From the IMG/VR virus record IMGVR_UViG_3300008952_000137, positions 1 through 37,605 of that record: 37,605 nt of DNA. One strand, written 5' to 3'. Both the position numbers and the translations under genes were made by a program. Shown here piece by piece: positions 1 to 37,605 of the stretch. The number at the start of each line of letters is the position of its first letter. The first letter of the stretch is position 1. The stretch is from a virus. Under the pieces are notes generated by a model. The model saw nothing but the letters and a program-made list of their open reading frames with translations, did not search any database and had not been told where the DNA came from.

Positions 1-119
1 TTTTTAATGCTATGAATTTTAAAGATGAAAGTAATACTTTAATTTCAATATCTGATAGTGGAAGAAGATTTGCTAGAAAAATTGATAATCAAAGATGGAA
101 ATTTACTTGTAGTTATAAA
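1..119. repeat. Terminal direct repeat, left copy (contig closes to a circle)
   Basis: Bases 1-119 are identical to 37487-37605. The repeat lies inside a tail gene, and joining the two copies restores one uninterrupted reading frame that starts at 37459. This is the signature of a circular assembly graph cut at an arbitrary point. A length of 119 matches a k-mer size used by common assemblers, so it is probably not a physical terminal repeat of the virion DNA. Confidence 0.95.
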
Positions 120-572
120 AACTTAACTAGAGCAGAATTTGCACCTATACTTGCTTTTATAACTAAACAAAGAGGACAAAAAGAAACATTTACAGTTATA
201 CCTCCAACAATATCAGATGCGCTAGGTTCTGAAACTACAACAATATCAGTTAATGGTTCTCATAGTGCTGGAGATACTACAATAGCGATTGATGGATTTA
301 ACGCTGACACTGCTGGTTCACTTAAAGCTGGAGATTTTTTAAAATTTGCAAGTCATACAAAAGTTTACATGGTTGTTGCCGATGTTACTCCATCCAGTAA
401 TGCGGCAACTGTAACCATAGAACCTCCTCTCATAGAGGCATTGGCAAATGATTCTACAGTTACTTATGATGATGTTCCTTTTACAGTTTATTTAACAGGC
501 AATGTTCAGCAATACAGTTTAGGTTTGATGGATAAATATAATTATGAATTTGATGTATGTGAGGCATTCTAA
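12..572 (+). CDS. Minor tail protein (gene cut by contig ends)
   Basis: This is the main part of a tail protein lying between the tape measure and the tail-tip genes, where lambda encodes gpM and gpL. Across the circular junction the frame extends upstream to an ATG at 37459, adding 13 residues (MSGQLPTSPVFNA) and giving about 199 aa. The ATG at 12 is therefore internal. The N-terminal part (SGRRFARKID, RWKFTCSYKNL) has the look of small beta-rich tail-hub proteins; the rest is Thr/Ser-rich with no catalytic motif. The true start overlaps the tape-measure stop as TAATG, and its own stop overlaps the next ATG in the same way. The role comes from position and general resemblance, not from a diagnostic motif. 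Confidence 0.7.
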   Translation: MNFKDESNTLISISDSGRRFARKIDNQRWKFTCSYKNLTRAEFAPILAFITKQRGQKETFTVIPPTISDALGSETTTISVNGSHSAGDTTIAIDGFNADTAGSLKAGDFLKFASHTKVYMVVADVTPSSNAATVTIEPPLIEALANDSTVTYDDVPFTVYLTGNVQQYSLGLMDKYNYEFDVCEAF

Positions 573-967
573 TGAAAGTAAATGAAAATACATCTGTTGA
601 TATGCCAGTAAAGAATCTGATAAGTATAATAGGTGCTGTAGCAATAGGGGTGTGGGCATATTTTGGAATCATTGAAAGACTTAATAATATTGAAACTAAC
701 TACAAACTTATGAGTAGTGATTTAGAAAAGAATACTGAATTTAGAATAAAGTGGCCGCTTGGAGAATTAGGATCGCTTCCAGCAGATAGCGAACAATTTA
801 TGTTAATTGAACACATGGCAGGTCAAATAGAAAAACATACTCAACAGCTAGAAGGTGGCATGCACAATAAAGTTAATATTGAATTTATACAAAAACAAGT
901 TGAAAAACTTTTAAATGATGTAGAAAAATTAAAAGATGGTTTAAGAAAGGCGAATGGTACTCACTAA
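572..967 (+). CDS. Small membrane protein with C-terminal coiled coil
   Basis: This 131-aa protein of unknown function has one hydrophobic segment near residues 15-32 (LISIIGAVAIGVWAYFGII) followed by a long charged helix with coiled-coil character (repeated EKL, VEKL and QKQVEKLL). The topology resembles an anchored rod in the inner membrane. Its start overlaps the previous stop (TAATG) and its stop overlaps the next start, so it is translationally coupled within the tail operon. Similar TM-plus-coil proteins are common in uncultured marine phages; holin, inner-membrane spanin or injection-associated roles are possible, but no motif decides. Confidence 0.6.
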   Translation: MKVNENTSVDMPVKNLISIIGAVAIGVWAYFGIIERLNNIETNYKLMSSDLEKNTEFRIKWPLGELGSLPADSEQFMLIEHMAGQIEKHTQQLEGGMHNKVNIEFIQKQVEKLLNDVEKLKDGLRKANGTH

Positions 968-1182
968 TGATTGAAACAGTTTTTGCACTTTTATTAATTT
1001 GGGATCACGAAATTAAGGAACATCGTATTCAACCATCATTAAGCCAATGTCTTAAAGCAAAAAGAATTGCTATGAGGGATAAAAAACCTAGCGATAGAGT
1101 AACTTATAAATGTATTAAATCAAAAGCTAACATAGAAATTTATATGGGAGAGAAGAAAATTACTTCTTTAATATTAGAATGA
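967..1182 (+). CDS. Small hypothetical protein, two cysteines, possibly exported
   Basis: A 71-aa protein with a short hydrophobic N-terminus (MIETVFALLLIW) followed by a charged body with two cysteines near residues 28 and 49. It belongs to a class of tiny exported-looking proteins seen three times in this genome (here, at 9949 and at 26316): hydrophobic N-terminus, two spaced cysteines, basic body. The start overlaps the upstream stop as TAATG and the stop overlaps the next start as ATGA. The function is not recognised. Confidence 0.5.
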   Translation: MIETVFALLLIWDHEIKEHRIQPSLSQCLKAKRIAMRDKKPSDRVTYKCIKSKANIEIYMGEKKITSLILE

Positions 1183-1430
1183 TAGAAAAATTAATGACAA
1201 TGTTAGTTGGAATTTTATTAGCGTTAGCTGGTTGGTCGCTTTCAAGAACTTTTGAACTTTCAACTATTCAAGCAGTACATGAAGATAAAGTACAGAAACT
1301 TGAAAGACAAGTTATAAAACTAGAAGATAAAATGGATAAGATGATGGACTCTGATGAAGAAATTATGGACCAACATAAAAAATTATTTGAAAAATTAGAA
1401 CAAGGAAACACAGGATATAATTATAACTAA
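1179..1430 (+). CDS. Small membrane/coiled-coil protein, tandem paralog 1
   Basis: This 83-aa protein has an N-terminal transmembrane helix (MLVGILLALAGWSLSRTF) and an acidic coiled coil after residue 30 (VQKLERQVIKLEDKMDKMM). It shares the pattern EKL-T-L-ILLAL-GW-LSRTF-LST with the next gene, which points to tandem duplication. It starts at an ATGA overlap with the preceding gene. Marine phages often carry such TM-coil proteins without assigned function; a lysis role (holin or inner-membrane spanin) is possible but unproven. Confidence 0.6.
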   Translation: MIEKLMTMLVGILLALAGWSLSRTFELSTIQAVHEDKVQKLERQVIKLEDKMDKMMDSDEEIMDQHKKLFEKLEQGNTGYNYN

Positions 1431-1612
1431 TGAATGAAAAACTTATTACAGCATTATTGGCAATCTTACTTGCGTTGGGTGGTTGGACTCTATCAAGAAC
1501 CTTTTCACTCTCAACAGATATGGTCCTTATCAAAGAAAAAGTATCATCATTGGAAGAAAAAATTGAGAGCAAGTTTAAAAAGAAAAAAACCAAAAAGAAG
1601 AAAAAGAAATGA
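1430..1612 (+). CDS. Small membrane protein with poly-lysine tail, tandem paralog 2
   Basis: A 60-aa protein whose N-terminal half (MNEKLITALLAILLALGGW, then TLSRTFSLST) repeats that of the preceding gene almost residue for residue. The coiled coil is shortened and ends in a run dominated by lysine (KFKKKKTKKKKKK), encoded by an A/G-only tract near 1577-1610. The start overlaps the previous stop as TAATG. It looks like a degenerate duplicate whose C-terminus was replaced by low-complexity sequence, or a positively charged cytoplasmic tail that fixes membrane topology. The purine tract could also be a replication-slippage site. Confidence 0.55.
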   Translation: MNEKLITALLAILLALGGWTLSRTFSLSTDMVLIKEKVSSLEEKIESKFKKKKTKKKKKK

Positions 1613-1758
1613 AACACTTAATGATTATTTTAATTCTCTTGGCTGGTTGTGCTTATAAGATAGCACCTGACACAACAACTCTTGAAATTGGAGAAACAAG
1701 TAATGGAAAAGAAAAAAATACCAAATCAATAAAACAAACTTTTAAATGGAAAAAATAA
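1609..1758 (+). CDS. Tiny lipoprotein (49 aa)
   Basis: This short gene starts at ATG 1609, overlapping the preceding TGA as ATGA, and encodes 49 residues beginning MKHLMIILILLAGC. That is a classic lipoprotein signal: a basic start, a hydrophobic core and the lipobox LAGC with Cys14. The mature part is a short polar, lysine-rich peptide with no further hydrophobic segment. Its end abuts the next start directly. A small outer-membrane lipoprotein next to short TM-coil proteins is the arrangement of an o-spanin with an i-spanin, but the gene is far from the lysozyme, so that role is inference. Confidence 0.6.
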   Translation: MKHLMIILILLAGCAYKIAPDTTTLEIGETSNGKEKNTKSIKQTFKWKK

Positions 1759-2322
1759 ATGTCAAGAGGAATAACAACAGCAGTAAAAAACGCCTTGGCG
1801 GCAACACCTACATTTTGTCATTTAGTCTATTTAGGGTTTTCAACACCAGTAAGAAAAACAGATAATTCATTTGATATAGTAGATGATATAGAGGGTTCTT
1901 CTCAAACTTATAATGCTGATGGAAGTTTATTAGGAGTTGGTAATGTTCCTGAATCTAATCAACCAATAAAAAATAGTATTGATATTGTATTTTCAGGTGT
2001 GGACCAATCTTTGATTTCAACTGTTTTAAGTAATGATGTTTTAGGTGTTGATATAAAAGTTTATCGAGCAGTAATAAGTGGTACTACTGCTATTGCTGAC
2101 CCATTTTTATTATTTCATGGTAATTTAGCAGATTTTGCAATAGATGATGATGGTTCATCTGGGGCAACTTTAGGTATTACAGCAACAAATCACTTCGGAA
2201 ATTATGAAAAAAAAAATGGAAGAACAAGCTCCGATAATTCTCAACAAAGACATTTTTCAGGAGATAAAGGTTTTGAATTTTCAGCTTTAACTATTAGAGA
2301 TATTAAATGGGGCAGAGAATAA
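1759..2322 (+). CDS. Tail assembly/hub protein, DUF2163-like
   Basis: This 187-aa protein lies directly upstream of the HlyC-like and J-like genes, the place held by lambda gpL-type hub proteins. It is beta-rich and reads like the DUF2163/BR0599 family of gene-transfer-agent and siphophage hub proteins: an N-terminal segment about surface polarity (LVYLGFSTPVRKTD), a central VYRAVISG strand region, and a C-terminal SQQRHFSGDKGFEF-IKWGR motif. In lambda gpL the equivalent C-terminal region binds a metal cluster through cysteines; I see only one cysteine here. The stop overlaps the next start as TAATG. Confidence 0.6.
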   Translation: MSRGITTAVKNALAATPTFCHLVYLGFSTPVRKTDNSFDIVDDIEGSSQTYNADGSLLGVGNVPESNQPIKNSIDIVFSGVDQSLISTVLSNDVLGVDIKVYRAVISGTTAIADPFLLFHGNLADFAIDDDGSSGATLGITATNHFGNYEKKNGRTSSDNSQQRHFSGDKGFEFSALTIRDIKWGRE

Positions 2323-2723
2323 TGCACGAGATTATAATTTTTTTACAAACTTTTGATAGATATAAACATTTCACTTATGTAACATTATGTCTTCATATAC
2401 GACAATCTTTTATTAATAATCAATACAAAGTATTTAAAGATGAAGATGGAAAAATATTTGGTTTTGTTAGTTGGGCATGGGTAGATAAGGAAACTAAAGA
2501 ACAATATTTTCAAACAGGAATAGTAAAAAAATGGAACTGTGGAGATATATTATTACCAGTTAATTGCGTTGCTAAAAAAAATATGAGAGAAATTGCTAAA
2601 TGGTGCAAAAATAAAGCAATTAAATTAATTGGAGAAAATAAAAAATTAGATTGGTTAAGACTAGATAATAATAATTTAGTAAGAAGAATATATAAAATAG
2701 AAACAAAAGGTAGTTGGATATAA
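2322..2723 (+). CDS. HlyC-like toxin-activating lysine acyltransferase homolog
   Basis: A 133-aa protein resembling the RTX-toxin acyltransferase family (HlyC/CyaC). Members transfer a fatty acyl group from acyl carrier protein to lysines of a secreted toxin. The visible match is an INNQYKVF segment, then GFVSWAWV at residues 47-54, a conserved tyrosine (Tyr62) and KWNCGDILLPVN at 70-81, paralleling ANQYALL, CSWANL and DWTSGDRKWFID in HlyC. By this alignment the HlyC Asp92 position is Asn81. A histidine in the N-terminal segment (16 or 25) may be the catalytic one. The start at 2322 overlaps the preceding stop as TAATG. The position before the tail-tip gene suggests acylation or maturation of a tail protein, or a degenerate fold. 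Confidence 0.6.
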   Translation: MHEIIIFLQTFDRYKHFTYVTLCLHIRQSFINNQYKVFKDEDGKIFGFVSWAWVDKETKEQYFQTGIVKKWNCGDILLPVNCVAKKNMREIAKWCKNKAIKLIGENKKLDWLRLDNNNLVRRIYKIETKGSWI

Positions 2724-5700
2724 TGGCAGATAAAGTAGTAGAAACAACTACCAAAGTTTTTGGAAAAGCTAAAGATTTTTTTGGTAAATATTCGAGTTGG
2801 TTTACTTGGATTTCCATAGGTATTCAGGTCATATCTTGGTTAAGGAAACCAGATGAACCAGATATTCCTCACTATGATAATGTTGCTGAACAAATGGCAA
2901 AGGGTGTTCTTGTTAATAAAGCATCTTCTAATTCAGCTATTCCTGTTGTGTATGGCAAGCGTAAAATTGGTGGCAATATAATATTTTTAGAAACCTCTGG
3001 TACAGATAATACCTATCTTTATATGATAATGGCTTTATGTGAGGGTGGAGTTGAATCTTGCGAACAAATTTACATAGATGATAAATTAGTTACTTGGTCT
3101 GGTACATTAACACATGGAACAGAAAGAACAGTAGGTAGTGGAGATTCAAATTTTTATAAAGCTGATCCAACAGTAGAAGGTTCAAGTGCTGAATCAACAA
3201 TTTCTGTTACTTGGTATGATGGTAGGGACGATCAAACTTACAATACAACAGTTGGCGCTTTGTCATCTTGGACTTCAAACCATAGATTAAGAGGAATAAG
3301 TTATCTTGCTCTTAAGTTTAAATGGAATCAAGATGTTTTTGCTGGAGTACCATCTGTTCATGCAGTTATTAAAGGTAGAAAAGTTTATGACCCAAATTTA
3401 GATGGAACTAATACTGGTGGTTCTGGTTCACATAGAGAAGATACTACTTCAACTTGGGCATGGTCTGATAATCCTGTTCTTTGTACTTTAGACTATATGA
3501 GAAATTCAAGATTTGGATTAGGAATTGCTAATAGTTACTTTGATTCTAATTGGGCAGATTGGCAAACTGCCGCCGATGTTTGCGATACAGATGTAACAGC
3601 TTATGGTTCAACAACCATAGACTTATTAGATATGAATGCAGTTGTAGATACAAAAAGAAAATGTATTGAAAATTTAAAAATATTAGTTACAGGGTTTAGA
3701 GGTTATATTAATTATGCAAATGGAAAATATTCAGTTCTATCTGAAACAACTGGTTCAGCAAGTATTTCATTAACAGAAGATAATATTATTGGAGGACTTA
3801 AAGTAAGTAGTCTAGATAGAAATACTAGATTTAATCGAGTTATAGTTACTTTCGTAAATCCTGATAAAAATTATCAATCTGATGAAGTACAATGGCCAGA
3901 AATTGACGATAGTGGTTATACATCAGCAGATCAACACGCAACTATGAAAACTGCAGATGGAGGCTTTTTACAAGAGGGAAGATTTGATTTTCCTACTATC
4001 ACATCTCCTTATCAGGCTCTTGAATTAGCAGAGGTAATTTGTAGAAGAAGTCGAAATAATATGAATGTAGGTTTAAGATGTGATGCAACAGGATTAGATT
4101 TAATGGTAGGGGAATTAGTAAATATAACTCACGCAACTCCAGCTTTTTCTGCAAAAACATTTAGAATTCAAGGTATGCAAGTTAATTCTGATTTAACTGT
4201 TGAATTACAATTAACAGAATATCAAGCTGCATTTTATACTTGGGCAACAAAGACACAAGCAGCAACAATACCAGATACTACTTTACCCAATCCTATGTCG
4301 GTTATTGCTCCAGCAAGTTTAACATTATCAGATGAATTAATTGAATATTCAGATGGAGTTGTAATAACTAGATTAAATATATTAGTTGGCGCAAGTACAG
4401 ATAAGTTTAGACAATATTATCAAGTTGAAACTAAAAAAACTTCTGAAAGTAATTATAAAGTTTTAGCACAAGGAATTAGTGCTGTTTTAAATTATCATCA
4501 ATTAAATGTAGTAGATGGGGTAGAGTATTCAGTTCGTGTAAAAACAATTAACTCAATGGGTGTTTCATCAAGTTACACTTCAGGAACACATACAGTTGTT
4601 GGTGCAACAGATACTCCATCAGATGTAGATGAATTATCTATTTCAATGGTTGGTTCAAATCAAATGCAATTATCTTGGGAACCAGTTTCAGATTTAGATG
4701 TTTCTTATTATGCAATTCGTTATCAAGATACAACGAGTAATGCTAGTTGGGCAAGTTCAACAAACTTAACACAAGTTGTTAGAAGAAAATCTAACAATGT
4801 AACAATCAATGCTCGTACTGGTGCGTTTCTGATTAAAGCAGTTGACAAATTAGGAAATGAATCTGATAATGAGAAAATTGTTTATACTAATATTTCAGGA
4901 TTAGAACATTTCAAAAATATTGCAACTTATAATGAAGAATCTGCTAGTGCTGTAACAGGACAAACTTGGAATGGAACCTTTGATGGAGATTGTGTAAAAG
5001 GTATGAATTCTAATGATACTGATATAGCCACACTTGACACAATTACTTTATTTGATTCTACTGTTGGAAATTTTGACTCAGCGGCTGGAGATTTTGATTT
5101 AGGTGGAACTGATGCTACTTCTAATCCAACTTATTATCAAGCAAATATAGAATCATCAGGATTATATATTGGTTCAACTGAAATAAGCCTTGATGCAGTT
5201 TATGATGCAACTTTTCAATCAACTATTGATATGATTGCAAATGACCTCTATGATTTGTTTGACAGTGGCAGAGGTGCTTCACTTTTTGATAATGCTCCTG
5301 GCCCTTTTGATGGAAGTTCTGGTTCTCAATGCGATGCTTATTTACAAATAGGGTCAAGTGAAAGTTCTCTTGGTGCAATTTCTAGTTATTCAAATATATC
5401 TCAACAAGCTACTATTAAGGGTAGATATTTTAAATTTAGATTAAAATTAACAAGTGGAAACAATAAAGCTAGACCAGAAGTTTCAAAAATGCAAATGAAA
5501 TTAGTATTAGAGAAAAGATTAGAAAGTGAAGAAGATGTTGCTAGTGGTGCTGGTGCAAAAGCGATTACTTATACTAACGCATTTTACGCAAGCCCAGCAG
5601 TTGGGATAGCGGCACAAAATATGGCTACTGGGGATTATTATACAATCACTAGCAAAACAAAAACTGGATTTACTATAACCTTTTATAATAGTTCAGCTGC

Positions 5701-5755
5701 GGCACAAAATAGGACTTTTGACTATGTTGCAAAAGGGTATGGCTTGAAATCATAG
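2723..5755 (+). CDS. J: Tail tip attachment protein, lambda gpJ-like
   Basis: This 1010-aa central tail-tip protein is like lambda gpJ; it forms the distal hub and contacts the host. The N-terminus holds the diagnostic region of the family: a hydrophobic helix followed by SNSAIPVVYGKRKIGGNIIF, then IYIDDKLV and HAVIKGRKVYDP. The middle has the FGLGIAN and NILVTGFRGYINYANGKY segments. From about residue 520 to 730 there are fibronectin-type-III-like beta segments (VEYSVRVKTINSMG, MQLSWEPVSDLDVSYYAIRY). The C-terminal third is Ser/Gly/Asp-rich and probably the variable, receptor-facing part. The chosen ATG overlaps the upstream stop as TAATG; an ATG 9 bases earlier is less likely. Length is close to gpJ (1132 aa). 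Confidence 0.88.
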   Translation: MADKVVETTTKVFGKAKDFFGKYSSWFTWISIGIQVISWLRKPDEPDIPHYDNVAEQMAKGVLVNKASSNSAIPVVYGKRKIGGNIIFLETSGTDNTYLYMIMALCEGGVESCEQIYIDDKLVTWSGTLTHGTERTVGSGDSNFYKADPTVEGSSAESTISVTWYDGRDDQTYNTTVGALSSWTSNHRLRGISYLALKFKWNQDVFAGVPSVHAVIKGRKVYDPNLDGTNTGGSGSHREDTTSTWAWSDNPVLCTLDYMRNSRFGLGIANSYFDSNWADWQTAADVCDTDVTAYGSTTIDLLDMNAVVDTKRKCIENLKILVTGFRGYINYANGKYSVLSETTGSASISLTEDNIIGGLKVSSLDRNTRFNRVIVTFVNPDKNYQSDEVQWPEIDDSGYTSADQHATMKTADGGFLQEGRFDFPTITSPYQALELAEVICRRSRNNMNVGLRCDATGLDLMVGELVNITHATPAFSAKTFRIQGMQVNSDLTVELQLTEYQAAFYTWATKTQAATIPDTTLPNPMSVIAPASLTLSDELIEYSDGVVITRLNILVGASTDKFRQYYQVETKKTSESNYKVLAQGISAVLNYHQLNVVDGVEYSVRVKTINSMGVSSSYTSGTHTVVGATDTPSDVDELSISMVGSNQMQLSWEPVSDLDVSYYAIRYQDTTSNASWASSTNLTQVVRRKSNNVTINARTGAFLIKAVDKLGNESDNEKIVYTNISGLEHFKNIATYNEESASAVTGQTWNGTFDGDCVKGMNSNDTDIATLDTITLFDSTVGNFDSAAGDFDLGGTDATSNPTYYQANIESSGLYIGSTEISLDAVYDATFQSTIDMIANDLYDLFDSGRGASLFDNAPGPFDGSSGSQCDAYLQIGSSESSLGAISSYSNISQQATIKGRYFKFRLKLTSGNNKARPEVSKMQMKLVLEKRLESEEDVASGAGAKAITYTNAFYASPAVGIAAQNMATGDYYTITSKTKTGFTITFYNSSAAAQNRTFDYVAKGYGLKS

Positions 5756-5797
5756 AATATATGATATAAATAAATGAGAAAGGATTAAAAAAAATAT

Positions 5798-6805
5798 ATG
5801 AGTCAAGTTACAGATGTATCATTAGCGAATCAGGGATTTTCAGCATTTAGGTCTGAATTAAATAATATTCTTGGAGCGATTAACACATCACATTTGGGAA
5901 CATCTGCCCCTGGCAGTATAGCTTCTGGCACAATTTGGATAGACACAAGTGGTGGTGCAACAGCATGGATTTTAAAATTATATGATGGTGCTGGACATAT
6001 TACTTTAGGAACAATTAACTCAACAGCTAATACTGTGGATTGGTCTGATAGTTCAGTCACTTTTGATATTGTTAATGACACCTCTCCTCAATTAGGTGGC
6101 GATTTAGATACTAATTCACACAATATAACTATTGACGATGCACATTTTATAAAAGACGAAAATGGTAATGAACAAATTATATTTCAAACAACTTCTTCAG
6201 CAGTTAATGAATTAGAAGTTACAAATGCGTCAACAGGCAATGGTCCTATTCTTGGAGCAAGTGGAGAAACAAATGTTGACCTTAATATAAAACCAAAAGG
6301 TTCAGGAAAAACAATTATTGGTTCAGGTACTGGAAATTCAACAATAACTTCTAGTGGAGCTCACAATCTTATTTTAAATACAAACTCTGGAACAAACTCT
6401 GGAGAGATTGCAATAACTGATGGGGCAAATGGAGATATAGATATTACAACAAATGGAACAGGAGCAATTAAATTTAATGATTTAGCTTATATTCCACAAC
6501 AAGCAATTACTTCAACTTCAAATGCTGTTGCGTGGGACGCACAAGCCAAGCCAAACGCATATCATATCACAACAGAAAATACGACTTTATCTGCGCCAAC
6601 TAATGCAGTTGAAGGTGCTTTTATTTGTATAGAAATTAATTTTAATGGAAGTCATACTTTTTCGTGGAACGCAATATTTAATTTTGCCGCTGATACTGCT
6701 CCGACTACAACAGATACAGATGCGAAAACTGACATTTTAGTTTTCCGTTATAATGGTTCAATTTGGCAAGAAGTAGGTAGAACTTTAAACATACCAGAAA
6801 GTTAA
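5798..6805 (+). CDS. Tail fibre protein with beta-helix shaft
   Basis: A 335-aa, glycine-, threonine- and asparagine-rich fibre protein downstream of the tail-tip gene. The N-terminus (LANQGFSAFRSELNNILGAI, then SGTIWIDTSG) is the attachment region often seen in marine phage fibres. The middle carries irregular repeats that suit a trimeric beta-helix shaft: VDLNIKPKGSGKTIIG, then LILNTNSGTNSGEIAITDG and IDITTNGTGAIKFND. The C-terminal 90 residues form a likely globular tip (FICIEINFNGSHTFSWN, then FRYNGSIWQEVGRT). It follows a 42-base gap with an A-rich leader and no strong Shine-Dalgarno sequence. Confidence 0.75.
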   Translation: MSQVTDVSLANQGFSAFRSELNNILGAINTSHLGTSAPGSIASGTIWIDTSGGATAWILKLYDGAGHITLGTINSTANTVDWSDSSVTFDIVNDTSPQLGGDLDTNSHNITIDDAHFIKDENGNEQIIFQTTSSAVNELEVTNASTGNGPILGASGETNVDLNIKPKGSGKTIIGSGTGNSTITSSGAHNLILNTNSGTNSGEIAITDGANGDIDITTNGTGAIKFNDLAYIPQQAITSTSNAVAWDAQAKPNAYHITTENTTLSAPTNAVEGAFICIEINFNGSHTFSWNAIFNFAADTAPTTTDTDAKTDILVFRYNGSIWQEVGRTLNIPES

Positions 6806-6808
6806 AAT

Positions 6809-7435
6809 ATGTGGGCATTAGTAGAAGATAACGCAATTACAAAAATAATTAATAATCCAAAAGCTATGGTTATTGGCGATGTTCGTCATTCAAGAAATAT
6901 ATTTTCTTTTAGATGGACTAACGAAGAAAGAGAAGCCATTGGGATTTACGAAATAGTATTTGATAATTCAAATAAAAAAGATGAAGAATATTATATTAAT
7001 ACAAATCAATCTTTTGATTATGCAGATGGACAAGTTACAGCAAGTTTTGGAACTGCAACACCAAAAGCAGTAGCAGATTCTTTATGGACACAAGAAGATT
7101 CTGATAATGGAGATTTACCTGATGATAAAGAAGTAGGCGATGTTAAAGTTAAAGGTTTAAAATCTCAAAAAAAAGATATTATAAAAAGTCAAGCTAGTGG
7201 ATTATTAGCACCGACAGATTGGTATGTTATTAAAGCAACTGATGTAGCAGAATATTCAGTACCAAGTGCAGTATCAACTTTTAGAGCAGATGTAAGAACA
7301 AAATCAAACGAAATGGAAACTGCTATTGACAATGCAAGTGATGTAGATGCTTTAGCAAGTTTATATGAATATACTGAACAAGCTGATGGTTCAAGAACAA
7401 GACCATTAGGCGAGTGGCCAATATTGGAGATTTAA
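6809..7435 (+). CDS. Fibre-associated protein, tail-fibre assembly/DUF4376-like
   Basis: This 208-aa protein begins like many phage fibre-associated proteins (MWALVEDNAITKIINNPKAM, a short domain about the current and previous state of the polypeptide). It ends in a helical region (SAVSTFRADVRTKSNEMETA, then ALASLYEYTEQADGSRTRPL) resembling the DUF4376/assembly-chaperone C-terminus. It lies between a fibre gene and the probable receptor-binding proteins, so a chaperone or structural adaptor role is reasonable. The stop overlaps the next start as TAATG. The exact family is uncertain. Confidence 0.5.
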   Translation: MWALVEDNAITKIINNPKAMVIGDVRHSRNIFSFRWTNEEREAIGIYEIVFDNSNKKDEEYYINTNQSFDYADGQVTASFGTATPKAVADSLWTQEDSDNGDLPDDKEVGDVKVKGLKSQKKDIIKSQASGLLAPTDWYVIKATDVAEYSVPSAVSTFRADVRTKSNEMETAIDNASDVDALASLYEYTEQADGSRTRPLGEWPILEI

Positions 7436-8874
7436 TGTTACCCTCAATTCCATCAGGAAATGTAGCTTCAGCAATAGGTGGTGGTTATGAAGTAGCCAAC
7501 TCATGTAGGTTTGCAGAAGGAGACTCTGCACATTTAAGTAGAACATTTGGCTCTGCTGGAAATAGAAGAACATTTACTGTTTCTTTTTGGTACAAAACTA
7601 CAAATAAAATTACAACTGGTCAAAGTGTTAAGTTTGGTGCAATATTTGATGCAGGAGCAGATGGAAGTAATAGTGATGATATGTATTTTCATACAGATAG
7701 ATTAAATTTTTCTGGTTATTATGGAAGTACGCAATTTATATTAAGAACAACTGCAAAATATCGTGACCCAAGCGCATGGACACATTTTGTAGTTGCTTTC
7801 GATACAACACAAGGAACTGCGGCAAACAGAATAAAAATGTATGCCAATGGAACTCAAATCACAGAATTTGATGAAGAAACTTATCCAGCAGAAAATTTCC
7901 AAACTAGCTATATGAATTTAGATAGATTACATAATATAGGTACTTTAGTTGATGGGGATGGTTTTCCACTTGATGGATATTTAGCTGAATTTTGTTTTAT
8001 TGATGGAAGTGCTTTAACACCAACTTCATTTGGAGAATTTGACGAAGATAGTCCGACAATTTGGAAACCAAAAGATGTATCAGGATTAACATTTGGTACG
8101 AATGGTTGTTATTTAGATTTTGAAGATAGTAGTAATTTAGGCAACGATGCCAATGGTGGAACAGATTATGCTTCAACTAATCTAGCCGCAACAGATCAAG
8201 CTACAGATACACCGACTAATAATTTTGCAACTTGGAATCCTTTACATTATACAAGTGCTACTTTATCTGAAGGAAATTTAAAAGCACAATCTACAAATGG
8301 AAATTATATTTCTGGTGTAAGTACAATTGGCGTTTCAACTTCAAAATGGTATGCAGAATTTAAATTAGAAGCTGAAAGTGCTACAGGAGAAAGCATTATT
8401 GGTGTTACTGGTTTAGTTAGACCAACTTCTGCAATAGATGGACAAACAGGAAATTTTGGAATGAGAAATTATAATGGTTTAATTATTTATACATCAAGTG
8501 GTTCTGCATATAATAATTCATCTCAACACGGTGGCTTTACAACTAATGATATTATGGGTGTAGGTTTAGATATGGATAATGGTAGAGTATATTTTTCTAA
8601 AAATGGTGGTTGGTGGAATGGAAGTTCAACTTGGGGAGGTTCAACACCATCAAGTTATATAACATTACAAACAGATATTTTTGAAGAATTTTTTTTTCTA
8701 TCTGGCGATGCTGGTGCTTCTGTAAATGCAACATGGAACGCAAACTTTGGTTCTCCACAATTTACTATTTCATCAGGCAACGCAGATGCTAATGGCTATG
8801 GAAATTTTGAGTACGCAGTACCTAGTGGTTATCTTGCGTTATGCACAAAAAATTTAGGAAGTGATGGAGGTTAA
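7435..8874 (+). CDS. Probable receptor-binding tail protein, LamG-like plus SPRY-like domains
   Basis: A 479-aa protein with two carbohydrate- or ligand-binding-type beta-sandwich domains. Residues about 20-200 look like a LamG/concanavalin domain (RTFTVSFWYKTTNK, WTHFVVAFDTTQGTAANRI, KMYANGTQI, LDGYLAEFCFIDGSAL). Residues about 280-470 look like an SPRY-type domain (SKWYAEFKLEAES, IMGVGLDMDNGRVYFSKNGG). Both are typical of adhesion tips in marine phages. The ATG at 7435 has GGAG just upstream and overlaps the previous stop; a GTG 21 bases earlier is in frame but less likely. The last residues (SGYLALCTKNL) lead directly into the next gene, which in related phages appears to continue the same protein. 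Confidence 0.7.
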   Translation: MLPSIPSGNVASAIGGGYEVANSCRFAEGDSAHLSRTFGSAGNRRTFTVSFWYKTTNKITTGQSVKFGAIFDAGADGSNSDDMYFHTDRLNFSGYYGSTQFILRTTAKYRDPSAWTHFVVAFDTTQGTAANRIKMYANGTQITEFDEETYPAENFQTSYMNLDRLHNIGTLVDGDGFPLDGYLAEFCFIDGSALTPTSFGEFDEDSPTIWKPKDVSGLTFGTNGCYLDFEDSSNLGNDANGGTDYASTNLAATDQATDTPTNNFATWNPLHYTSATLSEGNLKAQSTNGNYISGVSTIGVSTSKWYAEFKLEAESATGESIIGVTGLVRPTSAIDGQTGNFGMRNYNGLIIYTSSGSAYNNSSQHGGFTTNDIMGVGLDMDNGRVYFSKNGGWWNGSSTWGGSTPSSYITLQTDIFEEFFFLSGDAGASVNATWNANFGSPQFTISSGNADANGYGNFEYAVPSGYLALCTKNLGSDGG

Positions 8875-9915
8875 ATGGCAGTTTATACAACAATAGACAA
8901 TCCAGAATTATATTTTCAGGTTAAACTTTGGACTGGAAATTCAACAAATGATAGAGCAATAACTTTTGATAACACAGATGCAGACCTTGATCCTGATTTA
9001 ATTTGGATAAAAAAACGAACAGATGATGCGGAAGATCATGCTCTCCATGATACAGTAAGAGGAATTAGTAGTTCAGCAAAACTTCTTAATCCTAATGGTA
9101 CAGGAGCAGAAGAAACACATGGTAATAATGGATTTGTTTCGGCTGTTACGGCTGATACTTTTACTTTAAAAACAAATGATGCAAGTGGAAGTGATGGTTA
9201 TCAGTATAATAATCATAATACTGATACTTATGTAGCTTGGTGCTGGAAAGAATCTGCAACAGCTGGGTTTGATATAGTTGGATATGAAGGAAATGGTACG
9301 GCTGGTAAAACTACCTCACATTCACTTTCAGCAGTTCCACATTGTATAATTTTAAAAAACAGAGAAGATACGCAAAGTTGGTTGTTTGGACATCAATCGA
9401 TAGGTTGGACAAAAAATTTACACCTTAATCAAAATGATGCAGTAGAAACAGTTACTGCTATTTGGAATGATACAGCACCTACTTCAAGTGTTTTTAGTGT
9501 AGGAACAAATACTAAATGCAACACAAGTGGAGAAGATTATATAACTTATTTATGGACTGAAAAACAAGGTTACAGCAAGTTTGGAAAGTATCGAGGAAAT
9601 TCTTCAAGTGATGGGGTTTTCGTTTATCTCGGATTCAGGCCGTCATTTTTTATGGTTAAATCAAATGCTACAGAAGAATGGGAAATAATGGATAATAAAA
9701 GAGTAAATTCATTTAATCCTGTTGCTGGTATGATAAAGCCAAATTCAAGTAATGTAGAAGAATCTGGTAACAATATATGCGATTTTTTAAGTAATGGAGT
9801 AAAATTTAGACATAGTGACGGCAGACATAATAGTTCGTCACATGATACTTACTACATGGCTTTCGCAGAAGCACCTTTCGTAAATTCCAAAGGTGTACCT
9901 TGTAACGCTAGATAG
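8875..9915 (+). CDS. Probable receptor-binding tail protein, second subunit
   Basis: This 346-aa beta-rich protein starts immediately after the preceding stop with a GGAGG site, so it is co-translated with the SPRY protein. It contains DPDLIWIKKRTDDAEDHALH, a WCWKESATAGFDIVGYEGNG segment, PHCIILKNREDTQSW and a C-terminal YYMAFAEAPFVNSKG motif. I recognise these as the conserved core of receptor-binding or fibre-tip proteins of pelagiphage-like viruses (the DUF7483-type domain, from memory). The C-terminal AEAPFVNSKGVP is a strong family signature. Its position after fibre and SPRY proteins supports a role in host adsorption. Confidence 0.65.
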   Translation: MAVYTTIDNPELYFQVKLWTGNSTNDRAITFDNTDADLDPDLIWIKKRTDDAEDHALHDTVRGISSSAKLLNPNGTGAEETHGNNGFVSAVTADTFTLKTNDASGSDGYQYNNHNTDTYVAWCWKESATAGFDIVGYEGNGTAGKTTSHSLSAVPHCIILKNREDTQSWLFGHQSIGWTKNLHLNQNDAVETVTAIWNDTAPTSSVFSVGTNTKCNTSGEDYITYLWTEKQGYSKFGKYRGNSSSDGVFVYLGFRPSFFMVKSNATEEWEIMDNKRVNSFNPVAGMIKPNSSNVEESGNNICDFLSNGVKFRHSDGRHNSSSHDTYYMAFAEAPFVNSKGVPCNAR

Positions 9916-9948
9916 GTTTATCTTCTTTTAAATTTTAGATATATAAAA

Positions 9949-10179
9949 ATGATGAAAATCGTTTTAATATTATATTTATGTTCATTTACTACTGAAATTT
10001 GTTCTCCTCCATTTAAGTTTGAACAAACATTTAATAATTACTATGATTGTTTAAATACTGGCTATATAGAATCATTAAAAAAATCCGAACAAATTGGAAA
10101 AGAAAAAGTTAATCAAGATGGAATCTATATTAGGTTTGCTTGTGTTCAAGACAAAAATCTAAAAGGATTAAAAACTTGA
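9949..10179 (+). CDS. Small exported cysteine protein
   Basis: A 76-aa protein with an N-terminal hydrophobic signal-like segment (MMKIVLILYLCSF) and cysteines near residues 11, 18, 33 and 64. The body is polar, with a YYDCLNTGYIESL segment and a C-terminal RFACVQDKN, a spacing consistent with one disulphide in the periplasm. It is similar in style to the genes at 967 and 26316. It precedes the metallophosphoesterase and lysozyme. No function is recognised. Confidence 0.5.
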   Translation: MMKIVLILYLCSFTTEICSPPFKFEQTFNNYYDCLNTGYIESLKKSEQIGKEKVNQDGIYIRFACVQDKNLKGLKT

Positions 10180-10212
10180 TAGACAAGTAGAAATTGTATA
10201 GAAAAAAACTAT

Positions 10213-10974
10213 ATGAAAACAACTAAAATTTTAGTTATTGGGGATGCACACGATGGACCCACTATTCCCAAAAGTAGATTTCTATGGATGGGCAAACACA
10301 TTAAAAAAACTAAACCTGATTATGTAATACAGATAGGCGATTTTTTAAGTTTAGACAGTTGTTGTTGGCATATTGATAACGCAACTATGCAAGCAAGAAA
10401 AAACAAAGGAACATTTTTAGATGATGTTAATTCATTTGATAGCGCATTATATGAATTAAACAAAGGTATCGGTAGTTATAAAGTCAAAAAACATTGTACT
10501 CTTGGAAACCACGAAAACAGATTGTGGAAGTGGGAAGACAAAAATCCTGAATATTATAATATGGGAAAAGATAAGTTATTAAAAACTTTAAAGAAGTATG
10601 GCTGGACTGCAAGTGAATATGGGGAATTCTATTTTATAGATGGAGTAGGGTTCACGCATGTACCTTTCAACACTATGGGAAGGGAATTTGGTGGTGTTAG
10701 TGTTGAGCGTAATATTGGACAACATAGTATCTTTGATGTTGTGTTTGGCCATACGCATAAATTTAATGATGTAAGATGTGCCAAAATAGGCAAATCAAAT
10801 TATATCAGAGTAGTCAATGTAGGATGTGCTTTACCTCAACACCATGTAGAAAACTACGCAAAACTATCAACTACTGGTTGGTTTTGGGGATTGTGCGAAC
10901 TGGTTATTTTTGATAATCATATCCAAGATGTACGAACAATATCAATGACAACGCTAGAGGAGATGTATGGTTGA
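10213..10974 (+). CDS. Calcineurin-like metallophosphoesterase
   Basis: This 253-aa enzyme has the full metallophosphoesterase motif set: GDAHD (Asp11, His13), IGDF (Asp43), GNHEN (Asn99, His100), a His149 in FTHVPF, and GHTHKF (His180, His182). These residues hold two metal ions and hydrolyse phosphomonoesters or phosphodiesters. The substrate cannot be deduced. It overlaps the lysozyme start by 8 bases. Such enzymes are frequent in marine phages, where nucleotide or nucleic-acid phosphodiester cleavage has been suggested. It may act in nucleotide metabolism, although its position next to lysis genes implies late expression. Confidence 0.85.
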   Translation: MKTTKILVIGDAHDGPTIPKSRFLWMGKHIKKTKPDYVIQIGDFLSLDSCCWHIDNATMQARKNKGTFLDDVNSFDSALYELNKGIGSYKVKKHCTLGNHENRLWKWEDKNPEYYNMGKDKLLKTLKKYGWTASEYGEFYFIDGVGFTHVPFNTMGREFGGVSVERNIGQHSIFDVVFGHTHKFNDVRCAKIGKSNYIRVVNVGCALPQHHVENYAKLSTTGWFWGLCELVIFDNHIQDVRTISMTTLEEMYG

Positions 10975-11398
10975 AGAATTAAAAGAAAGAATAAAAAAAC
11001 ATGAGGGTTTCCGAGATGTTATATATAAAGATTCTCTCGGATTTGCGACTATTGGATATGGACATTTAGTTCTTCCTACTGATGATTTTGTAGAGGGGCA
11101 ACAATATTCAAAAGAAATTTTAGATGCAGTATTTGATAAAGACTTTCAAAACGCATTAGATAACGCAAACAAATTAATAGGAGATATTCCATTAGTATAC
11201 CAAGCAAAAGAAGTTATATGTGAAATGGTTTTCCAATTAGGAATTGGAGGAGTATCTAAATTTAAAAATATGTGGAAAGCTCTAGAAGATGGAGATTATG
11301 AAACTGCTTCAGTAGAGATGTTAGATTCTAGATGGGCAAAACAAACACCATCAAGAGCAGAATCACTTTCCAATATTATGAAACAATGTAGGAGTTAA
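10967..11398 (+). CDS. Endolysin, T4-type lysozyme (GH24)
   Basis: A 143-aa muramidase of glycoside hydrolase family 24 that cleaves the bond between N-acetylmuramic acid and N-acetylglucosamine in peptidoglycan at the end of infection. The catalytic triad is Glu13 (KHEGF), Asp22 (YKDSLG) and Thr28 (FATIGYGH), with the same spacing as Glu11-Asp20-Thr26 of T4 lysozyme. The C-terminal W-TPSRAESL motif fits the family. There is no signal peptide, so release depends on a holin, and a candidate follows directly. GAGGAG lies upstream of the ATG. Confidence 0.93.
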   Translation: MVEELKERIKKHEGFRDVIYKDSLGFATIGYGHLVLPTDDFVEGQQYSKEILDAVFDKDFQNALDNANKLIGDIPLVYQAKEVICEMVFQLGIGGVSKFKNMWKALEDGDYETASVEMLDSRWAKQTPSRAESLSNIMKQCRS

Positions 11399-11399
11399 T

Positions 11400-11777
11400 A
11401 TGTGGCTATCAGCAATTAAATTAGCAATGCAGACTGGTGGTGCAATATATAAAAAGCGTCAAGAAACTAAAATCCTGATGGCAGACGCAGAACGATTACA
11501 AGCCGAGAAGATGGCAAAAGGCGAATTGGCTTACACTCAACAAATCACACAGGCACAAAAGGGGGACTGGAAAGACGAATTCTGTTTGATACTTATCTCA
11601 ATCCCTTTGCTATTGTTAGCATGGTCTGTCTTTAGCGATGACCCAGATATACAGCAAAAAATAGATGTGTTCTTTCATAAGTTTGAGAACTTACCTCTAT
11701 TCTACAAAGGACTCGTTGTGGGTTCTTTCAGTACGATACTTGGAGTTCGTGGTGTTTCAGCTTTTAAAAAGAAATAA
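11400..11777 (+). CDS. Holin-like two-helix membrane protein
   Basis: A 125-aa protein starting two bases after the lysozyme stop. An amphipathic, charged N-terminal half (TGGAIYKKRQETKILMADAE) precedes two hydrophobic segments near residues 61-78 (FCLILISIPLLLLAWSVF) and 102-119 (YKGLVVGSFSTILGVRGV), and a basic tail FKKK. Size, two membrane helices, charged tail and adjacency to the lysozyme fit a holin. No sequence family identity confirms it; an antiholin or another membrane role is possible. Confidence 0.6.
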   Translation: MWLSAIKLAMQTGGAIYKKRQETKILMADAERLQAEKMAKGELAYTQQITQAQKGDWKDEFCLILISIPLLLLAWSVFSDDPDIQQKIDVFFHKFENLPLFYKGLVVGSFSTILGVRGVSAFKKK

Positions 11778-11787
11778 TATTATAGTA

Positions 11788-12009
11788 GTGAGAAGATTAC
11801 TTCGTTGGATAGGATTTATCCTAGCGCTAATATCTGTAATAATATTAACTAGCTTTAAAGATTTACAATCTTTCGGTTGGTTTATATCAGCTTGTTCTTG
11901 TACTATATGGGCATACGATTCTTATAAGTCTAGACATACTCCTCGTTTTTTTATGGAATGTTTGTATACTGCTTGTGCTATATGGGGTGTCATTAATTGG
12001 TTGGGTTAG
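11788..12009 (+). CDS. Small three-helix membrane protein
   Basis: A 73-aa protein with probable GTG start at 11788, ten bases after the previous stop; longer in-frame starts would overlap the holin-like gene heavily. Three hydrophobic segments are visible: LLRWIGFILALISVIILT, GWFISACSCTIWAYDSY and ECLYTACAIWGVINWLG. The pattern of aromatic and glycine residues resembles half-size transporter-like membrane proteins (PnuC- or SWEET-like repeat units) seen in phages, but this is only an impression. There is no clear ribosome site; coupling with the upstream gene is likely. It is the last gene before the longest non-coding region. Confidence 0.5.
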   Translation: MRRLLRWIGFILALISVIILTSFKDLQSFGWFISACSCTIWAYDSYKSRHTPRFFMECLYTACAIWGVINWLG

Positions 12010-12011
12010 AC

Positions 12012-12046
12012 TCCCCTCGTTTCCCTCTCGGTTTTGTAGAGGGGAA
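12012..12046 (+). terminator. Hairpin after the lysis genes, possible terminator
   Basis: TCCCCTC at 12012-12018 or TTCCCTC at 12021-12027 can pair with GAGGGGAA at 12039-12046. The structure starts a few bases after the last late gene stop. It lacks a strong U tract, so termination is plausible but not certain. Confidence 0.4.
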
Positions 12047-12054
12047 TCTTCATG

Positions 12055-12068
12055 AACCATGCATGGTT
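12055..12068. promoter_or_regulatory. 14-base perfect palindrome, possible operator
   Basis: AACCATGCATGGTT reads identically on both strands. With no loop it is more likely a dimeric protein site than a hairpin. The XRE regulator encoded at 18171 is a candidate ligand, which is inference. Confidence 0.35.
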
Positions 12069-12265
12069 TTATACCTTATCATCACATAATCTAATAATCA
12101 AATAATCTACAACTCCGAATAGTAAATATTTGAGAGTATTCTGCTGTAAAAATTGAGGGGTATCAGAGTACCAACTATGCCTCTAATCGTAGTGTGCGTT
12201 GAGATATGGGGCATCTGATGTCCAAAAAAACGACCTATATGGACAAATATGCAAAATATCAAAAA

Positions 12266-12285
12266 ATAAGGGTTTATAAGGGTTT
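12266..12285. repeat. Tandem 10-base repeat ATAAGGGTTT x2
   Basis: Two perfect head-to-tail copies occur at 12266-12275 and 12276-12285. The reverse complement of the same 10-mer occurs at 21184-21193 in the intergenic region before the accessory island. This may be a shared regulatory site or iteron. Confidence 0.5.
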
Positions 12286-12289
12286 CTGT

Positions 12290-12328
12290 AAAAACACCTT
12301 AAATGACCTTTATTTGAGGGGTGTTTTT
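12290..12328 (+). terminator. Strong hairpin with A and T flanks, possible bidirectional terminator
   Basis: AAAAACACC (12290-12298) pairs perfectly with GGTGTTTTT (12320-12328). An inner stem TTAAAT/ATTTGA, reached past a 2-base bulge, closes a 7-base loop. The U tract forms on either strand, as in bidirectional rho-independent terminators. It lies upstream of the amidoligase gene, so it may stop read-through from late transcription or act as an early attenuator. Confidence 0.6.
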
Positions 12329-12397
12329 AATGATTGCAACTCCGAGTGGATATAGTACATTTATGGAATGTTTAACAATAATAATAAGGAGAATAAA

Positions 12398-13450
12398 ATG
12401 CAAAAACTAAATAGAACATTCGGTGTTGAAATTGAATTTGGTTTAAAATCAAATTTAACTAGAGAAGATTTCAAAGCTGAATTTGAAATGAGAACTGGCG
12501 AAACTATGAAAATTATCGGTGCTTATAATACTGGTAATTCTCCAACTGATTGGATTTTGGGAGTTGACTCAACTGTTGATGTTCCAAATTATAGAGGTTA
12601 TGAATTAAAATCTCCTCCAATCAAACTTTCAGAAATTGATAGACTTAAAAAAGTTTATGAATATTTGAATGAAGTAGGAAAAGTAAACAAGTCTTGCGGT
12701 CAACATGTTCACATTGATGCAAACGATTTAACATTTAAGCAACAGAAAAAAGTTTTAGTTGCTTATTTAGTTAATGAAGATGTAATTGATATGATGCATC
12801 CAATGAGTAGAAGATTTGGAATGGACCAATACAATAGAAGAATATCAAATGGTTCTGCTTATTGTGGTAGTGGTGCTGGTCGTCAAAATATAACTGCTTC
12901 TGTAATTGGTTCTCAACAAAATAATTTAATGAACAGATTGTTGAGTCATTACAAATCAGTTGTAATTAACCAATGTATCAAGATTATCAAAAAAGCTAGA
13001 AGTGTTAGAAGATTAAAAGGAAATGGATTTTCTGACAAATATTCTAATGTTAAATTTGATGAAAGATATGGAACTATCGAATTTAGACAACACGCAGGTA
13101 CTCTTGAATATTCTAAAATTGCTAACTGGATTATATTCTTGAACAATTTTGTTATTGGATATGCTTATGGTCCAGCAGTTGCAATGAAAGATGAAACTAG
13201 AAGTGATGGTCGTGATAGATTATTTTTCAGAAAAGTTTCTCAACTTGAAAAATCTACTAAAGCAAGAGTTAAGAAATATGGTGGATTTGATATTCCTAAT
13301 TCAGAAAGAAGTTATGAATATCTTAAAGGTAGAATATCTCACTTTGTTAGAAGCTTAAATGGAATGTCTGATTACGAAAAAGCAATGAGAATCATTCTTG
13401 AAAATAGAGGAGTTACATTTAGATTGGGAGGTACTAATGAAAACAGATAG
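12398..13450 (+). CDS. Amidoligase (glutamine-synthetase-fold COOH-NH2 ligase)
   Basis: This 350-aa enzyme belongs to the Amidoligase_2-type family, predicted to join a carboxylate and an amine using ATP. Hallmarks are FGVEIEF at 8-14, GYELKSPP at 67-74, CGQHVHID at 100-107 and the C-terminal GTIEFRQHAGT near 225-235; the Glu, His and Arg residues there would hold metal and nucleotide. The start at 12398 is chosen over an ATG 30 bases earlier because AAGGAG lies 6 bases before it. It overlaps the gamma-glutamylcyclotransferase gene by 14 bases. Comparative genomics of this family links such pairs to synthesis and trimming of gamma-glutamyl or peptide amides; the substrate here is unknown. Confidence 0.82.
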   Translation: MQKLNRTFGVEIEFGLKSNLTREDFKAEFEMRTGETMKIIGAYNTGNSPTDWILGVDSTVDVPNYRGYELKSPPIKLSEIDRLKKVYEYLNEVGKVNKSCGQHVHIDANDLTFKQQKKVLVAYLVNEDVIDMMHPMSRRFGMDQYNRRISNGSAYCGSGAGRQNITASVIGSQQNNLMNRLLSHYKSVVINQCIKIIKKARSVRRLKGNGFSDKYSNVKFDERYGTIEFRQHAGTLEYSKIANWIIFLNNFVIGYAYGPAVAMKDETRSDGRDRLFFRKVSQLEKSTKARVKKYGGFDIPNSERSYEYLKGRISHFVRSLNGMSDYEKAMRIILENRGVTFRLGGTNENR

Positions 13451-13994
13451 TAAATTGATTAACTACTTGAAAAAACATCCTAAAATATATTTTGCGTATG
13501 GTTCAAATTTAAACCTTACGCAAATGAAAGTAAGGTGTCCTGATTCTAAATTAATTAAGATTTGTACTTTAGAAGATTACAAATTAGTATTTAGAGGTGT
13601 CGCTGATGTTGAATACAGTAAAGGCGATAAAGTTTGGGGTGCATTATTTCGAGTTGGTTATAAAGATATTGTGAACCTAGATGCTTATGAGGGTTATCCT
13701 ACTCTTTATACCAAAGAATATATGCCAACTAAATATGGCGATGGGTTCTTTTACATTATGAATAATCAACATGATGTGAAACCACCATCGGAATATTATT
13801 ACGACACTATTAAAAAAGGATACAAACAATGTAAGTTGCCATCTATCAAACCATTAACATCTTCATTGAGAGCAAGTAAAAAAGAGAGAAATACAGATGA
13901 AGTTGATTGTGGTGCGAAGTGGGGAATAAATGTTCGTAAGAAATATTTTATTGATGAATATGGACAATACATAATGGATGATACCCATGAATAA
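13437..13994 (+). CDS. Gamma-glutamylcyclotransferase-like protein (AIG2/GGCT fold)
   Basis: A 185-aa protein with the GGCT signature FAYGSNL at 19-25, VWGALFRV at 66-73 and LDAYEGYP at 81-88, where Glu85 matches the catalytic glutamate. Members release 5-oxoproline from gamma-glutamyl amines or peptides. The start at 13437 has GGGAGG five bases upstream and overlaps the amidoligase stop; the longer frame from 13398 is rejected. The C-terminal 60 residues are Lys-rich and less conserved. The tight pairing implies that the two enzymes make and break, or rearrange, the same amide bond. Confidence 0.85.
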   Translation: MKTDSKLINYLKKHPKIYFAYGSNLNLTQMKVRCPDSKLIKICTLEDYKLVFRGVADVEYSKGDKVWGALFRVGYKDIVNLDAYEGYPTLYTKEYMPTKYGDGFFYIMNNQHDVKPPSEYYYDTIKKGYKQCKLPSIKPLTSSLRASKKERNTDEVDCGAKWGINVRKKYFIDEYGQYIMDDTHE

Positions 13995-14226
13995 ATATGG
14001 CACATTAACAAAATTCCCAATGGGAATAGTCAGAAAGGCGAGAGGGTTAAACATAAAAGACACTAGAGGTACTCGTAACTTTGGCTCCTTAAAAACACCT
14101 ACCTCTAGTGTCGCTAAAAAAGGAGGAAACATGAACCAAGAAGAAAAACCTTTAATTCTTAAAAAAGAATGGGAGGTTGTAGAACCTTTGGTATTAACTA
14201 AAGAAATGGAGGTTAAGGATGAATAA
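13987..14226 (+). CDS. Small hypothetical ORF; real start may be 14131
   Basis: An open frame of 79 codons overlaps the cyclotransferase stop. Its first 48 codons use C-ending codons unusual here and contain two hairpins (14013-14027 and 14059-14112), while a near-perfect ribosome site (AAAGGAGG) stands just before an internal ATG at 14131. The likely product is then only 31 aa, beginning MNQEEKPLILKKEWEVVEPL and glutamate-rich. I cannot decide between a 79-aa protein and a structured leader plus a short gene; the ribosome site favours the latter. Confidence 0.4.
   Translation: MNKYGTLTKFPMGIVRKARGLNIKDTRGTRNFGSLKTPTSSVAKKGGNMNQEEKPLILKKEWEVVEPLVLTKEMEVKDE
14059..14112 (+). promoter_or_regulatory. 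13-base perfect inverted repeat before a strong RBS
   Basis: GACACTAGAGGTA (14059-14071) and TACCTCTAGTGTC (14100-14112) are exact inverted copies separated by 28 bases, ending 7 bases before the AAAGGAGG site of the ATG at 14131. In RNA this is a stable stem next to the ribosome site; in DNA it could be two half-sites. A smaller stem, ATTCCC-AAT-GGGAAT, lies at 14013-14027. Confidence 0.55.
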
Positions 14227-14461
14227 GGTTTTTTTAGTTATCTTATTATTAATGACTTCTGCTTGTGGAATAACAAAAGATTGGGAACCAATAGTAGACT
14301 TAAAAGGAAGTTTAAGTGGCGAGAACTTTCAAGAAGATAAGATAATGTGTAGAGCCATAATAAAAGATGAAACGAATAAACTATATGCCGCTTGGTATGA
14401 TTATGAATTAATGTCAAATTGCATTGAGGGTAGAGGTTATTCAGTATTGAACAAATGGTAA
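14219..14461 (+). CDS. Small lipoprotein
   Basis: An 80-aa protein with an N-terminal lipoprotein-type signal (MNKVFLVILLLMTSAC, Cys16 as the acylation site; the -3 residue is Thr, so the lipobox is imperfect). The mature part has WEPIVDLKGS followed by an acidic segment and two further cysteines, as in phage-encoded outer-membrane lipoproteins with an xPVVDxKG start. Such proteins may alter the cell surface, for example in superinfection exclusion, but nothing here proves it. GGAGG stands upstream. Early position and strong ribosome site suggest expression soon after infection. Confidence 0.65.
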   Translation: MNKVFLVILLLMTSACGITKDWEPIVDLKGSLSGENFQEDKIMCRAIIKDETNKLYAAWYDYELMSNCIEGRGYSVLNKW

Positions 14462-14472
14462 AGGAGGAAAAC

Positions 14473-14841
14473 ATGGCGTTCAAAGCAATAAAGATAAAAG
14501 TTACTGGAGAGGAAACAGAAATAAATCAAGAAAAAGATTTTGAATTTTCTGATTACGAAAGAGAGTTAGGTGCAGTTGAAACTCTTAATAATTTTCCAGC
14601 AATTTATAATGGGAAAACTGCAATGATAATGACTACTAAACTTAATGACGATAAATCGATACCCATTAACGATAAAGCAAGTAGTTACTATCAAAAGTTT
14701 TTGGATATGCCAGAAACTAAATCAACAAAGGATGCAATACCTCAATTAAAAAATATGCAAACTGCCCACTCTACAATGAGGGGATTGTATGTAAGAGGAG
14801 ATTGTATCCTAGTCTTACAAAGTGGAGGTACTAATGCTTAA
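14473..14841 (+). CDS. Hypothetical protein upstream of the recombination genes
   Basis: A 122-aa soluble protein, start at 14473 fixed by AAAGGAGG eight bases upstream. Regions are KAIKIKVTGEETEINQEKDF, a central PAIYNGKTAMIMTTKLNDDK and a C-terminal RGLYVRGDCILVL. No family is recognised. It overlaps the annealing-protein-like gene by 8 bases and precedes an SSB-like gene, so a part in DNA metabolism is possible. Confidence 0.55.
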   Translation: MAFKAIKIKVTGEETEINQEKDFEFSDYERELGAVETLNNFPAIYNGKTAMIMTTKLNDDKSIPINDKASSYYQKFLDMPETKSTKDAIPQLKNMQTAHSTMRGLYVRGDCILVLQSGGTNA

Positions 14842-15334
14842 AGGCGATGTAAGTGGAAAACTAGAATGTATGTATGATTCTTGTAGAAAAGAATTAAACG
14901 ACATTTTAGAAAATAAAAAAGAGCAGAATGTTTCATGGGTTCAAGGGGATAATGGTAAGAAGTATTTTACTGTTCCAACACTTGTGAAACAACTGCGTAA
15001 ACATTTTGGTTTTGAATTAACATTGAAAGCCAAAAAAATAGATGACATGGGCGATTATGTTCATGTTCATTATGGCTTATACTATGGCGATACAGAACTG
15101 TCGTGTGGTACTAGCCAAAAACCAAGAAACCTAACTGCTGGAGATTTGGTAGGCACAAATGCAATAGAGTGTGCTGAAACTGCTGCAATAGGAAGAACTC
15201 TTAAATTCTTTTTCGGTGTGAATAGTGATGTAGCAAACGATGAAGAAATTAAGTACAGTAAGGGAATAAATAATAAACTTACTGTGATTGAAACGCTTGA
15301 GAAAAGGAGGGAAAATGTACCAAGCAAAAACTAA
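14834..15334 (+). CDS. Rad52/ERF-like single-strand annealing protein candidate
   Basis: A 166-aa protein carrying the motif GTNAIECAETAAIGRTLKFFFG near residues 112-133, which resembles the conserved AETSAIGRAL segment of phage ERF/Rad52-type annealing proteins and relatives. The preceding beta region (YFTVPTLVKQLRKHFGFELT, then YVHVHYGLYYGDTELSCG) fits their beta-beta-beta-alpha core. The start at 14834 follows TGGAGG by five bases. Its neighbours are an SSB-like protein, a RecB-type nuclease and a resolvase, forming a compact recombination module. The family assignment rests on one motif and context. Confidence 0.5.
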   Translation: MLKGDVSGKLECMYDSCRKELNDILENKKEQNVSWVQGDNGKKYFTVPTLVKQLRKHFGFELTLKAKKIDDMGDYVHVHYGLYYGDTELSCGTSQKPRNLTAGDLVGTNAIECAETAAIGRTLKFFFGVNSDVANDEEIKYSKGINNKLTVIETLEKRRENVPSKN

Positions 15335-15686
15335 AGACAAAAAATCAGAAGCCATCCAATATGGACCAAAGACACCAGCGAGAATATCGTTGCGTAGGTC
15401 AAAGTTTTGGAAACCTGAAAAGAAACATGATGGTACTGATAAGAACGCAAAGTTTTATGGATATGCTACCGATAAGGATGGTACTCTATATAAACTTTCG
15501 ATGTGGGATAATGAAAAGGACTCTGTATTGGACAAAGTCTTTGCTTCAAACAATAACTATCCCATAACATTGAGTGGTTCGTTAGAATGTATGTTTGTGA
15601 AGTGTGAGGGTAAAAAACCTGATCAGGTTTCTGTACCTCAACCATCACAAGACAATGACGACCCATTTACTGACGACAAATTTTAG
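15315..15686 (+). CDS. Possible single-stranded-DNA-binding protein
   Basis: A 123-aa protein with an internal beta-rich region (NAKFYGYATDKDGTLYKLSM, then YPITLSGSLECMFV) and an acidic C-terminus, DNDDPFTDDKF. SSB proteins use an acidic tail containing DDPF or DDIPF to recruit replication partners, and phage SSB analogues often share only that tail. The start follows AGGAGG and overlaps the previous gene by 20 bases. Position between an annealing-type protein and DNA-binding genes agrees. The OB fold cannot be proved by eye. Confidence 0.5.
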   Translation: MYQAKTKDKKSEAIQYGPKTPARISLRRSKFWKPEKKHDGTDKNAKFYGYATDKDGTLYKLSMWDNEKDSVLDKVFASNNNYPITLSGSLECMFVKCEGKKPDQVSVPQPSQDNDDPFTDDKF

Positions 15687-15698
15687 GAAGGAGGTATC

Positions 15699-16214
15699 AT
15701 GAACCATAAACAACTAAAATCAGTCGTTAAAACACTTGAGAAAATGGGTGTTAAACTAAAACCGACACAAGTCGTTGAATTAACTTTGAAACATATTGAC
15801 AGTCCTACTGTTGATACGATTAAAGTTAAACGACCAGTCGGTAGACCGAAAGGAAGTGTTACTCCAAAAGCATCTAATACTGTATCACTTCCTGATAAGA
15901 AACCTCATGTCATAAAAAAGCATGAGGATTCTGACAATCCTACAAAGTATGTTTTAGCCAAAATGGTTAAGGAGCCAATAGATGACTATGACAAAATTGT
16001 GTTCACTTACTTGATGGATTGTAAACACAATATATCTGAAAGAGGTTTAGCAATTAAATTAAATCTGACAGGCGATGACATCAGATTAACTGCTAGTCTT
16101 TATAAAGGTATGAATAGAAAAATTGTAAATAGGGAACAACTGCAAGGAACTTACTTATACTTTACAGTTAAAGAAAACTTGCCTATATTACAAACAATTA
16201 TAGGGGGCAGATAA
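15699..16214 (+). CDS. Probable DNA-binding protein with AT-hook motif
   Basis: A 171-aa protein with the AT-hook-like sequence VKRPVGRPKGS at residues 43-53, a minor-groove binder of AT-rich DNA, within a basic linker. The C-terminal half (ISERGLAIKLNLTGDDIRLT, then FTVKENLPILQTI) looks like a small helix-turn-helix or winged-helix unit. Start supported by AAGGAGG. It sits inside the recombination/replication cluster; regulator or replication accessory are both possible. Confidence 0.5.
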   Translation: MNHKQLKSVVKTLEKMGVKLKPTQVVELTLKHIDSPTVDTIKVKRPVGRPKGSVTPKASNTVSLPDKKPHVIKKHEDSDNPTKYVLAKMVKEPIDDYDKIVFTYLMDCKHNISERGLAIKLNLTGDDIRLTASLYKGMNRKIVNREQLQGTYLYFTVKENLPILQTIIGGR

Positions 16215-16215
16215 T

Positions 16216-16380
16216 ATGGCTACTATAACAACAAGAATAAATGGCAAACTCGTTAGAGGTAAAAGTGTTGCTAGTATTTTTGGAAAACTGTTGAAACGAC
16301 CATTACATAAGGAAAAAGACAAAGGTCTTTGTATGATCGATATACAGAAAATACTTTTAAAAAAAAAGTATAAAATATAA
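16216..16380 (+). CDS. Small basic protein (54 aa)
   Basis: A short gene from ATG 16216, just after the previous stop, with GGGGG upstream. The 54-aa product starts MATITTRINGKLVRGKSVAS and ends in a lysine-rich ILLKKKYKI tail; it is strongly basic and may bind nucleic acid. A terminator-like hairpin follows directly, which supports it as the last gene of a transcription unit. No family recognised. Confidence 0.45.
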   Translation: MATITTRINGKLVRGKSVASIFGKLLKRPLHKEKDKGLCMIDIQKILLKKKYKI

Positions 16381-16387
16381 ACTAAAC

Positions 16388-16411
16388 GAGGGGGCGAGAA
16401 ATCGCCCTCTC
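16388..16411 (+). terminator. GAAA-tetraloop hairpin between genes
   Basis: GAGGGGGCGA (16388-16397), loop GAAA, then TCGCCCTCTC (16402-16411): a ten-pair GC-rich stem with one G-U pair and a stable GNRA loop. The following ATTAATTTT is only partly U-rich, so it may be a weak terminator or an mRNA-stabilising stem. Confidence 0.6.
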
Positions 16412-16436
16412 ATTAATTTTAAAGAGAGGTTAAAAA

Positions 16437-17195
16437 ATGAATGGACTAAAAAAATATAATATAGAAAGATTATCTTATTCTACTCTTTCTAATTTCAGGG
16501 AAAGACCTGATTTGTGGTTTTTGAATAAGATATGTGGATATAAATTTCCCTCAAACCCAGCAATGAAAAGAGGCAATTATGTTGAGGAGGGAATACATGC
16601 TTACTTATCTGATAAAGGTAATGTAGATGAGGTGTGTCAAGTTACTACTGAATTGTTTGCATCACATTGTAAACAACAAGAGTATGATGTTGAAAAAACT
16701 CAAAAAGAAATTCCCAATATTGCTAGAGGTATCAAAGAGGGTGTCAAAAAACTTACACCATTTGGGAAACCAATTTCTTATCAAAAACAAATAGATATAG
16801 AGTTGTTGGGTGTAACCATCAGAGGGTACACAGACTTCGAGTTTTTAAATGAAAAAACTGGAGAACTGTTTTTTATTGATTTAAAGACCAGTAGTCAGTT
16901 AAAGAAAAAAGTTTCATTTAACCATAACTGTCAAACTAGCATTTATAATAGGGCAACTAATACACCTCAAAAGGTTTTATATGTCCGAACAAGTGCTAAT
17001 CCTGATAGCTTATTGTTAGATGCAGAAAATGATTCTAAATATATAGAATATCTAGAAAGGCAGATTAAAGCGATGAATCTTCTTCTAGAAAAATGCGACA
17101 AAGAGGAATTAAAACAACTCATTGTTCCTAATGTTGATGCTTTTCATTGGGATAAGGAATCAATAAAAGCAAGAAAGGAGGTATGGGGAATATGA
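16437..17195 (+). CDS. PD-(D/E)XK nuclease, RecB/Cas4-like
   Basis: A 252-aa nuclease of the RecB-type PD-(D/E)XK group. SYSTLSNFRERPDLWFLNK (13-31) is the family's opening segment, followed by RGNYVEEGIH (45-54), GYTDFEF with Asp133, FIDLKTS with Asp148 and Lys150, and the RecB-family QxxxY as QTSIY (Gln166, Tyr170). These residues bind metal and cut DNA. It probably acts as an exonuclease with the annealing-type and SSB-like proteins in phage recombination. GAGAGG precedes the start; the stop overlaps the next ATG as ATGA. Confidence 0.82.
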   Translation: MNGLKKYNIERLSYSTLSNFRERPDLWFLNKICGYKFPSNPAMKRGNYVEEGIHAYLSDKGNVDEVCQVTTELFASHCKQQEYDVEKTQKEIPNIARGIKEGVKKLTPFGKPISYQKQIDIELLGVTIRGYTDFEFLNEKTGELFFIDLKTSSQLKKKVSFNHNCQTSIYNRATNTPQKVLYVRTSANPDSLLLDAENDSKYIEYLERQIKAMNLLLEKCDKEELKQLIVPNVDAFHWDKESIKARKEVWGI

Positions 17196-17575
17196 AACAA
17201 GTACATATAATACATTGTTACGAAGCAGATGTTGGAGATAGTGGAAAAAAAGAGTTAGTTAATAAGATTGAAACTAGGAAGATTAAACAACCATTATCTT
17301 TATCAGAAATGCAAAGTATCGTAGAGGGCAGTATTGAATGTTATCCAGCAAGTTTGCCAAAAATGATAAGTAAACTTCCTGACAGTCGGAAGATTACTGA
17401 AATGTGGATTAACGAAGAAGGCAGATTTACTAAACCAATAAATCATTTAGCAACACAAATTGCTTATGAGATATTTGGTGCAGATAAGGTAACAGGCAGA
17501 ATACCTGACACTAATCAAATGGTTTTAAGTGTTCATGGTACTGTATTTATTAATGATAATTGGAGGGTTAGTTAA
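17192..17575 (+). CDS. Hypothetical protein, DUF3846-like
   Basis: A 127-aa protein whose core, LSLSEMQSIVEGSIECYP, then MWINEEGRF, PINHLATQI and ADKVTGRI, follows the outline of DUF3846-type phage proteins (an index or clamp-like small domain of unknown role). The start at 17192 makes an ATGA overlap with the nuclease; the ATG at 17183 lies only one base from AAGGAGG and is less likely. The next gene begins at its stop (TAATG). Confidence 0.5.
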   Translation: MKQVHIIHCYEADVGDSGKKELVNKIETRKIKQPLSLSEMQSIVEGSIECYPASLPKMISKLPDSRKITEMWINEEGRFTKPINHLATQIAYEIFGADKVTGRIPDTNQMVLSVHGTVFINDNWRVS

Positions 17576-17859
17576 TGTTAGACGCTACTGTTAAAAAACT
17601 ATGGAATGGGTGCATAAGTTTAAGAGAAAATTGGATTAAACTTGGCATTGCTAATGGAGGACTGCGTGTTGAATTAAGAATAAAAGGAAAGGTAAAAGGA
17701 CAAATGCGAATACCTCCCTCAACACTAGAAAGGTCATTGCTTTCAAAACCGACTTCTGTTATTTCTAAAATTGATGGGCAACCATACAACTTATATGATG
17801 TTAGATGGACACCTATCAATGATACTAATATGGAATTATTTGGGAGGTTAAAAGGATGA
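17575..17859 (+). CDS. Hypothetical protein
   Basis: A 94-aa basic protein, with CISLRENWIKLGIANGGLRV and QMRIPPSTLERSLLSKPTSV as main features and no recognisable motif. It has TAATG coupling with the previous gene and GGAGGG upstream. Its stop lies a few bases before the next gene's unusual start. The function is unknown; the neighbourhood suggests DNA metabolism or regulation. Confidence 0.5.
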   Translation: MLDATVKKLWNGCISLRENWIKLGIANGGLRVELRIKGKVKGQMRIPPSTLERSLLSKPTSVISKIDGQPYNLYDVRWTPINDTNMELFGRLKG

Positions 17860-17863
17860 TAAA

Positions 17864-18181
17864 TTGTGGTCTGAAATTAAACTTTGGAGATCTGTCATTA
17901 AAAGAGCAATCTTGGATTGTTGTGGCATTTTTGAAGATAGTAAAATCCTTAATAAACCAAAGAAGAAAAAGAAGATTATGCAAGAGGCAGATAACTGGTT
18001 TATGTCTGATGATTATATGACAGTTTGCGATTTTGCTAATATGGAAAAATCAAATGTTAAAATGATTAAAGAAAAATCTATCAAAGCATTTAAAACTAAA
18101 CTAAAAAATAACTCTACAATTTTATCAACATTGTTGGATAGAATATTTAGTAGATTTAAAGGAGATAATAATGGCAACTAG
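17864..18181 (+). CDS. Phage protein of unknown function with TTG start
   Basis: A 105-aa protein beginning at TTG 17864, with AAGGA about seven bases upstream; TTG is the only usable start after the in-frame stop at 17849. LWSEIKLWRSVIKRAILDCC and NWFMSDDYMTVCDFANM resemble a family of small phage proteins that pair a helical N-terminus with a W-F-S/D-x-DFxxVC-xxA motif; their role is unknown. An ATG at 17856 in another frame would give a 54-aa product and overlaps the previous stop, but lacks that family pattern. Confidence 0.55.
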   Translation: MWSEIKLWRSVIKRAILDCCGIFEDSKILNKPKKKKKIMQEADNWFMSDDYMTVCDFANMEKSNVKMIKEKSIKAFKTKLKNNSTILSTLLDRIFSRFKGDNNGN

Positions 18182-18455
18182 AAAATATCTTACTACTTAT
18201 GAAGTGAAACATAAAAAGTATATAGGAAGAAAATTAAAATCACGAAGATTACAACTTGGTTTAACACAGACTAAAGTTGGAAAACTTGTAGGAGTCACTT
18301 TTCAACAAGTACAGAAATATGAAAAGGGAGTAAATGCTCTTTCAGGTGCTTTAGTTAAAAGGATGGGATATGCACTACAAATTCCTCGTTGTAAGATTGG
18401 TTATTTAATATATAAGTATAATCATGGGTTTAAAAGCAAAACGCAAAGGAACTAG
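18171..18455 (+). CDS. XRE-family transcriptional regulator
   Basis: A 94-aa Cro/CI-type helix-turn-helix protein. The HTH lies at about residues 16-70: RLQLGLTQTKVGKLVGVTFQ, then QVQKYEKGVNALSG. The GVTFQQVQKYEKG-N-S form is typical of alphaproteobacterial regulators, which gives a host hint. There is no oligomerisation or cleavage domain, so this is a small Cro-like repressor or activator, not a CI. AAAGGAG precedes the start. With no integrase in the genome, it more likely times early and late expression than maintains lysogeny. Confidence 0.85.
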   Translation: MATRKYLTTYEVKHKKYIGRKLKSRRLQLGLTQTKVGKLVGVTFQQVQKYEKGVNALSGALVKRMGYALQIPRCKIGYLIYKYNHGFKSKTQRN

Positions 18456-18768
18456 GGTAGAATACAAGATTGTAAAACTTCTTGAAAAAGAGGGTTTATA
18501 TTCTCGTAGACAACCGATGTCAGGCAGTCTTATTGGTTTACCTCATGATGTAGTTGTTAAGATTCCTCATTTAGGGGAACTTAATATTGAGGTTAAGGCA
18601 AGGGCTGGTGGTACTGGTTTTAAAACTTTAGCAAGATGGATAGGTTCAGCAGATTTATTAATGTTAGTAGAAGACAGAGAGGACCCAAAAGTTGTCATGT
18701 CTTGGAGAACATTTAAAAAATTTCTTGATTTATCTAAAACTGCTGATGATTATTTTCAACATCCATAG
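18424..18768 (+). CDS. Holliday-junction resolvase-like nuclease (Hjc-type)
   Basis: A 114-aa nuclease of the Hjc/VRR-like PD-(D/E)XK type. Hallmarks are KRKGTRVEYKIVKLLEKEG with Glu13, RQPMSGSLIG, DVV with Asp42, and IEVKAR with Glu56 and Lys58. The Ser-Gly-Ser segment and the D-ExK pair match archaeal-type resolvases found in phages. It would resolve branched DNA before packaging. It overlaps the regulator gene by 32 bases and has no strong ribosome site, so coupling is likely. Confidence 0.78.
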   Translation: MGLKAKRKGTRVEYKIVKLLEKEGLYSRRQPMSGSLIGLPHDVVVKIPHLGELNIEVKARAGGTGFKTLARWIGSADLLMLVEDREDPKVVMSWRTFKKFLDLSKTADDYFQHP

Positions 18769-18777
18769 GAGGATAAA

Positions 18778-18924
18778 ATGATAAAAACAACTATCGTAAA
18801 ATTGTCTGATATTGTAAAACATCCTACAATGAGATTAGATGCAAAATATTGGATAAAGAAACAAAATAAAAAAGGAGGAAAAAGTGATAACAGAACAAAG
18901 ACTAGAAAAAGCACTAATATATAG
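18778..18924 (+). CDS. Small phage protein (48 aa) with RLDAKYW motif
   Basis: A short gene preceded by AGGAGG, starting at 18778 and overlapping the next gene by 41 bases. The product includes VKLSDIVKHPTMRLDAKYWI, a pattern I recognise from tiny phage proteins of unknown role, often written RLDAxYW/Y. A strong ribosome site and that recurring motif argue that it is real. Confidence 0.55.
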   Translation: MIKTTIVKLSDIVKHPTMRLDAKYWIKKQNKKGGKSDNRTKTRKSTNI

Positions 18925-19213
18925 GGCAGAAACAGACGAAGAACATGCCAAACTAAAAACAAAAGTAGAGTATTTAGATTGGAAGAAAAAAAAGCTAAAA
19001 GGCGATTTCATTACTAACAAATGTTCAGATAATTTAAGTCTAGGAGTTAGAAGTGAGAAATGGTATGCAAGTGAAGATTATGGAAAGTTTATTGAAGAAC
19101 ATAGTAAGGAATATGAGAAGTTTAATGTTCTAGATAATAAACGAAAAACAGAGGGTATTATAATTGACTTATTTAGAACTTTAGAAGCAAGTAGAAGAAA
19201 AAATAACATATAA
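18884..19213 (+). CDS. Conserved phage protein, coiled, GTG start
   Basis: A 109-aa helical protein starting at GTG 18884, with AAGGAGG five bases upstream. EQRLEKALIYRAETDEEHAK is followed by heptad-like helix, a YASEDYGKFIEEH segment and the C-terminal TEGIIIDLFRTLEASRRKNNI. This layout belongs to a widespread phage family of unknown function that lies beside replication and recombination genes. No catalytic residues are evident; an accessory role in DNA replication is inference from position. Confidence 0.6.
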   Translation: MITEQRLEKALIYRAETDEEHAKLKTKVEYLDWKKKKLKGDFITNKCSDNLSLGVRSEKWYASEDYGKFIEEHSKEYEKFNVLDNKRKTEGIIIDLFRTLEASRRKNNI

Positions 19214-19230
19214 TACATTTAGGAGGTTAA

Positions 19231-20013
19231 ATGTCAGGATATGTCAAAATAAGTAGGGCGATTTTTGGACATGGTATGTTCAAAGAAGAACCATATACAG
19301 AAACACAAGCATGGATTTGGTTTATATGTGGTGCAAGTTATAAAGATGACACAGTAAGGGTAGGTCATTTAATAGTTGATGTCAAAAGGGGCGAATATGT
19401 GGCAAGTATTCGTTTTTTAGCCAAAAAGTTTAAGTGGACTACCAGTAGGGTTAAGCGATTTTTAGACCGACTAACAAGAGGTAAGATGGTAACAACGAAA
19501 GCGACACAGGGCATAACATCAATTAACCTTTTAAACTATGACGAATATCAATTCTTCATTCAACCAACGACACACAAACAAGGACAGGTTCATATCAAAA
19601 CCGACACTAATATAAGTAAAGAAGTAAATAAAATAAATATATATACTTCACAATTTGAATTATATTGGTCTAGCATACCGAGTAAAATGAGGAAAGGTAA
19701 GGGAAAGGCATTTAAAGCATTTAAAAAGGCAAAATACGAACTAACAATAGAAGAACTATCAGAGAGGTACAGAAAACACCATGAACTTAATAACGAGTTT
19801 ACCAAACATCCAGCAACATGGTTAAATCAAGAATGCTGGTTAGATGATGAGGTTCAGGAAACCAAAGGACAACCGACCCTTATAGATAGGATGGTATCTT
19901 TAGGTTATAAACATTTAAGCAGATTTGGAGATTATGAGGAGTTTACCAAAGATGGTAAAAAGTACAAAATTCATCGTTTCAAAAAAAATGCAACAATAGA
20001 ACTTGATTCTTAA
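19231..20013 (+). CDS. Phage replication initiation protein (winged helix, O-like)
   Basis: A 260-aa protein with an N-terminal winged-helix region (AWIWFICGASYKDD, VDVKRGEYVASIRFLAKKFK, SRVKRFLDRLTRGKMV; residues 25-90), the form of phage replication initiators that bind origin DNA. The C-terminal part (FELYWSSIPSKM, then a helical region ending HPATWLNQECW) resembles the domain that contacts the host replicative helicase in phage DnaT/O-like proteins. With no phage polymerase present, replication would rely on host enzymes recruited by this protein. AGGAGG precedes the start; a hairpin follows downstream. Confidence 0.72.
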   Translation: MSGYVKISRAIFGHGMFKEEPYTETQAWIWFICGASYKDDTVRVGHLIVDVKRGEYVASIRFLAKKFKWTTSRVKRFLDRLTRGKMVTTKATQGITSINLLNYDEYQFFIQPTTHKQGQVHIKTDTNISKEVNKINIYTSQFELYWSSIPSKMRKGKGKAFKAFKKAKYELTIEELSERYRKHHELNNEFTKHPATWLNQECWLDDEVQETKGQPTLIDRMVSLGYKHLSRFGDYEEFTKDGKKYKIHRFKKNATIELDS

Positions 20014-20086
20014 TATAAAAACTTATAGACATAAATTGAAGTGATTAAGAGATATTAACCTCCCTCTTTAGTCATTTTTACCTCCT

Positions 20087-20124
20087 TGAGGGTAAGTTTT
20101 TATTATATAGTTTACTTACCCTCA
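20087..20124 (+). terminator. 11-base perfect inverted repeat after the replication gene
   Basis: TGAGGGTAAGT (20087-20097) and ACTTACCCTCA (20114-20124) are exact inverted copies around an AT-rich 16-base loop containing TATTATATAG. It ends the replication gene block. Without a U tract it may be a factor-dependent terminator, an mRNA end, or a protein site with promoter-like AT DNA in the centre. Confidence 0.5.
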
Positions 20125-20132
20125 TTAAAAAT

Positions 20133-20336
20133 ATGAAAAAAAAATGGTTTAAAATTAAAGTTTGGAAAAGGGGGGACTACGATTTACTTCAAGAATGTGA
20201 TAGGGAATTAACAGATGTTCAAGTTAAAAATTTTAAAGTGGATAAACAACACCGAGGAACGATTGAAGAAATTAAAAAACAAGTTAAAAGAACCACATCC
20301 AAAACAACTAAAGGAACAGATAATAAATCTAGATGA
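20133..20336 (+). CDS. Small basic hypothetical protein
   Basis: A 67-aa lysine- and arginine-rich protein beginning MKKKWFKIKVWKRGDYDLLQ; the C-terminal half is a highly charged helix. It starts just after the inverted repeat at 20087-20124. There is no recognisable family. A two-base gap leads to the next gene. It might be a small nucleic-acid-binding protein. Confidence 0.45.
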   Translation: MKKKWFKIKVWKRGDYDLLQECDRELTDVQVKNFKVDKQHRGTIEEIKKQVKRTTSKTTKGTDNKSR

Positions 20337-20337
20337 T

Positions 20338-20538
20338 ATGTTGTCAGTTGGTTTGGTAGACGATGGTATATTAAAGGCAGAGATATTACATAATAAGAAA
20401 GAAGTTATTATTCGTATCAGAGGTTTCGCTAATGAATTCAGAGCATTTGATTGGGCAAAGTTACAAAGTATTATGTGGCAAACAGACCAAGATGCAAAAC
20501 AACTGTTAGAAAAAAACCCAAAAAAACTATTAAACTAA
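20338..20538 (+). CDS. Small hypothetical protein
   Basis: A 66-aa protein from ATG 20338, two bases after the previous stop. The frame is open from 20215, but the upstream part overlaps the previous gene by 121 bases and is poorly supported. The content (ILHNKKEVIIRIRGFANEFR, then DWAKLQSIMWQ) looks like a compact folded domain of unknown role. The stop overlaps the next start as TAATG. Confidence 0.45.
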   Translation: MLSVGLVDDGILKAEILHNKKEVIIRIRGFANEFRAFDWAKLQSIMWQTDQDAKQLLEKNPKKLLN

Positions 20539-21173
20539 TGTTATCAGTTAAAGTATCATCTAATATCAAACAGTTTGAAAAGCAGATGTCTAGATTTGCT
20601 AAAAGACAATTACCCTTTGTTGCTAGTAGAACATTAAATCAATGTGCTAAACATGTCAGACAAGACGCTATTAACAAGACATTTAAGATGGGTTTTAAAT
20701 CAGCTAATGCAAGTAGGTTTGCAAGAGGTGTATTAAGAATGAAGTTTAGTAATAAGAGAGATTTTGCAAGAGGTAAGTTACAATCATCTGTACTAGACAC
20801 TACTGGTAAAGACTATCTATTAACACATCAACATGGAGGAACAAGGACTCCAAAATCAGGTCAGTTTATAGCAGTACCATCAAGAGATACGAAAAGAAAG
20901 TTAGGATTCAAGAGAAATGTTAAGTTCAGACCTAAACACCTATCCCAAGAAAAAGGTGTGTTTGTCATGCCAAATAAAAAGGGGGGTAGGTCTCGATTTG
21001 TAATGATGCAAAAGGTAGGAGATAAAAGGAAATTACTCTATTCATTCGTACCAAGTGTACCTAATCCAAAAAGATTAAACTTTTATGAGAGGGGTGGGGT
21101 ATTAGTTAAAAGAATAATTACGAGTGTATTCACATCAGAGTTTAATAAAGCGAAAAGGAATATAAAATTCTAA
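20538..21173 (+). CDS. Minor tail/neck protein, gpZ-like
   Basis: A 211-aa basic protein resembling lambda gpZ-type or HK97 gp10-like tail-completion proteins: QLPFVASRTLNQCAKHVRQD (residues 33-52) matches the ALNRTARxAR segment, and HGGTRTPKSGQFIAVPS the IGGTRxPKxxxxxVP segment. Such proteins sit at the head-tail neck or tail end. It lies apart from the other head-tail genes, between the replication genes and the accessory island. The start at 20538 overlaps the previous stop; an extension to 20451 is not needed. Moderate confidence. Confidence 0.5.
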   Translation: MLSVKVSSNIKQFEKQMSRFAKRQLPFVASRTLNQCAKHVRQDAINKTFKMGFKSANASRFARGVLRMKFSNKRDFARGKLQSSVLDTTGKDYLLTHQHGGTRTPKSGQFIAVPSRDTKRKLGFKRNVKFRPKHLSQEKGVFVMPNKKGGRSRFVMMQKVGDKRKLLYSFVPSVPNPKRLNFYERGGVLVKRIITSVFTSEFNKAKRNIKF

Positions 21174-21343
21174 TTCATACTAAAAACCCTTATAATAGGG
21201 GTATATATCAAGAAAAAGACCAAAAAAGCTAGGAAAATAAGGTACTTTAGACCATTATTGCCTTGGGTTTGCCCGACCTCCAACTCTTTCTAGTCAGGCA
21301 TAATATATTTGCGTTTCGTTTCGTTTTCTTATAGATACGAAAT
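21174..21343 (+). promoter_or_regulatory. Intergenic region before the accessory island
   Basis: A 170-base stretch without a gene. It holds an inverted copy of the 10-base ATAAGGGTTT motif at 21184-21193, a weak stem ACCCTT/GGGGT near 21186-21202, a CGTTT tandem repeat at 21312-21326 and a possible promoter TTGCGT-15-TATAGA at 21309-21335 just upstream of the ATG at 21344. The spacing is short, so the promoter is tentative. It is the likely start point for transcription of the accessory and packaging genes. Confidence 0.4.
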
Positions 21344-22018
21344 ATGTCAGATAAATTAAAGATAGAATTATCAAGTCCATTTGGACCAACAATACTTAAA
21401 GCAAAATTACCTGAAGAACTTATAAAAGATTTTAATAAAGATTGTGATGACATTGTTGCCAAGAAAAAAGAACAAGTTGATTGGTCAGACCAGTTAGCTG
21501 GTAGAGTAAAAGAAGAATGGCATATTTCAAAAGACTCATCATCTAAATATTATTCTTGGGTAGGTGCAGTTACTTCTAGATATTTATTTCCTAGTGATAA
21601 AATGTATCAAGAAAATAAAGATAAGTTATCAGTTGGAATTGCAAGTGGTTGGTATGTAAGACAGTTTGCTGGAGAGTTTAACCCATACCATTTCCATACT
21701 GGGTGCCAAGTATCATGTATTGGGTATTTAAAACTTCCTGAAGATATAAATGAATATTGGAAAGAAGAAGATAAAGACCACAACCCTTTCGGAGGTTATC
21801 TAGATTTTAGATATGGAACTATTGGATTAAATTGTCCAAACAATATTAAAGTGAAACCTCAAGTTGGGGATTTTTATATGTTTCCCTCTTATTTAGATCA
21901 TTGTGTTTATCCATTTAAAAGTAAATATATTAATTTTGAACCTCAAGGAGAAAGACGAAGTTTTAGTTTAAACATTATCTTTGGAAATAAAAACAATGAG
22001 AACGATAATAAATCTTAA
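21344..22018 (+). CDS. 2-oxoglutarate/Fe(II)-dependent oxygenase
   Basis: A 224-aa enzyme of the putative 2OG-Fe(II) oxygenase family common in marine phages (2OG-FeII_Oxy_5 type). The core motif is NPYHFHTGCQVSCIGYLKLP at 113-132 with the metal-binding His116/His118, then KPQVGDFYMFPSYLDHCVYP at 171-190 with the distal His186, and GERRSFSLNI with an Arg for 2-oxoglutarate. The double-stranded beta-helix order is complete. Substrates of phage members are unknown; hydroxylation of a protein, nucleobase or small metabolite is possible. It leads the accessory island and overlaps the ParB-domain gene by 23 bases. Confidence 0.82.
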   Translation: MSDKLKIELSSPFGPTILKAKLPEELIKDFNKDCDDIVAKKKEQVDWSDQLAGRVKEEWHISKDSSSKYYSWVGAVTSRYLFPSDKMYQENKDKLSVGIASGWYVRQFAGEFNPYHFHTGCQVSCIGYLKLPEDINEYWKEEDKDHNPFGGYLDFRYGTIGLNCPNNIKVKPQVGDFYMFPSYLDHCVYPFKSKYINFEPQGERRSFSLNIIFGNKNNENDNKS

Positions 22019-22610
22019 ATTAGAAGAAATAAAACCTTATAAGAAAAATCCTCGTAAGAATGATATAAGTGTTCCTAAAGTAAAAAAGTCTATTGAAACC
22101 TTTGGGTTCAATCAACCTATATTGTTAGACAAAGACAAAATAATTATAACTGGACATTCAAGATTTAAAGCTGCCAAAGAGTTAGGATTAGTAGAAGTAC
22201 CATGTATTATTGTTGAGGACTTATCTGAAAATGCAATTAAAGCATATAGAATAGCAGATAACAAAGTAGGTCAAGACTCAACATGGGATGTAGCTCTTTT
22301 AAAAGAAGAATTAAAAAAATTACGAATAGAACACTTCCCTATGACAGATACTGGTTTTACAGATGTTGAATTAGAGAATTTAGAAATGGAATTAGAAAAA
22401 ATAAGTGTGGCAACCAAAAGTGAAAACCTTTCTACTATTGAACCACCTAATTTTTCTGATGCAATGGTAAACATTAACTTTACTTTAAAACCTGAAGAAC
22501 GATTGGTAGTTATGAACTATCTTGACTATCATAAACAAATAAACAAACTTAATACAACGGCAGAGGCATTAGTACACCTTGCTAGAGAGGATGAGAAAGA
22601 CAATGGATAG
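21996..22610 (+). CDS. ParB/Srx-domain protein
   Basis: A 204-aa protein with a ParB/sulfiredoxin-like N-terminal domain: LKLEEIKPYKKNPRKN at 7-22 and KIIITGHSRFKAAKELGLVE at 48-67, followed by AYRIADNKVGQDSTWD. The G-H-S-R motif binds nucleotide in this superfamily, where members act as CTPases, nucleases or ATP-dependent enzymes. This subfamily is often fused to an adenine methyltransferase, absent here; instead a C-terminal helical region ends LNTTAEALVHLAREDEKDNG. The start at 21996 lies inside the oxygenase gene, five codons after an earlier in-frame ATG. It overlaps the symporter gene by 8 bases. Confidence 0.8.
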   Translation: MRTIINLKLEEIKPYKKNPRKNDISVPKVKKSIETFGFNQPILLDKDKIIITGHSRFKAAKELGLVEVPCIIVEDLSENAIKAYRIADNKVGQDSTWDVALLKEELKKLRIEHFPMTDTGFTDVELENLEMELEKISVATKSENLSTIEPPNFSDAMVNINFTLKPEERLVVMNYLDYHKQINKLNTTAEALVHLAREDEKDNG

Positions 22611-24015
22611 TGCATTTACACAAAGAGAGGGAATAGTAATCTTATTAGGTTATGGAATATTTATGTTTATGTTAGCAACATATTATTTAAAACCCTCAAA
22701 GACAAAAGAGAATTATTTATTAGCAGATAGAAAGATAGGTTGGTTACATAGTGGTTTTAGTATTTCAGCAACTTGGATATGGGCACCAGCATTATTTGTT
22801 GCAACTTTAAAAGCATATACACAGGGCATAGCTGGATTGTTTTGGTTTACAGTACCGAACATTGCCTGTCTTTTAATTTTTACTTGGTTTGCAATTAAGA
22901 TTAGAGAGTTATGTCCAAAAGGATTTACTCTTTCATCTTTTATGAAAGATAAATATAGTTCAAGAGTTCAAAATATGTATTTATTAGAATTAACTGGTTT
23001 GGCAGTTTGTCAATTTGCAGTACAACTATTAGCTGGAGGTGCAGTAATAGCATATTTAACTGGATTAGATTTTTTTGTAATTACATTAATACTTTCAGTA
23101 ACAGCATTATCATATTCTTTTATTAGTGGAGTTAGGGCGAGTATTTTAACTGACTATTGGCAGATGTGGTTTATACTTGTTGTTGTTGTATTAGTAGTGC
23201 CATGGATTGTAAGTGCTGGAGGTGGATGGGCAACTGTTCTTGATGGAATAGGTGGTATATCCGGCAAGTATAGTAATCCATTTAATGCTGAAGTAGCATA
23301 TTCATTTGGAATAGTAGTTACGATTGGATTGTTAGCTGGTCCATTTGGAGATCAATCATTTTGGCAAAGAACATTTGCTACAAAGAAAAAAGAAATTAAA
23401 AAAGCGTTCATTTGTTCAGCAATAGTATTTGGAGTTGTTCCAATCTTTACTGGACTAATAGGATTTGTTGCCGCTGGTTTAGGTATAGAGGGAAAACCTC
23501 AACTTATCAATATAATTACAGCACAGATGTTATTACCAACATGGGTATTACTTCCATTTGCATTTATGCTTATAAGTGGATTAGTTTCTACATTAGATAG
23601 TGCATTGTGTTCAGTATCTTCTTTAATAGGACATGATATTGCAGAAAGACAAAAAGTAAATTCAATGAAATATGCAAAAATGGGAATGGTTGTTTTGGCA
23701 ATAGCTGGTTTACTTATTGCTAATATACCTGATATGAAAATTTTATATCTTTTTTTATTTTATGGAACATTACGAGCATCAACTCTTATTCCAACTGTAT
23801 TAACAATTATCAAAGGAAAGTTATCTGAACAAGGTATGTTTTATGGTATCTGTCTAGCATTGTTTGTAGGAGCTCCATTAATGGCTTATGGTAATTTTGG
23901 AGGAGGATTACATTACAAAGTAGCTGGTGCAGTATTTACAGTTTTATCATCAGGAATTGTAGCTTGGTTATGGACAATATATGGGAAAGATATTAAAAAA
24001 AGAAGAAGTAGATAA
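22603..24015 (+). CDS. Sodium:solute symporter (SSS family)
   Basis: A 470-aa inner-membrane transporter with about 13 hydrophobic helices, full length for the family, with LeuT-like fold. N-terminal ENYLLADRKIG (36-46) is the family's periplasmic loop motif. SATWIWAPALF (55-65) resembles the Dur3-type urea/polyamine branch. GPFGDQSFWQRTFAT (246-260) matches the conserved G-DQ-QR signature. SGLVSTLDSALCSVSSLIGH (325-344, then DI) aligns with the vSGLT region forming the Na2 site, keeping the Ser-Thr pair at 329-330. The transported solute is unknown. It overlaps ParB-like genes on both sides of the operon (8 bases upstream, 35 bases with the PAPS-reductase gene). Nothing suggests decay. Confidence 0.88.
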   Translation: MDSAFTQREGIVILLGYGIFMFMLATYYLKPSKTKENYLLADRKIGWLHSGFSISATWIWAPALFVATLKAYTQGIAGLFWFTVPNIACLLIFTWFAIKIRELCPKGFTLSSFMKDKYSSRVQNMYLLELTGLAVCQFAVQLLAGGAVIAYLTGLDFFVITLILSVTALSYSFISGVRASILTDYWQMWFILVVVVLVVPWIVSAGGGWATVLDGIGGISGKYSNPFNAEVAYSFGIVVTIGLLAGPFGDQSFWQRTFATKKKEIKKAFICSAIVFGVVPIFTGLIGFVAAGLGIEGKPQLINIITAQMLLPTWVLLPFAFMLISGLVSTLDSALCSVSSLIGHDIAERQKVNSMKYAKMGMVVLAIAGLLIANIPDMKILYLFLFYGTLRASTLIPTVLTIIKGKLSEQGMFYGICLALFVGAPLMAYGNFGGGLHYKVAGAVFTVLSSGIVAWLWTIYGKDIKKRRSR

Positions 24016-25288
24016 ATCAGTATTAGATTTAGCTTATGAAAGAATAAATAATGCTTACGACCAATTTGATACTATATCTGTTTCCTTTAGTGGAGGTAAA
24101 GACTCTACTGCATGTTTAAATTTAACATTAGAAGTAGCAAAAAAAAGAAACAAACTACCTCTTGATGTTGTTTTTGTAGATGAAGAAGCAATAAGTTATG
24201 AAACAGAACATTATTGTAGACGAGTAAGTAAAAATCCTGATATAAATTTTAGATGGTTATGTATTCCAGTTGAACATAGAAACGCTTGTAGTAGAAAACA
24301 ACCATATTGGCATCCATGGGCCCCTGAAGAAAAAGATAAATGGGTTAGACCACTTCCTCCTGAAGGAATTACAAAAATAGATTATTATAATAGCGATATA
24401 CCAAGTGCTAGACTTACTATTCCATTTTTATTTCCAATTTTATATCCAGTAGAAAAATATGGAAGAACTGGAGTAATAATGGGAATAAGAGCAGATGAAA
24501 GTTTAACTAGGTATCGTGCAGTATCTCAAAGAGTACATGAAAATTATATTATACAACCAAAAGAAACAATTCCGATGGAAGAAGTGATAGAAAGAAAAAT
24601 AGATGTTACTAGATTTAATTTAAGGTCTAATAAACAAAAGAACTTGTCAAATAATGTTGGAAACTATTTTAAAGTCTATCCAGTTTATGATTGGACAACG
24701 CAAGATATATGGACAGCTCCAAATATGTTTGGATGGGATTATAATACTTCATACGACATTATGGAAAAGTGTGGCATAACTCATTCTGCTCAAAGATGTG
24801 CTCCTCCTTTTGGGGAAGAACCTCTAGAGGGATTATGGATGTATCATGAATGTTTTCCTGACATTTGGGATAAAATGAGTACGAGGGTTCAAGGTGCTAA
24901 TACTGCTGCAAGACATAGTTTAACTGTTTTATATTCAAATAGAAAAAATCCTGAAAAACCTGATGGAATGGAATGGATAGATTATTTAAGTTATTGGATT
25001 AGAAAGTTTCCACCAAAAGAGGCAGAACATATACAACATAGAATTAATGAATTAATATCTCAACATCAGAAAAAAACTCCTGACCCTATTTTAAAAAAGA
25101 CACCACATCCAACGACAGGCATAAGTTGGGAATACTTATTAAAAATAGCAGTTAGGGGAGATTTAAAAAATAGAAAACAAGCACCATATTTTTCTAGTGC
25201 TTATGTTGATGAGTTTGAATCAAGAAAACAAATGTACGCAAAGGAGTTAGCAGATGTCCAAAGAGCAAATGCCAATAAGCAAAGTTGA
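23981..25288 (+). CDS. PAPS-reductase-family PP-loop ATPase, IbrA/YbdN-like
   Basis: A 435-aa protein with the PP-loop SFSGGKDSTACL at 35-46, the ATP-pyrophosphatase site of the PAPS reductase/DndC group, followed by DVVFVDEEAISYETEHYCRR, GRTGVIMGIRADESLTRYRA and a C-terminal half rich in aromatic residues with cysteines (CGITHSAQRCAPPFGEE). This long form with a DUF3440-like extension is the type of E. coli YbdN/IbrA, which is paired with the ParB-like YbdM/IbrB. Exactly that pair is present here. Activities of this group range from sulfur activation to tRNA or DNA modification; the reaction here is not known. It overlaps both flanking genes by 35 bases. Confidence 0.82.
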   Translation: MGKILKKEEVDKSVLDLAYERINNAYDQFDTISVSFSGGKDSTACLNLTLEVAKKRNKLPLDVVFVDEEAISYETEHYCRRVSKNPDINFRWLCIPVEHRNACSRKQPYWHPWAPEEKDKWVRPLPPEGITKIDYYNSDIPSARLTIPFLFPILYPVEKYGRTGVIMGIRADESLTRYRAVSQRVHENYIIQPKETIPMEEVIERKIDVTRFNLRSNKQKNLSNNVGNYFKVYPVYDWTTQDIWTAPNMFGWDYNTSYDIMEKCGITHSAQRCAPPFGEEPLEGLWMYHECFPDIWDKMSTRVQGANTAARHSLTVLYSNRKNPEKPDGMEWIDYLSYWIRKFPPKEAEHIQHRINELISQHQKKTPDPILKKTPHPTTGISWEYLLKIAVRGDLKNRKQAPYFSSAYVDEFESRKQMYAKELADVQRANANKQS

Positions 25289-25763
25289 GTGGGTTAAGGT
25301 CGAAGAATTAAAGGCAAATGACTATAATCCAAATCATGTTGCACCAGTAGAGTTAAAATTATTAAAAGTTTCATTAATAGAAGATGGATGGACTCAACCA
25401 GTTGTTATTAGAGAAAATAATGAAATTGTAGATGGGTTTCATAGATGGACTTTATGTCGTAAAGATAAAGATGTGTTTAAAATGACTGATGGATATGTTC
25501 CAGTTGTTAGATTAAAAGAAAAAGATATTTCCAATCAAATGATGAGTACAATTAGACATAACAGGGCAAGAGGTGTTCATGGAGTTATGTTAATGGCAGA
25601 TATTGTTCAAAAGTTAAAAGATGAAAACAAAGTACCTGATGACATTATCCAAGAGAAGTTAGGCATGGAAGAAGAAGAAGTGGAAAGATTACATGACCAA
25701 TCAGGAATGACTAAAAGGGGTTCTAAACAGGAATTTAATACAGGATGGCGTCCAAAAAGATAA
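25254..25763 (+). CDS. ParB/Srx-domain protein, IbrB/YbdM-like
   Basis: A 169-aa ParB/sulfiredoxin-like protein with VEWVKVEELKANDYNPNHVA at 11-30, WTQPVVIRENNEIVDGFHRW at 46-65 (the D-G-F-H-R motif replaces the ParB GxRR) and a C-terminal helical domain (QMMSTIRHNRARGVHG, KLGMEEEEVERL). This is the shape of IbrB/YbdM, the usual partner of IbrA/YbdN, which lies directly upstream with a 35-base overlap. In E. coli the pair influences expression of immunoglobulin-binding proteins; the biochemical mechanism is unknown. It may act as a nucleotide-dependent partner of the PP-loop enzyme. Confidence 0.82.
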   Translation: MSKEQMPISKVEWVKVEELKANDYNPNHVAPVELKLLKVSLIEDGWTQPVVIRENNEIVDGFHRWTLCRKDKDVFKMTDGYVPVVRLKEKDISNQMMSTIRHNRARGVHGVMLMADIVQKLKDENKVPDDIIQEKLGMEEEEVERLHDQSGMTKRGSKQEFNTGWRPKR

Positions 25764-26188
25764 AAACAAGTCCCAATGGGGACCAAACATTTTATATATC
25801 TGCTCTTAAAAGAGATAATGCAGAGTTAACCAGAATGAACCAAGAATTAATGAAAAAATATGCAGTTAAAACATCTGATAAAGTTGTTAATGATGTTATT
25901 GACAGAATATTTGTAAGACACATGCAAGGCATGGAAAAATTTAAAGTTACTATGTCGCAAAACTCAAAAACAATTCCTCAATGGATTGAAGATGTTATTG
26001 AAGAACAAATAGACTCAATAAGTTATTTATCTACATTAAAAGATAGAGTAGTTGAAAGAGAAGAAAAGTTATTAAAAGAAATTGATATGAAAAATGATGA
26101 ACTAACTATATTACAATTACAATTAGATAAAGCAGTAGAAAACAAATGTAAATGTCCTGATACAAATGGCAAAAAAGAAAAAAAGTAA
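25745..26188 (+). CDS. Coiled-coil protein of unknown function
   Basis: A 147-aa protein that is mostly helix: an N-terminal ALKRDNAELTRMNQELMKKY, a central RHMQGMEKFKVTMSQNSKTI, and a C-terminal coil (VEREEKLLKEIDMKND, then LQLQLDKAVE) ending in a KCKCPD cysteine pair. It has no enzyme motif. It overlaps the ParB-like gene by 19 bases and the following short gene by 23. It may be a scaffold or packaging accessory, as it starts the block leading to the terminase. Confidence 0.5.
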   Translation: MASKKIKTSPNGDQTFYISALKRDNAELTRMNQELMKKYAVKTSDKVVNDVIDRIFVRHMQGMEKFKVTMSQNSKTIPQWIEDVIEEQIDSISYLSTLKDRVVEREEKLLKEIDMKNDELTILQLQLDKAVENKCKCPDTNGKKEKK

Positions 26189-26312
26189 TTTATATGCAAA
26201 AATTGAACATATTAGTAATGCAAGATTTAAAAAAACTACTATTGGTGGCAATCCTAAACGCTATAAAAAATCTACACTTAACAAACACAAACGCAGACAG
26301 TTAGGTGTATGA
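26166..26312 (+). CDS. Very basic 48-aa protein
   Basis: A short gene starting at 26166 inside the end of the coiled-coil gene and stopping just before the next. Of 48 residues, about 19 are Lys, Arg or His: it begins MAKKKKSNLYAKIEHISNAR and ends KKSTLNKHKRRQLGV. The composition and length resemble small ribosomal-protein-like nucleic-acid binders. Its location upstream of the small terminase subunit could mean a role in DNA binding during packaging, which is inference. Confidence 0.5.
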   Translation: MAKKKKSNLYAKIEHISNARFKKTTIGGNPKRYKKSTLNKHKRRQLGV

Positions 26313-26315
26313 TAT

Positions 26316-26555
26316 ATGAAAGTATTTTTTCTGTATTTATTAATAGTAACTTCTGATAGTTATTATTGGATTAAAATTCCCTTTGGTTATACTTTAAGAC
26401 CTATAACTTGCGAAGAAGCATTTTATAAAAGTGTTACTCATGAAATACCATTTACATTTTATAAAGGAAAAGTTGTTGGGATGCATTATTGTAAAGATAT
26501 ATTGGGAAACTATTATTGGGGATATGAAGAACAATTAGATTATGACTTACGATAG
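26316..26555 (+). CDS. Small exported protein with two cysteines
   Basis: A 79-aa protein with a signal-peptide-like start (MKVFFLYLLIVTS) and an aromatic-rich mature part holding two cysteines (PITCEEAF near 32 and HYCKD near 58), plausibly a disulphide. It resembles the tiny exported proteins at 967 and 9949. Unknown role; it could be secreted to the periplasm of the infected cell. It overlaps the following gene by 14 bases. Confidence 0.5.
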   Translation: MKVFFLYLLIVTSDSYYWIKIPFGYTLRPITCEEAFYKSVTHEIPFTFYKGKVVGMHYCKDILGNYYWGYEEQLDYDLR

Positions 26556-26748
26556 AAGATTTATTACTCCAAGAGAGCAAAATACAATAAGCTCTCTCAT
26601 GTTAAAAAAGGGCGTGAACGACAAAGCCATTTCTAGACGATTTGGACAGTTTAATAAAGTATCATTATTTAGAAGTTTTATGAAAGGTCAAAAAATTATA
26701 GAAGAAAATTACATAAAGGAATTAATTACATGGCTAAAATCTCTTTAA
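26542..26748 (+). CDS. Small HTH-like protein
   Basis: A 68-aa basic protein with a helix-turn-helix-like section: QNTISSLMLKKGVNDKAISR followed by RFGQFNKVSLFRSFMKG. Such short HTH proteins often precede terminase small subunits. It overlaps the small-terminase gene by 19 bases, and may take part in DNA recognition or act as a small regulator. The assignment is structural guesswork. Confidence 0.45.
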   Translation: MTYDRRFITPREQNTISSLMLKKGVNDKAISRRFGQFNKVSLFRSFMKGQKIIEENYIKELITWLKSL

Positions 26749-27263
26749 CAGCAATATCTCAATTATTAAAACTAACTGAAAGAAGAATACAGCAGTTAGC
26801 AAAAGATGGTATTATTCCAAAAGCTGATAGAGGGGAATATGATATGATACCAGTTGTTCATGCTTATATTGATTATTTAAAAGCTAAAATAGGTGGAGAA
26901 TTTAATGCTGAAGATTTGGCTATTAATAGAAATAGATTATTAAAAGCACAAGCAGATTTAGCAGAAATTGAAAAGCAAAAACAAGAGGGGGAATTAATTA
27001 CTAAAGAGGAGGTCAAAAAAAACTGGCTCAATTTATTAAGTGTGTTAAAAACAAAGTTATTATCTATGCCTAATAAACTTGCACCAGTTGTTATCACTTA
27101 TAAAAATGTTAATGAAATTAAATTAATAATAAAGGATAAAGTACATGACGCACTCTACGAGATTGCAGGAACAGACCTTACCAAAAACGACAAAAGGAAT
27201 GTCAGAAGTAATAAGGTCAAGCCTAAATCTATTAAGACCGCCTCCCAGTCTAACAATAAGTGA
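26730..27263 (+). CDS. Terminase small subunit, Nu1-like
   Basis: A 177-aa packaging protein similar to lambda gpNu1 (181 aa). The N-terminal winged-helix DNA-recognition unit is visible as SLTAISQLLKLTERRIQQLA followed by KDGIIPKADRGEYDMIPVVH, then a long helix (NRNRLLKAQADLAEIEKQKQ) for oligomerisation and binding the large subunit. It recognises the phage cos-type start site and activates the GpA-like subunit directly downstream, with which it overlaps. No cos sequence can be identified by eye. Confidence 0.8.
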   Translation: MAKISLTAISQLLKLTERRIQQLAKDGIIPKADRGEYDMIPVVHAYIDYLKAKIGGEFNAEDLAINRNRLLKAQADLAEIEKQKQEGELITKEEVKKNWLNLLSVLKTKLLSMPNKLAPVVITYKNVNEIKLIIKDKVHDALYEIAGTDLTKNDKRNVRSNKVKPKSIKTASQSNNK

Positions 27264-28995
27264 TTGGGCAAATAAGTTTCGTATCTTATCGCCAGAAGGA
27301 AGTAGTGAAGCTGGTAGATTTGAAACTTCAAGAGCAATATTTCAAAAAGAAATAATGGATGCATGTGCAGACCCATCTGTAAATGAAGTTGTGGTTATGT
27401 CATGTTCCCAAGTAGGAAAAACAGAAACTTTATTAAATGCAATAGGTTATTATATTGCTTATGAACCAGCGCCTATCCTTATGGTACAGCCAACTTTAGA
27501 AATGGCTAGAAGTTGGAGCCAAGATAGATTGGCTACTATGGTTAGAGATACTCCAATTATAACAGGCAAAGTTGCAGATGTTAAAAGTAGAGATAGTGGT
27601 AACACAACACTTCATAAAACATTTGAGGGTGGACATATAACAGCATGTGGAGCAAACTCTCCAGCTTCTTTAGCAAGTAGACCTATTAAAATTGTATTAT
27701 GTGATGAAGTAGATCGTTATCCAGCTACAGCTGGTGCAGAGGGGGACCCAGTTTTATTAGCAAAAAGAAGAAGTGCAACTTTTTGGGATAGTAAATTAAT
27801 TATGACATCTACTCCAACTGTTTCAGGTGCTAGTAGAATTGAAAGTGCTTATGAAAATAGCGACCAAAGAAAATTTTATGTTCCTTGTATACATTGTAAG
27901 CATAGTCAACTTTTAGAATGGAAAAATGTTAAATGGGAAAAAGACAGACCAGATACAGCAGTTATTGAATGTCCTGAATGTCATAAAACAATGGATAACG
28001 CAGATAGAATAAGAACTATATCAAAAGGACATTGGAAAGCTAAAAATAAGTTTACTGGTATAGCTGGGTTTCATTTGAGTGGTTTATATAGCCCATGGGT
28101 TTCATTAGAGGAGGCAGTATCAGAATTTTTAATGGCAAAAAAAATGCCTGAAACATTGAGAGTATTTGTAAACACATATTTGGGCGAAAGTTGGGAAGAC
28201 GCTGGAGAACGAATAGATGATATGGGATTATTTAAAAGGAGAGAAGCATATACTGTTCCTGAAGAAGTTTTAGTAATTACAGCTGGAGTTGACATCCAAG
28301 ATGATAGAATTGAGATGGAAGTAGTAGGTTGGGGTATGGATGAAGAAAGTTGGAGTCTAGATTATATAAGAATATATGGAGATCCATCAGCACCTAGTAT
28401 TTGGAATGAATTAGATATGCACCTATCTAAAGTTTATGATTGTATTGATAAAACTAGAATGAAAATAATTTCAGTATGTATAGATAGTGGACACCATACA
28501 AATCAAGTTTATAAATTTTGTAAACCAAGACTTGCAAGACGAATATTTGCAATTAAAGGACAAGCTGGAGAAGGTAAAACTATTATTGGTCGTGCATCTA
28601 GAAATAACATTATGAGATGTCCTTTATTTCCAGTTGGTGTAGACACAGCAAAAGAATTGATATATTCAAGACTTAATATAAAAGACGCTGGTGCTGGTTA
28701 TTGTCATTTTCCCATGAAATATGATGAAGAATACTTTAGGCAATTAACAGCAGAAAAAATTGTTACGAAATATAGACGAGGATTTAAAAGACGAGAATGG
28801 GTATTAATGAGAAGCAGAAACGAAGCGTTAGATTGCAGAGTATATTCTTTAGCAGCCCTTTCAGTTCTTAATGCAGATTTAAAGATGTTATATAAAAACA
28901 AAAAAGGACAAACAGATAAACAATCAAAAGTCAACCGCTCTAGGTTGAGAAACTATCAAAAAAAGAGTAATTTCGTTTCATCATGGGAAAATTAA
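27145..28995 (+). CDS. Terminase large subunit, GpA-like
   Basis: A 616-aa DNA-packaging motor and nuclease of the lambda GpA family. The family opening LRPPPSLTISDWANKFRILS is followed by VVVMSCSQVGKTETLLNAIG (Walker A-like, Lys92), LMVQPTLEMARSWSQDRLA, IVLCDEVDRYP (Walker B), IMTSTPT and a C-terminal nuclease region (DIQDDRIEMEVVGWG, then IDSGHH). Two starts are possible: 27145, with AAGGA eight bases upstream, and 27199, whose N-terminus better fits the family but whose ribosome site touches the ATG. GpA-type terminases cut at cos sites, which suggests unit-length virion DNA with cohesive ends. Confidence 0.93.
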   Translation: MTHSTRLQEQTLPKTTKGMSEVIRSSLNLLRPPPSLTISDWANKFRILSPEGSSEAGRFETSRAIFQKEIMDACADPSVNEVVVMSCSQVGKTETLLNAIGYYIAYEPAPILMVQPTLEMARSWSQDRLATMVRDTPIITGKVADVKSRDSGNTTLHKTFEGGHITACGANSPASLASRPIKIVLCDEVDRYPATAGAEGDPVLLAKRRSATFWDSKLIMTSTPTVSGASRIESAYENSDQRKFYVPCIHCKHSQLLEWKNVKWEKDRPDTAVIECPECHKTMDNADRIRTISKGHWKAKNKFTGIAGFHLSGLYSPWVSLEEAVSEFLMAKKMPETLRVFVNTYLGESWEDAGERIDDMGLFKRREAYTVPEEVLVITAGVDIQDDRIEMEVVGWGMDEESWSLDYIRIYGDPSAPSIWNELDMHLSKVYDCIDKTRMKIISVCIDSGHHTNQVYKFCKPRLARRIFAIKGQAGEGKTIIGRASRNNIMRCPLFPVGVDTAKELIYSRLNIKDAGAGYCHFPMKYDEEYFRQLTAEKIVTKYRRGFKRREWVLMRSRNEALDCRVYSLAALSVLNADLKMLYKNKKGQTDKQSKVNRSRLRNYQKKSNFVSSWEN

Positions 28996-29000
28996 ATTAA

Positions 29001-29591
29001 ATGGCAAACTTATTCACAGATATACCTGAAAAAGAACCAATACAGATTTTTAAAGGCGAAACTGTTGTATGGAAAAGAACAGATATAGGTGTAGATTATG
29101 ACCCATCTAGTCATTCAATGGTATGGGAGGCATCATTAGAAACAAATGGTTCAACAAGATTTAGTGCAACTGTTACAGAATCAGGAACAGAATATACATT
29201 TACTTTAGATAATTCAAATACAGCAAACTATACAGCTGGAGATTATAAATGGTTTTTAAAAGTTCTTCAAACAAGTGATAGCGAAACTTTAATTATAGAC
29301 TCTGGAAAAATAACAGTTAAAGATAATTATTTTGCAACTACTGGAGATACTCGTTCTCATGCAAAAATAATGGTAGACAAGTTAGAGAGTTTAATTGAGG
29401 GAAAAGCTGATAGTGATGTTTCTAGTTATGCTATAGCTGGAAGAAGTCTTAATAAATTAACTCCTGACGAATTAATCACTTGGTTTAATTATTATAAGGC
29501 ACTCTATCAACAAGAAATAAAAGAATTTAGAATAGGCAATAATGAGGGTAGTGGAGCAGTAATAAAGGTAAGATTTGATGACATTTCGTGA
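29001..29591 (+). CDS. Head-associated protein at the gpW position
   Basis: A 196-aa protein between large terminase and portal, where lambda encodes gpW. It is not a gpW (68 aa): its N-terminal half is a beta-sandwich-like region (FKGETVVWKRTDIGVDYDPS, then YTFTLDNSNTANYTAGDYKW), and the C-terminal part has DTRSHAKIMVDKLESLIEGK and YAIAGRSLNKLTPDELITWF. The SHA-VDxLE-IEG and IAGRSL motifs recur in phage proteins at this locus; the function is likely head decoration or completion. The stop overlaps the portal start by 14 bases. Confidence 0.55.
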   Translation: MANLFTDIPEKEPIQIFKGETVVWKRTDIGVDYDPSSHSMVWEASLETNGSTRFSATVTESGTEYTFTLDNSNTANYTAGDYKWFLKVLQTSDSETLIIDSGKITVKDNYFATTGDTRSHAKIMVDKLESLIEGKADSDVSSYAIAGRSLNKLTPDELITWFNYYKALYQQEIKEFRIGNNEGSGAVIKVRFDDIS

Positions 29592-31059
29592 GAGAATAAT
29601 TAATTGGTTTAGAAGAAGAAGAAAAAGATATAACTTCTATACTGGAGCAAGTACCAGTAGAATATTAAGTAATTTTGTTACTTCAGGAAAAACAGCAGAT
29701 AGTGAAATTAGACAAACAATAAAAGTTTTAAGACATAGAGCAAGAGATTTAGCAAAAAATAATGCTTATGCTCGTAGATTTATTAATGCTTATGTAGATA
29801 ATGTTGTAGGACCAAGAGGAATGCATCTACAAGTTAGAAGTAGGGACCCGAATGGTGCATTAGATACATTTGCTAACTCATTAATTGAAATGAGATGGAA
29901 AGATTTTACTAAAAAAGGTAATTGCACAGCAGATGGTAAATTATCGTTTCTAGAAGTACAGAGATTGTTTGCTGAAATTTATGCAAGAGATGGAGAAGTA
30001 TTAGTAAGAACAATTTACAATTTTGACAATCAATCTAAATACGCATTAGAGTTTATAGAGTCTGATAGGTTAGACCATGAATTAAATGACAATTTAAGTA
30101 ATGGAAATATAATTAGAATGGGTGTTGAAATAAACAAATTTGGCAGACCAATCAATTATTATATTTTAAAAGTACATCCTGATGATAATTTTCATAGTCC
30201 AGCTACATACGAAAAAGATAAATACAATATTGTTCCAGCAGAAGAAATGATACATTTCTATCATCAAGAAAGACCAAATCAAACAAGAGGTGTTCCTTTA
30301 TTGTCTTCATGTTTAAAACAATTAAAGATGTTAGATGGCTATATGGAAGCTGAACTTGTTGCGGCAAGAGTGGGTGCATCTAAAATGGGTTTCTTTAAAT
30401 CAGGAGATGGAACTGCTTATACTGGGGAAGATAAAACAGATACTAACAATCCTATAATGAGTGCAGAACCAGGCACATTTGAACAACTACCAACTGGAGT
30501 AGACTTTCAATCATTTGACCCTCAACATCCTACAACAGCATTTAAAGATTTTACAAAATCTGTAATCAGAGCAATAGCAAGTAGTTTAAATATTAGTTAC
30601 AACACACTAGCAAACGATTTAGAAAGTGTGAACTATTCTAGTTTAAGACAAGGTGCTTTAGAAGAAAGAAGTCATTATCAATGTGAACAACATAGAATGA
30701 TAGAGGGTTTTATGAATATAATTTATGCTAAATGGTTGAACATGGCATTTCTAGCTGGTAACTTGTCCAATTTGCCTGATGGTAAATATAATAAATTTAA
30801 TTCTCCAATATGGCGACCTAGAGGGTGGCAATGGATTGACCCTAAAAAAGAAGTTGATGCTTTACAAATAGGTATGAGTAATGGGTTTTTATCTATGCAA
30901 GATGTTCAAGCTGGTTATGGTAGAGATGTTGAAGATGTTTTTGCTAGTATACAAACTGAAAAAGAACTTGCACAGAAATATGGAATTCAAATAGCATTTG
31001 AACCATTTGGAGATAAAGGTATTCAACAAGTTAATGAAAAGGTTGAAGATGAAGAATAA
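29578..31059 (+). CDS. Portal protein, lambda gpB family
   Basis: A 493-aa portal that forms the ring through which DNA enters and leaves the capsid. Family traits are LRHRARDLAKNNAYARRFIN, AYVDNVVGPRGMHLQVRSRD, FAEIYARDGEVLVRT, FIESDRLDHE, EEMIHFYHQERPNQTRGVPL and SYNTLANDLESVNYSSLRQG. The ATG at 29578 lies inside the stop of the preceding gene and has AAAGG upstream; an adjacent TTG is ignored. It overlaps the protease-capsid gene by 11 bases. The C-terminus is acidic. Confidence 0.92.
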   Translation: MTFRERIINWFRRRRKRYNFYTGASTSRILSNFVTSGKTADSEIRQTIKVLRHRARDLAKNNAYARRFINAYVDNVVGPRGMHLQVRSRDPNGALDTFANSLIEMRWKDFTKKGNCTADGKLSFLEVQRLFAEIYARDGEVLVRTIYNFDNQSKYALEFIESDRLDHELNDNLSNGNIIRMGVEINKFGRPINYYILKVHPDDNFHSPATYEKDKYNIVPAEEMIHFYHQERPNQTRGVPLLSSCLKQLKMLDGYMEAELVAARVGASKMGFFKSGDGTAYTGEDKTDTNNPIMSAEPGTFEQLPTGVDFQSFDPQHPTTAFKDFTKSVIRAIASSLNISYNTLANDLESVNYSSLRQGALEERSHYQCEQHRMIEGFMNIIYAKWLNMAFLAGNLSNLPDGKYNKFNSPIWRPRGWQWIDPKKEVDALQIGMSNGFLSMQDVQAGYGRDVEDVFASIQTEKELAQKYGIQIAFEPFGDKGIQQVNEKVEDEE

Positions 31060-33145
31060 ATTGGATAATAACAAAGATATGGAAACAAAAATCAAATTAG
31101 GGCAAAAAGATGACGCTGAAGAAATCAGGGACAGGGAAATTTCTGATAGCAACGCACCTTTGGTATCAGAAGTACATGCCGAAAAAAAACCAAACGAAAC
31201 AGAAGAAAATACTGAAAGTAGTGAGCAAGTGGAAAAAGAAAACCAAGAAGATTTAACTTACGAAAACAAATCAATAGAAAACAAAGAGAAATTAATCAAA
31301 AAAGAGTTTAGAACTTTCTCTATAAAAAAACCATCAATAGATAAAGCTGAAAGAAAAGTATCTATGTCTATTGCAAGTGAAGAACCATATCAAAGAACAT
31401 TTGGAACAGAAATTTTGTCGCATGATAAAGGCGAACAAGACTTTAAGTTTCTTAATAGTGGGAGAGCACCTTTATTGCTTAACCATGATTTTGAGAAACA
31501 AATAGGTGTTATTGAAAGTGCTAAAGTTAGCGAAGCAGACAAGACAAGTCGTGCAATCGTTAGATTTGGACAATCTCAACTAGCTGATGAGGTCTTTCAA
31601 GACATAGTAGACGGCATTCGAAGTAATGTGAGTGTTGGCTATGAGATAACGAAGATGGTTAAAGCAAAAGGTAAACAAGATGAGGACAATCCGAAGTACC
31701 GAGTAAACTGGAAACCATTGGAGGCTTCTATTGTTTCTGTACCAGCAGACACAACTGTTGGAGTTGGCAGATCAGTAGAATTTTCATCAACCGACAACAA
31801 TTCTTCTAAAGAAAGAATTGAAGTCATAACTAGGGAAAACACAATGGAAAAAGCAAAAGAAACTCCAAAAGTTGAAGCTCCTCAAGTTAATGTTGAAGAA
31901 CAAATCGCTAAAGCGAGAAAAGACGAAACAGCTAGAATTAAAGAAATTACTCAACTAGGTGCAAAGCATAACTGCTCTGACTTAGCAAGTAAAGCAGTTA
32001 ATGATAATGTTTCTGTTGCAAACTTTAGAGGAATTGTTTTAGACAAACTTGGTAATGCAAAACCTTTGGACAAAAAAGACAACATTGGACTTTCTAATAA
32101 AGAAACACAAGACTACTCTATTGTTAAAGCTATCAAAGCAATGACAACTGGAAACTGGTCTGGTGCTGAACTTGAAAAAGAAGCGTCTGATGAAATCTCA
32201 AGAAAAACTGGCAAAGCTCCTAGAGGAATCTTTATTCCATCTGATATTAGATGGGCGCAAAGAGATTTGATTTCTGGTGCTTCTGCTGATGGTGGCGCTT
32301 TAGTCGCAACTAACCTTTTAAGTGGTTCATTTATTGAAGCATTAAGAGCAAGAATGGTTGTTAGACAAGCTGGTGCTATGGTGTTAAGTGGTCTAGTTGG
32401 CGATGTTGCTATACCAGCTCAAAATGCAGTTAATTCTGCTTCTTGGGTTGCAGAAAATGCGGCAGTAACAGAAGTTAATCCAACTTACAGACAAGTTACA
32501 ATGGCTCCAAAAACTCTTGGAACATTTACTGACATATCAAGACACTTAATGCATCAATCAACTCCTGCTATTGAAACGATTGTTAGAAATGACATAATCA
32601 AAACATTAGCAAACGAAGTTGACAAGCAAGCTATTCAAGGTACTGGAACTAGCAATAAACCAACTGGAATTTTAAACACTTCAGGAATTGGTTCAGTTGC
32701 TATGGGTACGAATGGCGATCAAGCTACTTGGGCTAAAGTTGTTGAAACTTGGAAAGAAGTTGCTACTGACAATGCAGATGTAGGCGCATTGGCATTCTTA
32801 ACTTCTCCACTTCAAATTTCTAGACTCATGGCTATCGCAAAAGTCGCTACTTCTGACTCTGTGATGATTATGAACGATCAAAGCAATTTGATGGGCTACA
32901 AAGTCTTTTCTACAACAAACTCTCCAGACAACCTAACTAAAGGAACAGCAAGTGGAACTTGTTCTGCTCTGACTTTTGGTAATTTCAATGATTTAATAAT
33001 CGGAGAATGGGGAAGTCTAGATATATCTGTTGATCCTTATACTAATGCTGCTAAAGGTGGTACTAGAATAATCGGTCTTTATGATGTAGATGTTGCAGTT
33101 AGACACGCAGAAAGTTTTGCGGCAATACAAGACTTAATTGCTTAA
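31049..33145 (+). CDS. Prohead protease-major capsid protein fusion (HK97 type)
   Basis: A 698-aa fusion. Residues about 85-215 are an HK97-type (S78/U35) maturation protease with His136 (PLLLNHDFEK), Ser175 (RSNVSVGYE) and Glu205 (PLEASIVSVPAD), matching the His-Ser-Glu arrangement. Residues about 265-380 form a charged, helical delta-like scaffold region. The rest is an HK97-fold capsid (RGIFIPSDIRWAQRDL, VVRQAGAMVLSG, VAIPAQNAVNSASWVAENAA, AIQGTGTSNKPTGILNTSGI). The start at 31049 has AAAAGG upstream. An in-frame ATG at 31844 with TAGGGA seven bases upstream could give capsid alone (433 aa). A terminator follows. Confidence 0.9.
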   Translation: MKNKLDNNKDMETKIKLGQKDDAEEIRDREISDSNAPLVSEVHAEKKPNETEENTESSEQVEKENQEDLTYENKSIENKEKLIKKEFRTFSIKKPSIDKAERKVSMSIASEEPYQRTFGTEILSHDKGEQDFKFLNSGRAPLLLNHDFEKQIGVIESAKVSEADKTSRAIVRFGQSQLADEVFQDIVDGIRSNVSVGYEITKMVKAKGKQDEDNPKYRVNWKPLEASIVSVPADTTVGVGRSVEFSSTDNNSSKERIEVITRENTMEKAKETPKVEAPQVNVEEQIAKARKDETARIKEITQLGAKHNCSDLASKAVNDNVSVANFRGIVLDKLGNAKPLDKKDNIGLSNKETQDYSIVKAIKAMTTGNWSGAELEKEASDEISRKTGKAPRGIFIPSDIRWAQRDLISGASADGGALVATNLLSGSFIEALRARMVVRQAGAMVLSGLVGDVAIPAQNAVNSASWVAENAAVTEVNPTYRQVTMAPKTLGTFTDISRHLMHQSTPAIETIVRNDIIKTLANEVDKQAIQGTGTSNKPTGILNTSGIGSVAMGTNGDQATWAKVVETWKEVATDNADVGALAFLTSPLQISRLMAIAKVATSDSVMIMNDQSNLMGYKVFSTTNSPDNLTKGTASGTCSALTFGNFNDLIIGEWGSLDISVDPYTNAAKGGTRIIGLYDVDVAVRHAESFAAIQDLIA
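31831..31846 (+). promoter_or_regulatory. Possible internal ribosome site and start for free capsid protein
   Basis: TAGGGA (31831-31836) precedes an in-frame ATG at 31844 by seven bases, exactly where the protease domain ends and the scaffold-like helix begins. Use of this start would supply capsid without protease, as overlapping head genes do in lambda. It is a prediction from position and spacing. Confidence 0.4.
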
Positions 33146-33167
33146 TAATTAAGCAGTTTACAAGATT

Positions 33168-33199
33168 AGGCGAGGCATTGACCTCGCCTTTTCTTTCTT
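33168..33199 (+). terminator. Rho-independent terminator after the capsid gene
   Basis: AGGCGAGG (33168-33175), loop CATTGA, CCTCGCCT (33182-33189), then TTTCTTTCTT. This is a GC-rich eight-pair stem with a T tract, the clearest terminator in the genome. It would raise capsid mRNA levels relative to the tail genes beyond it. Confidence 0.85.
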
Positions 33200-33215
33200 A
33201 TACAAAGAAATCATT

Positions 33216-33407
33216 ATGAAAATAAAAATAGTAAAACAGACATTTGTTAAAGGACAATTAGCAGAAAAAGGCGATGTCATAGATGCAACTGAAAACGATG
33301 CAAATCTATTAATTGGTATGGGTAAAGCTATGCCAAGTGCTGAAAGTGCTAAAAAACCTGAAAACAAAGCAGTTAAAAAGAAAAGTATTTTTTCAAGAAA
33401 AAAATAA
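33216..33407 (+). CDS. Small head-tail region protein
   Basis: A 63-aa protein with KQTFVKGQLAEKGDVIDATE and DANLLIGMGKA in its first 40 residues, followed by a Lys-rich tail (KKPENKAVKKKSIFSRKK). The KG-LAEKGDVI-A-DA-LI-GKA outline recurs in small proteins directly after capsid genes in many siphophages; it probably packs against the capsid or is a minor head protein. It starts after the capsid terminator. Confidence 0.55.
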   Translation: MKIKIVKQTFVKGQLAEKGDVIDATENDANLLIGMGKAMPSAESAKKPENKAVKKKSIFSRKK

Positions 33408-33423
33408 CTAGGGGAGAACATAA

Positions 33424-33540
33424 ATGATTATTTATGGAAAGACACCTAGCGAATGGTTGGCTTGTTTCTGTTGCAAAAAGCATAAGAAATATACTATTGC
33501 TGGTGTTATAATTATTGTAGCTTTAATAGTATTCTTTTAA
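33424..33540 (+). CDS. Tiny membrane protein with CFCC motif (38 aa)
   Basis: A short gene with AGGGGAG seven bases before the ATG, whose stop overlaps the next start as TAATG. The product starts MIIYGKTPSEWLACFCCKKH and continues into one membrane helix (YTIAGVIIIVALIVFF). Three cysteines within four residues beside a membrane helix suggest metal binding or lipid attachment. Unknown function; translational coupling to the metalloprotease-like gene may mean joint action. Confidence 0.5.
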   Translation: MIIYGKTPSEWLACFCCKKHKKYTIAGVIIIVALIVFF

Positions 33541-33854
33541 TGAGTTTGGCTTTTATCAAGTATGGAAACAGAAAGATAAAAGTTTCTTATGTGTTGCTAG
33601 ACAGTTGTTATGGGGAATTTGACCCAAATACACATCATTTAAAAATAGATAAAAGAATTTCAGGAATGACTTTGTTCAATACCTTGATGCATGAGTTATT
33701 TCATATTATAATATATTACGCTGGAATAAATGTAAATGAAAGAGGCGAAGAACCTATTGCAACAGCAGTAGGTAATGGATATGAAAAAGTTTTTAAACAA
33801 AACAAAAAGTTATGGGGAACATTAACAAGGTTATTATATGGCAGTAGAATCTGA
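33540..33854 (+). CDS. Zinc metalloprotease-like protein (HExxH)
   Basis: A 104-aa protein with TLMHELFHIIIYY at 48-60, a HExxH zinc site (His51, Glu52, His55), and ERGEEPIATAVGNGYEKVF at 67-85, where a Glu could be the third ligand. Substrate-free SprT- or ImmA/IrrE-like minimal gluzincins look like this. It sits between capsid and connector genes and overlaps the next gene by 17 bases. It may process a structural or host protein; small phage HExxH proteins of this type are of unknown role. Confidence 0.65.
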   Translation: MSLAFIKYGNRKIKVSYVLLDSCYGEFDPNTHHLKIDKRISGMTLFNTLMHELFHIIIYYAGINVNERGEEPIATAVGNGYEKVFKQNKKLWGTLTRLLYGSRI

Positions 33855-34149
33855 TACAGAACGAGCAATATTTTTTGACACAGATGATTTTGGTTCATCA
33901 GCAACTTTAACAGATGTAAGTGCTGGAACTTCATCTACAATAAAAGGGATTTTTGATAAAGACCAACAAGAAATTATTGGAGATTCCGAAGTGGGTATTA
34001 TTGAAGATGTACCAAAATTTCATTGCCTGACAAGTGATGTTTCAAGTGCAGTTTTTGATGACACTTTAAATGTTAATAGTACAACTTATAAAATTAAAAA
34101 AATAGAACCTGATGGAACTGGAATGACAGTTTTACATTTATCAACATAA
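33838..34149 (+). CDS. Head-tail joining protein, lambda gpFII-like
   Basis: A 103-aa beta-rich protein (TERAIFFDTDDFGSSATLTD, then STIKGIFDKDQQEIIGDSEV, FHCLTSDVS, TYKIKKIEPDGTGMTVLHL). The order of elements and the position before the tail-terminator-like gene match lambda gpFII (117 aa), which seals the filled head and docks the tail. The stop overlaps the next start as TAATG. Similarity is structural more than sequence-level. Confidence 0.6.
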   Translation: MAVESDTERAIFFDTDDFGSSATLTDVSAGTSSTIKGIFDKDQQEIIGDSEVGIIEDVPKFHCLTSDVSSAVFDDTLNVNSTTYKIKKIEPDGTGMTVLHLST

Positions 34150-34592
34150 TGGCACATATAAGAAAAACAATCAGAGAACAAATAGTAACAACAGTAACAA
34201 GTTTATCTACAACTGGTTCTAATGTTTATGAAACAAGATATTTTCCTTTAGAAACTGGTAATCTTCCGGCATTAATAGTTTATACGAATGACGAAACAGT
34301 AGACCAATATAGTTTGGGTGCTGGAACTAGGAGCGTGATAAGAACTTTAAATGTAATAATAGAAGCTCATTGTAGAGGCACAGCTAATTTAGATGATACT
34401 TTAGATACGATTGCAGAAGAAGTTGAAGAAGCAATGTGTTCTGATGTAACTAGGGGTGGACATGCAAACGATACTAAATTAGTAAGTACAGAATATGAGT
34501 TTGATAGTGGCAGTCAAAAAACAGGATTGGCTAGGTTTACTTACGCAATCTCTTATGCTACTAAAGAGAACGCAGTACAAACTGGGATATAA
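34149..34592 (+). CDS. Tail terminator, lambda gpU-like
   Basis: A 147-aa protein: IRKTIREQIVTTVTSLSTTG, NVYETRYFPLETGNLPALIV, VIRTLNVIIEAHCRG, DDTLDTIAEEVEEAM and a C-terminal TGLARFTYAISYAT. This alpha/beta layout is that of gpU-type terminators that cap the tail tube and join it to the head. Position directly before the tube gene supports this. It lacks a Shine-Dalgarno sequence and is coupled by TAATG. Confidence 0.65.
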   Translation: MAHIRKTIREQIVTTVTSLSTTGSNVYETRYFPLETGNLPALIVYTNDETVDQYSLGAGTRSVIRTLNVIIEAHCRGTANLDDTLDTIAEEVEEAMCSDVTRGGHANDTKLVSTEYEFDSGSQKTGLARFTYAISYATKENAVQTGI

Positions 34593-34594
34593 TT

Positions 34595-34759
34595 ATGGCA
34601 AGTAATAGAGTTAAATTAAAAACACCAAAAGGCGATGTTGTAGAAACATCAAAAGATATGGTTGAATATTTTTTGAAAATGGGCTACACAAAAGTTGATG
34701 AGGTTGATATTAAGAAACCTATCATAAACAATATGAAAAAAAACAAGGATAATAAATAA
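34595..34759 (+). CDS. Small tail-region protein (54 aa)
   Basis: A short gene between tail terminator and tail tube, starting MASNRVKLKTPKGDVVETSK with a helical middle (DMVEYFLKMGYTKVDEVD) and lysine-rich end. The stop overlaps the tube start as TAATG. Tiny proteins of this design (KxxTPxG-xxxxxE-VEYxLxxGY) often occur beside tail tube genes in siphophages; function unknown. Confidence 0.55.
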   Translation: MASNRVKLKTPKGDVVETSKDMVEYFLKMGYTKVDEVDIKKPIINNMKKNKDNK

Positions 34760-35148
34760 TGGCAAATCATACTGGTTCAAGTGGTATAGTCAAAGTTGGA
34801 ACTAATACTGTTGCAGAAGTGAGAAGTTTTACACTTAACACTTCAGCAGAGTTATTAGAAGATACAGCTTTAACTGATACTGCTAAAACATACCAAGTAG
34901 GAAAAAAAGGTGCTACTGCTAGTATTGAATGTTTTTGGGATGAAACTGACACAAATGGTCAGATTGCGATTGCAGAGGGTCAACAAGTTACAATGACTCT
35001 TTATCCCGAAGGTGCAGACTCTAGCGATTATTACTATGGTGGAACATGGATAGTAACTGGTAATTCAGTTTCTATTCCTACTGATGGAATAATTGAAGCA
35101 ACTTTTGATGCTACTTTAACTGGTGCATTAACTAGAGGAACAGTATAA
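34759..35148 (+). CDS. Major tail tube protein
   Basis: A 129-aa tube protein: GSSGIVKVGTNTVAEVRSFT, LLEDTALTDTAKTYQVGKKG and YYYGGTWIVTGNSVSIPTDG, then EATFDATLTGALTRG. The ED-A-TDTAKTY-GKKG and W-VTG-SVSIPTDGI-EATF segments are hallmarks of gpV-like tube subunits of siphophages. It is expected to be the most abundant tail protein. A strong hairpin follows before the chaperone gene. Confidence 0.82.
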   Translation: MANHTGSSGIVKVGTNTVAEVRSFTLNTSAELLEDTALTDTAKTYQVGKKGATASIECFWDETDTNGQIAIAEGQQVTMTLYPEGADSSDYYYGGTWIVTGNSVSIPTDGIIEATFDATLTGALTRGTV

Positions 35149-35181
35149 TTGACATTTCTACTCCTATGGGGTAGAAGTCAA
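35149..35181 (+). promoter_or_regulatory. Long hairpin between tail tube and chaperone genes
   Basis: TTGAC (35149-35153), a two-base bulge, then TTCTACTCC pair with GGGGTAGAA and GTCAA (35168-35181) around a TAT loop: about 14 pairs. It ends two bases before the ATG at 35184 and leaves no room for a free ribosome site. It likely lowers chaperone expression relative to tube protein by attenuation or occlusion. Confidence 0.65.
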
Positions 35182-35183
35182 TT

Positions 35184-35543
35184 ATGTCTGACGAAGTTAA
35201 AAAACCAATCTCTATTTTAGATCACGCAGAAGAACAATTCAGTTCAATTAAAAGAAAACAAATAGATGTTCCTGAATGGAATATTACTATTTATTCTAAA
35301 CCTTTAACACTTTCAGAAAAAAGAAAACTTTATCGCAATCTTGGTGCAAAACATGAAGATGTTTCTACTATGATGGTAGACGCATTAATTTTAAAAGCAG
35401 AAGATAAAGATGGTAAAAAAGTTTTTACACCTGATGACAGAGATCGCTTAATGAATAAGGTTGACCCTGATGTAGTGTCAGCCATAGCCACAGAAATACT
35501 GTACTTCAAAGACGCATATAGCGTCGAAAAAAAAATTATCTAA
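35184..35543 (+). CDS. Tail assembly chaperone gpG-like
   Basis: A 119-aa protein in the gpG position between tube and tape measure: PEWNITIYSKPLTLSEKRKL, VDALILKAEDKDGKKVFTPD and DPDVVSAIATEILYFKD are typical of G-type chaperones, which coat the tape measure during tail assembly. It ends in a A9 run (35527-35535) after which a different frame continues as a T-like domain, so a fraction of ribosomes probably makes a longer G-T protein. The start lies directly behind a strong hairpin. Confidence 0.8.
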   Translation: MSDEVKKPISILDHAEEQFSSIKRKQIDVPEWNITIYSKPLTLSEKRKLYRNLGAKHEDVSTMMVDALILKAEDKDGKKVFTPDDRDRLMNKVDPDVVSAIATEILYFKDAYSVEKKII

Positions 35544-35706
35544 AGACAACGAAATCCACAACGCATTCTATTTGGCAGATAGGTTGAAAATTACCATTAA
35601 TGAGGTTATGAGTATGACTATGGACGAATTTCAATATTGGATGGCATATCTAAAACTGGAAGAAAAACAACAAAAATTAAGTGCAATGAAACATGGCAAG
35701 AAATAA
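35536..35706 (+). CDS. gpT-like part of the frameshifted G-T chaperone
   Basis: The frame that continues after the A9 run (one base ahead of gpG) encodes 56 residues: KDNEIHNAFYLADRLKITIN, then EVMSMTMDEFQYWMAYLKLE, and a Lys/Gln-rich end. LADRLxxTIxEVMxMxxxEFxxW is the pattern of T-type domains. It lacks its own ribosome site and good start, overlaps the tape-measure start by 14 bases, and is best read as the C-terminus of a G-T fusion of about 174 aa, made by a +1 or -2 slip. Confidence 0.72.
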   Translation, partial: LSKDNEIHNAFYLADRLKITINEVMSMTMDEFQYWMAYLKLEEKQQKLSAMKHGKK

Positions 35707-37459
35707 ATTACGATTTGATATAGACGCAAAGGATAGAACTAAACAAGCATTTTCTAGAATTAGAGGAAGTCTTAATAGTATTAAAAAATCTATATTTTCA
35801 GTTAAAGGTGCTTTATTAGGTCTAGGTGCTGGAATGGTTGCTAAATCATTTATCAAAACAGCAACAGATGTTGAGAACTTACAATTAAGATTTAAATTTT
35901 TATTTAAGACAACAAAAGAGGGTCAAAAAGCATTTGGAGAATTAACAAAGTTTGCGGCAAAAGTACCTTTCTCTCTAGAACAAATTGCACAAGGTTCTGG
36001 AAACCTTGCTGTTGTAACTAAAGACGCAGACGAACTTGCAAAGATGTTGGAGATTACTGGTAATGTTGCGGCAGTTACTGGTCTAGATTTTAGAACTACA
36101 GCAGAACAAATACAAAGGTCATTTGGTGCTGGTATAGGTGCGGCAGACTTATTTAGAGATAGAGGTGTTCGTGCTTTAATGGGATTTCAAGCTGGTGCTA
36201 AAGTTACCATAGAAGAAACCAAAGCAAGATTTTTTGAATTGTTTGGAGAAGGTGGAGCATTTGGGCAAGCAGCCAACGAGATGGCAAATACCTTTACTGG
36301 AACATTATCAATGTTAGGGGATAAATGGTTTAAGTTTCAGATGGAAACTGTTGAGTCAGCTTTTTTTGAAACATTAAAAAAGAAATTTGGAAACTTAAAT
36401 GAATTTCTTGATAAACACCAAGAAAAAGTATCTAATTTAGCAGAAAGATTTGGTAGAGGTTTAGCTGTTGGAGTAGAAAAAACAGCTAGAGCATTTGTAT
36501 TTTTAGTTGAAGAAGCAGATAAATTTTGGTTTATAATAAAAACTCTTTTAGCGGCTAAATTTCTCATATTTTTAGGAGAAGTAGCAATAGCGATTGGAGG
36601 TGTAACTAAAGCTATATGGGGAACAAGAGTGGCAATGTTAGCTCTTAATAAAACAACAAAAAAAAATATTATTTTTGGTTCAGCAACAGTTTTAGCGGCA
36701 ACAATAGTTTATCTAACTGAACAAATAAGAAAATTAAGAGGAGAAGTACAAGGGTTAAAAGAAGATACAGAAGATGGTATTGAAATATTTAGTACAGAAA
36801 GATTGCTCGAGATACAAAGAGCATGGGATATAAAAGCGGCAGAAGATGCCATAAAAAGAGCAAAAGAAAGAGATGAAGAACTTATAAGATTAGAAATAGA
36901 AAAGTTTAGAAGAATACACAGACTAAAGAAAGAAGAAGCTAAAAGAGATAAAGAATTACAAGATAGTGGCAGAACATTATTAAAAAAAAATTATGAAGAT
37001 ACTTTGGCTATTTTAAGTACCTCATCTAAAAAGGCATTTAACGCATTCAAAGCGTGGAAAATTTCTGAAGCAATCATAGATGCGATTGGTTCATTTAACA
37101 AAGCATTAAATAGTGGTTATAAACCTCCTCTTAATTTTGCTTTAGCGGCAAGTAGCTTGGCAATGGGTTATGCAAAAGTTTCAGCTATTCGTGCAACTAC
37201 TTATAGTGGTAAAGCAGAGGGTGGTCCAGTTTCAGCAGAGAAAGCATATAGAGTTGGAGAAAGAGGTCCTGAAATGTTTGTGCCTGGGCAATCAGGGTAC
37301 ATCTTACCTAATCAAGATGGTAGAACAGTTAATGTGAATTTTAATATAAATGCTGTTGATACTACTGGGTTCCAACAACTACTATCTAATGAAAGAGCCA
37401 TGATTGTTGGAATGATTAATAGTGCAGTCAACCAACAAGGAAAGAGTAATTTAATTTAA
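35693..37459 (+). CDS. Tape measure protein
   Basis: A 588-aa tail-length-determining protein. The N-terminus has DIDAKDRTKQAFSRIRGSL and a hydrophobic SVKGALLGLGAGMVAKSFI; residues 60-240 hold TMP-type motifs (FKFLFKTTKEGQKAFGELTK, FAAKVPFSLEQIAQGSGNLA, FRDRGVRALMGFQ, ANEMANTFTGTLSMLGDKWF). A membrane-like segment lies near 280-305, then a charged coiled coil (370-430). The C-terminus carries EGGPVSAEKAYRVGERGPEM and FVPGQSGYILPN, common to phage TMPs. With about 0.15 nm per residue the tail would be near 90 nm. The stop overlaps the next start as TAATG. Confidence 0.9.
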   Translation: MARNKLRFDIDAKDRTKQAFSRIRGSLNSIKKSIFSVKGALLGLGAGMVAKSFIKTATDVENLQLRFKFLFKTTKEGQKAFGELTKFAAKVPFSLEQIAQGSGNLAVVTKDADELAKMLEITGNVAAVTGLDFRTTAEQIQRSFGAGIGAADLFRDRGVRALMGFQAGAKVTIEETKARFFELFGEGGAFGQAANEMANTFTGTLSMLGDKWFKFQMETVESAFFETLKKKFGNLNEFLDKHQEKVSNLAERFGRGLAVGVEKTARAFVFLVEEADKFWFIIKTLLAAKFLIFLGEVAIAIGGVTKAIWGTRVAMLALNKTTKKNIIFGSATVLAATIVYLTEQIRKLRGEVQGLKEDTEDGIEIFSTERLLEIQRAWDIKAAEDAIKRAKERDEELIRLEIEKFRRIHRLKKEEAKRDKELQDSGRTLLKKNYEDTLAILSTSSKKAFNAFKAWKISEAIIDAIGSFNKALNSGYKPPLNFALAASSLAMGYAKVSAIRATTYSGKAEGGPVSAEKAYRVGERGPEMFVPGQSGYILPNQDGRTVNVNFNINAVDTTGFQQLLSNERAMIVGMINSAVNQQGKSNLI

Positions 37460-37605
37460 TGAGTGGACAATTACCTACATCTCCAGTTTTTAATGCTATG
37501 AATTTTAAAGATGAAAGTAATACTTTAATTTCAATATCTGATAGTGGAAGAAGATTTGCTAGAAAAATTGATAATCAAAGATGGAAATTTACTTGTAGTT
37601 ATAAA
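37459..37605 (+). CDS. Start of the minor tail protein cut by contig ends
   Basis: The ATG at 37459 overlaps the tape-measure stop (TAATG) and opens the frame that runs off the end and continues at base 1 of the window to 572. The first 13 residues, MSGQLPTSPVFNA, are missing from the copy at the left end. It is one gene, not two. Confidence 0.85.
   Translation, partial: MSGQLPTSPVFNAMNFKDESNTLISISDSGRRFARKIDNQRWKFTCSYK
37487..37605. repeat. Terminal direct repeat, right copy
   Basis: Identical over all 119 bases to 1-119; one copy should be removed when the genome is circularised. Confidence 0.95.

Follow-up and report, generated by a model that had tools for sequence, protein, structure and literature searches.

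We found that the sodium:solute symporter (SSS) gene of a viral DNA, IMG/VR record IMGVR_UViG_3300008952_000137 (the whole stretch of 37,605 nucleotides, hereafter the window), almost certainly belongs to a conserved functional module together with ParB and PP-loop ATPase genes. The order of this cassette is ParB1 - X - PP-loop ATPase - ParB2 - terminase genes (Table 1), where slot X holds the symporter (SSF) in the window and unrelated proteins in other phages. The overall best explanation, to which we give about an even chance, is that SSF is the substrate-supply part of the cassette, its solute being activated by the ATPase and joined to an acceptor. What looked like a single odd transporter is a marker of a widespread viral module common to free viruses and gut prophages.

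Table 1. Genes of the cassette in the window and adjoining genes.
Feature	Position	Strand	Remarks
2OG-Fe(II) oxygenase (PF13759)	21344..22018	+	overlaps ParB1 start; close relatives only, including bicupin-type L158/L162
ParB1, ParB/Srx-fold (phrog_620)	21996..22610	+	overlaps SSF start by 8 bp
SSF (slot X of cassette)	22603..24015	+	SSS-fold transporter, 470 aa; Pfam, PHROG, AF2, structure comparison, motif counts
PP-loop ATPase, PAPS_reduct + DUF3440, IbrA-like	23981..25288	+	overlaps SSF end by 35 bp; SGGKDS present, ECGxH absent
ParB2, second ParB-like protein (phrog_2159, IbrB-like)	25254..25763	+	
147-aa protein, no assigned function	25745..26188	+	overlaps ParB2 end; close relatives only
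Terminase small subunit	26730..27263	+	marks conserved cassette position
Terminase large subunit	27145..28995	+	

The earlier note, made from the sequence alone, had described a full-length SSS transporter with about 13 hydrophobic helices, and our results agree with it on both points. The SSF ORF (other possible in-frame starts are 22579, TTG, and 22591, ATG) matches Pfam PF00474 at 70.2 bits (gathering cut-off 22.8, E 2.1e-19) over positions 1-403 of the 406-position profile, and phrog_20720, a 460-position profile labelled 'unknown function', at 419 bits (E 4e-125). The AF2 model, built from 19 sequences of the family (mean pLDDT 91.7, pTM 0.90), aligns with SSS structures across 440-457 residues, with Z scores of 45 for CHT1, 38.7 for maize DUR3, 38.2 for SiaT and 36 for SGLT1, and hydropathy and the DSSP helices of the model concur on about 13 transmembrane segments. 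SSF thus shares with the SSS/SLC5 proteins (DUR3, CHT1, SiaT, vSGLT and PutP) the LeuT-type fold, the number of helices, the S/T pair of the Na2 site and the DQ/QR region. It differs from them in being only about 17-21% identical to the solved transporters, in forming its own clade against the ordinary SSS proteins sampled, in being encoded in a phage cassette and in scoring under the curated cut-offs of TIGR00813 sss (127 bits, cut-off 184) and of the PutP and PanF equivalogs (46.6 and 63.2 bits, cut-offs 515.5 and 328, respectively). The best solved relatives by sequence profile are DUR3 (E about 1e-31), CHT1 and vSGLT. A leaning towards the Dur3 urea/polyamine branch had been proposed earlier; DUR3 is closest by profile, but an assignment to its branch is not established at about 20% identity and with CHT1 the best structural match.

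The transport residues were also correctly placed in the earlier note: the DQ-QR signature is D250-Q251-S-F-W-Q255-R256 and the S/T pair is S329-T330, and both are near-invariant in an alignment of 122 cassette-borne relatives (D250, Q251, Q255, R256 and S329 in 122/122, T or S330 in 121/122). In a profile alignment the S329/T330 stretch falls on the MSS motif of a CHT1-type transporter, and these residues are predicted to be the Na2 side chains, the S/T pair of core TM8. Na2 is the conserved site of the SSS family, whose substitution is highly deleterious (review PMC7918813). SSF is a genuine member of the SSS superfamily, under selection to be kept, and we are highly confident that it is a transporter, with Na+-coupled uptake as the predicted activity.

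PHROG matches to terminase, portal, major head, tape measure and tail-fibre genes identify the contig as a phage; neither an Rfam nor a tRNA search gave any match in the window. By their ORF coordinates, the genes from 21344 to 26188 overlap successively, and the placement of SSF in a phage operon, overlapping a ParB-domain gene and a PAPS-reductase-family gene, is as first reported. Neighbour clustering showed SSF almost everywhere with ParB1, ParB2 and PAPSR_L (the PAPS-reductase-family PP-loop ATPase with DUF3440), often with PAPSR_S (a second short PP-loop protein), and then the terminase genes. Of the loci from the SSF-seeded scans, 53 of the 60 viral ones and 72 of the 80 in genomes have a PP-loop ATPase within 3.5 kb of SSF; such an ATPase also adjoins the bicupin described below in 73/80 loci and TctC in 9/9. 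No PP-loop ATPase was called near SSF in the other 7 viral and 8 genome loci, some of which have short flanks; these exceptions count against the supply explanation. At three of them (L054, L138 and L140) SSF ends in a break inside the gene, and an inserted element was shown in two of the three.

A scan of IMG/VR with the SSF protein detected 60 loci, 40-100% identical to it, and a scan of 84,980 species genomes detected 80, about 62 of them prophage. The genome loci are mainly prophages of Lachnospiraceae, Oscillospiraceae and their relatives, and of Treponema, with a few cellular copies, and most prophage copies found are from animal-gut bacteria. Among 50,697 phage records there is one close relative, MT836198 (46%), an unannotated human faecal phage scaffold that also has the cassette. 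The description of such transporters as rare phage genes is therefore accurate for isolated phages, whereas in viral metagenomes and prophages it does not hold. In the tree, the SSF subfamily is separated from the sampled ordinary SSS proteins, and the window's SSF belongs to a viral clade of four members (SH-aLRT 99) nested in a 21-row clade that also holds cellular copies; the outgroup contained a cassette SSF (L152, the same gene as L069) and some very long branches, and from this tree we used solely the separation of the subfamily and the window's local clade. Even the closest cellular copies share only about 53% identity with it, which gives no indication that the gene was taken from a host recently. 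No close viral homologue came from a BFVD fold search. As to novelty, which had been proposed for the gene, our search of open-licence PMC papers turned up no account of the ParB1 - X - PP-loop ATPase - ParB2 cassette, but the family already exists as phrog_20720 and viral symporters have been listed before (PMC13288924). A distant SSS-like match (24.7% identity) occurs in the T4-size Aeromonas phages UP87, B614 and the avDM series (OP380594-OP380603), where the gene is annotated as a hypothetical protein.

IMG/VR scans seeded with PAPSR_L exposed cassettes without SSF. Between ParB1 and PAPSR_L, the alternatives are a bicupin (230-280 aa), a TctC periplasmic binding protein (PF03401), and a small cupin followed by an aldehyde dehydrogenase (ALDH). 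In 245 loci with ParB1 and PAPSR_L, slot X holds the bicupin in 116, SSF in 111, TctC in 9, cupin plus ALDH in 4, a small cupin in 2, SSF plus a small cupin in 1 and none of these in 2, the bicupin and SSF counts being inflated by the seeds. The three ATPase-seeded scans alone (88 loci) gave bicupin 71, SSF 4, TctC 4, cupin with or without ALDH 7 and none 2, and after removal of near-copies 130 loci remained (SSF 60, bicupin 60, TctC 3, others 7). A single kind of X, with cupin plus ALDH counted as one kind, is present in 242/245 loci and in 86/88 loci of the ATPase-seeded scans, and SSF and bicupin were never found in the same locus among the 245. Where ParB1 is missing, X is also missing in 41 of 63 PAPSR_L loci; loci of this type include fragments and distant ParB2-ATPase pairs (L307-L338), many of them in IbrB-IbrA order.

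The exchange can be followed at the DNA level. The window and two bicupin-type contigs (L159 and L162) are collinear on either side of SSF at 65-71% identity, with the bicupin in the SSF position: the alignment covers the 2OG-oxygenase and ParB1, then resumes at the first bases of PAPSR_L and continues through ParB2 and the terminases (for L159, 66% over 21309-22267, 71% over 23990-25748 and 69% over 26752-30140). The ATPase of the window is 71% identical to that of the bicupin-type L159 and 70.5% to that of the SSF-bearing L005, and the PAPSR_L tree has at least five changes of the SSF label on well-supported branches. X has been swapped repeatedly within the cassette. Because the symporter is repeatedly replaced by bicupin, TctC or cupin plus ALDH, there is strong comparative evidence that these unrelated X proteins serve one pathway, their equivalence of role being inferred from exchange of position. 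The identity of the pathway would follow from finding the ligand common to the X proteins.

The bicupins have no membrane segment by inspection, and the cassette cupins match AraC_binding. The nearest bicupin folds are ureidoglycine aminohydrolase/DUF861 proteins (Z 19-21), and naming the reaction from this fold was rejected as too general at 11-13% identity; an NCBIfam search with the bicupin returned no enzyme. A ureido substrate for the bicupin would fit well with a DUR3-like transporter. The bicupin may be an enzyme or a sensor and not a supplier. The ALDH of slot X resembles aminobutyraldehyde/betaine-aldehyde dehydrogenases, far under their cut-offs. Among the isolated phages no bicupin was found and TctC gave a single weak match (29%). 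Two further arrangements were seen: a GC-rich cassette in which a DegT/DnrJ aminotransferase gene (PF01041) separates ParB1 from the ATPase, the latter being followed by a cupin-like ORF (by inspection) (L267:1417-3018), and a cassette with two ParB1 copies headed by a 256-aa hydrophobic protein without Pfam or PHROG match (L289:2-769), which may represent one more kind of transporter filling slot X.

The ATPase of the window matches PAPS_reduct at 44.3 bits (cut-off 22.5) and DUF3440 at 43.3 bits (cut-off 25). The adjoining ParB2 scores 25.7 bits against ParB_N, just under the cut-off of 26.3, and 211 bits against phrog_2159. The PP-loop is present in 297/298 PAPSR_L sequences, whereas the ECGxH motif of CysH is present in 0/298. 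This rules out PAPSR_L as a CysH PAPS reductase and makes assimilatory sulfate reduction by it unlikely. The cassette ATPase shares its Pfam domain and annotation with the phage 'cysH' PAPS reductases that are counted as auxiliary metabolic genes (AMGs) but differs from them in lacking the catalytic motif; many phage genes that carry a PAPS reductase (cysH) annotation, and that virome studies count among sulfur-metabolism AMGs, are without this motif and probably have another function. The nearest solved relatives of PAPSR_L by sequence, all weak, are FAD synthase, CysD, tRNA thiolase and Cap9 (E 0.006).

A second kind of PP-loop ATPase accompanies the same X proteins. An asparagine-synthetase-like PP-loop protein (c39), with no related solved structure by sequence, pairs with the bicupin outside the ParB cassette in 20 of 80 bicupin loci, and members of its family also neighbour SSF (in Patescibacteria and others) and, at one locus, TctC (L344). 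The bicupin-c39 pairs L235-L260 are on viral contigs, several of them longer than 60 kb. Another set of cellular SSF genes adjoins a full Asn_synthase protein (PF00733, 241 bits), whose inferred N-termini are without the glutaminase cysteine (Cys2) in 5/5, which is what one would expect of an enzyme whose amine is something other than glutamine-derived ammonia. At L062, L063, L064, L084 and L135 the protein starts MGxLFG-like and not MCGIFG, and a family with a Toprim match lies nearby. This two-way exchange, in which SSF, bicupin and TctC are each found with two kinds of PP-loop ATPase, is our chief ground for placing X and the ATPase in the same pathway.

The cassette points to an undescribed pathway in which a small molecule is captured and joined to something, and we lean slightly towards X supplying or handling that molecule. 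The solute that SSF would most likely import is a small organic one, probably taken up with Na+, and it would pass to the PP-loop ATPase, in the simplest case as a carboxylate. The ATPase would adenylate the solute and, with the two ParB-fold proteins, may join it to an acceptor, for which phage DNA before packaging and protein are the candidates, while other phages would meet the same need via the bicupin, the TctC-type binding protein or the cupin with ALDH. PP-loop enzymes use ATP to activate substrates, and carboxylates are bound by TctC proteins and made by aldehyde dehydrogenases, so a carboxylate is the simplest common denominator; that a carboxylate is what the module handles and its ATPase activates is nonetheless a tentative proposal. 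ATP-dependent activation of a carboxylate is the reaction of QueC-type enzymes, whose relative Cap9 joins the carboxylate to a protein N-terminus (PMC13279940). DNA-modification systems, Dpd and Dnd among them, employ ParB-fold proteins (PMC12839542), and this, together with the position of the cassette just upstream of the terminase genes, makes phage DNA a plausible acceptor, though we would still call it unlikely to be the actual one. The complete scheme, an undescribed viral modification system in which a carboxylate is captured, adenylated and conjugated to phage DNA or protein before packaging, directed by ParB-fold NTPases, is doubtful as a whole. If true, it would give a new hypermodified base or protein tag, maybe evading host defence, and phages would swap the capture module and keep the chemistry.

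Similar gene sets are known from the QueC-family conjugation systems (type IV CBASS Cap9 and qatABCD), which likewise combine a PP-loop ATPase with accessory genes and for which carboxylate activation followed by conjugation is the proposed shared chemistry (PMC13279940). The cassette ATPase differs in belonging to another PP-loop family, the sequence link being the one weak match to Cap9. We know of no transporter or cupin in these systems. IbrA/IbrB are another parallel, in which a PAPS_reduct and DUF3440 protein likewise stands beside a ParB-like protein in phages; the cassette adds ParB1 and the X gene, both of which are missing from the distant ParB2-ATPase pairs L307-L338.

This likeness feeds the main rival explanation, that the X proteins are receptors reporting a host metabolite to ParB/IbrA-like transcriptional co-activators, with SSF as a transceptor. 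IbrA/IbrB are catalogued as prophage gene expression co-activators (PMC5874904), so the ParB-fold and PP-loop pair alone is tied in the literature to gene activation and not to modification, which counts against the modification scheme. The AraC_binding matches of the cassette cupins and the occurrence of SSS domains in sensor kinases such as CbrA (PMC7918813) also agree with sensing. SSF, however, has no signalling domain, it retains in 121-122 of 122 relatives the Na2 residues that CbrA lacks (PMC7918813), and the ALDH is a catalytic X; we consider the sensor explanation fairly improbable.

The proposal of the earlier note, a stand-alone AMG that keeps the infected cell importing a scarce nutrient, draws on the intact transporter with its conserved Na2 site and on DUR3 as closest solved relative by sequence. 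It does not account for the close association of the SSF gene with PP-loop ATPase genes, for its replacement in the same slot by a soluble bicupin, TctC or cupin plus ALDH, or for its presence in phages of gut Bacillota and Treponema as well as other viral contigs, and we now judge it distinctly improbable. Nor does the picture of a recently acquired host metabolic gene acting alone fit a deep viral clade and a tightly linked cassette. Superinfection exclusion, in which SSF would alter the host envelope and block rival phages, is suggested by its being a membrane protein with many prophage copies, but it is very unlikely given that bicupins without a membrane segment fill the same slot and that the transport residues are so strongly conserved. 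Osmoprotection, by import of a compatible solute or by balancing host Na+ in saline water, is how a 2026 estuarine virome paper reads the viral solute/sodium symporters that it lists (PMC13288924), and the likeness of the ALDH to betaine-aldehyde and aminobutyraldehyde dehydrogenases, far under their cut-offs, agrees with this; since most prophage copies come from animal-gut bacteria and salinity does not explain ParB, the PP-loop partners or the bicupin, we regard it as extremely unlikely.

SSF lies on a metagenomic contig, but a chimeric assembly or a passing host gene carried as neutral cargo has a negligible chance of being the explanation, as one independent contig spans both SSF junctions (3300007513_000773, 100% identical across window positions 21274-30012, 8739 bp), a second is collinear at 90% (3300030372_000708) and the lineage is deeply viral and under selection. 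The GC content of SSF (0.319) is close to that of the window (0.324). Against relatives at 71-91% identity, SSF has a dN/dS of 0.09-0.20 and the terminase one of 0.10-0.24; purifying selection acts on SSF as it does on TerL.

Several other features were observed. At 12368-13994 of the window an Amidoligase_2 gene (PF12224) overlaps a gamma-glutamyl cyclotransferase-like (GGACT) gene, a second peptide/amide-bond module in this phage. ParB1 of Bacillota prophages (for example L029:8193-8843 and L073:5569-6201) has a conserved C-terminal CPxCGExIWL zinc-ribbon-like motif that is absent in the window's ParB1. A T4-like SSF clade (L036, L038, L060 and L061) has A/I instead of the Na2 S/T pair, a loss that counts against the supply explanation, and is possibly Na+-independent; its neighbours are sulfotransferase-, 2OG oxygenase- and methyltransferase-like genes (by inspection), a radical SAM gene (Pfam) and DUF6267. 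PAPSR and c39 searches found no hidden cassette in contigs of the L036 type or in other exceptions, the viral records being fragments. In Roseburia sp. 1XD42-69 (L409, G038:C110:31000-49800) and in a viral contig (L410, G040:C1:1500-21000), SSF is interrupted at its SGLLST(V/I)DS (Na2) codons, the same break as in L138, by an element of about 13.5-14.4 kb with a tyrosine-recombinase-like integrase gene (by inspection) beside the C-terminal half and 11-bp direct repeats at both ends (TCGACGATTGA and TCCACGGTGGA). The phage SSF gene thus seems to serve as the attachment site for another mobile element.
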